DNA of 64,000 bases, taken from Microbacteriaceae bacterium. GTDB lineage: Bacteria; Actinomycetota; Actinomycetes; Actinomycetales; Microbacteriaceae. The DNA is taken from NCBI GenBank assembly GCA_019638805.1, contig JAHBTA010000004.1, positions 1-64,000 on the forward strand. The letters run 5' to 3'. A program made the translations under genes and the position numbers. Position 1 is the stretch's first letter. Each line of letters opens with the position of its first letter. Under the pieces are notes generated by a model. It was not told where the DNA came from. It saw nothing but the letters and a program-made list of their open reading frames with translations, and searched no databases. Shown here piece by piece: positions 1-64,000 of the stretch.

Positions 1-1806
1 CTCTACAACCTCTACGGCGCATTCGTTTCCCGGCGCAGCGGTGAAGCCCAGATGCTTCAGCTGTGCCTCGGACGTGGGCACCGCCCCGCCACCGTTCCCG
101 CGAGGGCCGCCGCTCCGCAGGCCTCGCTCCTGGACGCCCTATTGGGCGGCACACGGCCCGCCACAGCCGACGTCCGGGCACGCCTCCGCCTCCGCGCGGA
201 ACAGCCCACCGTGGCCGCCACCGTGCGCCTCGCCGTCCAAGCCGAAACTCCCGAGCGCCGCCGTGCCCTCATGCTTGAACTGCTCGGAGCACTCCGCACC
301 CTGGAAGCCCCTGGCGTCCGCATCGATCTTGTCCGCCAGGCGAACGCCGCGCTCGACTCGGGTCGGCCTGCGGGCAGCGTCGCCCTTGCGCCGATTGAAC
401 TTGCTCCGCTGCTGGGGTGGCCGCTCGGCGATGACCCGATGCCCGGGCTGCCCGGCCTGCATCCGAAGCGAATCGCAGCGCCCGATGGGATCACGCAAGG
501 GGAGAGCGTCTTCGCAACCGCAGCCGTCCCCGGCGACGCACGCCCAGTAGGGATCCGGCCGGATGGCCGGCTGCAGCACAGCGTCGTCGTCGGCCCGACG
601 GGGTCGGGCAAGTCGATGGTGTTCGCCCACCTCATGCTCGACGACATTGCCGCCGGGCGCCCATCGGTACTAGTAGATCCGAAACGGCAGCTCGTCGACC
701 ACGTCCTCGACCGCATCCCGGCAGGCAAGGAAGACAACGTCGTCGTGCTCGACGCCGCCGATAAGAACCCGGTCGGGTTCAACCCGCTCGACACCGAAGG
801 CCGCAACGCCGATGTCGTGGTCGACGGCATCCTGTCCTCCTTCAAGGCCGTCTTCGCAGACGGCTGGGGGCCTCGCACCGAGGACCTTCTGCACGCCGGC
901 CTGCTCACCCTTGCCCGGTCCGGAGAAGCCAGGAGGGAGCCACACACGCTACTCGACCTGCCGCGGCTACTCACTGATGCGGGATTCCGTCGCAGTGTCG
1001 TAGGAGCCGTCAGTCGCGATGAGACGCTCGCGTCGTTCTGGGCGGGCTATGAGGAACTCAGTTCTGGGGCGCGCGCGAACATCATCGCTGCCCCGATGAA
1101 CAAGCTCCGCAAGTACGTGCTCCGCAGGAACGTCGCTGACGTCCTCGGCCAACCCCGTCCCCGGTTCCGCCTCCGCGACGTTTTCCGGGAAGGCAAGACC
1201 GTGCTGGTGCCATTGAACGATGCTCTCCTTGGCCCCGGCGCCGCACGACTGCTCGGCAGTCTCGTCGTCGCCGAACTCTGGATCGCAACGTTGGAGCGGG
1301 CCGGTGAGCGGAAGCCGATGAAACGCCCGGCTGCGATCTATGTCGACGAGGTGCAGCAGTTCCTCAACCTGCCGACCTCCATCGCTGACGCCCTGGCCAC
1401 CTCGCGTTCCTACGGCGTCTCCTGGAATCTGGCCCACCAGTTCCGCGCCCAGCTCAGTCCGGGGATGCGGGCAGCGTTCGACGCCAACGCGAGAAACAAG
1501 ATCGTCTTCACCCTCGGTGCCGACGACGCCCGCGACCTGGCCCGAATGGCTCCCGGGCTCGAGTCCGAGGACTTCATGAGCCTGCCGCCCTACGAGATCT
1601 ACGCCCAAGTCGTCGACCACGGCGCACCGACCACCTGGTTCTCCGCCCGCACACTACCGCCGAGCGAGAGTCTCGGCACCCGCGCCACGGTGCTGCGGTC
1701 CTCGCGCAAGCACTACGGCTCTCCCGGCAACCCCGACACGACGACCCAGGCAACTCCGGAGCCGAATTCACCAACCACGGGACACCGGAAAGCGAGGCGA
1801 CCATGA
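1..1806 (+). CDS. TraD/TraG-like (VirD4 family) coupling ATPase, 5' truncated by the window
   Basis: The reading frame is open to base 1, so the N-terminus is missing; the ATG at 52 is internal or uncertain. A Walker A motif GPTGSGKS lies near base 590 and is followed by VDPKRQLVDHV and by GFNPLD, typical of type IV coupling proteins. A Walker B-like segment AAIYVDEVQQF lies near 1335, in the part that resembles the TraM-recognition/TraG-D C-terminal region. Such ATPases couple DNA processing to secretion at the membrane in conjugative elements. No membrane helices are seen in the visible part, so membrane anchoring may lie upstream or be absent. The C-terminal 40 residues are Pro/Thr-rich and probably disordered. 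The stop overlaps the next start (ATGA). Confidence 0.8.
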   Translation, partial: LYNLYGAFVSRRSGEAQMLQLCLGRGHRPATVPARAAAPQASLLDALLGGTRPATADVRARLRLRAEQPTVAATVRLAVQAETPERRRALMLELLGALRTLEAPGVRIDLVRQANAALDSGRPAGSVALAPIELAPLLGWPLGDDPMPGLPGLHPKRIAAPDGITQGESVFATAAVPGDARPVGIRPDGRLQHSVVVGPTGSGKSMVFAHLMLDDIAAGRPSVLVDPKRQLVDHVLDRIPAGKEDNVVVLDAADKNPVGFNPLDTEGRNADVVVDGILSSFKAVFADGWGPRTEDLLHAGLLTLARSGEARREPHTLLDLPRLLTDAGFRRSVVGAVSRDETLASFWAGYEELSSGARANIIAAPMNKLRKYVLRRNVADVLGQPRPRFRLRDVFREGKTVLVPLNDALLGPGAARLLGSLVVAELWIATLERAGERKPMKRPAAIYVDEVQQFLNLPTSIADALATSRSYGVSWNLAHQFRAQLSPGMRAAFDANARNKIVFTLGADDARDLARMAPGLESEDFMSLPPYEIYAQVVDHGAPTTWFSARTLPPSESLGTRATVLRSSRKHYGSPGNPDTTTQATPEPNSPTTGHRKARRP

Positions 1807-1976
1807 GCCTCCTGACTACTGAGCGCCGTATTCCCTTCGGGCGTCCGGTCGCACTTCCGACCGCAGCACCCAAGAACAGCCCGCTCGCCAGCAACGGCGG
1901 CCCGAAGGGGCCGACTTGGGATGGGACTCGTCCTCCTTACAGAGGTCGTTCCCACATCCGAGGAGCCCGACCATGA
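1803..1976 (+). CDS. Small coupled ORF, 57 residues, unknown
   Basis: This ORF begins in an ATGA overlap with the ATPase stop and ends in an ATGA overlap with the next gene, so it fits the coupling pattern of the whole chain. The product starts MSLLTTERRIPFGRP and is rich in Pro, Arg and Gly, with GPTWDGTRPPYRGR near the end. No domain is recognised and no membrane segment is visible. It could be a genuine small accessory protein of the element or a translational bridge between its neighbours. Confidence 0.5.
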   Translation: MSLLTTERRIPFGRPVALPTAAPKNSPLASNGGPKGPTWDGTRPPYRGRSHIRGARP

Positions 1977-2809
1977 ACGCACAACCACGCATCATCTGGT
2001 CGCTGAGCGAACTTCTGGAAATGGTCACAGACCGAGACCTCCTGATCCTCAAAGACCTGGAACAGCTGCGGCTGCTGTCGACTCGGCAGGTTCAGCGGCT
2101 GCGGTTCCGGAGTCACGTCTCGCAGAGTTCCGCGACCCGCACCACCGTCCGCGTTCTGAACCGCCTCGAAGACCACGGCCTCATCATGCGACTACCACGT
2201 CGAGTCGGCGGGGCGATCCGCGGCAGTGCCGCAAACATCTGGCAGCTCGCCAGCACCGGCGAACGACTGCTCCGACGCTTAAGCGGACAGGAGTCTCGCC
2301 GCCGCTACGTCGAGCCCTCGCCGCAGTTCACCGCCCACACCCTCGCTGTCGCTGAGATCGCAGTCCAGATATACGAGGCCACCTACGACAACCAGTTCGA
2401 ACTGCTGGAACTCGAATCCGAGCCCGACTGCTGGCGCGAATACCAGAACGCCGCACGCGGACGCGAGTGGCTCAAGCCTGACCTGTTCGTCGTCACCGCC
2501 AATCCAGAGGTCGAGAGTCACGCCTTCGTCGAAGTCGACCTCGCCACCGAGCATCTGCCCGCGGTGCTGCGCAAATGCGAGACCTACCAGCGGTACTGGC
2601 GCACCGGACAAGAACAAGCGACCCGCGAGCTGTTCCCGGCCGTGGTATGGATCACCCCGACTGGCGTCCGCGCGGAGAAGCTCCGCGTGGCGATCCGCGA
2701 CCACCCGAGCCTCGCCTCCGATCTCTTCATCGTCACAACCCCGGCCCAGGCATTCGATGTGCTCGGCCCCGGCGATCCATCACCCAACTCGAAAGGAGGA
2801 ACCCCATGA
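1973..2809 (+). CDS. Replication-relaxation family protein
   Basis: The product (278 residues) looks like the replication-relaxation family found on actinobacterial integrative elements and plasmids. The N-terminal part is a winged helix (LLILKDLEQLRLLSTRQVQRL, then RTTVRVLNRLEDHGLI). The C-terminal half has a PD-(D/E)XK-like arrangement: KPDLFVV followed by FVEVDLATEH and a downstream Lys. Such proteins are thought to act on DNA during element replication or transfer, but their exact reaction is not settled. The start at 1973 was chosen over an upstream GTG because AGGAG sits 7 nt before it and it overlaps the upstream stop. Confidence 0.75.
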   Translation: MNAQPRIIWSLSELLEMVTDRDLLILKDLEQLRLLSTRQVQRLRFRSHVSQSSATRTTVRVLNRLEDHGLIMRLPRRVGGAIRGSAANIWQLASTGERLLRRLSGQESRRRYVEPSPQFTAHTLAVAEIAVQIYEATYDNQFELLELESEPDCWREYQNAARGREWLKPDLFVVTANPEVESHAFVEVDLATEHLPAVLRKCETYQRYWRTGQEQATRELFPAVVWITPTGVRAEKLRVAIRDHPSLASDLFIVTTPAQAFDVLGPGDPSPNSKGGTP

Positions 2810-3096
2810 AACCCACTAACAAGAGATCCGCGCCGAATCAGACCGAGCGCGCAAGCCAGCTCATCGAGCTCTGGCTGACCCTCGACCTCGAGGCACAGCA
2901 CGCGACACTGGCCCGGCTCATCGCCGCCAGCGTCCACCCAGGCCCGGGTTCCGCCCTAGAGCGCTTCGCCGGAACGGGTGCGCTCGATGCACAGACCGCG
3001 CTGGAAGAGATCAACGAAGCCCGCGTCCCACTCGAGCAGGAAGTGTGGCTCGACACTCTCGGCCGGTTCGTGCTGCTCCGGGGAGGTCGCTCATGA
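2806..3096 (+). CDS. Hypothetical protein of the element, 96 residues
   Basis: The start is in an ATGA overlap with the preceding stop and has a strong ribosome site (GAAAGGAGGA at 2791-2800). The protein is mostly helical by composition, with SQLIELWLTLDLEAQHATLARLIA near the N-terminus and LEEINEARVPLEQEVWLDTL near the C-terminus. I do not recognise a family. Position between the replication-relaxation gene and another unknown suggests a role in element maintenance or transfer. Its ending TGA overlaps the next start. Confidence 0.65.
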   Translation: MKPTNKRSAPNQTERASQLIELWLTLDLEAQHATLARLIAASVHPGPGSALERFAGTGALDAQTALEEINEARVPLEQEVWLDTLGRFVLLRGGRS

Positions 3097-3899
3097 GCGA
3101 ACGCGAACCCGGCACCACTCACAACAACCGCAGCGGCAGCCCAGAACGGATGGCCCGCACCGCTGGCAGGTACGAGAACTGGATCGCCGAAGGCATCAGC
3201 GCCGCCCGGGAGGCGTCGAGCGAGATTGACCTCATGACCGCCCGCCTCATCGCACACACGCTCGGCAGGGCGACGGGACGTACCTCGGCGCTGGCCAACT
3301 TCGGTCGCACGGGCGATGGCGACTACGAAGCCCTGCGAGACGAATACCTCGCCCTCTACAGCGACCCGACCTCCCCTCCACTGATCCGCGAGTGGATCGA
3401 CTGGTTTGGCACCCACCTCGTCCAGCGTGAGCAGATCGGCAGCGGCAGGCGGTTCATGAACGAGCACCAGGCTCCTCAGCTTGACCGGCTTCTGGTTAGA
3501 GCCGATCTCGCTCTCGGCGAGCAGCACCTCTCCGTCCATGTGCCGGCGTCGACCCCGAGAGACGCCATCGATCAACTCGCCGGCACACTCCGAGAGCTCG
3601 GCGTCGACGGCGACGAGGCAATGCAGGCGTTCCTATCGCTCCCGGACGTGAACGCCCTGACCGATGACCTGACGGCTGCGTTCAGCGCCAGCTACGTCGA
3701 CACCTTCGACCGACTCGAAGACGCCGTCCACGGCCTGATGGAAGTCGACGAGTGGGAGAAGGACATCAACGAGTACGCCCACGAACGCGGCTTCTTCGTC
3801 GAAGGAGTCACCCCGGACTACGAGGTGCTCATCGAGCGCGTCCGTGACGCCTATGACCTCGTCGAGTGGAAGGGGGCAGTTCATGCCTTCTACACGTAG
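3093..3899 (+). CDS. Hypothetical protein of the element, 268 residues
   Basis: The start overlaps the previous stop (ATGA) with GGGAGG 7-12 nt upstream. The protein is acidic and helical. Its first part (YENWIAEGISAAREASSEIDLMTARLIAHTL) echoes the layout of the preceding small protein: helix, then TARLIAHTLGRATG, then a segment ending in EWIDWFGTHLV. This suggests the two may be distantly related or duplicated. The C-terminal half has several D/E-rich stretches such as EVDEWEKDINEYA. No catalytic motif or membrane helix is evident. Function unknown. Confidence 0.65.
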   Translation: MSEREPGTTHNNRSGSPERMARTAGRYENWIAEGISAAREASSEIDLMTARLIAHTLGRATGRTSALANFGRTGDGDYEALRDEYLALYSDPTSPPLIREWIDWFGTHLVQREQIGSGRRFMNEHQAPQLDRLLVRADLALGEQHLSVHVPASTPRDAIDQLAGTLRELGVDGDEAMQAFLSLPDVNALTDDLTAAFSASYVDTFDRLEDAVHGLMEVDEWEKDINEYAHERGFFVEGVTPDYEVLIERVRDAYDLVEWKGAVHAFYT

Positions 3900-4170
3900 C
3901 CGCGCAGGGAGACGATCAACAGCGGCCAAAGGGGCGTTCTCTATGGGCAGACGGCAAACGATGTGGAATGGTCAACAGGCCCGGAATTCCGGGCCTGACG
4001 AGGTAAAATGGGAGGGTAAACGGAGAACGCAACCGATGGCGAATCATGCATCGGGCATGCGCCTCGGCCCGCTGAATGACGGGGCGCCCACTCCACCACA
4101 ACCTCTCTCTCGAAACCGAGTAGTCGCTCGTCTCGAGGCTGTCCTCACCACGGAAGGAGGGCAGCCATGA
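3883..4170 (+). CDS. Possible 95-residue protein upstream of the recombinase
   Basis: The frame opens 17 bp inside the previous gene with AAGGGGG 6 nt upstream, and ends in an ATGA overlap with the recombinase start. The N-terminal half is basic (RSRAGRR, KWEGKRR). The second half, from an internal ATG at 4036, reads GMRLGPLNDGAPTPPQPLSRN and then ARLEAVLTTEGG. The same DNA contains a perfect 22-bp palindrome and a TAAAAT box. The 5' part may therefore be a promoter region, with only the part from 4036 (44 residues) translated. Confidence 0.35.
   Translation: MPSTRSRAGRRSTAAKGAFSMGRRQTMWNGQQARNSGPDEVKWEGKRRTQPMANHASGMRLGPLNDGAPTPPQPLSRNRVVARLEAVLTTEGGQP
3976..3997. promoter_or_regulatory. 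22-bp perfect palindrome followed by a -10-like TAAAAT
   Basis: CAGGCCCGGAA is followed directly by its exact complement TTCCGGGCCTG. TAAAAT lies 6 bp downstream at 4004-4009, unusually AT-rich for this DNA. It sits about 170 bp before the recombinase start, as expected for an operator or attenuating hairpin controlling recombinase expression. No U-run follows, so a simple terminator is less likely. Confidence 0.45.
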
Positions 4171-7100
4171 GCATGCCCGAACTCGACCCGCCAGAAACTC
4201 CCTCGGCCTTCGTTGCGGCTCCCCCACGGATGCCAAGACCTCGGCCAGCAGAGACGCACGCGGCTGAGCAGATGATGGTGGCGAACCAAATCGCCGAAGC
4301 AATCGCTCCTACCGGATCTCGCGCGGTGATTTACCTGCGGGTCTCGTCCAAAGGCCAGGTGAACACCGACTACGACCCCGAGGGCATCTCCATCCCCGCC
4401 CAACGGATCTCCTGCCAACGCAGAGCCGAACAACTCGGACTGACCGTCATCGCTGAATACGTCGAGGCGGGCATCTCTGGGACCGAGATGAGCAAGCGCG
4501 TCGCCTTCCAGCAGATGCTTGAACGGATCCGCCGCGACAAAGATGTCGACTACGTCATCGTCTACAAGCTCTCCCGCTTCGCCCGCAACCGCACCGACGA
4601 CGCGATCGTGATGGCCGACCTGCAGAAGCGCGGGGTGACCCTCGTCTCGGCAACCGAGTCGATCGACTCCACCCCAGTCGGGCAGCTCATGCACGGCATC
4701 CTCGCCGCGTTCAATGAATACCGCTCCCGCGAGGACGGAGCCGATATCGCCTACAAGATGGGCCAGAAAGCCAAGAACGGTGGCACCCTCGGCAAAGCAC
4801 CCATGGGATACGTCAACACCCTCGAACGAATCGAGGGTCGCGAGTTCCGCGGCATCGCCATCGACGAAGAACGCGCACCATTCGTCAAGCTCGCTTTCGA
4901 GCTCTTCGACAGGGGCGAGTACTCCATGGAGGACATCGCCGACATCCTCACCGAACGCGGACTCGAGACTCGCGCCACCGCTCGTCGACCCGCCGGGCCA
5001 GTGTCCAGTTCCAAGATCTCCAGGATGCTCCGCGACCCGTACTACGTCGGCGACATCACCTACCGCGGCGAGACCTACGAAGGACGCCACCCCGCCCTCA
5101 TCGATCGGGCGTTGTTCGAGCGCGTCCAGCAACGCCTCGCAGCGTCCGGTCGAGCCGGCGAACGCAAGCGCATCTACCCGCACTATCTCAAGGGAACCCT
5201 CTGGTGCGGCGAGTGCTACACGGTGCGGGGACGCATCGACAAGCGCATGATCATCCAACGCACCATCGGCAAAGGCGGCAACGAATACTTCTACTTCTTC
5301 TGCCGCGGCAGACAGGAAGGCATCTGCGACTCGCGCCACCTCCCCTTCGATGCTGTTGAAGACCAAGTGATCGAGCACTACCGCACCGTGCGACTGAAGC
5401 CGCAGTTCATCGAGAGCGTGCAGCAACAGATCGACGAGGTACTCGACGACCAAGCTGGATCCCAGCGCCAGCTGCGCGAGCAACTCCAAGGGCAGATCGC
5501 CCGGCTCCAGACCCGCGTCGACAACCTCATCGACCTCGTCGCCGACGGCGGCATCGCCGGATCGAAGGCACGGGAGAAGATCACCGAGATCGAACGAGAG
5601 CGAGCCGGACTTGAGGCACGACTCTCCACCATCGACGACGACATCTCGATCGGCGCCGACTTCATCCGAGGCTGGCTCGAACTCCTTCGTGACCCCTACG
5701 AGCTCTACCTCAAGGCCACCAACGAGATGCGCCGCGACCTCAACCAGGCCATCTTCAAGAAGATCTTCGTCATCGATCAAGACCGCGCCCAATCCGAACT
5801 CCAAGAGCCCGTGCGGCTACTCCTCGAAGCGCAAGCCGAATGGGCAGCCTCCCTCGGCCTCGGAATCGACGCCCACCAAAGTAAAAGCGACGCCGAAGCG
5901 TCGCTGGATCATGCAGTAACCGGAGAAGACCGACTAGCGACCGTGGAAAGGGCCCATAGTTCTAGTAAGCGTTCTCTGGTGCCCCTGGAGGGACTCGAAC
6001 CCCCAACCCTTTCCTTAGGACGGAACTGCTCTTCCATTGAGCTACAGAGGCTGACCGGTCGAGTCTACCGAGCGCCAGCCCCGCACTTCCCAGGCCCCTG
6101 CTGTTGCATATCCGACACACGTGTGTCGACTTTGCAACACTCACGGCAGATCAAGCACGACAGCCGGAGGCGCATCCGGTGCGTGCGGTCGTCCCTCGGC
6201 GAAGATCGCCGTGACCGTCAGATGAGCCCCCGGAGGCCGACGATGATGTCGTCGCGTTCGAGCGCCGTCCCCACGATCACACGCTCGCGAACGTGTCGCC
6301 CCAGACCAGCACTCCGCGCTTGGCGACCGCCCCCCTCACCCCCAGACCAACCCCGCGACACCCTTCCCCAGCAGCACCACGCTGCCCGCCGCCGCCACCA
6401 CCATGAGGCACCGGACGGCCGCCTCCCGCGAGAGCCTCCGCGCGATGGGGACACTCACCACGAGACCCACGGCCACCGACCCGAGCAGCACCCCCGCAAC
6501 GACCGGCGTCACCGGCGGAAGCCCCTTCATCACGACCGCCGCGACGTTGACCAGCAGCCAGCACACCTGCGTCGAGGCGACGTAGCTGGTCATCGACCAG
6601 CGCGACGCCACCGCATAGGCGCCGACCAGCGGCCCGGCCTGGGCGACCGTGCCGTTCGCGATGCCGCTCAGCACCCCCGCCGCGATCACCCCCAGCCTGC
6701 CGCGCATGAGCCACGACCGTGCCAGCACGTCGACCGTGAACAGTGCGGCGAGCATGACCGCCCCGGTGGCGATCTGCAGCACCGCGCCCGGCAACTGGAA
6801 CGACAGGACGACTCCCAGCGGGGTGACGGCCAGGGCGATCCCGGTGAGGGCGATCGTGCGCGGCCACTCCACGTACCGCCAGCAGCTGATCAGCACCACG
6901 AGAGAGCACAGCGCGGCCAGCGCGTGCAGCGCCAGCACTCCCCCCATCGGCCCGAGCAGCAGGATGAGCGCGGGCGCGGAGGCTCCCCCGAACCCGATGC
7001 CTGTGATCCGCTGGAGCACCGCCCCGACGAACACGGCCGCCGCCGCCAGAGCGACGAGCGCGATCTCAGTCACGAAGCTCGACGGCACCGTCCACGCGCC

Positions 7101-7271
7101 GGACGAGCGCCGCCCCCGGGTTCTCGGCCACCTCATCCGGCAGCAGTGCCTGCGGGAACCCCTGGAACGCGACGGGCCGGAGGAACCGCGCGATCGCGGC
7201 CGTGCCCACCGACGTGGCGCCCGGCGCGGTCGTCGCCGGGTACGGCCCGCCGTGCTGCTGCGCGAACGTGA
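4167..7271 (+). CDS. Large serine recombinase (site-specific integrase); open frame runs on past the element end
   Basis: The first about 590 residues are a complete large serine recombinase. The resolvase domain carries the catalytic Ser in YLRVSSKGQ, with SRFARNRTD and ATESIDSTPVGQ further on. A recombinase domain begins LGKAPMGYVN, then come a zinc ribbon (LWCGECY and later FFCRGRQEGIC) and a long coiled coil (QLREQLQGQIARLQTRVDNL). It should catalyse integration and excision of this element. The frame has no stop before 7269. It reads through the tRNA-Arg gene at 5977-6051 (giving the artefact VPLEGLEPPTLSLGRNC) and then antisense to TSUP genes. The real protein probably ends near 5960 or used a stop lost on integration. 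Residues beyond that are not functional sequence. Confidence 0.75.
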   Translation: MSMPELDPPETPSAFVAAPPRMPRPRPAETHAAEQMMVANQIAEAIAPTGSRAVIYLRVSSKGQVNTDYDPEGISIPAQRISCQRRAEQLGLTVIAEYVEAGISGTEMSKRVAFQQMLERIRRDKDVDYVIVYKLSRFARNRTDDAIVMADLQKRGVTLVSATESIDSTPVGQLMHGILAAFNEYRSREDGADIAYKMGQKAKNGGTLGKAPMGYVNTLERIEGREFRGIAIDEERAPFVKLAFELFDRGEYSMEDIADILTERGLETRATARRPAGPVSSSKISRMLRDPYYVGDITYRGETYEGRHPALIDRALFERVQQRLAASGRAGERKRIYPHYLKGTLWCGECYTVRGRIDKRMIIQRTIGKGGNEYFYFFCRGRQEGICDSRHLPFDAVEDQVIEHYRTVRLKPQFIESVQQQIDEVLDDQAGSQRQLREQLQGQIARLQTRVDNLIDLVADGGIAGSKAREKITEIERERAGLEARLSTIDDDISIGADFIRGWLELLRDPYELYLKATNEMRRDLNQAIFKKIFVIDQDRAQSELQEPVRLLLEAQAEWAASLGLGIDAHQSKSDAEASLDHAVTGEDRLATVERAHSSSKRSLVPLEGLEPPTLSLGRNCSSIELQRLTGRVYRAPAPHFPGPCCCISDTRVSTLQHSRQIKHDSRRRIRCVRSSLGEDRRDRQMSPRRPTMMSSRSSAVPTITRSRTCRPRPALRAWRPPPSPPDQPRDTLPQQHHAARRRHHHEAPDGRLPREPPRDGDTHHETHGHRPEQHPRNDRRHRRKPLHHDRRDVDQQPAHLRRGDVAGHRPARRHRIGADQRPGLGDRAVRDAAQHPRRDHPQPAAHEPRPCQHVDREQCGEHDRPGGDLQHRARQLERQDDSQRGDGQGDPGEGDRARPLHVPPAADQHHERAQRGQRVQRQHSPHRPEQQDERGRGGSPEPDACDPLEHRPDEHGRRRQSDERDLSHEARRHRPRAGRAPPPGSRPPHPAAVPAGTPGTRRAGGTARSRPCPPTWRPARSSPGTARRAAART
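5977..6051 (-). tRNA. tRNA-Arg (anticodon CCT)
   Basis: On the minus strand the acceptor GCCTCTG pairs with CAGGGGC, followed by A and an encoded CCA. The D arm is GCTC-loop-GAGC. The anticodon loop GTCCTAA gives CCT. The T arm GGGGG-TTCGAGT-CCCTC pairs with one G-U. The first anticodon-stem pair is G-A, a small irregularity. The 3' end faces the mobile element and is its presumed attachment site. Confidence 0.92.
6103..6138. promoter_or_regulatory. 36-bp dyad upstream of tRNA-Arg
   Basis: The outer arms GTTGCA and TGCAAC flank a perfect 16-bp palindrome CGACACACGTGTGTCG; both share one exact centre between 6120 and 6121. It lies in the 284-bp space between the tRNA 5' end and the TSUP stop, which otherwise shows nothing coding. 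It may be an operator or a transcription-ending hairpin of the catabolic operon. Confidence 0.45.
6336..7073 (-). CDS. TSUP-family (TauE/SafE-like) anion exporter
   Basis: A 245-residue integral membrane protein with about eight hydrophobic segments and the typical early motif RITGIGFGG, followed by PALILLLGPMGG. TSUP proteins export or import small anions such as sulfite, sulfolactate or other organic acids. It is the last gene of the catabolic operon. The GTG start at 7073 overlaps the aldehyde dehydrogenase stop by 8 bp (GTGACTGA) and puts the first helix directly at the N-terminus; an upstream ATG at 7136 would add 21 residues without hydrophobic character. Substrate unknown; the operon context suggests efflux of an acidic pathway product. 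Confidence 0.75.
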   Translation of the reverse strand: MTEIALVALAAAAVFVGAVLQRITGIGFGGASAPALILLLGPMGGVLALHALAALCSLVVLISCWRYVEWPRTIALTGIALAVTPLGVVLSFQLPGAVLQIATGAVMLAALFTVDVLARSWLMRGRLGVIAAGVLSGIANGTVAQAGPLVGAYAVASRWSMTSYVASTQVCWLLVNVAAVVMKGLPPVTPVVAGVLLGSVAVGLVVSVPIARRLSREAAVRCLMVVAAAGSVVLLGKGVAGLVWG

Positions 7272-8517
7272 CGCTCACGCCGGTCGGCCACTGGTTCCAC
7301 AGCAGCCGCCCCGCCTTCTCGCGCAGCTCGTCGACGAGCGCCGGGACGATCTCGTCGTCCTCCTCGCCCGCGATGGTCGCGGTCAGCTGCCCCTCGATGC
7401 CGCGGGCGAAACCTACCAAGTCGGTTTCCGCGCGGTACGTCGCCACCAGCACGGTCGGGCCGAAGCACTCCTGGAAGAGCTCGTCCCGGTGCGCGGTCAG
7501 CGCCTCAAGGGTGGTCAGCAGGACGGTCGGGGACGGCGCCGGCCCGAGCGGGTCGTCGCCCTCGGCGATCACCTCGACCGCATCGTGCGAGCGCAGATCC
7601 TGCAGGGCCCCGACATACCCGTCATGGATGCGGTCGTTGAGCATCCGCTGCCCTTCCGGCAACGGCGCCCCCCGCAGCGATTCGACGATCGCGGACCCCT
7701 CGGGCACCAGCAGAACCCCCGGCTTGGTGCAGAACTGCCCGGAGCCGAGCGTCACCGACGCCATGGCGTCGCGGGCGATGTCGGCTCCGCGCGTGCGGGC
7801 CGCGGCCTCGGTCACGAACACCGGGTTCACGCTGCCGAGCTCCCCGAAGAAGGGGATCGGGTCGGGTCGGCTCACCGCGATGTCGAAGAGCGCCCGCCCG
7901 CCGGGGATCGACCCGGTGAACGAGCCCGCCTTGACCCGCGGGTCCCGGAGGATCCGGATGCCGTCCTCCCGCCCCTCGACCAGCGCGAAGACGCCCTCGG
8001 GCGCCCCGGCGCCGCGCAGGGCATCCACGACGACGCGCGCCGTGCGGCGCGAGAGCTCCGGGTGACCGGCGTGCGCCTTGACGATGACGCTCGCGCCCGC
8101 GGCGAGCGCCGACGCCGTGTCGCCGCCGGCCACGCTGAAGGCGAACGGGAAGTTGCTCGCCGCGTACACGATGACCGGCCCGACCGCCTGGGAGGTGCGG
8201 CGCAGATCGGGCCGGGGCCCCATCCCCCAGTCCGGGTCGGCGTGGTCGACGCGCACGTCGAGGTAGCCGCCGTCGCGCAGCACGTCGCCGAACAGGCGCA
8301 GCTGGAAGGTCGTGCGCGCCAGCTCCCCGCGCAGCCGAGCCTCGGCGAGATGCGTCTCGGCGCGGGCCACCTCGATCAGTTCGTCCGCCGCGGCGTCCAG
8401 CGCATCCGCGACCGCGGCGAGCCCGTCGGCCCGCGTCGCCCGCGCTACCCGCGACCACACGCGGTGCGCGGTCGCGGCGGCCGCCACGATCGCGTCCGGG
8501 CCCTCAGGCTTCGTCAC
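7066..8517 (-). CDS. NADP-type aldehyde dehydrogenase, alpha-ketoglutaric semialdehyde dehydrogenase-like
   Basis: A 483-residue aldehyde dehydrogenase. The catalytic Cys is in GSGQFCTKPG, the general base Glu in FFGELGSVNP, the active-site Asn in YAASNFPFAF and the cofactor Lys in VIVKAHAGHP. These motifs match the subfamily that oxidises 2-ketoglutarate semialdehyde and similar short carboxylated aldehydes. The start is GTG at 8517, 9 bp after the MDR gene. With a DapA-family enzyme in the same regulon, oxidation of a semialdehyde made from a 2-keto-3-deoxy sugar acid is plausible. A sulfolactaldehyde-type substrate cannot be excluded given the TSUP neighbour. Confidence 0.82.
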   Translation of the reverse strand: MTKPEGPDAIVAAAATAHRVWSRVARATRADGLAAVADALDAAADELIEVARAETHLAEARLRGELARTTFQLRLFGDVLRDGGYLDVRVDHADPDWGMGPRPDLRRTSQAVGPVIVYAASNFPFAFSVAGGDTASALAAGASVIVKAHAGHPELSRRTARVVVDALRGAGAPEGVFALVEGREDGIRILRDPRVKAGSFTGSIPGGRALFDIAVSRPDPIPFFGELGSVNPVFVTEAAARTRGADIARDAMASVTLGSGQFCTKPGVLLVPEGSAIVESLRGAPLPEGQRMLNDRIHDGYVGALQDLRSHDAVEVIAEGDDPLGPAPSPTVLLTTLEALTAHRDELFQECFGPTVLVATYRAETDLVGFARGIEGQLTATIAGEEDDEIVPALVDELREKAGRLLWNQWPTGVSVTFAQQHGGPYPATTAPGATSVGTAAIARFLRPVAFQGFPQALLPDEVAENPGAALVRRVDGAVELRD

Positions 8518-8526
8518 GACTACTCC

Positions 8527-9531
8527 CTAACTCTGTGCAGCGGCGGGACTCTTCGCCGCGGGCTTGCGGCGCCGGCTCACAGCGCCGGCTACGAGCGCGA
8601 CCTTGACCCGCGCGTCGTCCGGCCGGGCGCACAGGTCGTACGCCCGCTGCGCGTCGTCCACCGCGAACCGGTCGGTCACGAAGCCCGCGAAGTCGTCCCG
8701 GTTCTCGAGCAGGTACCGCGTGCCGCGCTCGAGCACCGTCACCCAGTCCTCCCGCGTGCGGCCCGACGCGAGCGTGAGCCTGCGGTGGTACATCTCGTCG
8801 AACGGGATCGCGTAGGCGCCCTCGCTCGGGCTGCCGAAACCCAGCACGTACCCGCCGTCGGCGACGACGCGCAGCGCGTCCGCGATGAGCTGGGGCTGAC
8901 GCCCGACCGCGTCGATCACGATCGACGGCCGCTCGGGCCCCTCGGCGTGCTCCTCGGCCCACCGCTGCCCGGTCGCGGCGACGAACTCGTGCGCCCCGAA
9001 CCGCAGCGCGAGCCCCTCGCGGCCCGCCACCGGATCCACCGCGACGATCCGGCTCGCACCCAGCCCGGCGAGCATGTGGATGAACGAGAGACCGATCGGG
9101 CCCGTCCCGAACACGACGACCCGGCCTCCACCCACGGGAGGGAGCGTGCCGACCGCCCGGAGAACGGTCGAGAGCGACTGGATCGCCACGGCATCCTCGA
9201 CCGGAAGTTCCTCAGGCGCCGCGATGAGGCGATCCGCGTCCTCGACCAGCTCCGCCGCCAGCCCGGTCAGCCCGGTCCCGACCACCACCTGACCCTCGGG
9301 CAGCCGGTCGTCGCGGCTCTCGGTCACCTCGCCGACCACCTCGTGCAGCGGTGCGGGCCGGTGCGCACCCCCCGAGATGCCCTCGAGCACCCCGAGATCG
9401 CTGCCGCAGATGCCGCCCGCGAGCAGGCGAAGGCGCACCTGCCCCGGCTGCAGCGCGGCGGGCTCGCCCTCGGCGAGGAAGCGTTCGAGGCGACCGCCCG
9501 GATGCGCGCGGAACTCCCAGCGCTCGCTCAC
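8527..9531 (-). CDS. Zinc-dependent MDR (alcohol/polyol) dehydrogenase
   Basis: A 334-residue medium-chain dehydrogenase. GGICGSDLGV carries the catalytic zinc Cys and LHEVVGEV the His-Glu pair. The Rossmann motif is VVVFGTGPIGLSFIHML. The four-Cys structural zinc lobe is not obvious. The GTG start at 9531 overlaps the permease stop (GTGA); the longer frame upstream to 10275 is antisense noise within the permease. Likely oxidises a hydroxyl group of the imported sugar, polyol or sugar acid. The C-terminus is basic and Ala-rich (SRRRKPAAKSP). Confidence 0.8.
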   Translation of the reverse strand: MSERWEFRAHPGGRLERFLAEGEPAALQPGQVRLRLLAGGICGSDLGVLEGISGGAHRPAPLHEVVGEVTESRDDRLPEGQVVVGTGLTGLAAELVEDADRLIAAPEELPVEDAVAIQSLSTVLRAVGTLPPVGGGRVVVFGTGPIGLSFIHMLAGLGASRIVAVDPVAGREGLALRFGAHEFVAATGQRWAEEHAEGPERPSIVIDAVGRQPQLIADALRVVADGGYVLGFGSPSEGAYAIPFDEMYHRRLTLASGRTREDWVTVLERGTRYLLENRDDFAGFVTDRFAVDDAQRAYDLCARPDDARVKVALVAGAVSRRRKPAAKSPAAAQS

Positions 9532-10397
9532 CCCTTCACCCCGCCGGCCGTGATGCCCTTCTCGAAGTAGCGCTGCAGGAACACGAACAGGACCACGACC
9601 GGGATCGTGACGAGCGAGCCGAGTGCCATGATGGCGCCCCAGCGCACGTCGAACGACGAGATGAAGGTCTGGATGCCGACCGGAACGGTCGCGGTGGATC
9701 CGTTGCTCAGGGTCGAGGCGAACAGGTACTCGTCCCACGACAGGATGAAGGAGAACAGCAGGGTCGTCGCGAGCCCGGTGCGCAGCAGCGGGAAGGTGAC
9801 ACGCATGAAGGCGCCGAACGGCCCGCAGCCGTCGACCAGCGCGGCCTCTTCGAGCTCGCGCGGGATGCCCTCGATGAACGACTTCATGAGCCAGGTCGAC
9901 AGCGGCAGAGTGATGACCAGGTGCGCGAGCACGATCGCCGGGAGCGTGCCGACCAGGCGGTAGTTCGCCAGCATTAGGTACAGCGGCATGAGCAGCAGGA
10001 TCGCCGGGAACAGGTACGCCGAGGTGAGCAGCACCATGAAGAGCTTGCGGCCCGGGTACACGAATCGCGCGAGCGCGTAGCCGGCGAGCGCCCCGACGGC
10101 AGAGGAGATGAGCGAGGTCGCCACCGCGACGATGAGGCTGTTCGCGAACCAGCGGACGGCGTTGCTTCCGGCGAACGCCTCGATGTACCAGTCCAGGGTG
10201 AACGACGAAGGGAAGAGCGTGGGCGGGCTGATGAACAGCTCGGTCGCCGGCCGCAGCGAACTGATGAGCATCCACAGCTGCGGGAAGATCGCGAAGAGCA
10301 CGAGTGCCAGGGTGGCCAGCGCCCCGAGCACCGACCCGACGATCTGACCCGGGGTGCGTCGGCGCGAACCCGCCGGCCGGAGTGCCGCGCCGCTCAT
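9528..10397 (-). CDS. Carbohydrate ABC transporter permease (MalG-like)
   Basis: A 289-residue membrane protein with six predicted helices and the MalG-type coupling loop EEAALVDGCGPFGAFMRVTFPLL (EAA motif). It begins with a short basic cytoplasmic tail (RPAGSRRRTPG). It forms the inner-membrane channel with the neighbouring MalF-like permease. The start at 10397 is in an ATGA overlap with the upstream permease stop, so the two are translated together. The operon encodes no ATPase. Confidence 0.9.
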   Translation of the reverse strand: MSGAALRPAGSRRRTPGQIVGSVLGALATLALVLFAIFPQLWMLISSLRPATELFISPPTLFPSSFTLDWYIEAFAGSNAVRWFANSLIVAVATSLISSAVGALAGYALARFVYPGRKLFMVLLTSAYLFPAILLLMPLYLMLANYRLVGTLPAIVLAHLVITLPLSTWLMKSFIEGIPRELEEAALVDGCGPFGAFMRVTFPLLRTGLATTLLFSFILSWDEYLFASTLSNGSTATVPVGIQTFISSFDVRWGAIMALGSLVTIPVVVLFVFLQRYFEKGITAGGVKG

Positions 10398-11356
10398 CGC
10401 CTCGCCGCCAATCTGCGTCCGAGCTGGAAGATCACCACGACGGCCAGCAGGAACAGGCCGACCGTGACCGCGATCGCCGCGGCGTACCCGAGCCGGAACT
10501 CGCCCATGATGACGCGGTACAGATAGGTCGACATGACGTCGCTGGAGCCGGCCGGGCCGCCGCGCGTGGTCAGCCAGATGAGCTCGAAGTACATGAGGGT
10601 GAAGAGGCCGCGCACCGCGATGAGCGAGAGCGTCACGCTCGCCAGGTTCGGCAGCGTGATGTGCAGGAAGCGCTGCACCGCGTTCGCGCCGTCGACCATG
10701 GCCGCCTCGTACTGGGCCTGGTCGATACTCTGCAGCGAGGCCCAGTAGACGAGCATGGCGAACGGGAAGCCGCGCCAGACGTTGATGATGATCACGGTCA
10801 GCAGCGAGGTGGACTCCTGGCCGAGCGGCGACGCGCCGAACGGCAGCAGTCCCCACGCCTGGAACTCGGTGCTGATGATCCCGTAGTTGCCGTCCAGCAT
10901 CCACTGCCACACGAGCGCGCTCGCGATGACGGGGACCACATAGGGCATGAGAAGCAGCTGGCGCACCCACCGCATCCCCGGCCACGGCCGGTCGATCAGG
11001 AGGGCGGCGGCGAGCCCCAGGCCCAGCTGGCCCACGAGCGAGCCGATCGTCCAGGTCAGCGTGTTGCCGAGCGATCGCCAGAGCTTCTGGTCCTGGGTGA
11101 TCTCGATGAAGTTGTCGAACCCGACCCATGCCGGGTTCTTGCCGACCAGGTCGAGGTCGTAGAACCCGGACCGGAAGTTCTCGAAGATCGGGTAGGCGAG
11201 GACGACCAGGAACACCACGGTCGCGGGGAGGCTGAACGACAGCCCGAGCCGTCGCTCCTGTGCGCTCAGCCCGCGGCCGAAGAGCCCGCTCCGACCGCGG
11301 AGCATCCCGGTCCCGAAGGACCGGGATGCCCCTGCAGTACGCGTGTCAATCGACAC
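10394..11356 (-). CDS. Carbohydrate ABC transporter permease (MalF-like)
   Basis: A 320-residue protein with six helices. The first begins at LSFSLPATVVFLVVLAYPIF and the coupling motif is YEAAMVDGANAVQRFLHITLP. The start is GTG at 11356, 21 bp after the binding-protein stop. Together with the MalG-like protein it should import the ligand delivered by the binding protein into the cytoplasm, energised by a shared ATPase encoded elsewhere. Confidence 0.9.
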   Translation of the reverse strand: MSIDTRTAGASRSFGTGMLRGRSGLFGRGLSAQERRLGLSFSLPATVVFLVVLAYPIFENFRSGFYDLDLVGKNPAWVGFDNFIEITQDQKLWRSLGNTLTWTIGSLVGQLGLGLAAALLIDRPWPGMRWVRQLLLMPYVVPVIASALVWQWMLDGNYGIISTEFQAWGLLPFGASPLGQESTSLLTVIIINVWRGFPFAMLVYWASLQSIDQAQYEAAMVDGANAVQRFLHITLPNLASVTLSLIAVRGLFTLMYFELIWLTTRGGPAGSSDVMSTYLYRVIMGEFRLGYAAAIAVTVGLFLLAVVVIFQLGRRLAARR

Positions 11357-11377
11357 TGATCGTCCTCAGCTCCGGTC

Positions 11378-12694
11378 TCACACGCCCGCGAGACGCTTGA
11401 GCTCGGAGTTGATCTGCTCGACGGCTTCCTCGGTCGTGATGTCTCCGACCGCGGCCGCCTGCAGGGCGTCGCCGATGAACGTCGTCGCCTCGATCTGACC
11501 CGCGAGCGGGTTCAGGCCGGCCTCCATGCCGTACCGGTACGACTGCTGCTCACGGATCATGGCGATCTCGTCGGCGAACTGCTGCACGGTCGGGTTGGTG
11601 GTGTAGGTGCTCGTCTCGGCCGCGCTGATCATCGCCGGGATCGCGAAGACCGGGCGGGTGTTGGCCCGTCCTGCCGCGAGCTCCGGGTCGAGCATGCAGG
11701 CGACCAGCTTGCTGGCCGCCGCCTGGCGCGCGTCGCCGGTCTTGCCGAGCATGTAGTAGTACCCGCCTCCGAGCATGCCGCCGGACTCGCTGCCATCCGG
11801 GGTCGGCATCGGGAACGCCGAGACCTTGTCCAGCAGATCCGGGTTGTTGCTCTGGATGAGCCCGACGACCGCGCCGAAGTCGTTCGTCATGGCCAGCTTG
11901 CCCTCGGCGAACGCGTTGCGGAAGTCGTTCCACGCCCAGGTGCGGGACTCCGCCGGCGAGGCCGCGCGATACAGGTCGAGCATGAACTGCACCGACTCGG
12001 TCGTGGCAGCCAGGTCGGCGTCGAAGGCGTAGTCACCGGTCTTCGGGTCGAACGTGTACACGTGGTTGGCGTACAGGAACTGGTAGAGCGTCTGCGGCGC
12101 GACCTGCACCGAGCTCATGGGCACCGCGAAGCCGCGGATCCCGCCCTCGCCCTGGTCGACCGCCTCGGCGGCGGCGAGCAGCTCGTCCCAGGTGGTGGGC
12201 ACCTCGATGCCGGCCTCCTCGAACAGGTCGGTGCGGTACCAGACCTCCTGGTGCAGCGCCCAGTCGGGAACGCCCCAGGTCTTGCCGTCCTTCTGGACCG
12301 CGCCCAGGTACGACGGCAGGAAGTCGTCGCGCCCGTGCGCATCGATGATGTCGTCGACGGGCACCAGGTAGTCGGCGTCCTGCGCGAACGACACGGCGCC
12401 CTCGTTCGTGTTCATGATGTCCGGGCCTTCACCCGAACGGAACGCGGTCGCGAGCTTGGTGTACATGTCGCCGAACGGGATGGCCTCGAACTCGAGCGAC
12501 ACGTTATCCATACCCACGGTGCAGGCCGTGGCCTGCGCCTGGATGACGGATGCCTGGGCTGCGACGTTCAGGTTCGTCCAGAACCGGAGTGTGATCGGAC
12601 CCGAATCGTCCGCCGCGGGGCTGCAGGCGGAGACGGCGGCGACGCACGCCACTGCGGCGACGGCTCCGACGATCCGACGTGAATAGACATTCAT
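11378..12694 (-). CDS. Extracellular solute-binding lipoprotein (sugar-type, family 1)
   Basis: A 438-residue binding protein. The signal peptide (RRIVGAVAAVACVAAVSAC) ends in a lipobox with the lipidated Cys at residue 24. Motifs such as ITLRFWTNLN, GEGPDIMNTNEG and TWDELLAAAEAV are typical of family-1 carbohydrate-binding proteins. The ATG at 12694 has an excellent ribosome site (AAGGAGGAAGG) and a hairpin just upstream. It captures the substrate for the two permeases encoded downstream. The ligand cannot be told from sequence. Confidence 0.9.
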   Translation of the reverse strand: MNVYSRRIVGAVAAVACVAAVSACSPAADDSGPITLRFWTNLNVAAQASVIQAQATACTVGMDNVSLEFEAIPFGDMYTKLATAFRSGEGPDIMNTNEGAVSFAQDADYLVPVDDIIDAHGRDDFLPSYLGAVQKDGKTWGVPDWALHQEVWYRTDLFEEAGIEVPTTWDELLAAAEAVDQGEGGIRGFAVPMSSVQVAPQTLYQFLYANHVYTFDPKTGDYAFDADLAATTESVQFMLDLYRAASPAESRTWAWNDFRNAFAEGKLAMTNDFGAVVGLIQSNNPDLLDKVSAFPMPTPDGSESGGMLGGGYYYMLGKTGDARQAAASKLVACMLDPELAAGRANTRPVFAIPAMISAAETSTYTTNPTVQQFADEIAMIREQQSYRYGMEAGLNPLAGQIEATTFIGDALQAAAVGDITTEEAVEQINSELKRLAGV

Positions 12695-12735
12695 GGTTGT
12701 GCCTTCCTCCTTGAAGGGATCAGGTGTTTCTTTCA

Positions 12736-12767
12736 ACGGTGGTGACCGGGTGGGGCCCGGCCACCGT
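12736..12767 (-). other. Intercistronic hairpin before the binding-protein gene
   Basis: Arms ACGGTGG and CCACCGT enclose an inner stem CCGGG/CCCGG. It lies between the oxidoreductase stop and the ribosome site of the binding-protein gene. It could protect the downstream mRNA and raise binding-protein output, or reduce readthrough. Confidence 0.4.
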
Positions 12768-12780
12768 CGGGACAGCCTGG

Positions 12781-14163
12781 TCAGACCCCGGCGGCGACGG
12801 AGCTCGCGCCGGCCGGGTCGAGGGTCGCGCCCTGCTCGCGCAGGGTCGCCTGGAGAAGCGGGATGTCGACTGCGCGCGGGGTGGTGCCGTGCTCGACCGC
12901 CAGGGCGGCGGCCGTTCCGACCGCCTGACCCATGACCATGCACTGCGCCATGTTGCGGATCGTGTTGGCCACCGGGGGCTCGTACGACACGCAGCGACCG
13001 GCGACCAGCAGGCCCTCGCGGGTCTGCGGCAGCATGCAGCGGTACGGGATGCCCATCGACTGGCCGGCCGGCAGGTCGTACACCGTCATCGTCTCGCCCT
13101 CGGGCGTGTGGAAGCCCGCGGGCATCGCGGCCCGTCCGACGTTGTCCTCGAACTCGCGCGCCGAGGTGAAATCGTCGAGCGTGAGCTTGTAGTCCCCGAT
13201 GATCCGGCGGCTCTCGCGGACGCCCAACTGGCTCGCGATGAGCGAGAGGTAGGCGTTCTCGAATCCGGGGATGTAGGTGCGCATGGCCTCGGCCACGTCG
13301 TACAGGCAGGCCTGGGAGACGATCTCCTGACGCGCGCGGTCCTCGAACTCGGCGGCGGTGCTCTGCGCCTCGATGGCACCCGAGCAGTTGATCGTGACCT
13401 CGCCCGGGTTCGGGGTCGAGGTGAAGATGACCAGCCAGTGCCGCAGGTACTCGAGGTGCTGAGGCAGCTTGGCGTTCTTGAGGTCGTCGCGGATGCCGTA
13501 GTGCATGAAGCCGGGGAACGACTTGTAGTCGCGCCAGGCCGGCGGCACGTGGTGGTCGAACTCGACCGGGTTGGCGGCGTAGTGCGCCTGCACCTTGTCG
13601 AGGTCGACGCCGGCGAGGCGGCCGATGAGGGTCATCGGCTGGATCTCCTTGCGGGGACGGATCTCGAACGGTGCGCCCGCCTGGGCCGCGACGCTCGCGT
13701 CACCGGTGGTGTCGATGACCACCTTCGCGCGGATCTCGATGCGGTCCATCTGCGACTGGATGATGGCCCCCACGACCGTGTCGTCCTCGACGATCACGTC
13801 GACGACCGAGGTGTTGAAATAGGTCGTGATGTTCTCCTCCCTGCCCAGCATCTCGTTGAGCACGACCTTGGAGACCTCGGGGTCGTAGAGGAAGCAGACG
13901 TCGGTCTCGGGGTCGTCCTCGACGACCGCGCCGCGCTCCATGAGCAGGTCGCGCAGCTCCCAGGTCATGCCGCTCACGATGCGGTTCGCCTTGTCGCTGA
14001 ATCCGACCCAGGCGCCCTGGCTGCCGGCCGTGAACTGACCGCCCAGGCAGCGCTGCCGCTCGACGATCAGTGTCCTGGCGCCGTTGCGCGCCGCGGCCAG
14101 GCCCGCGATGACTCCCGTGGTCCCTCCGCCCGCAACCAGTACGTCATACTCTTCGGTCCGCAT
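12781..14163 (-). CDS. FAD-dependent oxidoreductase (FAD_oxidored family)
   Basis: A 460-residue flavoprotein. The N-terminal dinucleotide fold is VLVAGGGTTGVIAGLAAARNG, followed by ERQRCLGGQFTAG. DTTGDASVAAQAG and LVAGRCVSYEPPVANTIR lie later; the latter is typical of the PF12831-type proteins common in sugar-degradation clusters. It probably oxidises or reduces the imported compound first, since it heads the operon. The ATG at 14163 was chosen because GGAGG lies 10 nt upstream and the fold begins 8 residues later; the frame extends 33 codons further without support. The promoter region holds a GntR-type operator at 14261. Confidence 0.8.
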   Translation of the reverse strand: MRTEEYDVLVAGGGTTGVIAGLAAARNGARTLIVERQRCLGGQFTAGSQGAWVGFSDKANRIVSGMTWELRDLLMERGAVVEDDPETDVCFLYDPEVSKVVLNEMLGREENITTYFNTSVVDVIVEDDTVVGAIIQSQMDRIEIRAKVVIDTTGDASVAAQAGAPFEIRPRKEIQPMTLIGRLAGVDLDKVQAHYAANPVEFDHHVPPAWRDYKSFPGFMHYGIRDDLKNAKLPQHLEYLRHWLVIFTSTPNPGEVTINCSGAIEAQSTAAEFEDRARQEIVSQACLYDVAEAMRTYIPGFENAYLSLIASQLGVRESRRIIGDYKLTLDDFTSAREFEDNVGRAAMPAGFHTPEGETMTVYDLPAGQSMGIPYRCMLPQTREGLLVAGRCVSYEPPVANTIRNMAQCMVMGQAVGTAAALAVEHGTTPRAVDIPLLQATLREQGATLDPAGASSVAAGV

Positions 14164-14260
14164 GTCTGCCGGTTCCTCCCGTTCATGGGTTCGCTGTATC
14201 GATGTCACAGAGCCGGATGCGGTCATTCCGCGTGCACCTCTGTCCCGTCGCTGCGCACAC

Positions 14261-14272
14261 ACTATCGATAAT
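14261..14272. promoter_or_regulatory. GntR operator copy 1 (oxidoreductase/GntR intergenic)
   Basis: ACTATCGATAAT differs at one base from the perfect palindrome ATTATCGATAAT found at 17725. It lies 98 bp before the oxidoreductase start and 153 bp before the regulator start, in the shared divergent promoter region. Confidence 0.6.
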
Positions 14273-14382
14273 CCTGACGGTGCGCAATGCCCCGTACCGC
14301 GAAGCCCCGCGGTTCGCTACGATGCACGCATGATCTGCGAGCGCTCGCCGCGGCCGTTCGCTCCTGCGCACTCGATGGGCAG

Positions 14383-14394
14383 ATTATCGATCAC
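14383..14394. promoter_or_regulatory. GntR operator copy 2, next to the regulator start
   Basis: ATTATCGATCAC keeps the left half and core of the 12-bp operator and has two mismatches on the right. It is 30 bp before the GTG start of the GntR gene, a position suited to autoregulation. Confidence 0.5.
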
Positions 14395-14424
14395 ACCCCG
14401 ATGGAACACGGAGGACCACCCGAC

Positions 14425-15099
14425 GTGAGCGACCCCGTCCGCACTCGCGAGACCCTCCAGGACCAGGTCTACAAGCGCCTCCGCGACGAGATCCTCAACG
14501 CGACGATCCCGCCCGGCGCCAGCCTGCGGGTCCTGCACCTGGCCGCGCGCTTCGGCACCTCGCAGGCCCCCATCCGCGAGGCGCTGCGCCGGCTCACCGA
14601 CGAGGGACTCGCGGTGACCGTGCCGTACAAGGGCACCGTCGCGAAAGAGGCGAGCTGGGAGGAGATCGCCGACATCTACCTGCTCCGCGAGGAGCTCGAG
14701 GCGTTCGCGGTCAAGCGCATCCTGGGGCGGAAGAAGGTCGACCTCTCCGAGGTGCGCAGCGCCCAGCGGCGGCTCAACCGCGCCGTGCGCACCGGGGATG
14801 CCGTCAGCGTCCTCGACGCCGACCTCGAGCTGCACCACCAGATCGTCGAGCTCGCCGGCAGCCCGATCACGCTCGAGACCTGGTCGTTCATCATCAAGCG
14901 GCTGCGCGGCGCGCGACTCAGCCTGGAACGGGAGTACCCCGCGCCCCTCGACTCGGTCGTCGAGACGCACGACGTGCTCGTGCAGTCGCTGACCTCAGAC
15001 GACCCCGAGGCCGCCGAGGCGATCTTCCGGCACCACATCCGCTCGGCGCTCGACGGGTTCGCCCAGCGCCGGCTCGAGCACCGGGGTCGCCTGGACTGA
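14425..15099 (+). CDS. GntR-family regulator with FCD domain
   Basis: A 224-residue regulator. The winged helix occupies the first about 75 residues (VYKRLRDEILNATIPPG, then FGTSQAPIREALRRLTDEGL). The C-terminal FCD ligand domain shows its metal-site pattern (DADLELHHQIVELAG, later THDVLVQSL and FRHHIRSAL). It likely represses the two flanking operons and itself until a pathway intermediate binds. The GTG at 14425 follows GGAGG by 10 nt; the ATG at 14401 is also in frame but lacks a ribosome site. Three ATTATCGATAAT-like sites around it are the probable operators. Confidence 0.85.
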   Translation: MSDPVRTRETLQDQVYKRLRDEILNATIPPGASLRVLHLAARFGTSQAPIREALRRLTDEGLAVTVPYKGTVAKEASWEEIADIYLLREELEAFAVKRILGRKKVDLSEVRSAQRRLNRAVRTGDAVSVLDADLELHHQIVELAGSPITLETWSFIIKRLRGARLSLEREYPAPLDSVVETHDVLVQSLTSDDPEAAEAIFRHHIRSALDGFAQRRLEHRGRLD

Positions 15100-15145
15100 T
15101 CCGGTCGGCCCCGTGTCCGGGCCGTACCTCCGCCGGTGCTGGGTC

Positions 15146-15742
15146 TCAGCCCGCCAGGCCGGCCCGCAGGGCGGCGGCGAGCGCCGTGCCGACCATGACC
15201 GCGCCGGGATCCGGCTCCCCCACGGCGTGGCCCGCGAGGAACCGCGCGCGTCCGATGCGCGCCTCCATGGTGCGCGTCGCCTCGATGCCGGCCTCGGCCG
15301 CATCGGCGGCAGCAGCCGGGTCGTCTGGGGCGGTCTCGATGCTCGCCAGCGCGGGCGCGGCCGCATCGAGCATCGTGCGATCCCCCACGTTCGCCTTGCC
15401 GCGGCGCTGGACCGCCTCGATGCCGGCCCGCAGCCCGGTCTCGAGGGGTGCGCCGCTCGGCTCCTGGAGCGCCTTGGCGGCCCCGATGAAGGCTGACGCC
15501 ACGAGCGTGCCGCTGCTCGAGGGCGCGAGCGAGGCGATCTTGGTGCCCAACCGCAGCAGCAGCACCGGGTCCTCGGCATCGCCCTCCTCCTCCGCCGTCT
15601 GGCGGATGGCGGAGGCGATGAGCCCGGCCGTCCGGCCGAGGTCGCCGTCGCCCTGCAGCGAGTCCAGACGGGTCAGCTCGTCCGCCTGCGCGTCGAGCTC
15701 GGCGGCGGCCGCCGCGAGCCCCGCCCTCAGCGCGACACTCAT
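15146..15742 (-). CDS. dhaL: DhaL-type kinase subunit (dihydroxyacetone kinase family)
   Basis: A 198-residue DAK2-domain protein. The nucleotide-binding acidic motif LDSLQGDGDLG lies near residue 26, followed by SSSGTLVASAF and GDRTMLDAAAPAL, all family signatures. It supplies the phosphoryl donor site to the partner DhaK subunit. The start overlaps the DhaK stop (ATGA). No DhaM or other PTS component is nearby, so ATP rather than phosphoenolpyruvate is the likely donor. The true substrate may be a tetrulose or another ketose rather than dihydroxyacetone. Confidence 0.85.
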   Translation of the reverse strand: MSVALRAGLAAAAAELDAQADELTRLDSLQGDGDLGRTAGLIASAIRQTAEEEGDAEDPVLLLRLGTKIASLAPSSSGTLVASAFIGAAKALQEPSGAPLETGLRAGIEAVQRRGKANVGDRTMLDAAAPALASIETAPDDPAAAADAAEAGIEATRTMEARIGRARFLAGHAVGEPDPGAVMVGTALAAALRAGLAG

Positions 15743-16743
15743 GCCGTCTGGACGAAGAACGGCGTGCGCGCGGGCGCGTCGATCAGCCCGGTCAGCTCGT
15801 CGTCGACCACGAGCACGCTGAGCGATGCCCCGGCCATCTCGAGGGAGGTCACGTACTCCCCGACGTACGAGCGGTGGATCGAGATGCCCGCCTCGGTCAG
15901 GCGCGTCCTGACCCGGCGGTACAGCACGTAGAGCTCCTCGAGCGGGGTGGATCCCAGTCCGTTGACGAGGACGACCACCCGGCTGCCGGAGGCGATCGGC
16001 AGGTCGGCGAGCACCGCATCCAGCATCTGATCGGCGACCGCGTCGGCCCTCTCGAGCGGCCCGCGGTGGATGCCGGGCTCGCCATGGATGCCCATGCCCA
16101 GCTCCATCTGCCCCTCCGGCAGCTCGAACGTGGGCTTCCCCACCGAGGGCAGGGTCATGGGCGAGAGCGCCACCCCGAAGGTGCGCAGCGATGCGGCGGC
16201 GTGCTCCACGACCCGGATGACCTCGTCGAGGCTCGCCCCGCGCGCCGCGGCGGCGCCCGCCACCTTGTACAGCAGCACGATCCCCGCGATTCCGCGGCGC
16301 AGCTCCTCCTGGCCGGCCGGGGCCGACGCGACGTCGTCCGCGCCCACCACGGTGCGCACCTCGATGCCCTCCGCGTCGGCCAGCTCGGCCGCCAGGTCGA
16401 AGTTCATGAGGTCGCCGCCGTAGTTGCCGTAGAGGTAGAGCACCCCGGCCCCGCCGTCCACCGCGCGGGTCGCCTGAAGGATCTGCTCGGCCGACGGGGA
16501 GGCGAAAACATCGCCCACCGCCACGCCGTCGAGCAGACCCTCCCCGACGTACCCGAGGAAGAGGGGGAGGTGTCCCGAGCCTCCCCCCGTCACGATCCCG
16601 ACCTTTCCGGGCCGGGGCGCGGCCGCCGCGACGAGCGCGTGCACGTCGTCGGCGGCGGACCGCAGCTGATCGGGGTGGGCACCCAGGATGCCCTCGAGCA
16701 TCTCGACCACGAAGTGCTCGGCGTCGTTGATGAGCTTCCGCAT
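15739..16743 (-). CDS. dhaK: DhaK-type kinase subunit (dihydroxyacetone kinase family)
   Basis: A 334-residue DAK1-domain protein with GIVTGGGSGHLPLFLGYVG near residue 49, NYGGDLMNFD in the middle and GMGIHGEPGI carrying the substrate-binding His. The covalent hemiaminal His is what defines ketose specificity in the family. The partner DhaL overlaps it by 4 bp. It follows the DapA-family gene by 23 bp and shares its promoter, which contains the GntR operator. With a lyase encoded just upstream, phosphorylation of the C3 or C4 cleavage product is a reasonable role. Confidence 0.87.
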   Translation of the reverse strand: MRKLINDAEHFVVEMLEGILGAHPDQLRSAADDVHALVAAAAPRPGKVGIVTGGGSGHLPLFLGYVGEGLLDGVAVGDVFASPSAEQILQATRAVDGGAGVLYLYGNYGGDLMNFDLAAELADAEGIEVRTVVGADDVASAPAGQEELRRGIAGIVLLYKVAGAAAARGASLDEVIRVVEHAAASLRTFGVALSPMTLPSVGKPTFELPEGQMELGMGIHGEPGIHRGPLERADAVADQMLDAVLADLPIASGSRVVVLVNGLGSTPLEELYVLYRRVRTRLTEAGISIHRSYVGEYVTSLEMAGASLSVLVVDDELTGLIDAPARTPFFVQTA

Positions 16744-16766
16744 TGCGCCTCCTCGGCGATCCGTTC

Positions 16767-17687
16767 CTAGACGACGCTCGGCGACAGTGCCGTCCGGGCG
16801 ATCTCGAGCCCCGCCTCGAGCTGCTGGAGCTCGTCGGCCGTGAGCGGCACGAAGGGCAGGCGGGCCGGCCCCATGCGACGACCCTGAAGCTCGGCGACCG
16901 CCTTGACCCAGGCCGGCCAGTTCTGGCCGTTCATGACCGCGCGCGTGAGCGGTGCGAGCGCGTAGTGGATCCGCTGCGCCTCCGCGAAGTCGTTGCGCTT
17001 GATGGCCTCGAGCATCGCGATCGACTCGGCCGGGAACATCGCCCCCGTGCCGGAGATCGACCCGGTGGCGCCCATGGCCAGGCCGGGGAACAGCAGGTGA
17101 TCCTGCGCCCAGGTGACGGAGATGACGTCGCCGACGGTGTCGATCAGTTCGGACAGCGTGGCCAGCGAGCCGCCCACGCTCTCCTTGGTCGCGACGATCG
17201 CGCCGATCTCGGCGAGACGCCGGGTGACCGCGGGAGTCACCGGGTTGTGGATCAGGACGTTGTAGATCGTGACGGGGAGACCGCCGTCGCGCCGGATCCG
17301 GTCGTAGAAGTCGATCATGCCGGCGAAGTTCGCCGACTGGTAGATCGGCGGCGTCACCATGACGCCGCGCGCTCCGACCGCCTTGGCGCCCTGCGCCCGT
17401 GTGACGGCCTCGCGCGTCGAGGTCGTGATGATCCCGGTCATGACCGGGATGCGGCCGGCGACGTGGTCGACCGCGATGCGGGTGAGCTCGATGAGCTCGT
17501 CGCGCTCCAGGGCGTGCCCCTCACCGGTGCTGCCCCCGATCACGACTCCCGTCACCGGGAACTGCAACTGGTAGTCGATCTCCTCGTGGAAGCCCTCGAT
17601 GTCGAGCTCGCCGTCCTGAGTGAAGGGCGTGTAGAGCGGCGGGAAGATCCCGACGATCTCGTCCTTCGTGAGCCCATCTGCGGTCAT
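16767..17687 (-). CDS. DapA-family lyase/dehydratase (dihydrodipicolinate synthase/N-acetylneuraminate lyase superfamily)
   Basis: A 306-residue TIM-barrel enzyme. The Schiff-base Lys is in VATKESVGGS, the catalytic Tyr in TIYNVLIHNP and the carboxylate-binding loop in IGGSTGEGHALERDE. True DapA would sit with lysine genes. Here the setting is a sugar-type operon, so an aldolase or dehydratase acting on a 2-keto-3-deoxy acid is more likely. It is the first gene of the dhaK-dhaL operon and has a perfect operator palindrome 38 bp upstream of its start. Confidence 0.85.
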   Translation of the reverse strand: MTADGLTKDEIVGIFPPLYTPFTQDGELDIEGFHEEIDYQLQFPVTGVVIGGSTGEGHALERDELIELTRIAVDHVAGRIPVMTGIITTSTREAVTRAQGAKAVGARGVMVTPPIYQSANFAGMIDFYDRIRRDGGLPVTIYNVLIHNPVTPAVTRRLAEIGAIVATKESVGGSLATLSELIDTVGDVISVTWAQDHLLFPGLAMGATGSISGTGAMFPAESIAMLEAIKRNDFAEAQRIHYALAPLTRAVMNGQNWPAWVKAVAELQGRRMGPARLPFVPLTADELQQLEAGLEIARTALSPSVV

Positions 17688-17724
17688 GTCGATGCGTGTC
17701 CTCTCGCTTCACGTCTGCAGGAAC

Positions 17725-17736
17725 ATTATCGATAAT
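17725..17736. promoter_or_regulatory. GntR operator copy 3, perfect palindrome ATTATCGATAAT
   Basis: With its flanking C and G the palindrome extends to 14 bp. It lies 38-49 bp before the DapA-family start. The same motif occurs twice around the GntR gene 3.3 kb away, which links the two operons into one regulon. Confidence 0.65.
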
Positions 17737-17875
17737 GGCCGGGCAAAGCAAGCGGCATCGCGACGAGGTCCGCGCGAGGTGGCCGGCCGGCCACCGGGCT
17801 GGTCGCTGCCAGGGCCACCACAGGGGTCGCCGCAGGCGCGCCGACAGGGGCTACCGGGAGGGCTTCAGAACGAGG

Positions 17876-18070
17876 TCAGATCGCGCGGCGCGCGGCAGCG
17901 GTGCTGCCCGCGCCGAGAGTGCGCAGCTCGGCCGAGACCCGGGCCCGCCGCGCACGCGACGGACGCGCATCGCGGGGCAACCGCTCCGGGGACGCGCGCA
18001 GCAGGCGGCGGGGTGCGTCCAGCATCCAGTCGGCCGGCGAGGCGACCGGGACCTCCCAGACCGTGCTCAC
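17876..18070 (-). CDS. Small basic ORF coupled to the HNH gene, 64 residues
   Basis: The GTG start is in a GTGA overlap with the HNH endonuclease stop. The product begins VSTVWEVPVASPADWMLDA and continues with an Arg-rich tail (RPSRARRARVSAEL). No domain is recognised. High Arg/Ala content makes it possible that this is a chance open frame in GC-rich DNA; the exact overlap is the only positive evidence. Confidence 0.35.
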   Translation of the reverse strand: MSTVWEVPVASPADWMLDAPRRLLRASPERLPRDARPSRARRARVSAELRTLGAGSTAAARRAI

Positions 18071-18564
18071 GCCGCGGTCACCAGGAACTCGTCCCACTGC
18101 GGCTGCGGACGCTCGACGCCGCGCACCAGCCAGGCGGTGCCGTGCGGGGCCCTCGGGGTAACGTGCATGGTCCAGCCCATCTCGTGCGGAGTGCGGTCCC
18201 CCTTCACATTGTTGCAGCGCAGGCAGCAGGCCACCAGGTTCTCCCACGAGTCGGCCCCGCCGCGCGAGCGCGGGATGACGTGGTCGATCGTCGAGGCGGC
18301 CCCGGCGCAGTAGGCGCAGCGCTGCGAGTCGCGGCGGAGCACCCCGCGGCGCGAGACCGGGACGTTGCGCCCCGACGGGATGCGCACGTACCGCCGCAGC
18401 AGGATGACGGAGGGGCGCTCCCACTCCCCCGATGCGCTGACCACCGGGTTGCCCTCGTCGGAGGCCAGCAGCGACGCCTTGCCCTCCAGGACGAGCACGA
18501 GGGCTCGTTTGAAGGACACGACCGCCAGCGGCTCGTATCCGGCGTTGAGTACCAGGGTGCGCAC
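18067..18564 (-). CDS. HNH endonuclease family protein
   Basis: A 165-residue protein of the short actinobacterial HNH family. It begins VRTLVLNAGYEPLAVVS. The nuclease region has CAYCAG, then STIDHVIPRSRGG (first His of the ββα-metal fold), then ENLVACCLRCNNVKGDR with the second CxxC and Asn. The CxxC pairs form a zinc clip. The GTG at 18564 has a GAGAGGAG site 5 nt before it; the frame extends upstream to 18732 but only through the leader. Substrate is unknown and it is often a housekeeping gene in this group. It is preceded by a leader ORF and a terminator, so its expression may be attenuated. Confidence 0.8.
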   Translation of the reverse strand: MRTLVLNAGYEPLAVVSFKRALVLVLEGKASLLASDEGNPVVSASGEWERPSVILLRRYVRIPSGRNVPVSRRGVLRRDSQRCAYCAGAASTIDHVIPRSRGGADSWENLVACCLRCNNVKGDRTPHEMGWTMHVTPRAPHGTAWLVRGVERPQPQWDEFLVTAA

Positions 18565-18640
18565 ATCGGCTCCTCTCGAAGGCGCCTGCACGGCTTGCAG
18601 GCATTCGATCCCCGGGCCAGCCCAGACCAGGAGGAGGACG

Positions 18641-18673
18641 AAAAAGGGCGCCGTCGAAAATCGACAGCGCCCT
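18641..18673 (-). terminator. Factor-independent terminator between leader ORF and HNH gene
   Basis: On the minus strand GGGCGC-T-GTCGA pairs with TCGAC-G-GCGCCC across a TTT loop, with one G-U pair, followed by TTTTT. It begins right at the stop of the leader ORF and is 77 nt upstream of the HNH start, the position of an attenuator. Confidence 0.75.
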
Positions 18674-18743
18674 AGACGATCACGCGCCGTATGCGGAAGA
18701 CCACACGTGCATCCGTGGTGGGGATGCTGCATGTCCCGCGCAT
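18672..18743 (-). CDS. 23-residue leader ORF upstream of HNH gene
   Basis: ATG at 18743, stop TAG at 18672-18674. An AGGAG site lies at 18752-18756, spaced 8 nt from the start, and a hairpin (CTCTCG-TGTTC-CGAGAG, 18759-18775) lies just upstream of it. The product starts MRGTCSIPTTDARVV and ends in an Arg/Ile/Val-rich tail. A terminator starts at its stop codon. It is either a leader peptide that controls the HNH gene or a free-standing small protein with its own terminator. It fills most of the 320 bp between the HNH and NlpC/P60 genes. Confidence 0.5.
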   Translation of the reverse strand: MRGTCSIPTTDARVVFRIRRVIV

Positions 18744-18794
18744 ACGACTGACTCCTGGCTCTCGTGTTCCGAGAGCATCAGGCTAACGCGAGAG

Positions 18795-18827
18795 CCGGTA
18801 ACAGCGGTGCAACGGCGCGGTTACCGG
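18795..18827. promoter_or_regulatory. Dyad CCGGTAAC / GTTACCGG in the leader promoter region
   Basis: Perfect 8-bp arms are separated by 17 bp, with a TTGCAC element within the spacer on the minus strand. It lies about 50-85 bp upstream of the leader ORF and 59 bp beyond the NlpC/P60 stop. It could be an operator for the leader-HNH transcript or the end signal of the NlpC/P60 transcript. Confidence 0.3.
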
Positions 18828-18885
18828 TTGCAGAGATGCCGGGGTCGGCGCGCAGCGCCGCAGGAGCGGCGGCGCGACCGTGGGC

Positions 18886-19602
18886 TCAGATCCCGTACCG
18901 CACGAACCAGTGGTTCGGGTTGTATATCGGGCGGACCTCGACGACCGTGCCGGGCCGCGGCGCATCGATCATCATGTTGCCGCCCAGGTAGATGCCGACG
19001 TGACCGCCGCCGTCCATGACCACCAGGTCGCCCGGCAGCGCGTCGGAGGGCGAGATGATCGCACCGCCGCCCGCGCCCTGCCCCTGGCGGGACGAGGAAT
19101 GCGGCAGCGAGACGCCGAACTGGGCGTAGACGTACTGGGTGAAGCCCGAGCAGTCGAAGCCGGACGGGTTGTCGCCGCCGTAGCGGTACGGCACGCCCTG
19201 GTACTTCTTGGCCACCTTGACCACCTGGTCGAGGTTGAAGCTCGGGTAGGGCGGGTTCTTCAGGAAGTCGGCGACGGTCGGGCCCGTCCAGGCGCGATAC
19301 TCGGCCGCAAGCGCGACGCGCGCCATCTCCGCGGCCGAGGTGACCTTGTAGGTGTCGCGCTTGACCGCGGCAGCGACCACGTCATCCCCCACGCTGAGCG
19401 ACTGGGCCCCGGTCTCGCGCAGTGCCTGCAGTTCGGCGGTCTCCGCGCCGTCCTGCTGACTCTGCAGCGCGTACGCGGGAAGCGCGACCGTGAAGAAGAG
19501 CCCGGGGACCACGAGCGCCATGATGGCGAGGTTGAGGATCGCCGGGCGCTTGCGCTGGGGACTGCGGGAGGTTCCGAACACCGAGAAGGTCCTGCGTTTC
19601 AT
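18886..19602 (-). CDS. Secreted NlpC/P60 peptidoglycan endopeptidase
   Basis: A 238-residue exported hydrolase. A basic N-terminus (KRRTFSVFGTSRSPQRKR) precedes one hydrophobic segment (LAIMALVVPGLFFTVALPAYAL) that acts as signal peptide. The C-terminal NlpC/P60 domain has the catalytic Cys in FDCSGFTQYVY and the His in GGGHVGIYLG. It should cleave peptide stems of cell-wall peptidoglycan during growth or division. The space between signal peptide and catalytic domain is a short helical linker. No riboswitch is visible in the 93 bp upstream. Confidence 0.9.
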   Translation of the reverse strand: MKRRTFSVFGTSRSPQRKRPAILNLAIMALVVPGLFFTVALPAYALQSQQDGAETAELQALRETGAQSLSVGDDVVAAAVKRDTYKVTSAAEMARVALAAEYRAWTGPTVADFLKNPPYPSFNLDQVVKVAKKYQGVPYRYGGDNPSGFDCSGFTQYVYAQFGVSLPHSSSRQGQGAGGGAIISPSDALPGDLVVMDGGGHVGIYLGGNMMIDAPRPGTVVEVRPIYNPNHWFVRYGI

Positions 19603-19695
19603 TCGCTCGTGCGGGTGGGAAAAACACCACGAGTTTACGCGAGGGCCCTCGCGCGGGCCAGCCGAGGCATCCGGACTGGGGGGATTCCCAGGGTC

Positions 19696-20388
19696 CTAGG
19701 CGCCGATGTAGATGTGCTGCGCCACCTCGTTCGGCAGCTCGAGTCCTTCGCCCGCGCCCTCGGCCTGCACGAGCACGTACGACCCGGCCGCGCTGAGCGT
19801 CACCGACGCCCCGGGCAGAACCCCGGCCGCCTGCAGCTGCTGCAGCAGCTCGGGCTCGAATTGCACGGGCTCGCCCAGCCGGCGGATGACGCCCGAGACA
19901 GCGGCGGTCTCGCCCGTCGTGCGCTCCACGATGTTCACGACGCCCTCGAGGAACCGGCCGGCGGGCTTGTCGCCCAGCTCGTCGAGCGCCGGGATCGGGT
20001 TGCCGTAGGGCGACTCCTTGGGGTGATCCAGCAGCTCGAGCAGGCGGCGCTCCACCTGCTCGCTCATGACGTGCTCCCAGCGGCAGGCCTCGTCGTGCAC
20101 GTACGCCCAGTCGAGCCCGATGACATCCGACAGCAGTCGCTCGGCCAGCCGGTGCTTGCGCATGACGTGCAGCGCCCGCACGCGCCCCTCGGGTGTGAGG
20201 GCCAGATGACGGTCGCCTTCCACCACCACGAGCCCGTCGCGCTCCATACGCCCGATGGTCTGCGAGACGGTGGGGCCGGAGTGCCCGAGGCGCTCCGAGA
20301 TGCGGGCGCGCAGCGGAACGATCGCCTCCTCCTCGAGATCGAGGATCGTGCGCAGATACATCTCCGTCGTATCGACCAAGTCCGTCAC
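19696..20388 (-). CDS. DtxR/IdeR-family metal-dependent regulator
   Basis: A 230-residue protein that keeps the DtxR layout. The helix-turn-helix is SGPTVSQTIGRMERDGLV. The metal ligands are visible in MYLRTI, RKHRLAERLL and HDEACRWEHVM (Cys and two His with Glu), and a C-terminal SH3-like domain ends the protein. It binds DNA with Fe2+ or Mn2+ and represses uptake genes. Two DtxR-type boxes before the HtaA haem gene at 47.8 kb are likely targets of it or a paralogue. The start is GTG; a TAGGCT box 6 bp before it suggests a leaderless mRNA. Confidence 0.9.
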   Translation of the reverse strand: MTDLVDTTEMYLRTILDLEEEAIVPLRARISERLGHSGPTVSQTIGRMERDGLVVVEGDRHLALTPEGRVRALHVMRKHRLAERLLSDVIGLDWAYVHDEACRWEHVMSEQVERRLLELLDHPKESPYGNPIPALDELGDKPAGRFLEGVVNIVERTTGETAAVSGVIRRLGEPVQFEPELLQQLQAAGVLPGASVTLSAAGSYVLVQAEGAGEGLELPNEVAQHIYIGA

Positions 20389-20418
20389 ACGACCAGCCTA
20401 CCTTTCGGTCGACCGTAG

Positions 20419-21540
<1,122 letters not shown>

Positions 21541-21553
21541 GTAGCCTGAACCC

Positions 21554-21787
21554 ATGCGGTTCTGGCTGAAGCAGCACGAGCGCCGGCCCGAACCCGAGGC
21601 CCTCAAGACCGACGACCGCGCGGCCATCCTCACCGGGCTCGTGCTGTGGCTCGTGGCCCTGGGCGGGCTACTGGTCTTCCTGCCCGCCGTCCTCGACGCC
21701 GGTCACGGCTGGTGGCTCTGGTGCGTCCTCATCGGCCTCGGCCTCGGCCTCGTCCTGCTCGTCTTCGCCCACCGCAAGCAGGTCTGA
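21554..21787 (+). CDS. DUF2530 membrane protein
   Basis: A 77-residue protein with two transmembrane helices (AAILTGLVLWLVALGGLLVF and WLWCVLIGLGLGLVLLVF) and a basic tail HRKQV, matching the actinobacterial DUF2530 family that commonly follows serC. Function unknown. TAGCCT lies 6 bp before the ATG, so it may have its own leaderless promoter. Its last 120 bp are also the antisense coding end of the DUF3027 gene. Confidence 0.8.
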   Translation: MRFWLKQHERRPEPEALKTDDRAAILTGLVLWLVALGGLLVFLPAVLDAGHGWWLWCVLIGLGLGLVLLVFAHRKQV

Positions 21788-22090
21788 GTCTTCGAGAGCC
21801 CGGTACTCCTCCAGCCGCTGCGACCACGGCACCCACTCCGGAGCCAGCAGCGCACCGTCGCCCGGGAGCAGCTCGGCCTCGAGCACGGTCGGGGCCTCCC
21901 CCTCCAGCTCGACGAGGCTCACGTTCCACATCCAGCCCGGGTAGCCGCCCAGCGATGACGAGAAGCGCAGCGTCATCACGCCGTCGGCATCCGAGGTCTC
22001 GCCCAGCAGGTCACCGACCGTGCCCGGCGCGGCCACCTCGGCGAGCGCCTCACGCGCCAGCTGTTCCCGCTCGGCCGCCGTCACGCTCAC
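21668..22090 (-). CDS. DUF3027-type protein
   Basis: A 140-residue protein with the family-like pattern MTLRFSSSLGGYPGWMWNVSLVELEGE and APEWVPWSQRLEEYRALE. The tail is strongly acidic (DEQDEAEAEADEDAPEPP) and is encoded antisense to the membrane helices of DUF2530. The GTG at 22090 is in a GTGA overlap with the cold-shock gene stop, so the two are translationally coupled. Function unknown; pairing with a cold-shock protein hints at a nucleic-acid-related role. Confidence 0.75.
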   Translation of the reverse strand: MSVTAAEREQLAREALAEVAAPGTVGDLLGETSDADGVMTLRFSSSLGGYPGWMWNVSLVELEGEAPTVLEAELLPGDGALLAPEWVPWSQRLEEYRALEDSDLLAVGEDEQDEAEAEADEDAPEPPAVTGVEDGGQEDQ

Positions 22091-22467
22091 GAATCCAGAT
22101 CGTCCGCGACCTTGCGCAGCACGGCCGCGACCTTCGAACCCTGCGAACGCTCCGGGTAGCGCCCGCGCCGCAGTCCCGCGCCGATGCTGTCGAGCAGCTT
22201 CACCAGATCTTCCACGACGATCGCCATGTCGTCGGCGGAGCGCCGGTTGAGCTTGCTGAGGCTCGTGGGCGACTCGATGACGCGCACCGAGAGCGCCTGC
22301 GCGCCCTTCTTGCCGTCGGCGATGCCGAACTCCAGGCGCGTACCCGAACGGACCGTGGCGCCCTCGGGCAGCGCGGACGCGTGCAGGAAGACCTCGGTGC
22401 CATCGTCGGATGCGATGAAGCCGAAGCCCTTCTCCTCGTCGTAGAACTTGACCCTGCCGGTGGGCAT
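22087..22467 (-). CDS. Cold-shock-domain protein with C-terminal extension
   Basis: A 126-residue protein. The first 65 residues are a cold-shock domain with the RNA-binding motifs KGFGFIASD and VFLHASAL. The remaining about 60 residues form a helical extension (SADDMAIVVEDLVKLLDSIG, then RSQGSKVAAVLRKVADDL) absent from short CspA proteins. It probably acts as an RNA chaperone. The ATG at 22467 follows a GAGGAAGG site; upstream frame extension to 22611 is discarded because the domain starts right at this Met. Confidence 0.88.
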   Translation of the reverse strand: MPTGRVKFYDEEKGFGFIASDDGTEVFLHASALPEGATVRSGTRLEFGIADGKKGAQALSVRVIESPTSLSKLNRRSADDMAIVVEDLVKLLDSIGAGLRRGRYPERSQGSKVAAVLRKVADDLDS

Positions 22468-22571
22468 GCGCCGCGCCTTCCTCGTTTCGGCCGGGTCGTA
22501 TCCTGGAGGGATGTCCCAGGCCCCGGTTCGGGTCAATCGTACCGAACCCATCCGCGTCCCGAGGGCGGACG

Positions 22572-24455
22572 ATGCCTGACGCGAACGGCACGGTGCTCGC
22601 CTTCGCCGCACGACTGCGGGGGCTCGACGACGAGGCCCTCACCCGCCTGGTGACGGCGCGCGGGGTGCGCGACCACGGCATCCACGACTTCTTCGACCTC
22701 GCCGAGGCGCTCCTGGACCGCGCCTCGGTGCAGCACGCCCTCGAGCGCCTCGACCGGGGCACGCTCGCGATGCTCGCCACCGCGGGAGAGCTCGCCGCCG
22801 TCACCGGGGCCCCCAGCGCGGCCGAACTCGCCCGGCGGCTCGGCGTCGACGCCGCGGAGCTCGGCCGGCGCACGACGCTCGCGGTCGAGGCGGGTCTGCT
22901 CGCCGAGGACTCCGGCCGGTACGTGCCGTGGGATGCGGTGACCGAGCAGCTGCGCGCCTGGCCGTCGTCGGGTCTCCCCACGGCACCGGAGCTTGCGAGC
23001 GCGCCGCCGCCTGCCGCGCTGGAACCGGTGTCGTCATCCGATGCGCGCTTCGTGGACCGCGGCGCGGGCGACCGGGCGTTCGCGACGCTCGTCGCCGTGA
23101 CCGAGCTGCTCTACGCGCTGCGCGCCGAACCCGCGCGCCGGCTCGCCCGCGGCGGCACCGCCCTGCCCGACGCGCGACGGCTCGCGACGGCCGCGTCGGT
23201 CGAACCCGAGGACGTCGACCTGCTGCTCGACATCGCCTCGCGCGCCGGGCTCGCGGATGCCGGGGCCGACTGGACGGCGAACCCCGCCGCCGAGACGTGG
23301 CTGACCGCGTCGCGCCTGGAGCGCTGGGCCGTGCTCGCGGGCGGATGGCGCGACCGGCTCCCCGAGGAGCTGCACGACCTGCTGCGCCAGCGCGCGCATG
23401 CGGTGTGGGGCGGCGGGCTGCTCGACTACCTGGGCTGGCTGTACCCGGCGGGCGGGACGTGGATCCGCGAGCGCGCCGAGCAGGCCGCGCGCGAGGCCGA
23501 GCTGCTGGGCATCACGGGCTCCTCGACGCCGTCCACGCCGGGCGCCGCCTTGCTGCTCGACGGACCGGAGGCGGCCACCACCGCGATGGCGGAGCTGCTG
23601 CCCGCCGAGGTCGACAAGGTGTACCTGCAGCCCGACCTGAGCGTCATCGCGCCCGGCCCCCTCGAGGCGCGCCTCGACGCGCGGCTGCGCGTCTTCGCCG
23701 ACGCGGAGCCGGGCGGGCTCGCGTCGAGCTACCGGGTCACCGCGCAGAGCGTCACCCGGGCGCTCACCGCGGGGGAGAGCGCCGAGGGGATCAGGGAGGT
23801 GCTGTCCGTGATCTCGCTGACCGGCATCCCGCAACCCCTGCAGTATCTGCTGGATGACACGTCCGCGCGGTTCGGGGCCCTGCGGGTGGGGTCGCTGGAT
23901 CCGGGGGCGGGCGCGCCGGATTCGCCGGACGCCGGGGCGTCCTCGTACGTGCGCTCCGATGACCCGGCGCTGCTGGACCGGGTCGTCGTGGACCAGAGCC
24001 TCGCCGTGCTGGTGCTGCGACGCACGGGCGCGCACCGCGCGGTGACGCGCTTCGACGCCGGGGTGCTGTACTGGGCGCTCGCCGACGCGCGGTACCCGGT
24101 GGTCGCGGAGGACGCCTCCGGCGCGGTCGTCGTCATGCGCCGCGAGCGGCGGTCCGGTGCTCCCGCGGTGGTGGGCGATGACACCGCCGCGATCCTCGTG
24201 CAGCGTGTGCGCGCGGGGGCGGCCGAGGAGCCAGAGGAGACCGGGCAGGCGTGGCTGGCCAGGCAGCTCGAGCTGGCGATCCGCAACAAGCTCACCGTGA
24301 ACGTCGTGGTGCGCATGCCGGACGGCTCCGAGACCGGGTACCCGCTCGAGCCGGCCGCCCTGGCCGGGGGGCGGCTGCGCGCGCGCGACCGCCGCTCCGA
24401 CATCGAGCGCACCCTGCCGCTCTCGCACATCGTGGCGGTCACCCCGCTCGGTTGA
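22572..24455 (+). CDS. Helicase-associated domain protein (partner of XPB)
   Basis: A 627-residue protein of the actinobacterial family with an XPB/Ssl2-like helicase-associated domain. It always sits just upstream of the XPB helicase, as here. The N-terminal half is Ala/Arg/Leu-rich and helical. The C-terminal region shows PAEVDKVYLQPDLSVIAPGPL and GIPQPLQYLLDDTSARFG, typical of this domain. It has no Walker motifs and so is not a helicase itself. A role in DNA repair with XPB is inferred. Confidence 0.82.
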   Translation: MPDANGTVLAFAARLRGLDDEALTRLVTARGVRDHGIHDFFDLAEALLDRASVQHALERLDRGTLAMLATAGELAAVTGAPSAAELARRLGVDAAELGRRTTLAVEAGLLAEDSGRYVPWDAVTEQLRAWPSSGLPTAPELASAPPPAALEPVSSSDARFVDRGAGDRAFATLVAVTELLYALRAEPARRLARGGTALPDARRLATAASVEPEDVDLLLDIASRAGLADAGADWTANPAAETWLTASRLERWAVLAGGWRDRLPEELHDLLRQRAHAVWGGGLLDYLGWLYPAGGTWIRERAEQAAREAELLGITGSSTPSTPGAALLLDGPEAATTAMAELLPAEVDKVYLQPDLSVIAPGPLEARLDARLRVFADAEPGGLASSYRVTAQSVTRALTAGESAEGIREVLSVISLTGIPQPLQYLLDDTSARFGALRVGSLDPGAGAPDSPDAGASSYVRSDDPALLDRVVVDQSLAVLVLRRTGAHRAVTRFDAGVLYWALADARYPVVAEDASGAVVVMRRERRSGAPAVVGDDTAAILVQRVRAGAAEEPEETGQAWLARQLELAIRNKLTVNVVVRMPDGSETGYPLEPAALAGGRLRARDRRSDIERTLPLSHIVAVTPLG

Positions 24456-24549
24456 CCAAATGCAGGAGTTCCTCCTGAGGGGGTTACGCCGCCCCACGTG
24501 ATCGCGGGCGACCACCCACGCGGCGGGAGTGGATCTCCTGCATGTGGTC
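24454..24549. repeat. Long imperfect inverted repeat between helicase genes
   Basis: GACCAAATGCAGGAGTTCC at 24454-24472 and GGATCTCCTGCATGTGGTC at 24531-24549 pair over 19 positions with two mismatches; the 58-nt loop is GC-rich. The first arm starts at the stop of the upstream gene. The second precedes the TAGGCT box of the XPB gene. Confidence 0.6.
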
Positions 24550-24576
24550 ACACATCCCGAAGTAGGCTGGGACGTT

Positions 24577-26226
24577 ATGACCGACGGGCCCCTCATCGTC
24601 CAGAGCGACCGCACCGTGCTGCTCGAGGTCGCCCACGAACAGGCCGAGGACGCCCGCCACGAGCTCGCCGTGTTCGCCGAGCTGGAGCGCGCGCCCGAGC
24701 ACGTGCACACCTACCGCATCACCCGGCTCGGCCTGTGGAACGCGCGCGCCGCCGGCCACACCGCCGAGCAGATGCTCGACACGCTCGAGCGCTACGCGAA
24801 GTTCCCGGTGCCGCAGACGGTCTCGGTCGACATCGTCGAGACGGTCGGCCGCTATGGGCGGCTGGTGATCACGCGCGACCCGGACACGTCCGAGCTCGTC
24901 ATCGAATCGACGGATGCCGCGGTGCTCGCCGAGATCACCCGCAGCAGCAAGGTGGCCCCCTTCCTCGGCGTGCGCCGGAGTTCCACCGAGTGGACCCTGC
25001 AGCCGTGGGCGCGCGGTCAGGTCAAGCAGGAGCTGCTCAAGCTCGGCTGGCCCGCCGAGGACAACGCGGGCTACACCCCCGGCACCCCGCACGACATCGA
25101 GCTCGTGCAGGACGACTGGCACCTGCGCGAGTACCAGGAGAAGGCGGTGGACAACTTCTTCGCGGGCGGGTCGGGCGTGATCGTGCTGCCCTGCGGCGCG
25201 GGCAAGACCCTGGTGGGGGCCGGCGCCATGGCCCGCGCCGACACGACGACGCTCATCCTGGTGACCAACACGGTCTCGGCCCGCCAGTGGCGCGCCGAGC
25301 TGCTCAAGCGCACGACCCTGACCGAGGACGAGATCGGCGAGTACTCCGGCCAGGTCAAGGAGATCAAGCCGGTCACCATCGCGACGTACCAGATCCTCAC
25401 CGCGAAGCGGAAGGGCGAGTTCGCCCACCTGGCGCTGCTCGACGCCCTGGACTGGGGGCTCATCGTCTACGACGAGGTGCACCTGCTGCCCGCCCCGGTC
25501 TTCAAGCTCACCGCCGAGCTGCAGGCCCGACGCCGGCTCGGCCTCACGGCCACCCTGGTGCGCGAGGACGGGCGCGAGTCCGACGTGTTCTCGCTCATCG
25601 GCCCCAAGCGCTTCGACGCCCCGTGGAAGGAGATCGAGGCGCAGGGGTTCATCTCCCCCGCATCCTGCTACGAGGTGCGCATCGACCTGCCCGACCAGGA
25701 GCGGCTCGAGTACGCGGCCTCGGCCGACGACGAGCGCTATCGGCTCGCCGCCACCGCGCCCGCGAAACTGCGCGTCGTTCGGCGGCTGGTCGCCAAGCAC
25801 GCCGGCGAGCGCATCCTGGTCATCGGGCAGTACCTCGACCAGATCGACGAACTCGCGGAGGCCCTGGACGCCCCGAAGCTCACCGGCGCGACGCCCGTCG
25901 AGGAGCGCGAGCGCCTCTACCAGGAGTTCCGGGACGGGACGACTCCCGTGCTGGTCGTGAGCAAGGTGGCGAATTTCTCGATCGACCTGCCCGAGGCGAG
26001 CGTCGCCATCCAGGTGTCGGGGTCGTTCGGCTCGCGCCAGGAGGAGGCCCAGCGCCTGGGGCGCCTCCTGCGCCCGAAGGAGTCCGGCCTGCCCGCGAAC
26101 TTCTACACCCTGGTCGCGCGCGACACCGTCGATCAGGACTTCGCCCAGAACCGCCAGCGCTTCCTGGCCGAGCAGGGCTACGCCTACACGATCCTCGATG
26201 CCGACGCCCTGGACCAGGCCGCCTGA
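24577..26226 (+). CDS. XPB-family DNA repair helicase
   Basis: A 549-residue superfamily-2 helicase very similar in layout to mycobacterial XPB. It starts MTDGPLIVQSDRTVLLEV. Walker A is LPCGAGKTLVGA, the DEVH box is YDEVHLLPAP, motif III-like is GLTATLVREDG and motif VI is QEEAQRLGRLLRPK. It unwinds DNA 3' to 5' using ATP. The ATG at 24577 fits the family start and has TAGGCT 8 bp upstream; the GTG at 24529 would place coding in the inverted repeat. Confidence 0.93.
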   Translation: MTDGPLIVQSDRTVLLEVAHEQAEDARHELAVFAELERAPEHVHTYRITRLGLWNARAAGHTAEQMLDTLERYAKFPVPQTVSVDIVETVGRYGRLVITRDPDTSELVIESTDAAVLAEITRSSKVAPFLGVRRSSTEWTLQPWARGQVKQELLKLGWPAEDNAGYTPGTPHDIELVQDDWHLREYQEKAVDNFFAGGSGVIVLPCGAGKTLVGAGAMARADTTTLILVTNTVSARQWRAELLKRTTLTEDEIGEYSGQVKEIKPVTIATYQILTAKRKGEFAHLALLDALDWGLIVYDEVHLLPAPVFKLTAELQARRRLGLTATLVREDGRESDVFSLIGPKRFDAPWKEIEAQGFISPASCYEVRIDLPDQERLEYAASADDERYRLAATAPAKLRVVRRLVAKHAGERILVIGQYLDQIDELAEALDAPKLTGATPVEERERLYQEFRDGTTPVLVVSKVANFSIDLPEASVAIQVSGSFGSRQEEAQRLGRLLRPKESGLPANFYTLVARDTVDQDFAQNRQRFLAEQGYAYTILDADALDQAA

Positions 26227-26281
26227 GTACGTTCGCGACAGGCGAGCACGTTCTCCGGTGCTCACCTGTCGCGAACGTACT
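26226..26281. repeat. Near-perfect 24-nt hairpin after the XPB gene
   Basis: Arms AGTACGTTCGCGACAGG-c-GAGCAC (26226-26249) and GTGCTC-a-CCTGTCGCGAACGTACT (26258-26281) have one mismatch and an 8-nt loop. The core ACGTTCGCGACA recurs in the palindrome at 26956. No U-run follows. Confidence 0.65.
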
Positions 26282-26312
26282 GGGGTCGGGCGCGACGCCT
26301 AGCCTGGATGCC

Positions 26313-26910
26313 ATGGGCATCGTCTTCAGCAGCGTCACGACCTCCTTCGACGGCTTCCTCGCCGCCCCCGAAGCAGAGCCTCGAGAACCCGATGGGCCCC
26401 GGCGGCATCGACAAGCACCGCTGGCAGTTCGAGGCGGCGGACGAGAACCGGGCCGAGCTCGATGCGATCGTCGACGCCGGAGCGTTCGTGATGGGCCGCA
26501 ACATGTTCGCTCCGGGTCGCGGAGAGTGGGACCTCGACTGGCGCGGCTGGTGGGGGGAGGATCCCCCGTACCACGGGCCGGTCTTCGTGCTCACGCACTT
26601 CCCCCGGGCACCGCTCGAGATGGAGGGCGGCAACGTCTTCCACTTCGTGACCGACGGGATCGAGTCGGCATTCCGGCAGGCGCGCGAGGCGGCGGGCGAT
26701 CGCGACATCTCGATCGCCGGCGGCGCGTCGACGGTGAACCAGTTCCTCGCCGCGGGGCTCCTCGACGAGCTGCGGCTGCACATCGCGCCGCTGACCCTCG
26801 GGGCCGGTGAGCGGCTCTTCGACGGCGTTCCGCCGCTGCGGCTCGAACAGGTCTCGACGCGTCAGACCTCACTCGTGACCCACATCACCTATCGCGTGAT
26901 CCGCGCGTAG
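26313..26910 (+). pseudogene. Dihydrofolate reductase-like (RibD C-terminal type) gene with a +1 frameshift
   Basis: The start region from ATG 26313 encodes MGIVFSSVTTSFDGFLAAP, the normal N-terminus of this family. From about 26370 the family sequence continues in another frame (SLENPMGPGGIDKHRWQ, then AFVMGRNMFAPG, ISIAGGASTVNQFLAAGLLDELRLHI) to the stop at 26910. The frames differ by one extra base; removing one C from the C5 run at 26365-26369 restores a continuous protein of about 198 residues. Either the gene is inactivated or the C count is a sequencing error. An intact product would be a small cytoplasmic reductase of uncertain substrate. Confidence 0.75.
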
Positions 26911-26955
26911 CGGGGTCGATCCGCCCGGTCACGTGTGCCCTCTCCCCGACCATGC

Positions 26956-27005
26956 ACGTTCGCGACAGCCGAGCATCGGAGAACGTGCTCGGGTGTCGCG
27001 AACGT
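26956..27005. repeat. Intergenic palindrome with ACGTTCGCGACA core
   Basis: ACGTTCGCGACAGCCGAGCA (26956-26975) pairs with TGCTCGGGTGTCGCGAACGT (26986-27005), one mismatch over 20, with a 10-nt loop. It shares its outer half with the hairpin at 26226 and lies between two convergent reductase genes, so it may end both transcripts. Confidence 0.6.
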
Positions 27006-27030
27006 ACTCGGGCGGGGCCGGGGGCCGGGG

Positions 27031-27753
27031 TCAGGGGCGCGCGTAGCGCAGGAAGAGGGTGGAGCCGGAGCGCAGCACCGACGCCAGGCGCATCGCGCGG
27101 GAGACGTCGGCGCCGTGGGCGATGCGCACGGCGGCGCCGGACTCCAGCGAGGGCTCCACGGTGAGACACAGTTCATCGACGGCGTCGTCCGCGAGCATCG
27201 CCCCGAACAGGGTCGGCCCGCCCTCGCACAGCACGCGCGTGAGCCCCCGCTCCCGCAGCGCGGCCGCGGCGCGCGCACCGTCAACGCGCTCGTCGCCGGC
27301 GACCACGACATCCGCGACCGCCTCGAAGCGCGACGCGCCCCGGGCACGCGAGGTGGTCAGCAGGATCGGCCGCACGGGCGCGTCCGTGAAGATCGCGGAT
27401 GCCGGATCCAGCTCCAGCGACCGGCTCACGATCGCGAACACCGGGTGGCGATCCCGCCCGTGCGCCTCGCGCCACGCCGCCGACGCGTCCGACACCCGCA
27501 TCGCGGTGTAGCCCTCGACGCGCACCGTGCCCGCCCCGACGACCACGACATCCGCCACCCGCCGCAGCAGCTCGAAGTAGCGCTGATCGGCCGGGCCGGA
27601 CAGCCCCCCCGAGCGTCCGTCGTGCGTCGCGGCGCCGTCGATGCTGGCCACGAAGTTGACCCGCACCCCCTCGTGGTCGATCGCCGCGAGCAGCTCGTCG
27701 TCGGTCAGCCGCTCGGCGCCGTCCGGCCAGATGCGGTCGATCCCCTCGGTCAT
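27031..27753 (-). CDS. Pyrimidine reductase family protein (RibD C-terminal domain)
   Basis: A 240-residue protein of the stand-alone RibD-C type. VRVNFVASIDGAATHDGRSGGLSG is at the N-terminus, RRVADVVVVGAGTVRVEGY in the NADPH region and VLCEGGPTLFGAMLADDAVDELCLTVEP near the end. Such proteins resemble the reductase half of riboflavin enzyme RibD; many stand-alone ones are of unknown substrate. The ATG at 27753 is preceded by TACTCT at 7 bp, suggesting a leaderless start; the frame upstream to 27792 lies in a palindrome. Confidence 0.82.
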   Translation of the reverse strand: MTEGIDRIWPDGAERLTDDELLAAIDHEGVRVNFVASIDGAATHDGRSGGLSGPADQRYFELLRRVADVVVVGAGTVRVEGYTAMRVSDASAAWREAHGRDRHPVFAIVSRSLELDPASAIFTDAPVRPILLTTSRARGASRFEAVADVVVAGDERVDGARAAAALRERGLTRVLCEGGPTLFGAMLADDAVDELCLTVEPSLESGAAVRIAHGADVSRAMRLASVLRSGSTLFLRYARP

Positions 27754-27759
27754 GCGTCC

Positions 27760-27816
27760 GAGAGTACGTACTTCGGTCGGCGCCGGCCGCACCCGGCAAC
27801 CGAAGTGCGTGCTCTC
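27760..27816. repeat. 18-nt imperfect palindrome before the pyrimidine reductase gene
   Basis: GAGAGTACGTACTTCGGT (27760-27777) pairs with ACCGAAGTGCGTGCTCTC (27799-27816), with two mismatches. It overlaps the presumed -10 box (TACTCT) of the reductase gene and follows the folP2-type stop by 12 bp. Confidence 0.55.
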
Positions 27817-27828
27817 GCGGGCACCCGG

Positions 27829-28686
27829 CTAGACATTGTGCGTGGGGTGGGTGTTGTGCTCCAGGCGCACCGGGGGGCGCAGGCCCAGGATCGCCTCGGT
27901 CATGCGCACCGCCGCGACCGTCTGCGGGATGTCGTGCATGCGCACCACGCGCGCGCCCTTCACGATGCACACCACCATGGCCGCGAGCGACCCTTCCAGC
28001 CGCGAGCCCTGCGGCGCATCGAGGGACTCCCCGATGAAGTCCTTGTTCGAGACCGCCGCGAGCAGCGGCAGCCCGAGCAGCCCGAACTCGTCGAAGCGGC
28101 GGGTCAACTCGAGCGAGTGCAGCGTGTTCTTGTTCAGGTCGTGGCCGGGGTCGACGATCAGCCGGTCCCGCGGGATGCCCGCCGCCTCGGCCCGGTCCAC
28201 GCGCTCCTGGAGGAACGCGATGATCTCGTCGACCACGTCGTCGTAGTGGGCGGGCGGCTTCTCCACGCGCGGCGGCCCGACGCTGTGCGTGATCACCAGA
28301 TGGGCACCGGATGCGGCCACGACCCCCGCCATCGCCGCGTCCCCCAGCCCGCTCGTGTCGTTGATCACCCGGGCGCCGGCTGCGATGGCCGCGGCCGCGA
28401 CCTGGGCGCTGTTGGTGTCCACCGAGACCACGACATCCGACGCCACGACGATGCCCTCCACCACGGGCGCGACCCGATCGATCTCCTCCTGCACGCTCAC
28501 CGCGGGGCCCCGGCCGAAGGGCACCCCGCCGATGTCGACCCAGTCGGCCCCCTCGGAACGGGCCGTGAGCGCGGCGGCGACCGCCGCATCCAGGGCGAAG
28601 GTCGCACCCTTGTCGTAGAAGGAGTCGGGCGTGCGATTCACGACCGCCATGACGGCGACGCGGCCGCCCTCGGGCAGCACGTCCAC
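27829..28686 (-). CDS. Dihydropteroate synthase family protein, FolP2 type
   Basis: A 285-residue TIM-barrel protein. MAVVNRTPDSFYDKGATF is the signature of mycobacterial FolP2 rather than FolP1; VSVDTNSAQVAAAAI, INDTSGLGD, VDPGHDLNKNT and SNKDFIGE follow. FolP2 proteins have been reported to lack normal dihydropteroate synthase activity, so folate synthesis should not be assumed. Start GTG at 28686 shares one base with the stop of the upstream reductase gene. It is the last gene of the folE operon. Confidence 0.82.
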   Translation of the reverse strand: MDVLPEGGRVAVMAVVNRTPDSFYDKGATFALDAAVAAALTARSEGADWVDIGGVPFGRGPAVSVQEEIDRVAPVVEGIVVASDVVVSVDTNSAQVAAAAIAAGARVINDTSGLGDAAMAGVVAASGAHLVITHSVGPPRVEKPPAHYDDVVDEIIAFLQERVDRAEAAGIPRDRLIVDPGHDLNKNTLHSLELTRRFDEFGLLGLPLLAAVSNKDFIGESLDAPQGSRLEGSLAAMVVCIVKGARVVRMHDIPQTVAAVRMTEAILGLRPPVRLEHNTHPTHNV

Positions 28687-29909
28687 TAGATCTCCGAAAG
28701 GTCGACGCCCGGATCGGTCAGCTTGGCGATGTCCACGTCCCGATCTTCGCGGATGAGGCGCTGCACCTGCTCGTTGACATCCCAGACGTTGACGTTCATG
28801 CCCGCCACGACGCGCGCGCCGTTCAGCCAGAACGCGACGAACTCGCGCGCGGCCGTGTCCCCGCGGTACACCACGCGCGCGTCGCGGGTCAGCGGCGGGT
28901 AGCCGGAGTACTCCATGCCCAGGTCGTACTGGTCGGTGTAGAAGTACGGGATCTCGTCGAGCACCGCGTCCTCGCCGCGCATCGAGGCCGCGGCCACCTT
29001 GCCGCTCGCGATCGCGGTGGCCCAGTGCTCGTTGCGCATGCGCTGCCCGATGACCGGGTGGAACGCGTTGGCCACGTCGCCCGCCGCGAACACGTCCGGA
29101 GCGCTCGTCGCGAGGTGCTCGTCGACCAGGATGCCGCCGCCCTCCCGCGGTTCGGCGACCTCGAGCCCGGCCGCCTCGGCCAGGCGCGTGTCGGGCGCCG
29201 CGCCGATGCCGACCACGACCACGTCCGCCGGCACCGTCCCGGCGTCGGTGACCACCCCGGTCACCCTCCCGTCCGCGACCTCGAACCCGGTGACCTTCGT
29301 CTCGAGCCGGAACACGACGCCGTTGCTCTCGTGCAGCTCGCGGAAGACCCCGCCGAGCTCGTCACCCAGCGCCGCCCCGAGCGGCACCGCCTCGGGCGCG
29401 ACGACCGTGACCCGGTTGCCGTAGCCGCGCGCCGCGGCGGCCAGCTCGAGCCCGATCCAGCCGGCGCCCACGAAGACCACATCGCGGTCCCCACGCTCGA
29501 GCTCGGCGCGCAGCGCCTCGCTGTCCTCGATGGTCCGCAGGGTGTGGATGCCGGCCGCATCCGACCCGGGGATCCGCAGCCGCCGGGCGGTCGCCCCGGT
29601 CGCCAGCAGCGCCCGCCCGAAGGGCACAGTCTCCCCGGAGGCGAGCGTCACCTCGTGGTCGCCGAGTGCCTCGACCTCGGTGCCCGTGCGCACCTCGATG
29701 TCGTGCTCGGCCCACCATTCCGCGGGATGCACGAGGGCTCCCTCGCGCCCCTCCTTGCCCAGCAGGTAGTCCTTCGACAGCGGGGGGCGGATGTAGGGCG
29801 GGTGCGGCTCCGCCGCGAAGAGCTGCAGCGGGCCCCCATAGCCCCCCTCGCGCAGCGCCTCCGCGGCGGTCGCCGCCGCCAGTCCGCCCCCGACGATCAC
29901 GAAACTCAT
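28686..29909 (-). CDS. FAD/NAD(P)-dependent oxidoreductase (ferredoxin reductase type)
   Basis: A 407-residue flavoprotein. The FAD motif is FVIVGGGLAAATAAEALRE, the PYIRPPLSKDYLLG motif is typical of rubredoxin/ferredoxin reductases, the NAD motif is VVFVGAGWIGLELAAAARGYG and ATSAPDVFAAGDVAN binds flavin. A reductase C-terminal domain (VVYRGDTAAREFVAFWL) ends it. It passes electrons from NAD(P)H to a small iron-sulfur or other acceptor. The start is an ATGA overlap with folE, an unusual partner for such an enzyme. Confidence 0.87.
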   Translation of the reverse strand: MSFVIVGGGLAAATAAEALREGGYGGPLQLFAAEPHPPYIRPPLSKDYLLGKEGREGALVHPAEWWAEHDIEVRTGTEVEALGDHEVTLASGETVPFGRALLATGATARRLRIPGSDAAGIHTLRTIEDSEALRAELERGDRDVVFVGAGWIGLELAAAARGYGNRVTVVAPEAVPLGAALGDELGGVFRELHESNGVVFRLETKVTGFEVADGRVTGVVTDAGTVPADVVVVGIGAAPDTRLAEAAGLEVAEPREGGGILVDEHLATSAPDVFAAGDVANAFHPVIGQRMRNEHWATAIASGKVAAASMRGEDAVLDEIPYFYTDQYDLGMEYSGYPPLTRDARVVYRGDTAAREFVAFWLNGARVVAGMNVNVWDVNEQVQRLIREDRDVDIAKLTDPGVDLSEI

Positions 29910-30466
29910 GGCACCCTCTCCTGCATCTCGATATCGGAGCGCGAGAAGGCGCCCCGGAAGATCTCGGTCCTCGCCCGCGTGCCGGGCGTGCCGACCCCGC
30001 GCATCGACATGCACAGGTGCTCGGCGTCGATCGCCACGCCCACTCCGCGCGGCTCCAGCTCGCGCTCGACCCAGTCGGCGATGTCCGCGGTCATGCGCTC
30101 CTGCAGCTGGAGATCGCGGGCGAAGTACTCGACGACGCGCGCGAGCGTCGAGAGGCCGGCCACGCGATCCGCCGGCCGGTAGCCGACGTGGGCGACCCCG
30201 CGGAAGGGCAGCAGGTGGTGCTCGCACAGCGAGTGGAAAGGGATGTCGCGCAGCACGATCGGCCCGTCATAGCCCTCGGCGTCGATCAGGGTCACCGGCG
30301 GAAGGGGCTCTCGGCGCACGAGCGAGGCGAGCGTCGCTGCGACCCGGGCAGGGGTCGCGCGCAGGCGCTCGCTCTCGACGTCGTAGCCGAGGGATTCCAG
30401 GAGCACCGCGACGGCAGCCTCGCCTCTTTCGTGCGCCGTCAGCGGCGCCTCCTGGACCTCGTGCAT
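29906..30466 (-). CDS. folE: GTP cyclohydrolase I
   Basis: A 186-residue type I cyclohydrolase. The zinc ligands are visible in FHSLCEHHLLPF (Cys, His) and AEHLCMSMRGV (Cys), with GLSTLARVVEYFARDLQLQE between. It opens GTP to 7,8-dihydroneopterin triphosphate, the first step to folate and other pterins. The ATG at 30466 lies 7 bp after a TAGCGT box, so the mRNA is likely leaderless; the frame upstream to 30502 would run through the promoter. It heads a three-gene operon with a FAD reductase and a FolP2-type gene. Confidence 0.92.
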   Translation of the reverse strand: MHEVQEAPLTAHERGEAAVAVLLESLGYDVESERLRATPARVAATLASLVRREPLPPVTLIDAEGYDGPIVLRDIPFHSLCEHHLLPFRGVAHVGYRPADRVAGLSTLARVVEYFARDLQLQERMTADIADWVERELEPRGVGVAIDAEHLCMSMRGVGTPGTRARTEIFRGAFSRSDIEMQERVP

Positions 30467-30473
30467 GCTCCCG

Positions 30474-30502
30474 ACGCTAGGCAGCCCGATCTCTATTGTC
30501 AA
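30474..30502 (-). promoter_or_regulatory. Promoter of the folE operon
   Basis: On the minus strand TTGACA (30502-30497), a 17-bp spacer and TAGCGT (30479-30474) form a near-consensus promoter. The predicted start of transcription is at or one to two bases before the folE ATG. Confidence 0.65.
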
Positions 30503-30521
30503 GATCTACAGTTTTAGAGAT
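30489..30521. promoter_or_regulatory. AT-rich dyad in the folE/HTH divergent promoter
   Basis: ATCTCTA at 30489 and TAGAGAT at 30515 are exact inverted arms; the 19-bp interior contains AAGATCT. This is the most AT-rich spot of the neighbourhood. It covers the folE -35 box and lies 12 bp before the HTH regulator start, so it is the likely operator for that regulator. Confidence 0.55.
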
Positions 30522-30532
30522 ATGCTGACGAC

Positions 30533-31213
30533 ATGGATGCCGTGGCCGCCATCGCAGCGCTGGACGACCCAGTGCGCGCGGCGATCTACGATCTCGTGGC
30601 CTCCCACGACGGCGCCATCGGCCGCGACCAGGTCGCCCACGAATTGGAACTGCCGCGCAGCACGGCGGCGTTCCAGCTGGACCGGCTCGCGGCATCCGGG
30701 CTCGTCGAGGTCGAGTACCGCAAGCCGGAGGGACGCGGCGGGCCGGGTTCGGGCCGGCCGGCCAAGCTGTACCGCGTCGCCGGAGGCGAGGTCGCGGTCT
30801 CGGTGCCCGAGCGGCACTACGACCTCATGGGCGATGTGCTCGCGTCGGCCATCGAGGCATCCGCCGTAAGCGGGGAGCCCGTGCTCGCGACCCTGCGCAC
30901 GGCGGCCTCGGAAGCCGGACGGGCGGCGGGGCGCGAGCGCGAGGACTTCGACGCGGTGCTCGAGGCGGCGGGCTACCGGCCGGCAGCCACCCGCGCGGGC
31001 ACCGTCATGACCAACTGCCCGTTCCACCGGCTCGCCGCCGGCCACGCGGACGTCGTGTGCGCGGCCAGTCACGCCTTCGTATGCGGTGCGGCCGAGGCGA
31101 CCGGGCGCGACGCGGACGAGGTCCTGCTCGAGCCGGGGGCCGGGCGCTGCTGCATCCGCATCGTGGGCCCGACCAGCTCCCAGGAATCGTCCAGCGGACA
31201 ATCAGACACTTGA
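30533..31213 (+). CDS. HTH regulator with C-terminal Cys cluster (SufR/ArsR-like)
   Basis: A 226-residue protein with an N-terminal winged helix (AIYDLVASHDGAIGRDQVAHEL, STAAFQLDRLAASGLVEVEY). The C-terminal domain has conserved-looking Cys and His residues: NCPFHRLAAGH, VVCAASHAFVCG and GRCCIRIVG. Such an array suggests an iron-sulfur or metal centre, as in SufR-type regulators. It is divergent from folE-FAD reductase-folP2 across a short AT-rich dyad, so redox or metal control of that operon is the likely role. The downstream response regulator starts 3 bp after its stop. Confidence 0.78.
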   Translation: MDAVAAIAALDDPVRAAIYDLVASHDGAIGRDQVAHELELPRSTAAFQLDRLAASGLVEVEYRKPEGRGGPGSGRPAKLYRVAGGEVAVSVPERHYDLMGDVLASAIEASAVSGEPVLATLRTAASEAGRAAGREREDFDAVLEAAGYRPAATRAGTVMTNCPFHRLAAGHADVVCAASHAFVCGAAEATGRDADEVLLEPGAGRCCIRIVGPTSSQESSSGQSDT

Positions 31214-31216
31214 TAC

Positions 31217-31909
31217 ATGAGTGACGGCCCGAAGATCCTGATCGTCGACGACGAACCCAACATCCGCGACCTGCTCACCACGAGCCTGCGCTTCGCCGGT
31301 TTCGCGGTGCGCGCGGTCGGCAACGGGGCGCAGGCCATCTCGGCCGTGCTCGAGGAGGAGCCCGACCTCATCATCCTCGACGTCATGCTGCCCGACATGA
31401 ACGGGTTCGGCGTCACCAAGCGGTTGCGCGCATCCGGCTACACCGCGCCCATCCTGTTCCTGACCGCCAAGGACGACACCGAGGACAAGATCACCGGGCT
31501 CACGGTCGGCGGCGACGACTACGTCACCAAGCCGTTCTCCCTCGACGAGATCGTGGCCCGCATCAAGGCCATCCTGCGCCGCACCATGCAGGACGAGGAG
31601 GATGCCGTCATCCGCGCGGGCGAGCTCACCATGGACCAGGACACCCACGAGGTCACGGTGGGCGAGGAGCCCGTCGAGCTGTCCCCCACCGAGTTCAAGC
31701 TCCTGCGCTACCTCATGCTCAACCCCAACCGGGTGCTCAGCAAGGCGCAGATCCTCGACCACGTCTGGGAATACGACTTCAACGGCGACGCCGGCATCGT
31801 CGAGAGCTACATCTCCTATCTGCGTCGTAAGCTCGATCAGCACTCGAACGAGCCGATGATCCAGACCAAGCGCGGGTTCGGGTACATGCTGAAGGCCGCC
31901 AAGGTCTGA
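31217..31909 (+). CDS. OmpR-family response regulator
   Basis: A 230-residue regulator. The receiver domain has the acidic pair in ILIVDDEPN, phospho-acceptor Asp in LIILDVMLPD, Thr in FLTAKDD and Lys in YVTKPFS. The winged helix at the C-terminus has LSPTEFKLLRYLMLNPNRVLS and TKRGFGYML. It is activated by phosphorylation from the kinase encoded 28 bp downstream. Its start is only 3 bp after the HTH regulator gene. Confidence 0.92.
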   Translation: MSDGPKILIVDDEPNIRDLLTTSLRFAGFAVRAVGNGAQAISAVLEEEPDLIILDVMLPDMNGFGVTKRLRASGYTAPILFLTAKDDTEDKITGLTVGGDDYVTKPFSLDEIVARIKAILRRTMQDEEDAVIRAGELTMDQDTHEVTVGEEPVELSPTEFKLLRYLMLNPNRVLSKAQILDHVWEYDFNGDAGIVESYISYLRRKLDQHSNEPMIQTKRGFGYMLKAAKV

Positions 31910-31937
31910 CGCGTCGCGCACCCACCGGAGGCATGCC

Positions 31938-33683
31938 ATGTCGATGCACGCCTCGTTCGAGCGGTGGTGGAACGGGATCTCGCTGCGCGCGAAGATCACC
32001 GGGCTCACCGTGCTGCTCATCACGTTCGGCCTCACGGTGGCCGGCGCGGGCACCATGACCGTGCTGCGCACCTACCTGCTCGAGCAGACCGATCACCAGA
32101 TCGCGGCCGCCTACGAAAAGCTGCCCGTGGCCATCGACATCACCACCATCGAGGCCTACGGCGACGGCACGCGTCTCAACCCGTACTACATCGCCGCGAT
32201 CGACGCCGACGGCCGGATCCTCATCGACAACCTGAGCGACGAGCTCGAGGCGCTACGGCCCGACACCTCGAGCCTCACGACCGACCAGGTCGCCGCCGTG
32301 GGCCGCCAGCCGCTCACCCTGTACAACGCGTCGCGCAGCACCCAGTACCGCGTCATCCCCTACCCCGCGGTCGTGCAGGGCAGCACCGAGCCCGCGACGC
32401 TTCTGGTCGGGCTCAACATGAACTCGACCAACGGCATCATGGCCCGCTACGCCGTCATCTTCCTCGGGTTCGCCCTCGCGGTCGTCGTGTTCGGAGCCGC
32501 CACCACCCAGCTCATGGTCACCAACACCTTCGCGCCCCTGCGCGCGGTCGAGGCCACCGCGGCGCGCTTCGCGGCGGGCGACTACAGCCAGCGCCTCGGA
32601 GGCGCGACCCCGAACACCGAGGTCGGCCGGCTCAACCGGTCGCTCAACACCATGCTCGCGCGTATCGACCGCGCCTTCGCCGACCGTGAACGCACCGTGG
32701 ATCAGATGCGCCGCTTCGTGGGGGACGCCTCGCATGAGCTGCGCACGCCCCTCGTCTCCCTGCGGGGCTACGCCGAGCTGTACCGTATGGGAGCCATCCA
32801 GGAGCCCGAGGACGTCGCCCAGGCCATGGACCGCATCGAGCGCGAGGCGATCCGCATGGGAGCGCTCGTCGAGGACCTGCTCGAGCTCGCCCGGCTCGAC
32901 GAGGCCAAACCCCTGCAACTCGCGCCCGTCGACCTGCTGCACATCGCCCAGGATGCGGCGCTCGACGCGTCCGTGTCCGCCCCAGCCCGGCGCATCACCG
33001 TCGTGGTCCCGGAGCCGGCGACGGTCTCCGAGGTCGCGGCGCCGGAGGGCGAAGGGGAGGCCGAGAGCGAGAGCGGGGTCGTCGGGGCCGAGACGATCCT
33101 GTCGGGTGCTCCCGCATCCACCACCCCGTGGGCGAGCACGGTCGCGCTCGCGGGGGCGACCCTCGCCCGGCTGCGGCGCAGGCGGCCGGCTCGCGCGGCG
33201 GGCGAGCCGGAGCCCACGGCCCTTCCCGAGGTGGTGCCGCTGCCCGACGTCGGGCCCGTCGTGCTGGCGGAGGAGAACAAGATCCGGCAGGTCGTGACCA
33301 ACCTCATGGGCAATGCCATGCGGTTCACGCCCGACGACAGCCCGATCGAGCTCGCCGTCGAGGTGGATCGCGAGGGCGGCTACGGGCAGCTCTCGATCGT
33401 CGACCACGGCGACGGCGTCCCGCCGCAGCTGCGCGAGAAGATCTTCCAGCGGTTCTGGCGCGCCGACACCTCCCGCACGCGCGACACGGGGGGCTCGGGG
33501 CTCGGGCTCGCCATCGTGGCGGGCATCGTCGCGAACCACTCCGGGTACGTCGAAGTGCTCGAGACGCCGGGCGGGGGCGCGACGTTCCGGGTCAGCCTGC
33601 CTCTGGTCCTCCCCAGCCCAGAGGAGGAGCCGATCGTCCCCGAGGAGCCGCCGGCGCCCCCGAAGAAGCGGGGCCGCTCGTAG
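31938..33683 (+). CDS. Sensor histidine kinase with an insertion in the ATPase domain
   Basis: A 581-residue membrane kinase. The first helix is ITGLTVLLITFGLTVAGAG, an extracytoplasmic sensor of about 130 residues follows, and the second helix is VIFLGFALAVVVFGAAT. Then come HAMP, the phospho-acceptor His in GDASHELRTPLVSLRGY and an N-box VVTNLMGNAMRF, with GGSGLGLAIV near the end. About 80 residues (roughly 355-437), acidic then Pro/Ala-rich with a hydrophobic stretch and RRRR, are inserted between the first strand of the ATP domain and the N-box. The C-terminus is Pro/Glu-rich. GGAGG lies 6 nt before the ATG. Signal unknown. Confidence 0.9.
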   Translation: MSMHASFERWWNGISLRAKITGLTVLLITFGLTVAGAGTMTVLRTYLLEQTDHQIAAAYEKLPVAIDITTIEAYGDGTRLNPYYIAAIDADGRILIDNLSDELEALRPDTSSLTTDQVAAVGRQPLTLYNASRSTQYRVIPYPAVVQGSTEPATLLVGLNMNSTNGIMARYAVIFLGFALAVVVFGAATTQLMVTNTFAPLRAVEATAARFAAGDYSQRLGGATPNTEVGRLNRSLNTMLARIDRAFADRERTVDQMRRFVGDASHELRTPLVSLRGYAELYRMGAIQEPEDVAQAMDRIEREAIRMGALVEDLLELARLDEAKPLQLAPVDLLHIAQDAALDASVSAPARRITVVVPEPATVSEVAAPEGEGEAESESGVVGAETILSGAPASTTPWASTVALAGATLARLRRRRPARAAGEPEPTALPEVVPLPDVGPVVLAEENKIRQVVTNLMGNAMRFTPDDSPIELAVEVDREGGYGQLSIVDHGDGVPPQLREKIFQRFWRADTSRTRDTGGSGLGLAIVAGIVANHSGYVEVLETPGGGATFRVSLPLVLPSPEEEPIVPEEPPAPPKKRGRS

Positions 33684-33693
33684 CGTCGTCGGC

Positions 33694-33984
33694 ATGACGC
33701 GATATCAGGTGGACAGTGAAGCCGTCGCCACGGCGAACGGCGCGATCCGGGCGGCCATGGGCCGCATCCAGGGTGAGACCAGCGGACTGCTGGGCCAACT
33801 CACCGCACTCCAGGGCTCGTGGACGGGGCAGGCGGCCGCGGGGTTCCAGTCCGTGGTCGCCGACTGGCGGGCGACGCAGGCGCGCGTGGAGGAGTCGCTC
33901 TCGCTCATCTCCACGGCGCTCGGGCAGGCGGGGGTTTCGTACGCCGAGGTCGAGGCGGCGAATGCGCGGTTGTTCGTGAGGTAG
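33694..33984 (+). CDS. WXG100 (ESAT-6-like) protein
   Basis: A 96-residue helical-hairpin protein with the central turn SWTGQAAAGF, matching the WXG motif (W-T-G here). It starts MTRYQVDSEAVATANGAI. WXG100 proteins are normally exported by ESX/type VII secretion as dimers, but no ESX gene is visible in the window. A TAGCGT box lies 7 bp before the ATG, overlapping the kinase stop, so it is likely transcribed as a leaderless mRNA. Confidence 0.8.
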   Translation: MTRYQVDSEAVATANGAIRAAMGRIQGETSGLLGQLTALQGSWTGQAAAGFQSVVADWRATQARVEESLSLISTALGQAGVSYAEVEAANARLFVR

Positions 33985-34019
33985 GTCCGGGGCGTTACTC
34001 GGGGGCGTTACTCGGGGGC

Positions 34020-34115
34020 GGGGAGGGGGCGAAGGATTCGGCCGCTATCCCGCGCGTCGCTTCGCGGCGCGCCCGCCAGACCCGGCCACGCGGCCGAACC
34101 CTTCACCCCCTCCCC
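34020..34115. repeat. 26-nt imperfect inverted repeat
   Basis: The arm at 34020-34045 (starts GGGGAGGGGGCGAAGG, ends TTCGGCCGC) pairs with 34090-34115 (ends CCCTTCACCCCCTCCCC) with two mismatches over 26. An inner GC-rich hairpin fills the loop. A 14-bp tandem duplication GGCGTTACTCGGGG lies just before it. It occupies the gene-free 33985-34185. Confidence 0.6.
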
Positions 34116-34185
34116 GCATCGCTGCGCTCGCTTCCTGACGTGACGGAGAGCTGCACGTGGAGGTCACGATCGACGGACAGCGGAT

Positions 34186-34575
34186 TCAGCTGGCCTGACG
34201 CGGTTCCCTGCGGCGGAGGACCAGAGCGAAGAGGGCGGCGACGATGACGCGCAGAGCGACGTTGCCCCAGACCAGCGGGCTCGCGCCCTGGGCGATCGCG
34301 ACGACCTCGACCGCGGCGGTCACCAGGTGCAGGACGACGAAGCTCAGGGCGATCAGGCGGATCGCCGGGCGATCGGTGAGTCGTGTGGCGCCGATCGAGA
34401 GCACGGCGGCCCCGAGCTCCATGCCGCCAAGCAGGTAGGGGACGAGGGCGGCGTCCGCAGAGAGGTCGATGCCGACGGCGCCCGGGATGAGACCGGGCGC
34501 CACGATCAGCACGACGCCGGCGGCGGCGGTGACAACGCCGTGCACCACGAAAAGCACCTTCCCGAGCCGGTTCAT
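34186..34575 (-). CDS. Small integral membrane protein, unknown
   Basis: A 129-residue protein with four predicted helices: VLFVVHGVVTAAAGVVLIVAPG, YLLGGMELGAAVLSIGAT, LIALSFVVLHLVTAAVEVVAIA and VALRVIVAALFALVL. A charged RRREPRQAS tail ends it. It resembles DUF4345-like small membrane proteins, but I cannot confirm that family. The ATG at 34575 places the first helix at the N-terminus; CATACT lies 6 bp upstream as a possible -10. Confidence 0.65.
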   Translation of the reverse strand: MNRLGKVLFVVHGVVTAAAGVVLIVAPGLIPGAVGIDLSADAALVPYLLGGMELGAAVLSIGATRLTDRPAIRLIALSFVVLHLVTAAVEVVAIAQGASPLVWGNVALRVIVAALFALVLRRREPRQAS

Positions 34576-34603
34576 GCCGCGAGTATGCCACCGCCGGGCA
34601 TGC

Positions 34604-34638
34604 GAAACGGGCGGCCCCACAGGGGACCGCCCGTTTCG
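34604..34638 (-). terminator. Strong hairpin after groL
   Basis: GAAACGGGCGG and CCGCCCGTTTC pair perfectly around CCCCACAGGGG. It lies 13 bp beyond the groL stop. No long U-run follows, so it may act with Rho or as an mRNA-stabilising end. Confidence 0.6.
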
Positions 34639-34650
34639 ATGTAGGACCGG

Positions 34651-36345
<1,695 letters not shown>

Positions 36346-36380
36346 TCAGGTGCCCCGGAGGGCTTCCCGACCGACATGAC

Positions 36381-36407
36381 CTGGCACTCACCACGAGTGA
36401 GTGCCAG
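36381..36407. promoter_or_regulatory. CIRCE element 1 (HrcA operator)
   Basis: CTGGCACTC, nine bases, GAGTGCCAG: exact inverted arms in the canonical CIRCE arrangement. It lies 108 bp upstream of the groL start. Confidence 0.9.
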
Positions 36408-36415
36408 CACCTAGT

Positions 36416-36442
36416 CTGGCACTCGCGGTGTGGGAGTGCAAG
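36416..36442. promoter_or_regulatory. CIRCE element 2 (HrcA operator)
   Basis: CTGGCACTC, nine bases, GAGTGCAAG: second copy with one mismatched pair, 8 bp after the first. It ends 5 bp before the stop of the convergent-free LytR_C gene. Confidence 0.8.
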
Positions 36443-36447
36443 CCGCG

Positions 36448-37032
36448 TCAGCCGCCCGAATCGGCGGTGAGCGTCGCGTAGTCCTCGCCCACCACGACCG
36501 TGACCGGTGCGCCGGGGAAAGCGTCCGACAGCTGCACCTTGCCGACCCCCAGCAGCTGGACGAGACCGCGCGCGATGCCCTCGAAGTCCGCCGAGCGGTA
36601 GTAGACGGTCGTCGTCGCGATCTCGCGGCTTCCGGCGTTGGCGCGCGCCGGGTTCGGCCAGCCCGCTTCCTTGATGGCGTTGCCCGCGATGTTCTGCAGA
36701 CCATCGGTGCTCGAGCCGTTGAAGACCGAGATGGTCAGCTTGAGCTCCTTGGGCACCGTCGTCGGATCGGTGACCGGCGGCGCCGCCGAGATCGTGGGCG
36801 CCGCCGAGGGTGCGGGGCTCTCGCCTCCGCCGAAGTTGGGCAGCTCGAAGCTGATCTCCGGGTTGACCCGCGACAGGCCGTAGAGCCCGGCCACCACGAG
36901 CACGCCGGTGGCGAGCGCCGCCCAGGCGAAGGCGATCCACCCTCTCCCGCGCTTGGCGGGGCCGCGGTGCGCACCGACGCGCTTGAGATCGGTGGGGACC
37001 TTGTCGAACTGGTCCTGGGGGAACTGTGCCAT
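36448..37032 (-). CDS. LytR C-terminal (LytR_C) domain membrane protein
   Basis: A 194-residue protein with a basic cytoplasmic N-terminus (KRVGAHRGPAKRGRGW), one helix (IAFAWAALATGVLVVAGLYG), a Pro/Ser linker, then the LytR_C domain: LTISVFNGSSTDGLQNIAG, SREIATTTVYY and VTVVVGEDYATL. The domain is found in cell-envelope assembly proteins, but here the catalytic LCP domain is absent. Start shares one base with the preceding DUF3263 stop (TAATG). Confidence 0.82.
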   Translation of the reverse strand: MAQFPQDQFDKVPTDLKRVGAHRGPAKRGRGWIAFAWAALATGVLVVAGLYGLSRVNPEISFELPNFGGGESPAPSAAPTISAAPPVTDPTTVPKELKLTISVFNGSSTDGLQNIAGNAIKEAGWPNPARANAGSREIATTTVYYRSADFEGIARGLVQLLGVGKVQLSDAFPGAPVTVVVGEDYATLTADSGG

Positions 37033-37340
37033 TACGAAGCGGGGTCCTGGTCGTCCGTGCGAAGCGTGCGGGCGGCGCGGGCCCGGGTGCGGGCATCGCG
37101 CAGGCGCTGCAGTCGACGCACGAGCACGGGGTCGGACCTCAGTGCTGCCGGCGTCTCGATGAGCGCGTACAACATCTGATAATAACGGGCTGCGGAAACG
37201 CTGAACTCCGCGCGGATCGCGGCCTCCCGCGGCCCCAGCCGGGACGCCCAGGCGCGCTCGAAGCCGAGGATGCGCAGCGACAAATCGTCGAGATCCTCGA
37301 GCCCCTGCGCCTCGGGGCGCGCGCTGTGGGATGTCGGCAC
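37032..37340 (-). CDS. DUF3263 domain protein
   Basis: A 102-residue actinobacterial protein. LSLRILGFERAWASRLGPREAAIRAEFSVSAARYYQMLYALIETP is the DUF3263 signature with an HTH-like helix; the C-terminus is Arg-rich. Possibly a small DNA-binding protein; function unknown. GTG start with TAGGAT 6 bp upstream, so probably leaderless. It is typically coupled to LytR_C proteins as here. Confidence 0.82.
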   Translation of the reverse strand: MPTSHSARPEAQGLEDLDDLSLRILGFERAWASRLGPREAAIRAEFSVSAARYYQMLYALIETPAALRSDPVLVRRLQRLRDARTRARAARTLRTDDQDPAS

Positions 37341-37349
37341 GCCGCGATC

Positions 37350-38354
37350 CTAGGCGCCGGATGCCCCATCCCCGCGCTGCCCCACCGACGAGAGCCAAGA
37401 CAGCCGTTCGCCGTGCGCAGAGCCGTAGGCGAGCGGGATGCCGTCCAGCGACAGCAGGAACGCCGTCGGCTCCGGAGCGGTGCGGCCGCCGATCCCGGCC
37501 GCGACCTCGGGCAGCGCCGTGACCGGCTCGAAGGCGACGAGCCGGGCGCCCAGCGCCGCGCACCGCTCGGCCAGCCGGACCCGGTCGGCCGGAGGCAGGT
37601 AGACCATGGTGCCGAGGGAGACCACGACCGGGGTCAGGCCGTCCGGAACCTCCGCGGCGACGCCGGGCAGCGCGTCGAGCGCGTCGCCCTCCACCACCCG
37701 CGGCGGATCGGACGCGAGCCGGTCCACGGCATCGCGCAGGCGCTCCAGCCGCTCGGGGCGGTCCGGCGGGAGGAGCGCCTCGAGCCAGGAGACGTCGTCC
37801 GGGTCGTGGAGGTCGAGCGGCTGGAGGTCGATGCCGCGGCGCCAGGCGATGCGCGGCATCCGTTCGGGCGGCGGACCGCCCGTCACGCGGCAGGTCAGCT
37901 CGGGCGATCCGTCCCCCAGACGCCGGGCACCCGCCGGTCCCTCGAAGCGGTACGCGTAGCGATCGACCCCCAGGCACAGACCGGCCGATGCCCCCACCTC
38001 GATGAGCGCGAGGTCGCCGGGAATCCGGTCGAGCGCCGCGAGCAACGGGATGCACCGGCCGATCTCGTTGGTCTGGGTGCGGCGCTCGCGCGCGGCCGCC
38101 GCCACGCGCGGCCACTCGGACGCCAGCCACTCGCGCAGTTCGGGCCACGGCGCCGCCGGCGCTCCGAGCCAGCGCGCGACCGAGAACAGCAGCGAGGGCT
38201 GCCGATGCTCGCGCGGCAGCTCGGCGATCAGGTCCACGATCCCCGGGTCCGCGGCGATCCCGCGCGCCCACTCCACCTGCAGTTCGGATGTCACGGCCAG
38301 CTCGACCGCGGCGCGCGCGTACCAGGCTGCCACGGCATCCGCATCGGGGTGCAT
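37350..38354 (-). CDS. DUF2332 family protein (probable SAM-dependent methyltransferase fold)
   Basis: A 334-residue protein matching DUF2332: RQPSLLFSVARWLGAP near the N-terminus, QTNEIGRCIPLLAALDRIPG, then LALIEVGASAGLCLGVDRYAYR, which resembles the nucleotide-binding glycine motif of class I methyltransferases. Substrate unknown. The ATG at 38354 is preceded by CAGGAT at 6 bp. The stop lies 9 bp before the DUF3263 start, so readthrough between them is likely. Confidence 0.78.
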   Translation of the reverse strand: MHPDADAVAAWYARAAVELAVTSELQVEWARGIAADPGIVDLIAELPREHRQPSLLFSVARWLGAPAAPWPELREWLASEWPRVAAAARERRTQTNEIGRCIPLLAALDRIPGDLALIEVGASAGLCLGVDRYAYRFEGPAGARRLGDGSPELTCRVTGGPPPERMPRIAWRRGIDLQPLDLHDPDDVSWLEALLPPDRPERLERLRDAVDRLASDPPRVVEGDALDALPGVAAEVPDGLTPVVVSLGTMVYLPPADRVRLAERCAALGARLVAFEPVTALPEVAAGIGGRTAPEPTAFLLSLDGIPLAYGSAHGERLSWLSSVGQRGDGASGA

Positions 38355-38444
38355 GACGGCATCCTGCCGGACGGGAACGTTCGGACGCGCACTCCGGTTG
38401 AATGAGATGTCGGGGCCGTTCGGCCCCGGAAGACGGAGGAAGCC

Positions 38445-38882
38445 ATGAGCACCTCGAAGAGCAGCGACAAGACCTACGCGGTCGCCAAGACCGACGAGCA
38501 GTGGCGGACCGAACTCGATCCGGAGCGCTACCGGGTTCTGCGCGAGGCGGGCACCGAGCGGGCCTGGACGGGCGAACTGCTCGACGAGCACCGGGCCGGC
38601 CTCTACACCTGCGGCGCGTGCGGCGCCGAGCTGTTCCAGAGCGGCACCAAGTTTGACTCCGGATGCGGGTGGCCCAGCTTCTACGAGTCGGTGCGGCCCG
38701 AGGCGGTGGAGTTGATCGAGGACCGGACGCTGGGCATGGTGCGCACCGAGGTGCGCTGCGCGAACTGCGGGTCCCACCTGGGGCACGTCTTCGACGACGG
38801 GTTCGGAACGCCCACCGGGCTGCGGTACTGCATGAACTCGCTCTCGCTCGGGTTCACCGAGGGCGGCGAGCAGCCGGAGTGA
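38445..38882 (+). CDS. msrB: Methionine-R-sulfoxide reductase B
   Basis: A 145-residue MsrB. The zinc-binding pairs are CGACG and CANCG, GCGWPSFYE is the active-site start and the catalytic Cys is in RYCMNSLSL. It repairs the R form of methionine sulfoxide using thioredoxin. The ATG has GGAGG 6 nt upstream. No MsrA domain is fused. Confidence 0.95.
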   Translation: MSTSKSSDKTYAVAKTDEQWRTELDPERYRVLREAGTERAWTGELLDEHRAGLYTCGACGAELFQSGTKFDSGCGWPSFYESVRPEAVELIEDRTLGMVRTEVRCANCGSHLGHVFDDGFGTPTGLRYCMNSLSLGFTEGGEQPE

Positions 38883-38911
38883 GACACGGGGGCCGGTAGA
38901 CTCGGGCTCCC

Positions 38912-38984
38912 GCCCGCTTAGCTCAGCTGGTAGAGCGCCGCTCTTGTAAAGCGAAGGTCGCGAGTTCGAACCTCGCAGCGGGCT
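38912..38984 (+). tRNA. tRNA-Thr (anticodon TGT)
   Basis: Acceptor GCCCGCT pairs with AGCGGGC, discriminator T, no encoded CCA. D arm GCTC/GAGC, anticodon loop CTTGTAA with TGT, T arm GCGAG-TTCGAAC-CTCGC. The first anticodon-stem pair is a C-A mismatch. TAGACT 13 bp upstream is a likely -10 box. Confidence 0.93.
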
Positions 38985-38993
38985 CTGTGTTTG

Positions 38994-39081
38994 CTGGCGC
39001 GCCGCCGCTCCTGCGGCGCGCACGCTCCGCGCGCCGTACACGCCGCCGCGCTTCGCTGGGCTGGTCTGGCGCGCCGCCGCT
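38994..39081. repeat. Direct repeat CTGGCGCGCCGCCGCT flanking an 88-bp spacer
   Basis: Identical 16-bp copies at 38994-39009 and 39066-39081 bound the gene-free space after tRNA-Thr; the interior is GC-rich with several small inverted repeats. The second copy overlaps the last bases of the DsbA-like gene. Confidence 0.45.
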
Positions 39082-39988
39082 ACGGCGTGGGCGTCGGGGT
39101 GGGGGTCGGCGTCGGGTTCTCGGCGGCGGCGTCGCCCGCGGCCTGCACGACCACCTGGGCGAGCTCGGCCGGATCCATATCGGTCGTCGGGATGAAGCGC
39201 TGCCCGTTGACCAGGATCACCAGGGGCGCGTCGATGTTCTCGATGGAGGCGCCCGGAATCGGGCCCTCCAGGGCACGCGCGGTGGCCGCCTTGACCCACG
39301 ACCGGAAGCGGTTCTCGGACACGCAGCGCCGGATCTGCCCCATCGCCGATACGCCGGCGGCCTCGGCGCGATCCAGCATCTCCTGGTCGGTCAGACCCTC
39401 GGAACCCTCCTCGGGCTGACGGGTGAGCAGCGCCTGGTGGAAGTCGAGGAAGTGGTCGGGCGATAGATCGGCCACGCAGGCGGCCACGGCCGCCGCGCGC
39501 TGCGAGTACTGGGTGCCCTGCGACTTGTTGGTCAGCATGGCGATCGGGTGGATCTCGACGGTCGCCGCACCCGTCATCGCCCAGCTGCGCAGCTGGGCGC
39601 CATTCGATTCCTCGAACTGCCCGCACGCCGCGCACAGGTAGTCCACGTAGAGCTGGATGTCGACGACCGACGGCGGGTTGGACGGATACGGCTGGGGGGT
39701 CTCGCCGGGCTCAAGGCCCGGCGAGCGCACTGCCTTGAGGTCGGCGCCGATGCGGATGCCGTCGCTGCTCATGTTCTCCGGCCCGCGGTACCCGTCGCGC
39801 GGATACACGAAGACGAACGTCACGACCGCGACGATCAGGAGGAGTCCGGCCGCGATCCCGCCCCGGACGATGGCGCGGCGGCGCTTGTCCTGCTTCTCGT
39901 GCAGGTCGCGGACCTCGCGGGCACGATCGCGCGCGGCGGCACGCGCTCCCGCGTCGGGCTCGGCGCCTGTGATCGGGCCGTCGCTCAA
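39080..39988 (-). CDS. Membrane-anchored DsbA-like thioredoxin-fold protein
   Basis: A 302-residue protein. An N-terminal charged helix (REVRDLHEKQDKRRRAIVRGG) precedes one transmembrane segment (IAAGLLLIVAVVTFVFVYP). The extracytoplasmic domain has VDIQLYVDYLCAACGQFEE with a CxxC active site and a later DsbA-like helical insertion. It ends in a repeated Pro-Thr tail. It should form or reshuffle disulfides outside the membrane. I chose TTG 39988 because GAGGAA lies 6 nt upstream; in-frame GTG and ATG starts further up (to 40058) are possible. Confidence 0.8.
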   Translation of the reverse strand: MSDGPITGAEPDAGARAAARDRAREVRDLHEKQDKRRRAIVRGGIAAGLLLIVAVVTFVFVYPRDGYRGPENMSSDGIRIGADLKAVRSPGLEPGETPQPYPSNPPSVVDIQLYVDYLCAACGQFEESNGAQLRSWAMTGAATVEIHPIAMLTNKSQGTQYSQRAAAVAACVADLSPDHFLDFHQALLTRQPEEGSEGLTDQEMLDRAEAAGVSAMGQIRRCVSENRFRSWVKAATARALEGPIPGASIENIDAPLVILVNGQRFIPTTDMDPAELAQVVVQAAGDAAAENPTPTPTPTPTP

Positions 39989-40220
39989 GGTTCCTCGTTC
40001 ATCAGGGGGCGGCGCCACGGTATCGGGTTCGTGCCCCGAGGGGCAAACGCGACGCATCGTCGACGGTAGGCGACGTGCCTGAGAGGGTCCCGACCGCATC
40101 CGCCCGGGTGGTGCGAAGCCGCGGGGTGGGGCATGATGGGCGGACGGCTCGCGGACCCCCACGAGTCACTTCACTACGGATCGTCCGGCACGTACCTGCC
40201 GGTGAAGGAGCAGTACACCC

Positions 40221-41324
<1,104 letters not shown>

Positions 41325-41341
41325 CGCACACCCCGCTCGCG

Positions 41342-41399
41342 CGAGCGGGCAGGAATGGCTGTTCCGGCATCCCGGATACCGGCCATTTCCGCCCGCTCG
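41342..41399. repeat. 18-nt imperfect palindrome after the MsiK-type gene
   Basis: CGAGCGGGCAGGAATGGC (41342-41359) pairs with GCCATTTCCGCCCGCTCG (41382-41399), two mismatches, with an inner CCGG/CCGG hairpin. It begins 17 bp after the stop, so termination is a plausible role. Confidence 0.55.
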
Positions 41400-41502
41400 G
41401 CGGGGCGTTCCCGCGAGATTGTACGAATCGTCCTGGGCGGGGCGAAACGTGACGCCCCGACCCGCGAGAATGGATGCGAACCGCCGACAAGGAGACGCAG
41501 CC

Positions 41503-42879
41503 ATGTCCATCGCGACCATCAACCCGGCCACCGGCGAGACCGTCAAGGAGTTCGAGCCCCACGACGCGGCGGAGGTCGAGCGCCGCATCCAGGCGGCCGA
41601 CGACGCGTACCGGGCCCTGGCCTCCACCACGTTCGCGCAGCGCGCGGAGTGGATGCGAAAGGCCGCCGACATCGTCGAGGCCGAGGCGGACGAGACCGCC
41701 GCCCTGCTCACGCTCGAGATGGGCAAGACGCTCGCCCAGGCAAAGGCCGAGGTGCTCAAATGCGCCAAGGGCCTGCGGTTCTACGCAGACAACGCCGAGG
41801 CGATCCTCGCGGACGAGCCGCTCGAGGACCCGTCCAAGGTCAACGCCTCGAAGGCCTACGCGCGTTACCAGCCCATCGGCGTGGTGCTCGCGGTCATGCC
41901 GTGGAACTACCCGCTCTGGCAGGTGATCCGCTTCGCGGCGCCCGCGCTCATGGCCGGCAACACCGGCCTGCTCAAGCACGCCTCCAACGTTCCGCAGGCG
42001 GCGCTGTACCTGGACGACCTGTTCGAGCGCGCGGGCTTCCCGGCGGGCGCCTTCCACACGCTGCTCATCGGGTCGCGCGAGGTCAAGGCCGTCATCGAGG
42101 ATCGCCGCGTGAGGGCCGTGACCCTCACCGGGTCCGAGCCGGCCGGCCGTTCGGTGGCCTCCATCGCGGGCGGCGTGGTCAAGAAGGCCGTGCTCGAGCT
42201 GGGCGGATCCGACCCGTTCATCGTCATGCCCAGCGCCGACCTGGATGCCGCGGCCGCCACCGCGGTCACGGCCCGCTCGATCAACAACGGCCAGTCCTGC
42301 ATCGCCGCCAAGCGCTTCCTGGTGCACGCCGATGTCTACGACGCCTTCGCGAAGCTGTTTGCCGAGAAGATGGCGGCCCTCAAGGTCGGCGACCCGGCCG
42401 ACCCGGCCACCGAGGTGGGGCCGCTCGCGACCGAGTCCGGCCGCAGCGACGTCGCCGAGCTGGTCGACGACGCGATCGCCAAGGGCGCGACCGTACTCGC
42501 CGGCGGCAAGGCCGTCGACGGTCCCGGCTGGTTCTACGAGCCCACCGTGCTCACCGACCTGACCGACGACATGCGCATCGTGCTCGAGGAGACCTTCGGT
42601 CCGGTCGCGTCGCTGTACAAGGTGGCCGATCGCGACGAGGCCCTGCGCATCGCCAACCAGACCACCTTCGGGCTGAGCTCTGCGGTGTGGACCACCGACC
42701 CCGACGACGAGCGCTTCTTCGTGGACGGGATCGAGGCGGGCGCAGTGTTCGTCAACGGCATGACCATCAGCTACCCCGAGCTGCCGTTCGGGGGCATCAA
42801 GGACTCCGGCTTCGGCCGCGAGCTCGCGGCGGCGGGTATCAAGGAGTTCATGAACCTCAAGACGGTCTGGAAGGCCTGA
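41503..42879 (+). CDS. NAD(P)-dependent succinate-semialdehyde-type dehydrogenase
   Basis: A 458-residue aldehyde dehydrogenase of the GabD1 type. MPWNYPLWQV has the active-site Asn, LELGGSDPFIV the general base Glu, and NNGQSCIAAKRF the catalytic Cys. It starts MSIATINPATGETVKEF. Likely oxidises succinate semialdehyde to succinate. The catalytic region is more like GabD1 than the KGSADH-like enzyme at 7.1 kb, so the two are not duplicates. SD AAGGAG lies 9 nt before the ATG. Confidence 0.87.
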   Translation: MSIATINPATGETVKEFEPHDAAEVERRIQAADDAYRALASTTFAQRAEWMRKAADIVEAEADETAALLTLEMGKTLAQAKAEVLKCAKGLRFYADNAEAILADEPLEDPSKVNASKAYARYQPIGVVLAVMPWNYPLWQVIRFAAPALMAGNTGLLKHASNVPQAALYLDDLFERAGFPAGAFHTLLIGSREVKAVIEDRRVRAVTLTGSEPAGRSVASIAGGVVKKAVLELGGSDPFIVMPSADLDAAAATAVTARSINNGQSCIAAKRFLVHADVYDAFAKLFAEKMAALKVGDPADPATEVGPLATESGRSDVAELVDDAIAKGATVLAGGKAVDGPGWFYEPTVLTDLTDDMRIVLEETFGPVASLYKVADRDEALRIANQTTFGLSSAVWTTDPDDERFFVDGIEAGAVFVNGMTISYPELPFGGIKDSGFGRELAAAGIKEFMNLKTVWKA

Positions 42880-42888
42880 CGGGGACGC

Positions 42889-44169
42889 ATGCCCACGGCG
42901 CTCTCGATCACCTCGGCCGTCCCCGACGCCGACCTGCTCGACCTGCCGTGGGACGTGCCGCTCGAACTGTGGCCCGAGCGGCACATCGCGGCCCTGCCCA
43001 AGGGCATCTCGCGTCACCTGGTGCGCTTCGTGCACCTGGGCGGGTCGGTCATCGCGGTCAAGGAGACCTCGGCCGAGCTCGCCCGCCGCGAGTACGAGCT
43101 GCTGCGCACGCTGCAGCGGCTCGACCTGCCCTGCGTGGAGCCCGTGGCGATCATCAGCGGACGCACCGAACCCGGCGGGGCGCCCCTCGAATCCGCTCTC
43201 GTCACGCGCCACCTGCGCTTCTCACTTCCCTATCGCGCGCTCTACTCGCAGACCCTGCGGCCCGACACCGCGACCCGGCTCGTCGACGCGCTCGCCGTCC
43301 TGCTCGCGCGGCTGCACCTGGTCGGCTTCTTCTGGGGCGACGTGTCGCTGTCCAACACCCTGTTCCGGCGCGACGCGGGGGCCTTCGCGGCCTACCTGGT
43401 CGACGCGGAGACCGGTGCGCTGCACGAGAGCGGGCTGTCCGACGGCCAGCGCGAGCACGACCTCGAGATCGGCCGCGTCAACATCGCGGGCGAACTGCTC
43501 GACCTCCAGGCCGGCGGGCGGCTCGACGACGAGATCGAGCCGGTCGAGATCGCCGACGGCATCGTGAGCGCGTACCGCAACCTGTGGAACGAGCTGACGG
43601 TCGCGGAGTCGTTCCCGGCGGGCGAGCGCTGGCGCATCAACCAGCGGGTCGAGCGCCTCAACGAGCTGGGCTTCGACATCGAGGAGCTCGCGATCAGCCA
43701 CGACGAGGACGGCACCAAGGTGCGCATCCAGCCCAAGGTCGTGGATGCGGGCCACCACTCCCGCAGGCTGCTGCGGCTCACCGGGCTGGACGCCGGCGAG
43801 AACCAGGCCAGACGCCTGCTCAATGACCTGGACGCCTACCGAGCCACGGGCGACCGCGCCGAGCTCGACGAGGAGGTCGTCGCGCACGAATGGCTCGTCC
43901 GGGTCTTCGAGCCGGTCGTGCGGGCCATCCCGAAGGAGCTGCGCGGCAAGCTCGAGCCCGCCGAGGTCTTCCACCAGCTGCTCGACCACCGGTGGTACCT
44001 GTCGCAGCAGGCGGGGCACAACGTCCCGCTGGCCGAGGCGCTGAACTCCTACATCGACGACGTGCTGCGGCACCGCCGCGACGAGGTGACCATGATGGGC
44101 CCGCCCACCGGTGCGTTCACGGCGCCCATCGACGTCATCGACGACCAGGACTGGCGCAGCAAGGTCTGA
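42889..44169 (+). CDS. DUF4032 domain protein (lipopolysaccharide-kinase-like fold)
   Basis: A 426-residue protein. The first 280 residues have a kinase-like pattern: SVIAVKETSAELARREYELL (Lys), VTRHLRFSLPYRALYS and HLVGFFWGDVSLSNTLFR, which matches the catalytic loop (D..N). The C-terminal 150 residues hold the DUF4032 region (IQPKVVDAGHHSRRLLRLTGLDAGENQARR). Phosphotransfer to an unknown substrate is inferred. It follows the dehydrogenase by 9 bp. Confidence 0.8.
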   Translation: MPTALSITSAVPDADLLDLPWDVPLELWPERHIAALPKGISRHLVRFVHLGGSVIAVKETSAELARREYELLRTLQRLDLPCVEPVAIISGRTEPGGAPLESALVTRHLRFSLPYRALYSQTLRPDTATRLVDALAVLLARLHLVGFFWGDVSLSNTLFRRDAGAFAAYLVDAETGALHESGLSDGQREHDLEIGRVNIAGELLDLQAGGRLDDEIEPVEIADGIVSAYRNLWNELTVAESFPAGERWRINQRVERLNELGFDIEELAISHDEDGTKVRIQPKVVDAGHHSRRLLRLTGLDAGENQARRLLNDLDAYRATGDRAELDEEVVAHEWLVRVFEPVVRAIPKELRGKLEPAEVFHQLLDHRWYLSQQAGHNVPLAEALNSYIDDVLRHRRDEVTMMGPPTGAFTAPIDVIDDQDWRSKV

Positions 44170-44179
44170 GCCGTCGGGC

Positions 44180-45400
44180 TCAGGTCGCCGACGCGCGCCC
44201 CCGCGCGAGCACCACGGCGAGAAGCGCCGCGGCGACCCCCGCCAGCAGAACCGCCGCGATACCGACCGCGATCGCCGGGCCCACGAACACGGCGACGCCA
44301 CCGATGAGCACACCGCTCCCCACCCGCAGGCCCATGCTCGTCATCCCGTAGGCGCCGAGGAACCGGCCGCGGCGGTCGGGCGGCGACTCGAGCTGGACCA
44401 GGGTCTGCGAGATCGAGCCGGAGGTGATGGTCGCGAAACCCGCCACGAGCAGAGCAGCCAGCGACAGCGGGAAGTCGCGGGAGAACGCGAAGACCGCGAT
44501 GCCGGCAGCGAACACCAGCGTGCTGACGATGGCCAGACGCGCGCTGGCGGGCACGCGCCCGACCGCCTCGAGCGTGATGCCGCCGATCACGGCGCCCACC
44601 GACATCGCCACGATGAGCATCCCGTAGCCGAGCCCCGAGGTGTCCTGCCCGAGCAGCGCCCCGAACTCGGGCAGCAGCGGCATGACCGCCATGCCGATGA
44701 AGAGCCCGACCGCGCCCTGTAACACGACCACGACGAGGATCGACGGGTACCGCGGGAGGTCGCGCAGGGTCTCGATGACCTCCCGCAGCCGCAGGCGCGG
44801 CGGGGTCGCGCGACGCCGGCGGTGGCCGTCGATCGGCATGAGGAACAGGAAGATCGTGAACGGCAGATAGAACAGCACGTTGACGAACATGCCGATGGCC
44901 GGCCCGACCGTGAACAGCAGCGCGGCACCGGCCGCGGGGCCGAGCAGCTGCCCGAGGTTGATCCCGGTCGCCATGAGCCGCACCCCGCTGCCCACCGCCT
45001 CGGGACCGACGATGTCGTAGATGAGCATGCCGTCGGCCGGGTGCCACAACGCGCTCGCGAGGCCGTGCGCCAGCAGCAGCACGACGGCGTGCCACATCTG
45101 CAGGGTGCCGGTCGCGAAGAGCACGCCCCACGTGACGGAGACCACCGCGAAGATGCCCGCCGAGACCTGGATGAGCCGCCGGCAGTCGTACCGGTCGGCG
45201 AGGCTGCCGAAGAGGACCGAGAGCAGCAGATGCGGAAGCCAGTGGCTGACGACCGCGAACCCGGCCAGCAGCGGGGAGTGGAAGGTCTGCCAGATCACCC
45301 AGTAGGTGATCGCGTGCTCGGCGTTGTCGCCCGCCATGAGCAGGCTGCCGCCCGCGAGGTAGCCCTTGTACCAGCGGGCCCGGAGCGCCGTGAACCTCAC
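44180..45400 (-). CDS. MFS transporter (enterobactin-exporter type)
   Basis: A 406-residue permease with about 11-12 hydrophobic helices. The loop between helices 2 and 3 is [14 protein letters not shown], a classical MFS motif A. A basic central loop ([15 protein letters not shown]) separates the two halves. Likely drug or siderophore export. The GTG start overlaps the rlmB stop by 4 bp and its stop is 11 bp from the DUF4032 stop (convergent). Confidence 0.82.
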
Positions 45401-46380
45401 GACGCGCGCAGCTTCGCCACCTCGTAGAGCGCGACGCTCACGGCGATGCCCGCGTTGAGCGACTCGGTCGAGGAGTCGATGGGGATCGACACCACTTGGT
45501 CGCAGGTCTCGGTCACCAGGCGCGAGAGCCCATCACCCTCGCTCCCGACCACGAGCACGAGCGGCTGGGTCGCGAGGGGCAGGCCGGGCAGGCTCACGGA
45601 TCCCCCGCCGTCGAGACCGAGAACGAAGACGCCGCGCGACTTGAGGTCCTTGAGGGTCTGCGTGAGGTTCGAGGCCAGCGCGACCGGGACGCGCGTGGCG
45701 GCACCGGCCGAGGTCTTCCAGGCGGCGGCCGTGACACCCGCCGAGCGGCGCTGCGGCACGATGACGCCGTGGCCGCCGAACGCGGCCACCGAGCGGATGA
45801 TGGCGCCGAGGTTGCGCGGATCCGTCACCCCGTCCAGCGCCACCAGGAGCGGAGCGCCGCCGCGAGCCTCCGCGCGGTCGAGCAGGTCGAGCGGGTGCGC
45901 GTACTCGTAGGGCGGCACCTTGAGCGCGACGCCTTGGTGCACCGCGTCGGGTCCGCTCATGCGGTCCAGCTCGGGCCGCATGACCTCGAGAACCGGGATG
46001 CCGCGCTTGCCCGCCAGCGAGAGCGCCTCTTTGACGCGGTCATCCATCTCGACGCGCGCGGCGACGTACAGAGCGGTCGCCGGGATGCGGGTGCGCAGAG
46101 CCTCGACCACCGAGTTGCGCCCCGTGACCAGCTCGCTCTCGTCGGAGGACTTCGGCCGACGCCGGGCGGGCGCCTTCTGGTCGCCCTTCCCGTGCCGGGC
46201 GCGCGCCGCCTCGAGCCGGTCCTTCGCGGCCTTTCGCTTGCCGGCCACGTGCCAGCCGCGGTCCTCGGCCTTGGGCGTGGGACCCTTGCCCTCGAGCGCC
46301 TTGCGCCCGTGGCCGCCCGTGCCGACGCTCGCGCCCTTCTTCTTCGGCTTTCCGGCGCCCGGCCGCCCCGGCTTAGCCAC
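45397..46380 (-). CDS. rlmB: 23S rRNA (guanosine 2'-O-)-methyltransferase RlmB
   Basis: A 327-residue SpoU-family methyltransferase. The N-terminal about 85 residues are a Lys/Arg/Gly-rich extension ([17 protein letters not shown]). Then the substrate-binding domain ([13 protein letters not shown]) and the knotted domain with [36 protein letters not shown] and [15 protein letters not shown] follow. It methylates the 2'-OH of a guanosine in 23S rRNA. The GTG start overlaps the cysS stop by 8 bp, the usual actinobacterial arrangement. Confidence 0.92.
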
Positions 46381-47785
46381 CGAGACTCCAGACCGGGCCG
46401 TCGGGGGTGTCCTCGATCGCGATGCCGGCGGCCGCGAGCTCGTCACGGATGCGGTCCGACGCGGCGAAGTCCTTGGCCGCGCGGGCCCGCGTGCGGTCCT
46501 CGAGCATGCGCTCCACGAGTGAGCCGAGGGCGGCCCCGGCGACGCCGTCGCCGCGGTCGCCCCACGCCGGGTCGCGCGGGTCGATGCCGAGCACACCCGT
46601 CATGGCGAGCACCGACTCCCGCAGCCGCGCCGCCTCGGCGAGCTCCCCCGCCTCGAGCGCGACATTGCCCGCGCGCACCGTCTCGTGCAACACCGCGAGC
46701 GCCTGCGGAACCCCGAGGTCGTCGTCCATGGCCTCGCCGAAGGCGTCAGGCACGATCCCGGGCACCGCGCCGTGCTCGATGCCGGCCAGGCGCGCATCGG
46801 CCCGCCCGAGGAAGCCCTCGATGCGCGAGAACGCGGCCTCGGCCTCGACCAGCGCGCCCTCGTGGTAGTCGATGCTCGAGCGGTAGTGCGCGCCGGCGAG
46901 GTAGTAGCGCACGACGATCGGCCGGGACTCGGAGAGCAGCTCGGCCGCGTACACCGAGTTGCCCAGCGACTTGGACATCTTCTGACCCTCGATCGTGACG
47001 AGCCCGTTGTGCACCCAGTGCGTCGCGAAGCCCTCCCCCGCCGCGGTGGACTGGGCGAGCTCGTTCTCGTGGTGCGGGAAGCGCAGATCGAGACCGCCCC
47101 CGTGGATGTCGAAGGCCGGCCCCAGCTCTGCGCGCGCCATCGCGGAGCACTCGATGTGCCATCCCGGACGCCCCGCGCCCCAGGGCGAGGGCCACGATGC
47201 CGACGCGGGCTCCTCGGGCTTGGCACCCTTCCACAGCGCGAAGTCGCGCGCGTCGCGCTTGCCGCGCGTGGGCGCATCCGGCGAGTCGGCCATGTCGTCG
47301 AGCTTCTGGCGCGTGAGCTCGCCGTAGGCGGGCCAGGTCTTGACGTCGAAGTACACGTCGCCCGATGAGTCGGCGGCGACGTAGGCGTGACCCGCGTCGA
47401 TGAGGCGCGCGATGAGCTCGTGCATCTGGGGGATGTACCCGGTGGCGCGCGGCTCGTAGGTGGGGGGCAGGATGCCGAGGGACTCATACCCGGACGTGAA
47501 CTCGCGCTCGACCCGGTAGGCGTGGGCGCGCCAGGCCTCCGGCGGGCTCGCGTTCGCCAGGATCTTGTCCTCGATGTCGGTGACGTTGCGCACGAAGTCG
47601 ACTTCGTACCCGCGATAGCCGAGCCAGCGCCGCCACAGGTCGTAGACCAGGGCGCTGCGCAGGTGTCCGATGTGGGGCGAGGACTGCACGGTCGGACCGC
47701 ACACGTACATGCCGACTCGACCGGGTTCGCGGGGTACGAGGTCGCGCAGCTCCTGCGAGCGGGTGTCGTAGAGCCGGACGGTCAC
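46373..47785 (-). CDS. cysS: Cysteinyl-tRNA synthetase
   Basis: A 470-residue class I synthetase with [20 protein letters not shown] (Cys zinc ligand and HIGH), [28 protein letters not shown] and the KMSKSLGN loop. It charges tRNA-Cys. The GTG start at 47785 has TAGACT 6 bp upstream, so the mRNA is probably leaderless. The DtxR boxes of the divergent haem gene lie 36 bp upstream and might also affect it. Confidence 0.96.
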
Positions 47786-47820
47786 CCGTGAAGTCTACGG
47801 AGGTCGCCCCCGCCTCAGAC

Positions 47821-47839
47821 TTAGGTTAGGTTTGCCTTA
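47821..47839. promoter_or_regulatory. DtxR/IdeR iron box 1
   Basis: TTAGGTTAGGTTTGCCTTA fits the DtxR consensus TTAGGTTAGGCTAACCTAA in both outer parts. It lies 48 bp before the haem-protein start. Confidence 0.75.
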
Positions 47840-47846
47840 CAGCCGA

Positions 47847-47865
47847 TTAGGTTAGGTATGCCTAA
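47847..47865. promoter_or_regulatory. DtxR/IdeR iron box 2
   Basis: TTAGGTTAGGTATGCCTAA, 7 bp after the first box and 22 bp before the haem-protein start. Tandem boxes should give tight iron repression. Confidence 0.8.
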
Positions 47866-47886
47866 GCATTCGACCGGAGAGGTACC

Positions 47887-50649
47887 GTGACCCCATCCCC
47901 CCGCCGGCGCTTCCGCGCGCCCTGGCTCGCCCTTCCCCTCGCCGCGGCGCTCGCGCTCGGCGCAGCGACGCCCGCCTTCGCCGACGACGAGGCGCCGACC
48001 GCGGAGCCGGTCTCCTCGGCCGCCGCCGACCCGGCCCCGGCGCCCCCGGCTCCTGCCCCGGCACCCCCGGCTCCTGCCCCGGCCCCTGCGCCCGCACCCG
48101 CCGGCCCGCCGGCCGAAACCCCCGCGCCGGCGGATCCCCCCGCGCCCGAGCCCACCGGCACGCCCGAACCGACCGAGGCTCCGACTCCCGAGCCGACCGA
48201 GACTCCCGCACCGGACGAGACCACGGATTCCCTGTCCACCCAGGCGCTCCGCACCGCGGAGACCTCGGAGCGCGACATCGCGTCGGCCGTCGTGACCCCG
48301 TCCATCTCGGTCGCGCCCTCCACCGGGCTCGCCGACGAGGCGATCGTCACGGTATCCGTCACGCTGCCCGCGACCATCACGGCGACCCTCGGCGCGAGCG
48401 CGGGAACCGAGCTGACGACGGGCGTATACGTCATGTACTGCGTGCAGCCCGCCGGGGCGGTGGGCACGGCCGGCGGCCGCGCGACCGGCGCCCAGTGCGA
48501 CGGCACGCGCCAGCTCGCCCTGTCCTCGGCCGCGACCCCCTGCGGCACCACGGTCGTCGGCAGCGTGACCGACGGGGCCTGGACCTTCAGCGCGAACATC
48601 GCCGCGACGGATGCCTTCGGCACCCACTCCTGCGTCGACGCGACCGCGGCCGGCTCGGGCGGTGAGCAGTGCGGGATCTTCGTGCGGCTCTACCACGTGT
48701 TCAACGCCGGCAACGTGGCGAACCCCTACGTCTACGACATGTTCATCCCGGTGGCCTTCGCGGCTCCCCCGGTCTACGGGGTCACCGTGACCCCGACCAT
48801 GGGCCTCGATGACGGCGAAACCGTCACGGTCAACGGCACGCTGCCCGCCACCATCACGGCGACCTTGGGTGCCAGCACGGGTCAGGCCCTGACCACGGGT
48901 GTCTACATCATGTACTGCGCCAAGCCCGCCGACCCGGTCGGCACCGCGGGCGGTCGCGCGACCGGCGCCCAGTGCGACGGCACGCGCCAGCAGGCGCTGT
49001 CCTCGGCAGCGACCCCCTACGGCACGACCGTGGTCGGCAGCGTCAGCGCCGGCACCTGGACCTTCTCGAGCACGCTCGACGTGACGGACGCCTTCGGCAC
49101 CCACACCTGCGTCGACGCGACCGCGGCGAGTGCGGGCGGCGAGCAGTGCGGGATCTTCGTGCGGCTCTACCACGTGTTCAACGCCGGCAACGTCGCGAAC
49201 CCGTACCTCTACGACCAGCTCGTCCCGGTGACCTTCACCGCGCCCTCCACCGGGGGCACGGGAGGCACCGGCGGGACCGGCGGCACGGGTGGTACCGGTG
49301 GCACGGGCTCCGCGGCTCCGCGGCTGAGCGTCAGCCCCTCGAGCGTCTCGCTCAACGGCGCGACGACCGTCACGATCCGCGGAACCGGCTACACGGGCGC
49401 GGGCACCGCCAACGGCGTCTACGTCTCGATCGGCAGCTCGTCGGTCTGGCAGCCCGGCCAGGTGCCGAGCCAGGGCGGATGGGTCGCGAGCGGATGGGTC
49501 ACCCCCGGCGCCCTCAGCGGAGGAGCGTTCTCGACGACCCTGACCATCCCGGCCGGATCGCTCAGCGCCGGCGTCAGCTACGGCGTGGCGACCTTCGCCG
49601 CGCACGGCCTGGCCCTCACCGACCGGAGCCTGGACGCCTGGGCGCCCCTCACGGTCGTGAACGCGGGCACCTCGTCGTCGGAGGAGGAGCAGGATCGGGG
49701 TCCGGCATCCGCCCCGCCCACCGACGAGGGCATCGAGCTGTCGAGCACCCAGCTGAACGAGGGCGGCGAGTTCTCGGCCAGCGCGGGCGGCTTCGAGCCG
49801 AACGAGGAGAACATCCTCGTGGTCGTGTACTCCGACCCGATCGTGCTCGCGAATGACGCGCGGGCCGACGCGGAGGGCGTCGTGCACTGGACCGGGCGGC
49901 TGCCGTACGGGCTGACCGGTTCGCACACGCTGACCTTCCAGGGGTCGTCCGACGCGGGCGTTCCGATCGAGATCACTCCGCGCGAGGTGCTCGGCTGCAC
50001 GATCGACGACGCGAGCCTGGAGTGGGGCTTCAAGGAGTCCTTCCGCTCCTACGTCGACGGCTCGATCGCCAACGGCGAGTGGACGACGGCGGGCGACGCG
50101 AGCTACGAGACGCCGACGTTCACCTGGTCCAGCGGCGCGGGCGATCGCGCCGAGTCCGGGGATGCCGTGGTCGCCTTCACCGGCTCCGTCCGGTTCACCG
50201 GGCACTCCGGCGCGCTCGACACCACGATCGCGAACCCGGTGATCGAGGTCGCCGACGACACCGCGACCCTGCTGCTGGATGTCTCGGGCACCACCCAGGA
50301 CGGCCGCGACCTCGTGCGGGTCGCCGTGCCGTTCGCGGAGCTCGACCTGTCCGACGTCGATCCCTCGGCGCAGGACGGGGTCATCCGGCTGGCCGAGATC
50401 CCGGCGACGCTGACCGCCCAGGGCGCCGAGGTGTTCGGCACCTACCCGGCGGGCGAGGAGCTCGACGCGGTGACGCTCACACTGCCCGAGGGCGCCTGCG
50501 GCACGCAGGCTGCGGCAGCGGTCGACGACCTGGCCGCGCCCGAGACGGGCGCCGGAGCGTCGTGGGTGATCTGGTTGATCGCCGCGCTCGTGCTGGCGGT
50601 CGCGGCGGCCGTGGTCGCGGCGATCCTGCTGCGGCGTCGGCGGGCCTGA
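47887..50649 (+). CDS. Surface HtaA-domain haem-binding protein
   Basis: A 920-residue wall or membrane protein. After the signal peptide ending AATPAFA comes a Pro/Ala/Glu-rich stretch (to about residue 120). Two repeats of about 135 residues follow, each with YCxxPA, GGRATGAQCDGTRQ and GEQCGIFVRLYHVFNAGNV. A Gly-Thr-Gly linker, an Ig-like part (PRLSVSPSSVSLNGATTVTI) and another β-domain come next. From about residue 700 an HtaA domain reads LEWGFKESFRSYVDGSI. The C-terminus has APETG, a hydrophobic helix and RRRRA, like a sortase signal. HtaA domains bind haem in iron uptake. Start GTG; two DtxR boxes precede it. No haem ABC genes adjoin. Confidence 0.82.
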   Translation: MTPSPRRRFRAPWLALPLAAALALGAATPAFADDEAPTAEPVSSAAADPAPAPPAPAPAPPAPAPAPAPAPAGPPAETPAPADPPAPEPTGTPEPTEAPTPEPTETPAPDETTDSLSTQALRTAETSERDIASAVVTPSISVAPSTGLADEAIVTVSVTLPATITATLGASAGTELTTGVYVMYCVQPAGAVGTAGGRATGAQCDGTRQLALSSAATPCGTTVVGSVTDGAWTFSANIAATDAFGTHSCVDATAAGSGGEQCGIFVRLYHVFNAGNVANPYVYDMFIPVAFAAPPVYGVTVTPTMGLDDGETVTVNGTLPATITATLGASTGQALTTGVYIMYCAKPADPVGTAGGRATGAQCDGTRQQALSSAATPYGTTVVGSVSAGTWTFSSTLDVTDAFGTHTCVDATAASAGGEQCGIFVRLYHVFNAGNVANPYLYDQLVPVTFTAPSTGGTGGTGGTGGTGGTGGTGSAAPRLSVSPSSVSLNGATTVTIRGTGYTGAGTANGVYVSIGSSSVWQPGQVPSQGGWVASGWVTPGALSGGAFSTTLTIPAGSLSAGVSYGVATFAAHGLALTDRSLDAWAPLTVVNAGTSSSEEEQDRGPASAPPTDEGIELSSTQLNEGGEFSASAGGFEPNEENILVVVYSDPIVLANDARADAEGVVHWTGRLPYGLTGSHTLTFQGSSDAGVPIEITPREVLGCTIDDASLEWGFKESFRSYVDGSIANGEWTTAGDASYETPTFTWSSGAGDRAESGDAVVAFTGSVRFTGHSGALDTTIANPVIEVADDTATLLLDVSGTTQDGRDLVRVAVPFAELDLSDVDPSAQDGVIRLAEIPATLTAQGAEVFGTYPAGEELDAVTLTLPEGACGTQAAAAVDDLAAPETGAGASWVIWLIAALVLAVAAAVVAAILLRRRRA

Positions 50650-50667
50650 GCCAGCCGACCGGCGGAG

Positions 50668-51798
50668 TCAGCCGATCAGCAGTGCCGTGGCGAGGGCGGT
50701 GACGCCCTCGCCACGGCCCGTGAAGCCCAGTCCGTCCGAGGTCGTGGCGGCCACGCTCACGGGGGCGCCGACGAGCTGCGTCAGCCGGCGCTCGACCTCG
50801 TCGCGCCGCGGCGCCAGTCTCGGCCGCTCGCCCACCACCTGCACCGCGACATTGGCGACGGCGAACCCCGAGCCCGCGACGAGAGCGAGCGTCTCGCGCA
50901 GGAAGACCTCGCTCGCCGCCCCGGCGAAGCGCGGGTCGCCCGTTCCGAATCGGCTGCCGAGGTCGCCCAGACCCGCCGCGGAGAGCAGCGCGTCGCACAT
51001 CGCATGGATGACGGCGTCGCCATCGCTGTGCCCCGCCAGTCCCGGCTCATCGGGCCAGTACACCCCGCCGAGCCACAGGGGCGCGGAGTCGTCGTAGGCG
51101 TGCACGTCCATACCGACACCGGTGCGCAGCACGGGTACCCCGGAGCCCTCCGCCCTGCGCAGATCCGCCGCCGTCGTGATCTTGAACGCGAGCTCATCGC
51201 CCGGGACGGTCAGAACCTCACCTCCGGCGTCCTGGAAGAGCGCAGCGTCGTCGGTGAACTCGTTCGTCGCTCGCGCATACGCGTCGGCCAGCGCGGCACG
51301 GGGGAACCCCTGCGGGGTCTGCACCTGGACCAGGTCGCTGCGCTCGACCGTGGCGAGGACGCGGTCGTCCTCGACGCGCTTGACCGTGTCGCTGACCGGA
51401 AGCGCGGGGATCACGCCGGCGCCGGTCTCGCGCACCGCATCCGCGACCCGGGCGAAGAGCGCGGCAGGCGTGAGCGCGCGAGCGGCGTCGTGCACGAGCA
51501 CGATCTCGGCGCCGGAATCCGCGAGTGCCGCAAGCCCCGCGGCGACGGACGCCTGCCGCGTCTCACCACCCGCGACGACCCGCACCGGGACGACCGCCGC
51601 GCCCGCGAGGGCCTCGGCGCGCGCCAGCCACGCGGACGGCGCGACGACGACCACCTCGGCCGGGGCGGCATCCGCGACGCCGCGCAGAGCGTGCTCGAGC
51701 ACGGTCGAACCGCGCAGGGGCGCGAAGGCCTTGGGCTCGGCGCGACCCAGCCGCGTGCCGCTGCCGGCGGCGACGACGATCACGGCGACACTGGACAC
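50668..51798 (-). CDS. ispDF: Bifunctional IspD-IspF (MEP pathway)
   Basis: A 376-residue fusion. The IspD part (1-218) starts VIVVAAGSGTRLGRAEPKAF and has LVHDAARALT and DRVLATVERSDLVQVQTPQ. The IspF part (from about 222) has VGMDVHAYDDSAPLWLGG, GHSDGDAVIHAMCDALLSAAG and ATTSDGLGFTGRGEG. IspD makes CDP-methylerythritol and IspF cyclises its phosphate derivative; the fusion occurs in several actinobacteria. Start GTG. Confidence 0.94.
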   Translation of the reverse strand: MSSVAVIVVAAGSGTRLGRAEPKAFAPLRGSTVLEHALRGVADAAPAEVVVVAPSAWLARAEALAGAAVVPVRVVAGGETRQASVAAGLAALADSGAEIVLVHDAARALTPAALFARVADAVRETGAGVIPALPVSDTVKRVEDDRVLATVERSDLVQVQTPQGFPRAALADAYARATNEFTDDAALFQDAGGEVLTVPGDELAFKITTAADLRRAEGSGVPVLRTGVGMDVHAYDDSAPLWLGGVYWPDEPGLAGHSDGDAVIHAMCDALLSAAGLGDLGSRFGTGDPRFAGAASEVFLRETLALVAGSGFAVANVAVQVVGERPRLAPRRDEVERRLTQLVGAPVSVAATTSDGLGFTGRGEGVTALATALLIG

Positions 51799-51835
51799 GG
51801 GCTGCGCCCCTCTCGTCCGGCGAGCGTCGGGAGGG

Positions 51836-52318
51836 TCAGGAGGCGAGGACCTCGTCGAGAACGGTCGAGGCCTTCTCTTCGTCGGTCTTCTCGGCGAGCG
51901 CGAGTTCGCTGATCAGGATCTGCCGGGCCTTGGCCAGCATGCGCTTCTCACCGGCCGAGAGACCGCGGTCCTGGTCGCGGCGCCACAGGTCGCGCACGAC
52001 CTCGGAGACCTTGATGACATCGCCGGAGGCGAGCTTCTCGAGGTTGGCCTTGTAGCGCCGGCTCCAGTTGGTGGGCTCCTCGGTGAACGGAGCGCGCAGC
52101 ACCTCGAAGACCCGGTCCAGGCCCTCCTTGCCGATGACGTCGCGAACGCCCACCAGGTCGACGTTGTCGGCCGGGACCTCGATCGTCAGATCGCCCTGCG
52201 TCACGTTGAGCTTGAGGTAGACCTTCTCTTCGCCTCTGATGACCCGGGTCTTCACCTCCGTGATGGTTGCTGCACCGTGATGGGGGTAAACGACCGTCTC
52301 GCCGACCTCGAAGAGCAT
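51836..52318 (-). CDS. carD: CarD-family transcriptional regulator
   Basis: A 160-residue protein that starts [19 protein letters not shown], with an N-terminal RNA-polymerase-interaction domain (to about residue 60) and a C-terminal helical DNA-binding part containing the base-wedge Trp in [17 protein letters not shown]. It stabilises open complexes at rRNA and other promoters. Location beside ispDF is conserved in actinobacteria. Gap to ispDF is 37 bp, so a shared transcript is likely. Confidence 0.95.
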
Positions 52319-52423
52319 GGAGTTGGTTCCTTCCGCAGACCCGCTAGTTTATCACAGCGCGCCTCCGCCGATCGGGGCCGGTAGGGTGGTATTCCGTCCC
52401 CGCATCCCGTTCTGGAGGGTCCG

Positions 52424-52960
52424 TTGAGAACTCGCGTCGTCGCATCCGCAGCCCTGGTCGCCTGTGCTGCCCTGGGCCTCGCCGGGTGCAACTTCATCAC
52501 CCCGCAGGCGACGCTCGAGCACTACGACCCGAGCGACGGCGTGAGTGCCGAGATCGGCGACCTGCACGTGCTCAACGCGCTCGTCCTGACCGAGGACGGC
52601 GAGAGCGGCAACCTCGTGATGACCGTCCTCAACTCGGGCGACGACGACGCCGAGCTCACCGTGCAGTACGAGACCGACGGCGAGAAGACCACGCTCACAC
52701 TGGACGCGCCCGTCGGCAGCACCGACTTCGGCGGCTTCGGCGAGAGCGAGCAGGTCTTCCTCGAGAACATCGGCACCGACGCGGGCGGGCTTCTGGCGAT
52801 CTACTTCCAGTACGGCGACGTGCAGGGCAAGCAGGTGCTGATCCCCGTGCTCGACGGCTCGCTCGCGCAGTACTCGCCGTACCTGCCCCAGACGCCGACG
52901 CCCGAGCCCGTCGAGACCGAGACCGCGGCGCCCGAACCCACCGAGACGCCCGAGGGCTGA
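52424..52960 (+). CDS. Small lipoprotein, DUF-like, unknown
   Basis: A 178-residue exported lipoprotein. The signal peptide ends with the lipobox LAGC (Cys 22). The mature domain looks like a β-sandwich (HVLNALVLTEDGESGNLVMTVLNSG, KTTLTLDAPVG, KQVLIPVL). The tail is Pro/Thr/Glu-rich. Such proteins are found next to carD and phosphate regulators in actinobacteria but their role is unknown. TTG start at 52424 with TGGAGGG 5 nt upstream; no ATG fits the signal peptide. Confidence 0.75.
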   Translation: MRTRVVASAALVACAALGLAGCNFITPQATLEHYDPSDGVSAEIGDLHVLNALVLTEDGESGNLVMTVLNSGDDDAELTVQYETDGEKTTLTLDAPVGSTDFGGFGESEQVFLENIGTDAGGLLAIYFQYGDVQGKQVLIPVLDGSLAQYSPYLPQTPTPEPVETETAAPEPTETPEG

Positions 52961-52980
52961 CGAGCGCTCAGCGCTGTCGC

Positions 52981-53661
52981 TCAGCCCTCGAAGCGGTAGC
53001 CGAGGCCGCGCACCGTCACGAGCCGCTGCGGCACCGCCGGGTCGGGTTCGATCCGGGACCGGATGCGCTTGATATGCACGTCGAGCGTCTTGGTGTCCCC
53101 GAAGTAGTCGGGCCCCCAGACCCGGTCGATGAGCTGACCGCGGGTCAGCACCCGGCCCGCGTTGCGCAGCAGGTATTCGAGCAGCTCGAACTCCTTGAGC
53201 GGCATCGCGATCTCGCGTCCGTCGACCGCGACCGCGTGCCGCTCGACGTCCATGCGCACGCCACCCGCCTCGACCACGCCGTCGGCCGGGTCCTCGGGGT
53301 CGAGGCGACGGCGGAGGACGGCGCGGATGCGCGCCAGCAGCTCGCGGCTCGAGTAGGGCTTGGTGACGTAGTCGTCCGCGCCGAGCTCGAGGCCCACCAC
53401 GATGTCCACCTCGGTGTCCTTCGCGGTCAGCATGATGATGGGGACGGATGACCGGGCCCGCAGCTCGCGGCACACCTCGGTACCCGGCAGCCCGGGCAGC
53501 ATGAGATCCAGCAGCACGAGATCCGCTCCCCCGCGATCGAAGGCCGTGAGCGCGGCGCGGCCGTCCGCGACCAGCTCGGTCTCGTATCCCTCGCGCTGGA
53601 GCAGATAGGCCAGCGGCTCGGCGAGCGAGGGCTCGTCCTCGACGATCAGGATGCGCGTCAT
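52981..53661 (-). CDS. regX3: Phosphate response regulator RegX3-type
   Basis: A 226-residue OmpR-family regulator. Receiver motifs are ILIVEDEPS, LVLLDLMLPGLPG, IMLTAKDTE and YVTKPYS; the winged helix has PLKEFELLEYLLRNAGRVLT and TVRGLGYRFEG. With the SenX3-type kinase it controls phosphate-starvation genes, likely through the GTTCACC repeats before phoU and pstS. Its start lies in an ATGA overlap with the kinase stop. Confidence 0.92.
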   Translation of the reverse strand: MTRILIVEDEPSLAEPLAYLLQREGYETELVADGRAALTAFDRGGADLVLLDLMLPGLPGTEVCRELRARSSVPIIMLTAKDTEVDIVVGLELGADDYVTKPYSSRELLARIRAVLRRRLDPEDPADGVVEAGGVRMDVERHAVAVDGREIAMPLKEFELLEYLLRNAGRVLTRGQLIDRVWGPDYFGDTKTLDVHIKRIRSRIEPDPAVPQRLVTVRGLGYRFEG

Positions 53662-54830
53662 CGTCCGGCGCCCTCCTCGCTTCTCACGACGGGTTCGGCC
53701 TCGACCCCGGGCGACGCCTCGGGCAGGCGGATGGTGAAGGTCGAGCCCCTGCCCTGCTGCGACCAGACCCGGACGTCGCCCCCGTGGTTCTGCACCACGT
53801 GCTTGACGATGCTCAGCCCCAGGCCGCTGCCACCCGTGTTGCGGCTTCGGGCGGCATCCACCCGGAAGAAGCGCTCGAAGACCCGGTCCCGCTCGTCCTC
53901 GGGGATGCCAACGCCCTGATCGGTCACGGCGATCTCCACCACGCCGTCGTCCGTCGTGACGCCGATGCCCACGCGCGAGCCGTCGGGCGAGTACTGGATC
54001 GCGTTCGAGATGAGGTTGTGCACGGCCGTCACGAGCAACTGTTCGTCGCCGAGTACTTTGGCACGCACCTTGCCGGACGGCACCAGGGCGATCCGGTGCG
54101 ACTCCGCGACCACGCGATTGCGCTCGACCGCCTGGGCGACGACCGCGCCGACGCTCACGCGCTCGACCGAGGAGAGCGGATCGCCGGCCTGCAGCCGGCT
54201 GAGCTCGATGATCTCGGCGGTGATGCCCGCCAGGCGCTCCGACTCCTGGGTGAGGCGCCGGGCGAAGCGGGTGACCTCGGCGGGCTCGTCCGCCGCGCTC
54301 GCGAGCGCCTCGGCGAGCAGGCCCACCGCGCCGATCGGGGTCTTGAGCTCGTGACTCACATTGGCGACGAAGTCGCGACGAACCTCCTCGAGCCGGTGGG
54401 CCTCGGTGCGATCGTCGGCGAGCAGCAGCACGAAGCGCTGCCCGAGCCTGGCCACCCGGACCAGCAGCTGCAGCTGCGCCTCGCCGAAGGGTCCGCGCGG
54501 CAGCTGGAGCTCCTCGCTCACCGGCACGCCGTCCCTGCGCACCTGGTCGACGAGCGCGATGAGCGGCTCGTGCAGCAGGGCTCGGTTGCCGACGAGCCCG
54601 AACGCGACGGCGCCAGCGGATGCCTTGACCACGTTGTTGGAGGAGTCGAGCACGACGCCCGCCGACTGCAGGGCGTCCATGACCTCCTCGACGCCGTCCG
54701 GGAGGCCCTCGCTCACTACCGCGACCGCCCGCCGGCCGCGCTGGTGCGCGACGTGCACGGCGACCGTCCCCGCGATCCCGACGGCCAGTCCGAAGGCCAG
54801 CGCCACCGGCACGAGCCAGGCCGAGTCCAT
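53658..54830 (-). CDS. senX3: Phosphate sensor kinase SenX3-type
   Basis: A 390-residue kinase. One N-terminal helix (WLVPVALAFGLAVGIAGTVAVHV) anchors it, a PAS-like region (DGVEEVMDALQSAGVVLDSSN) follows, and the phospho-acceptor is in FVANVSHELKTPIGAVGLL. ATP-site motifs are HNLISNAIQYSP, DQGVGIPEDERDRVFERFF and GGSGLGLSIVKHV. The short N-terminal helix and PAS-like domain match SenX3, which senses the phosphate transporter rather than phosphate directly. TAATCT 6 bp before the ATG indicates a leaderless start. Confidence 0.92.
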   Translation of the reverse strand: MDSAWLVPVALAFGLAVGIAGTVAVHVAHQRGRRAVAVVSEGLPDGVEEVMDALQSAGVVLDSSNNVVKASAGAVAFGLVGNRALLHEPLIALVDQVRRDGVPVSEELQLPRGPFGEAQLQLLVRVARLGQRFVLLLADDRTEAHRLEEVRRDFVANVSHELKTPIGAVGLLAEALASAADEPAEVTRFARRLTQESERLAGITAEIIELSRLQAGDPLSSVERVSVGAVVAQAVERNRVVAESHRIALVPSGKVRAKVLGDEQLLVTAVHNLISNAIQYSPDGSRVGIGVTTDDGVVEIAVTDQGVGIPEDERDRVFERFFRVDAARSRNTGGSGLGLSIVKHVVQNHGGDVRVWSQQGRGSTFTIRLPEASPGVEAEPVVRSEEGAGR

Positions 54831-54901
54831 GGGACTAGATTAGGCCGCAGCCACCGTCCCGGCCGGGGCGAAAGCGGGCTCAGACGCCTTCTTCCGCAGA
54901 T

Positions 54902-54930
54902 GTTCAGCACGGCGACACCGCTCGTTAACC
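54902..54930 (+). promoter_or_regulatory. PHO-type repeats before phoU
   Basis: Three 7-mers at 11-bp spacing: GTTCAGC, CGACACC and GTTAACC. The outer two fit GTTCACC; the middle one is degenerate. The set lies 64 bp before the phoU start and 72 bp before the senX3 start (divergent), so it may control both. Confidence 0.55.
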
Positions 54931-54993
54931 TGCGGTGGGCACGGTGGGCATGCGCGGTCCGGTCCGGGCTGCGCGCGAACCGAGAGGAACCGG

Positions 54994-55647
54994 ATGCGCG
55001 AGGTCTTCCAGCAGGAGCTCCGCGAGGTGCAGGACCGCCTCGTCGAGATCTCCGGCCTCGTGGCCGACTCGATCGAGAACGCCACGCGGGCGTTCAACGA
55101 ATCCGACGTCGCTCTCGCCGAGCGCGTCATCGAGGACGACAACCGGATCGACGCGCTCACCGTCGCCCTGGACGAGCTCGCCATCCAGATCCTGGCCCGC
55201 CAGCAGCCGGTTGCGCGGGACCTGCGCATCGTGGTGAGCGCGCTGCGCATCAGCGCCTCGCTCGAGCGCATGGGCGACATGGCCGAGCACATCGCCCAGC
55301 TGGCCCGCTACCGGTTCCCCGAGAAGGTCGTGCCGAAGTCGCTGCGCCCCACCTTCGTCGAGATGGGCAGGCTCGACGTCGAGATCGCTCGCAGGCTCAC
55401 CGAGCTGCTGCGCACCGAGGACATCGCCATCGCGGAGTACATCCGCAACGAGGACGACAAGGTCGACGAGCTGCACGTGAGCGTCTTCGACAAGGTGCTG
55501 GGCGAGAAGTGGAAGGGCGAGGCGGCCGACACCGTGGATGCCACGCTCGCCTCGCGCTATCACGAGCGGTTCGCGGATCACGCGGTCTCCATCGCCAAGA
55601 AGGTGCAATACCTCGCCACGGGCGACTGGATCCCGGCCGACGACTGA
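54994..55647 (+). CDS. phoU: Phosphate transport regulator PhoU
   Basis: A 217-residue, all-helical PhoU. It consists of two similar three-helix halves with ENATRAFNESDVALAERVIEDD and LRTEDIAIAEYIRNEDDKVDEL; metal-binding acidic clusters (E..D pattern) are present in both. It couples Pst transporter state to the SenX3 kinase and limits phosphate uptake. SD GAGAGGAA lies 7 nt before the ATG. It is divergent from senX3. Confidence 0.94.
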   Translation: MREVFQQELREVQDRLVEISGLVADSIENATRAFNESDVALAERVIEDDNRIDALTVALDELAIQILARQQPVARDLRIVVSALRISASLERMGDMAEHIAQLARYRFPEKVVPKSLRPTFVEMGRLDVEIARRLTELLRTEDIAIAEYIRNEDDKVDELHVSVFDKVLGEKWKGEAADTVDATLASRYHERFADHAVSIAKKVQYLATGDWIPADD

Positions 55648-55695
55648 GCGCCGGCCGCCGATTTCGGGTGCGGGGGTGTCGCGTAGGCTCGGAGC

Positions 55696-55917
55696 GTGAC
55701 CGAGCACGCGGAGCCTCCCGTCGTCGAGCTCGCCGAGCTTCTGGACGACGAGGTCGAGCCCGCGCGCGCCGGCCTGGGCCGTCAGCTCGGGCTGGTCGTG
55801 GGTCTATCCGCCGTGGGTCTTGCCGGAATCGCCGTGCTCGCCGTGATCCTCGTGCCCGCCGTGGCCGAAGCGGTGCGCTGGATTGTGTACGTCGCGCGCC
55901 TCGTCAACGGCGCCTGA
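55696..55917 (+). CDS. Small single-pass membrane protein
   Basis: A 73-residue protein. The first 35 residues are acidic (ELAELLDDEVEPA), followed by a helix (LVVGLSAVGLAGIAVLAVILVPAV) and a short tail. Function unknown. GTG start with TAGGCT 6 bp upstream, a likely leaderless gene. It lies 48 bp after phoU. Confidence 0.55.
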   Translation: MTEHAEPPVVELAELLDDEVEPARAGLGRQLGLVVGLSAVGLAGIAVLAVILVPAVAEAVRWIVYVARLVNGA

Positions 55918-55936
55918 CGCGCTGACTCGTCGGGCG

Positions 55937-56680
55937 CTACTTCTTGCCCTGCGCCGCCACGGCCGCCGCACCGGCCGCCGCCGCCTCCGGGTCGAGGTAG
56001 GCACCGGGCCCGACCGGCATCATGTCGTCGCCCAGCTCGTACACGAGCGGGATCCCGGTCGGGATGTTGAGCTCGGCGATGGCGTCGTCCGAGATGCCGT
56101 CCAGGTGCTTGACCAGCGCACGCAGCGAGTTGCCGTGGGCGGTCACGATGACCGTGCCCTCGCGCAGGGACGGGACGATGTCCGATTCCCAGTAGGGCAG
56201 CATCCGGTCGATCACGAGCTTGAGGCTCTCGGTGCGCGGGAACTCCGCGTCCGGGATGTCCGCGTAGCGCTCGTCGCCGAACTGGCTCCACTCCGCGTCG
56301 TCGGCAAGGGGAGGCGGCGGGACGTCGAAGCTGCGACGCCACTGCATGAACTGCTCCTCGCCGAACTTCGCGAGGGTGTCCGCCTTGTCGAGCCCCTGCA
56401 GCGCTCCGTAGTGCCGTTCGTTGAGGCGCCAGCTGCGCTTGACCGGGATCCACGCGCGGTCGGCGCCGAGCAGCGCGATGTCGGCGGTCTGGATCGCGCG
56501 GGTCAGCACGCTCGTGTACGAGATGACCGGGGCGAGCCCGGATTGGCGCAGCAGCTCGCCCGCGCGCGTCGCCTCCTGCACCCCCTGCTCGCTGAGGCGC
56601 ACGTCCACCCACCCGGTGAAAAGGTTCTTCTGGTTCCAGTCGGACTGCCCGTGCCGCAGCAGTATCAGCGTGTGGCTCAT
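55937..56680 (-). CDS. gpmA: 2,3-bisphosphoglycerate-dependent phosphoglycerate mutase
   Basis: A 247-residue cofactor-dependent mutase. [20 protein letters not shown] has the phospho-accepting His, [21 protein letters not shown] and [11 protein letters not shown] the second His. It interconverts 3- and 2-phosphoglycerate in glycolysis. TAGGCT 6 bp before the ATG suggests a leaderless start. It has an extra Ala-rich tail ([17 protein letters not shown]). Confidence 0.95.
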
Positions 56681-56689
56681 GCGGCCAGC

Positions 56690-57763
56690 CTAGCCACGGG
56701 GCACGGAGCCCAGGCGCGGGAGGCGGGGGACGTCCGCGGTGGCGCCGGCCGTGGGCGGGACGATGAGCTGCTGGGTTGCGGCGATGCGGCCGGAGTCGGG
56801 GCCGTCCACGAGCAGGACGGCGCCCGGGTCGGTGCTGCGCTTGATGACCGCGAGCGCGATCGGGCCGAGCTCGTGATGCAGGGCCGCCGCCGTGACCCGA
56901 CCCGCCTCGGGCGCCTGCGCGTCATCTCCCGTGCGGACGATCGCTCCGGCGGCCGGCAGCACGCTCTCCGACCCGTCCAGGTGCAGCATGACCAGGCGCC
57001 GCGGCGGGTGACCCAGATTGTGCACCTTCGCCACGGTCTCCTGGCCGCGGTAGCACCCCTTGCTCAGGTGCACGGCCGAGCGCAGCCAGTCCAGCTCGTG
57101 CGGGATGCTCCGGGCGTCGAGCTCGGTCGCCTCGCGCGGGCGCCAGGCCGCGATGCGCAGGGCCTCGAGCGCGAGCGTTCCCGCTCGTGCCACCCCGTCG
57201 AGCTCGCCGATGCGAGAGCGCTCGACGAGCGACTCGGTGTAGTCCCAGTCCGCAGCGGGGTGCTCCCCGGCCGCGTACTGGTGCCCGCCCGTCACGACCG
57301 CGCGCCACGGGTCGCGCCAGATCAGCGGGATGCCGTGCGACTCGGCGACGGACGGCACCTCCGCGCCGATCGCCCCCCACGTCGCGAAGTCGGCCGAGCG
57401 GTCCGCGACCTCCACGCGGAGGAGGAACCGCATCCGCTCGAGGAAATCGAGCAGGGGCGCTCCGACCCCGGCATCCAGCAGGAGCCAGGTCGTCTCGCCG
57501 TCGTCGAGCACGCGCAGGGCGTGCTCGACGCGTCCGCTCGGGTCCAGCAGCAGGGTCTCGGCAGATTCCCCCGGCACGAGACCGGTCAGCCGCTGCGAGG
57601 TGAGCGAGTCGAGCCAGCTCAGCCGGTCGGGCCCGGCCACGGTCAGGACGTCGCGGTCGCCCAGGTCGACGATCGCCTCGCCCGCCGCGAGCCGACGCTG
57701 CTCGGCCAGCGGTTCGCCGTGGTGCTGAGCGGGCGTGAGGGCGCCCGGCCGGGGGCCGGACAT
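56690..57763 (-). CDS. YgfZ/GcvT-like folate-binding protein
   Basis: A 357-residue protein of the YgfZ family. LTVAGPDRLSWLDSLTSQRLTGL near the start, LLLDPSGRVEHALRVLDDGETTWL and the signature KGCYRGQETVAKVHNLGHPPRRLV are clear. YgfZ proteins bind tetrahydrofolate and help maintain some iron-sulfur enzymes. The start is 5 bp after a 36-residue membrane ORF. Confidence 0.88.
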   Translation of the reverse strand: MSGPRPGALTPAQHHGEPLAEQRRLAAGEAIVDLGDRDVLTVAGPDRLSWLDSLTSQRLTGLVPGESAETLLLDPSGRVEHALRVLDDGETTWLLLDAGVGAPLLDFLERMRFLLRVEVADRSADFATWGAIGAEVPSVAESHGIPLIWRDPWRAVVTGGHQYAAGEHPAADWDYTESLVERSRIGELDGVARAGTLALEALRIAAWRPREATELDARSIPHELDWLRSAVHLSKGCYRGQETVAKVHNLGHPPRRLVMLHLDGSESVLPAAGAIVRTGDDAQAPEAGRVTAAALHHELGPIALAVIKRSTDPGAVLLVDGPDSGRIAATQQLIVPPTAGATADVPRLPRLGSVPRG

Positions 57764-57768
57764 GGCGC

Positions 57769-57879
57769 TCAGCGCTGGCCGCGGAACAGGTTGTACAGGA
57801 CGACGACCGACACGAAAGCGATTGCGAGCGTCGCCAGCCCGAGGAGACCGATGAAGAACAGTTCCAGGGCGAGCATCAT
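57769..57879 (-). CDS. Very small membrane protein, 36 residues
   Basis: ATG ATG at 57879/57876 overlaps the stop of the preceding membrane gene (ATGA). The product is nearly all one hydrophobic helix (LELFFIGLLGLATLAIAFVS then VVVLYNLF) with RGQR at the end. It lies in a minus-strand operon between an 86-residue membrane protein and the YgfZ-like gene. Too short for default gene calling; function unknown. Confidence 0.6.
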   Translation of the reverse strand: MMLALELFFIGLLGLATLAIAFVSVVVLYNLFRGQR

Positions 57880-58136
57880 GCGGGAAGTCTACCGTCCAGC
57901 AGCCAGAGCACGCCCGTGGCGCCCGCCAGGATGACGAGCGAGCCGCCGATCGAGTAGATCATGCGCGTCGCCAGCTCCTCCTTGCGCGAGAGCGCGAGCT
58001 GGATCACGAAGGTCGCCAGCACCGCGAAGGCCAGCACGAGCGGCAGGGCGCCCAGGTAGCCGGGCCCCGCGAAGACGCCCACCAGGATCGCGAGCACGAG
58101 CGTGATGAGCCAGACCGGGAGGACCGTGCGGGACAC
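57876..58136 (-). CDS. Small membrane protein, 86 residues, three helices
   Basis: Helices LPVWLITLVLAILVGVF, LGALPLVLAFAVLATFVIQLAL and MIYSIGGSLVILAGATGVLWLL are predicted, with the basic loop SRKEELATR between the second and third. No family assigned. GTG start with TAGCAT 6 bp upstream, probably leaderless and heading the ygfZ operon. It is divergent from glnR. Confidence 0.65.
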   Translation of the reverse strand: MSRTVLPVWLITLVLAILVGVFAGPGYLGALPLVLAFAVLATFVIQLALSRKEELATRMIYSIGGSLVILAGATGVLWLLDGRLPA

Positions 58137-58205
58137 AGGGCCATGCTACGGCTCCCGTAGACTGTGCCCCTGACGAAAAGGGCCCCATCTGTTCGGGAGG
58201 CCACC

Positions 58206-58886
58206 GTGGCGCAGCTTCTCATCCTGACCTCCATGGTCGAGGGTGACGTGCTGCCGTCGCTCGGGCTGCTGAGCCACCGGGTGCGCGCCATCCCGGCCGA
58301 GCCCGCATCGCTCATCAACGCCCCGACGAGCGACCTGATCTTCGTGGACGGTCGCGCCGACCTCGCCAGCGCCAAATCGCTGTGCAAGATCCTGACCGCG
58401 ACGGGCCTCAACGTCCCGCTCGTCCTCGTGCTCACCGAGGGCGGCCTCACCGCGGTCTCGGCCGACTGGGGGGTGGATGACGTGGTGCTGGAATCGGCGG
58501 GTCCAGCCGAGCTGGACGCCCGCATCCGACTCGCGATCGGACGCCAGGCGCAGCAGCGCGAGGGGTCCAAGATCCAGGCGTCCGGCGTCGTGATCGACGA
58601 GGCGAGCTATTCGGCCAAGGTGCACGGCCGCCCGCTCGACCTCACCTTCAAGGAGTTCGAGCTGCTGCGCTTCCTCGCCACGCACCCCTCGCGGGTGTTC
58701 ACGCGCGAGCAGCTGCTGAGCGAGGTGTGGGGCTACGACTACTTCGGCGGCACGCGCACGGTCGACGTGCACGTGCGACGCCTGCGCGCCAAGCTCGGCG
58801 ATCTCGAGTCGCTCATCGGCACGGTGCGCAACGTCGGTTACCGCTTCAACGTCTACGAGGACGAGGAGCGCCTGTCGCCCGTGTGA
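58206..58886 (+). CDS. glnR: Nitrogen regulator GlnR (atypical OmpR-type)
   Basis: A 226-residue orphan response regulator. Its receiver starts [21 protein letters not shown] and lacks the acidic pair; an Asp is kept in [21 protein letters not shown] follows. The winged helix has [38 protein letters not shown] and [10 protein letters not shown]. This is the pattern of actinobacterial GlnR, which does not need phosphorylation. GTG 58206 has GGGAGG 6 nt upstream and replaces a longer in-frame start at 58164. TAGACT near 58160 is a likely -10 box. Confidence 0.92.
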
Positions 58887-58923
58887 CATCTCCCGTTCAC
58901 ACGGGCGGTGGCAGGATGGTGCG

Positions 58924-61098
58924 ATGGAGAGCACCAGCCCGCTGGGCGACGCGACGATCGCCGCGGATCTGCTCGACGACGACGAGGCGGATCCCCAGTG
59001 GAACGATGACGGCTCGCTGCCGGCGGACCGCTTCCTCGACCGCGAGCTGAGCTGGCTCGCGTTCAACCAGCGGGTGCTCGAACTCGCCGAGGACGACTCG
59101 CTGCCGATCCTGGAGCGCGCCAACTTCCTGGCGATCTTCGCCTCCAACCTCGACGAGTTCTTCATGGTGCGCGTCGCCGGCCTCAAGCGCCGTATCGCGA
59201 CCGGGCTGGCCGTGCCGACCAATGTGGGTCGCGCGCCGCTCGATGTCCTGGCCGATATCAGCGCGAAGGCGCACGAGCTGCAGGAGCGCCACGCCCGGGT
59301 GTTCCGCGATCAGGTCAAGCCGGGGCTGGACGCCGCCGGCATCCACATCGAGGGCTGGCGCGACCTCGAGGAGGCCGACCGCGAGCGCATCGATGAGATC
59401 TTCAGCACCCAGATCTTCCCGGTGCTCATGCCGCTCGCCGTGGACCCCGCGCACCCGTTCCCCTACATCTCCGGACTCTCGCTCAACCTGTCGATCCGGG
59501 TGCGCAACCCCAAGACCCAGCGGGTCGAGTTCGCGCGTCTCAAGATGCCGCAGAATCTGGCGCGCTTCGTCCGGCTGCCGGATGACGGCTCCGGCCAGGT
59601 GCGCTTCATCCCCCTCGAGGACCTCATCTCCAACCACCTGGGGGAGCTCTTCCCGGGCATGGAGATCCTCGAGCACCACGAGTTCCGGGTGACGCGCAAC
59701 GAGGACGTCGAGATCGAGGAGGACGACACCGAGTCGATCATCCAGGCTCTGGAGAAGGAGCTGCTGCGGCGCCGGTTCGGTCCGCCCATCCGGCTCGAGA
59801 TCAGCGACGACATGGACGACGTGACGCTCGACCTGCTCATGCAGGAACTCGACATCACCGAGCAGGAGGTCTACCGCCTCCCCGCGCCGCTGGACCTGGG
59901 CGGCCTGTTCGAGCTCATGCGCCTGGACCGCCCCGAGCTCAAGTACCCGCGCCGGGTGCCGACCACGAGCGTGAGCCTGCTGCCGAGCGACCCGACCGAG
60001 AAGCCCGACGTGTTCAGCTCGATCTCGCGCGGCGACATCCTGCTGCACCACCCGTACGAGTCGTTCGCGACGAGCGTGCAGGCCTTCGTCGAGCAGGCCG
60101 CGGCCGACCCGAACGTGCTTGCCATCAAGCAGACCCTGTACCGCACGAGCGGCGACAGCCCCATCGTCGAGGCTCTCATCGACGCGGCCGAGGCGGGCAA
60201 GGCGGTGCTCGCGCTCGTGGAGATCAAGGCGCGCTTCGACGAGCAGGCCAACATCTCCTGGGCGCGCAAGCTCGAGAAGGCCGGGGTGCACGTGGTCTAC
60301 GGCCTGGTGGGCCTGAAGACCCACTGCAAGCTCGCGCTCGTGGTGCGCCAGGAGGGCAACGGTCTGCGCCACTACAGCCACATCGGGACGGGCAACTACA
60401 ACCCGAAGACCTCGCGCATCTACGAGGACCTCGGGCTGCTCACCGCGGACGACCAGGTCGGCAAGGACCTGACCCGGCTGTTCAACGAACTCTCCGGGTA
60501 CGCGATCGAGAAGAAGTTCAAGCGCCTCCTGGTGGCGCCGCTGCACCTGCGCAAGGCGCTCGTGAAGCGCATCGCGGCCGAGGCGGACAGTGCGCGCGCC
60601 GGGAAGCCCAGCGGCATCCGCATCAAGGTCAACTCGATCGTCGACGAGGCGATCATCGACGCGCTCTACCGCGCGAGCCAGGCGGGTGTGCCCATCGACG
60701 TGTGGGTGCGCGGGATCTGCTCGCTCCGGCCCGGGGTGCCGGGCCTCAGCGAGACGATCCGGGTGCGCAGCATCCTCGGTCGCTACCTCGAGCACTCGCG
60801 CATCTTCGCGTTCGCGAACGACGGCGACCCGCAGGTCTTCATCGGCAGCGCCGACATGATGCACCGCAACCTGGACCGCCGGGTCGAGGCGCTCGTCCGG
60901 CTCACCCGCCCCGAGCACGTCGCCGAGCTCGCCGAACTCTTCGACACCGCCATGTCGGACGGCACCTCGTCCTGGTGGCTGGGCGACGACGGGCAGTGGC
61001 AGCGGCACGACCGCGACGAGCAGGGCGCGCCCCTGGCCGATCTGCAGACCGATCGCATGACGCAGGTCGGGTCGCGCAGGCGCGGGGGAAGCCGGTGA
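58924..61098 (+). CDS. ppk1: Polyphosphate kinase
   Basis: A 724-residue Ppk1. [32 protein letters not shown] and [12 protein letters not shown] lie in the N- and middle domains. The first autophosphorylated His region is [35 protein letters not shown] is near the C-terminus. It makes polyphosphate from ATP. CAGGAT 6 bp before the ATG suggests a leaderless start. It is 37 bp after glnR. Confidence 0.96.
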
Positions 61099-62033
61099 GC
61101 TCAGCCGTCCTGGCGGCGGGCGCGCTGTGCTGGCGCGTCACCGCGAAGGGCAGGCTCAAGGTCCTCCTGGTGTTCCGTACGCAGCACCGCGACGTCTCGC
61201 TGCCCAAGGGCAAAGTCGACAAGGGCGAGACCCTGCCCGAGACCGCGGTGCGCGAGATCGCCGAGGAGACCGGGCTCGTCGTGCGGCTGGGCCCGCCGCT
61301 CGGGGTCATCGAGTACACGCTGTCCGACGGGCGCGACAAGCAGGTGTACTACTGGTCGGCCGAGGTTTCGCCCGAGGCACGCGCCAACTCGACCTTCGTC
61401 TCCAACGACGAGATCGAGAGCCTGCACTGGGTCACCGTCAGGAAGGCGCGCAAGCGCATGAGCTACCGGCACGACCGCGACCTGCTCGACCGGTTCGTGG
61501 AGCTGCACGAGCAGGGGCGCGCGCGCACCTTCGCGCTCGTGGCACTGCGCCACGGCAAGGCGGTCGCACCGCAGGACTGGGACGGGCCGGATGCGACCCG
61601 GCCGCTGCTCGCACGTGGCGAGAAGCAGGCGATCAGCGTCGCCCCCGGGGTCGCCGCCTTCGGTCCCGCGCGCTTGCTGTCCTCGACCGCAGCGCGCTGC
61701 CTGGCCACCATCGCGCCGACCGCGCGCCTCACCGGACTCGACGTGACCGAGTCCCCCGAGATCAGCCAGGATGCCTACACCGGCCGCGGGGACAGCGTCG
61801 CCCGGGTCGTGGGCGAGGTTCTCGACGCCGGCGCGAGCACCGTGCTGTGCAGCCACGGACCGGTGCTGCCGCAGATCCTCCGGTCCGCGGCCGACGCGAC
61901 CGGCGGCGCGGGAGCCGCCGGGCTCTCGCGGGCCGCCGCGCTGTCCACCGGGGAGTTCGCGGTGCTCCACATCCCGGCCGAGCGCCCCGAGACCGGCATC
62001 GTCGCGGTCGAGGTGCACTCGCCCACGGTCTGA
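61095..62033 (+). CDS. NUDIX hydrolase fused to histidine phosphatase (MutT1-like)
   Basis: A 312-residue two-domain enzyme. The Nudix box is [20 protein letters not shown], followed by TGLVV. The second domain (from about 155) is a histidine-phosphatase domain with [12 protein letters not shown] and [12 protein letters not shown]. This matches mycobacterial MutT1, which degrades 8-oxo-GTP or diadenosine polyphosphates. The GTG start overlaps the ppk1 stop (GTGA). Confidence 0.9.
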
Positions 62034-62035
62034 GG

Positions 62036-62064
62036 GTTCGCCGCTCGTTCACCTGCCGTTCACC
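62036..62064 (+). promoter_or_regulatory. PHO box before pstS (three GTTCACC-type repeats)
   Basis: GTTCGCC at 62036, GTTCACC at 62047 and GTTCACC at 62058, exactly 11 bp apart. This is a classic phosphate-regulator binding array, 96 bp upstream of the pstS start. Confidence 0.85.
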
Positions 62065-62159
62065 GGTCCCGCCGAGGCTGGTCACGTGCTGTTCGTAGCT
62101 TTCTGTCGAGCCCGGTTCGGGCTCACCCGAACACACCAAGATGTCCCGAAGGGAACACA

Positions 62160-63245
62160 GTGAAGATCACCCGCTTCGGCGCCGTCGGCGCCATCGCGCT
62201 CGCGGGGGCCATGGCCCTCAGCTCGTGCGCCGCGAATGAGGGCGGCACCGGCGACGAGACCGGCAGCGACCTCAACGGCACCCTGGTCGGCGCGGGCGCG
62301 TCGTCGCAGGGCTCCGCCCAGGAGGCCTGGATCGCCGCCTTCCAGACGGCCAACCCCGGCGTCGACATCACCTACGACCCGACCGGGTCGGGTGCGGGTC
62401 GTGAGACCTTCATCGCCGGCGGCTCGGACTGGGCCGGCTCGGACTCGGCCCTGAACGACGACGAACTGGCCGGAGGGTTCGGCTCGTGCGCCGAGGGCGC
62501 CACGGCCTACGACCTGCCGACCTACATCTCGCCGATCGCGGTCATCTACAACGTCGAGGGCGTCGACTCGCTCAACCTCGACGCTGCGACGCTCGCCCGC
62601 ATCTTCAAGGGCGACATCACCTCGTGGAACGACCCGGCGATCGCCGCGCTCAACGAGGGCGCCGCGCTGCCCGACCAGGCGATCACCGCGGTGCACCGCT
62701 CGGACGACTCCGGCACGACCAAGAATTTCGCCGACTACCTGAACAAGGTCGCGGGCGAGGTCTGGGACGCCGACCCGGCCGACGCCTTCCCGTACCAGTC
62801 CGGTGAGGGCGCGCAGGGCACCTCGGGTGTCGTCGACGCCGTCACCAACGGCACCGGGACGATCGGCTACGCGGACGCGTCGAAGGCCGGCGGCCTCGGC
62901 GTGGCGAAGATCAAGGTCGGCGACGAGTTCGTGACCTACACCCCGGAGGCCGCGGCCGCCGTGGTCGAGGGCTCGCCGCTGGTCGACGGGCGTGACGCGA
63001 ACGACATCGCGATCAAGCTCGACCGCAACACGACCGACCCGAGCCACTACCCGCTGGTCCTGGTCTCCTACAGCATCGTCTGCAGCGAGTACCAGGACGC
63101 CGCCCAGGGCGAGCTCGTGAAGGCGTACGTCGGCTTCATCACGAGCGCCGAGGGTCAGCAGGTCGCGGCCGAGGCCGCGGGCGCCGCCCCGCTGTCGGCG
63201 GACCTGGCGGCCAAGGTCGCCGCGGCCCTCGCGACCGTCAAGTAA
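62160..63245 (+). CDS. pstS: Phosphate-binding lipoprotein PstS
   Basis: A 361-residue lipoprotein. The signal peptide ends ALSSC with Cys 22. LVGAGASSQGSAQEAWIAAF, TYDPTGSGAGRETFI and SDWAGSDSALNDDE form the phosphate site, with HRSDDSGTTKNF. It binds phosphate outside the cell for PstCAB. Start GTG at 62160. A long hairpin follows. Confidence 0.96.
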   Translation: MKITRFGAVGAIALAGAMALSSCAANEGGTGDETGSDLNGTLVGAGASSQGSAQEAWIAAFQTANPGVDITYDPTGSGAGRETFIAGGSDWAGSDSALNDDELAGGFGSCAEGATAYDLPTYISPIAVIYNVEGVDSLNLDAATLARIFKGDITSWNDPAIAALNEGAALPDQAITAVHRSDDSGTTKNFADYLNKVAGEVWDADPADAFPYQSGEGAQGTSGVVDAVTNGTGTIGYADASKAGGLGVAKIKVGDEFVTYTPEAAAAVVEGSPLVDGRDANDIAIKLDRNTTDPSHYPLVLVSYSIVCSEYQDAAQGELVKAYVGFITSAEGQQVAAEAAGAAPLSADLAAKVAAALATVK

Positions 63246-63248
63246 CAC

Positions 63249-63316
63249 GCTCAGCACCTGTCGGGCTGCGCTCCCCGTGCCGGTTGCACGGGGGGTCGCA
63301 GCCCGACAGACTGAGC
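63249..63316 (+). other. Long stem-loop between pstS and pstC
   Basis: GCTCAG-cac-CTGTCGGGCTGCG at 63249 pairs with CGCAGCCCGACAG-a-CTGAGC ending at 63316; an inner stem CCCCGTGC/GCACGGGG sits in the loop. A 13-bp perfect segment is included. It likely lets more pstS than pstCAB message accumulate by partial termination or 3'-end protection. Confidence 0.7.
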
Positions 63317-63362
63317 CGCACCGCCCCACTCCCACTATCGAGCGAGCAGGACGACACCCCGC

Positions 63363-64000
63363 ATGACCACCGCCCCGGCCCGGATCCGCGCGAAGCAGCG
63401 GCCCGCCGACCGGATCTTCCGCGGAAGCGCCACACTCGCGGGCGGCCTCATCCTGATCATCCTCGCCGCGGTCGCGATCTTCCTCATCGCGCAGAGCATC
63501 CCCGCCTTCGTGGTCGACCCGGCCGAGATCAAGGGGTCGCCGGACAGCTTCTGGACCTTCGTCGGACCGCTCGTCTTCGGCACCGTCTGGGCCGCTGCCC
63601 TCGCCCTCGTCATGGCGGTCCCGATCGCCGTCGGCATCGCACTCTTCATCTCGCACTACGCACCGCGCCGGTTGGCGCAGAGCCTGGGCTACGTCGTGGA
63701 TCTGCTCGCCGCCGTGCCCTCCGTCGTCTTCGGACTGTGGGGCGGCCGGGTCCTCGCTCCCGCCATCCAGCCGCTCTACGACTGGCTCGTGACCCATCTG
63801 GGCTGGATCCCGCTCTTCGCCCCGCCGGTCTCGGGAACCGGCCGCACCATCCTCACGGTCGCGATCGTGCTGGCGGTCATGATCCTGCCCATCATCACGG
63901 CGCTGTGCCGCGAGGTCTTCCTGCAGACTCCGCTCCTCCACGAGGAGGCCGCGCTCGCCCTGGGCGCCACGCGGTGGGAGATGATCCGCATCGCGGTGCT
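63363..64000 (+). CDS. pstC: Phosphate ABC transporter permease PstC, cut by the window end
   Basis: Visible 212 residues start MTTAPARIRAKQRPADRIFRG, then a helix (LAGGLILIILAAVAIFLIA), a second helix (LVFGTVWAAALALVMAVPIAVGIALF) and later helices; LLAAVPSVVFGLWG and EEAALALGATRWEMIRI (coupling motif) are typical PstC. It forms the channel with PstA for phosphate import. The 3' end is missing. Confidence 0.92.
   Translation, partial: MTTAPARIRAKQRPADRIFRGSATLAGGLILIILAAVAIFLIAQSIPAFVVDPAEIKGSPDSFWTFVGPLVFGTVWAAALALVMAVPIAVGIALFISHYAPRRLAQSLGYVVDLLAAVPSVVFGLWGGRVLAPAIQPLYDWLVTHLGWIPLFAPPVSGTGRTILTVAIVLAVMILPIITALCREVFLQTPLLHEEAALALGATRWEMIRIAV

Follow-up and report, generated by a model that had tools for sequence, protein, structure and literature searches.

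The window analysed here, a 64,000-nucleotide stretch from a Microbacteriaceae bacterium, begins at base 1 of contig C5, inside an integrated mobile element. We identified, all on the + strand, element genes for a T4SS coupling ATPase (TraD/TcpA-like; 52-1806; PF02534, E = 1.2e-6) and a replication-relaxation protein (1916-2809; PF13814, E = 7e-41), and an element ORF for which profile searches returned no Pfam or NCBIfam match (3045-3899). The large serine recombinase (LSR) frame that follows starts with an ATG preceded by AAGGAGGG, and is identified as the last gene of the element because the coupling ATPase and replication-relaxation genes lie to its left. Of relaxase/replication and transfer genes, those matching PF02534 and PF13814 were seen, the remainder of the element falling in an assembly gap, and the integrative element is probably conjugative or mobilizable. 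Its target, a tRNA-Arg(CCT) gene (5977-6051, - strand; ARAGORN), is complete and identical to that of relatives, indicating that it is left intact by the element sequence. Two further recombinases of this kind were found in the same genome, at tRNA-Ala(CGC) and tRNA-Ala(TGC).

The recombinase frame stays open across the antisense strand of tRNA-Arg(CCT), where its translation is VPLEGLEPPTLSLGRNC (also given as VPLEGLEPPTLSLGRN), and continues antisense to a TauE/SafE (TSUP) permease gene (6336-7136, - strand) and then to an aldehyde dehydrogenase gene (7066-8517, - strand). The preliminary description of this DNA was exact on all of these points, including the extent of the frame (4167-7271, + strand, 1034 aa). 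It had also placed the natural end of the recombinase near 5960, which proved too early, as coding extends to the putative core of the attachment site (5981-5982) and, in the rebuilt circular form described below, some 140 codons further. In the integrated state, the frame consists of a 604-residue LSR (residues 1-604 and the first two bases of codon 605; 4167-5980, + strand) and a 430-codon host-coded tail without sign of selection (5983-7271, + strand).

The LSR contains a Resolvase-type catalytic domain (PF00239, E = 4e-28), in which the nucleophilic serine S60 is invariant in 13 homologues, a recombinase domain (PF07508, E = 2e-16), and a zinc ribbon (PF13408) that scored 23.6 bits, slightly under the cut-off of 25.3 bits, with cysteines C347, C350, C379 and C387 conserved across homologues. 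In a structure model, the C-terminal half has long helices (412-459 and 465-488) that correspond to a coiled coil. The recombinase profile matches the Listeria phage A118 integrase structure (4kis, E = 2e-11), which has the same arrangement of domains up to and including the zinc ribbon and coiled coil. Modelled alone, the recombinase half forms a complete LSR fold (46-565), followed by a disordered linker. To our knowledge, the A118 integrase has no C-terminal helix-turn-helix (HTH) domain. Its att site lies outside the gene.

Relatives of this recombinase are numerous, mostly in Actinobacteria with a few in Clostridia and other groups, and most of them end beside the 3' end of an antisense tRNA gene (Arg, Ala, Val, Lys, Leu, Pro, His, Ser or Glu), while three (L055, L057 and L069) have no recognisable downstream tRNA. 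The frame was open into the tRNA in all 70 distinct tRNA-adjoining homologues, and 64 of the 70 read it in the phase translated as G-[LFI]-E-P, with another phase counted for six. Within the linker, defined as the stretch from the last conserved recombinase residue to the tRNA, 69 homologues contained no in-frame stop in 3,455 codons; the two other forward frames held 233, so that about 117 would be expected in the linker frame, although the homologues are related and these counts are not independent trials, even with linker sequences that differ widely. The last 60 codons before the core gave dN/dS values of 0.32-0.36 in three comparisons. Past the 3' base of the tRNA, tail length varied between 1 and 452 codons, with a median of 31. 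The stop-free linkers, taken together with the highly variable tails, indicate that the frame is held open to the tRNA and not beyond. The suggestion that loss of the stop is all that has happened to the recombinase, and that its open frame is an accident of GC-rich antisense DNA lacking stops, therefore holds past the core, where the tail is GC-rich read-through of meaningless residues, but before the core it is refuted by the 70 open frames and the stop-free linkers and, given also a conserved domain in the same frame at the other end of the element, is barely credible as the whole explanation.

We mapped this other end in G167, by comparison with G434, a relative in which the tRNA directly adjoins the same flank. 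Inward from the G167 junction, a conserved frame begins with HLLQVYSNP, spans about 140 codons and encodes two HTH units. A chromosomal junction of the attP type was identified in G266, where the HTH sequence directly adjoins another copy's right end; the junction puts the HTH in one frame with the C-terminus of the recombinase, which is a remnant there. The matching HTH end in the genome of the window is at C2:850-437 (- strand), at a contig end. G212 has a truncated recombinase at the same tRNA that shares 84% identity with that of the window, and its HTH shares 72% identity with the one on C2; from these identities, and because both breaks fall at contig ends, we infer that C2 and C5 carry the two ends of one element, across an assembly gap.

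Rejoining the two ends in silico (GTTCTAGTAAGCGTTCTCTGGT-GC-GCCTGCTGCACTCGTACTCGAAC) produced an LSR-HTH protein of 744 residues; the excised circle would read GTTCTAGTAAGCGTTCTCTGGTGCGCCTGCTGC, followed by the open frame of about 140 codons. In the rebuilt attP and in homologues, the putative attachment core lies within coding sequence, with coding on both sides, and the HTH gave dN/dS values of 0.24-0.36. The idea that the recombinase stop is supplied only by the circular form, with the C-terminus changed by integration, is supported by the rebuilt attP and the homologues, and what the circle adds is a whole tandem-HTH domain. The preliminary description would have counted a circular form with no stop close behind the junction against the idea, and in the rebuilt circle the stop indeed lies about 140 codons on; this does not refute the idea, because those codons encode a conserved domain under purifying selection.

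To examine the pairing of the two halves across the family, we searched 400 Microbacteriaceae genomes with an HTH profile, obtaining 129 matches. With a pairing counted where the HTH lay at most 120 kb from a recombinase on the same contig, we found 47 pairings, in which the HTH was upstream on the same strand in 38, downstream on the same strand in six and on the opposite strand in three. Two of the six are direct fusions, in G299 and G409 (frames of 827 and 765 codons), and further in-frame junctions were identified in G374 and G047. The GT and core have the same codon phase in both halves wherever the P' arm was placed, which the automatic search did not achieve for several pairs; in G047, the recombinase enters the tRNA in another phase, and its HTH is in that phase too. 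The halves reassort, as judged from the sequences of G499 and the fused G409, whose recombinases are 99% identical and whose HTHs are 45% identical, and as would be expected if tandem arrays recombine at their att sites. Two candidates were rejected: a 745-codon frame with an HTH match (G422:C1:201601), considered as a fusion, has no recombinase domain, and L054/L079 (Galbitalea), which resembled a circular form, has repeated sequence at the contig end that fits an insertion sequence in the tRNA half. Phages, plasmids and viral contigs were also searched for the HTH and for fused genes, and gave weak HTH matches in Caulobacter phages and no others.

These data also bear on whether the HTH frame might be an independent gene, for a regulator or directionality factor, that starts at the core and agrees in frame with the recombinase by chance. 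There is a GTG codon at the junction, small regulators are common near att sites, and expression from such a start could occur in the integrated state. Against this, the codon phase matches in both halves, the shifted-phase case included, the linker is free of stops, and natural fused frames occur, making an independent gene very unlikely.

The attachment site itself could be delimited in the window. The element arm (P; 5959-5980, + strand) consists of GTTCTAGT and then 14 bases to the core, has an inverted-repeat partner at the other end, and shows the same geometry in other elements. The host arm (B'; 5983-6001, + strand) consists of 10 bases and then ACTCGAACC, which is the antisense tRNA T-arm. 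A copy of the T-arm motif is present at each element end in the closest relatives, and the two arms form an inverted repeat in many elements (GATTGCAGTAAG and CTTACTGCAATC in G354; a 16-base match in G021). Such copying of the tRNA T-arm by the att arms may explain the many tRNA targets. GT is followed by GC in elements at tRNA-Arg, by GG in those at Ala, Val and Lys, and by CG in those at Pro. In the readable cases (Arg, Ala and Pro elements) this dinucleotide agrees at both ends, which points to crossover there. We accordingly infer that the exact crossover dinucleotide in the window is GC (5981-5982, + strand), the complement of tRNA bases 72 and 71. Crossover at the GT of TGGT, suggested by the symmetry of the T-arm, was rejected, since it is the two bases after it that agree with the target tRNA at both ends, and a core placed there yields near-symmetric P arms. 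The putative core is separated from the element arms by 14 and 15 bases and from the tRNA arm by 10. This spacing resembles the offset of studied serine integrases, whose zinc ribbon makes its contact about 5 bases farther outward in attP than it does in attB.

With a core formed by tRNA bases 71 and 72, the element would supply base 73 and CCA (5977-5980), and its end would thus restore the tRNA and bring with it a likely terminator for the tRNA transcript. This is a hairpin on the tRNA strand (AGCGACGC-TTCG-GCGTCGCT, then TTTACTTT; 5877-5905, - strand), within the recombinase linker. Of 69 homologues, 29 had a terminator-like linker hairpin on the tRNA strand; a control stretch gave 1 of 69, and shuffles gave 3.6.

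A further alternative is that the HTH is a module that chooses the target tRNA, which we assessed in 32 elements. None of 2000 label shuffles, which ignore relatedness, equalled or exceeded the observed effect, and two Pro-targeting elements, G346 and G409, share 64% identity in the HTH and 37% in the recombinase. However, this small effect is lost among recombinases less than 40% identical (0.268 vs 0.264), and there are clear counter-examples, such as the Pro-targeting pair G409 and G350, whose recombinases are 76% identical but whose HTHs are only 17% identical. We therefore rejected the HTH as a tRNA-specificity module, a role that appears unlikely.

Taken as a whole, the anatomy is very probably that of a split gene, in which the LSR gene contains the attachment site of its own element, is whole in the circle and is cut by integration; on the evidence of the sequences, integration would split the gene and excision would make it whole again. 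The free circle would carry a whole gene with catalytic, recombinase and zinc-ribbon domains, coiled coil, linker and C-terminal tandem HTH (744 aa). When attP recombines with the 3' end of tRNA-Arg(CCT), this gene would be cut at the boundary of linker and HTH, so that the recombinase half would stay at the tRNA, read on and gain a host-coded tail, and the HTH half would be stranded at the far end without a recombinase. As the LSR half is complete alone, integration would keep the integrase machinery together and remove an extra DNA-binding domain. An element arriving as a circle would produce the full-length form, and after insertion the truncated form would remain. The HTH may help the circular-form enzyme to integrate, or regulate its expression, and its loss would therefore favour the integrated state. 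An influence of the split on directionality is plausible.

We tentatively propose, at somewhat under even confidence, that the HTH promotes integration and that its later loss acts as a brake. This direction is supported by analogy with IntP of the Myxococcus phage Mx8, in which attP lies in the integrase gene and integration swaps a 112-residue C-terminus for 13 residues (PMC4701971, PMC4383910), the modified integrase being reported as less active (PMC4701971). A split gene in which the HTH instead serves excision or transcriptional autoregulation is a somewhat less likely alternative. The HTH tail of a relative was modelled, with moderate confidence, as two three-helix units, and the tandem HTH resembles DNA-binding regulators such as Cbp1, the CRISPR-repeat-binding protein (2lvs) that is its nearest solved structure by both sequence and fold, with low TM-scores. 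However, a lone integrated copy could not encode the intact protein, for which a circle or a tandem array would be needed. A part in the excision of a lone copy is thus unlikely, an objection that does not bear on autoregulation.

Other integrase genes with an internal attP have been described, in Mx8 and archaeal SSV-type elements (tyrosine recombinases) and in streptococcal rumA ICEs (serine integrases) (PMC4701971, PMC4383910, PMC8371274). The fold of Mx8 IntP, a tyrosine recombinase, is unrelated to that of the LSR in the window. The archaeal SSV-type "suicidal" integrases likewise have the recombination site in the gene, which is split by integration, but they are tyrosine recombinases in which the split separates the catalytic domain (PMC8371274), whereas the window enzyme has serine recombinase domains that remain together. 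The rumA ICEs, which also have a serine integrase with attP in its gene, target the protein gene rumA rather than a tRNA gene, and the accessible part of their description does not mention a dedicated HTH domain (PMC4701971). Serine recombinases at tRNA genes, as here, are documented in actinobacterial AICEs at tRNA-Leu (PMC3218068) and in Ralstonia phage RSM1, whose serine recombinase is small and whose attP lies between ORF14 and ORF15 (PMC3816273); neither a split gene nor an HTH is described in the available parts of these two papers.

A 2011 paper described tRNA genes as rare sites for serine recombinases (PMC3218068), a database paper of 2014 stated that serine integrases were not known to target tRNA genes (PMC4383910), and a review of 2021 confined recombinases that disrupt their own gene to archaea (PMC8371274). 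Mx8 and the rumA ICEs are exceptions on record for own-gene disruption, as are the tRNA-Leu AICEs and phage RSM1 for tRNA targeting; here, the two properties are combined in a large bacterial family. We found no description of a tRNA-targeting serine family with a dedicated circular-form HTH domain in the literature outside subscription journals and preprints, and the split LSR-HTH arrangement recurs across a large enzyme family that is apparently undescribed.

For annotation, the arrangement calls for caution, as integrated copies carry a false C-terminus ("GLEPPT" and "GFEPAT" tails), and a cloned integrated gene would lack the true C-terminal domain. T-arm-directed serine integrases are possible genome engineering tools. 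More generally, the anatomy hints at how one enzyme family can serve many tRNAs, and provides a testable model in which directionality could be wired into gene structure. We give about even chances to the broader reading, that a widespread clade of tRNA-targeting LSRs recognises the near-universal T-arm and uses its own insertion as a switch, the intact enzyme being confined to circles and tandem arrays, with site-specific recombination in tandem arrays reshuffling the recombinase and HTH halves.

In addition to the large serine recombinase of the window, the genome encodes two others of this kind, both of which continue in frame into a tRNA-Ala gene: one (L205; contig C2, 47835-49481) at tRNA-Ala(CGC), and the other (L206; contig C4, 278709-280253) at tRNA-Ala(TGC). 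A helix-turn-helix (HTH) domain is encoded at the end of contig C3 (719071-719379), and is near-identical to the HTH of a relative of L205. The ends of contigs C3, C2 and C5 of this genome seem to be breaks within related elements. Elsewhere in the window, two direct repeats of ~477 bases each (79-88% identity) lie side by side at 48305-49245, and are probably repeated domains within one protein.

The recombinase frames of three clostridial homologues, from an Oscillospiraceae MAG (L065), Catenibacillus (L067) and Merdimonas (L070), enter tRNA-Leu or tRNA-Pro in frame, as in the actinobacterial ones. The other ends of these elements were not found in searches of their available DNA with an HTH profile built from Actinobacteria.

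Between homologues L051 and L076, we found zero synonymous differences across the last 60 codons before the inferred crossover (pS 0.00, against 0.24 just upstream), which suggests either constraint on the DNA itself from the att site and the terminator, or element ends that were exchanged recently.

Just inside the HTH end, we identified ATPase-type genes resembling defence cargo, both in the genome under study (L154, 52-417) and in Arthrobacter sp. MA-N2 (L066, 4709-8860). On contig C2, a type I restriction system (L154, 920-8949) is found immediately beyond the left end. Finally, in relatives of G167, the genome in which the HTH end was mapped, several left ends are arrayed in tandem downstream of the same tRNA-Arg (L144, L148, L149 and L143), which marks it as a hot spot for repeated integration.
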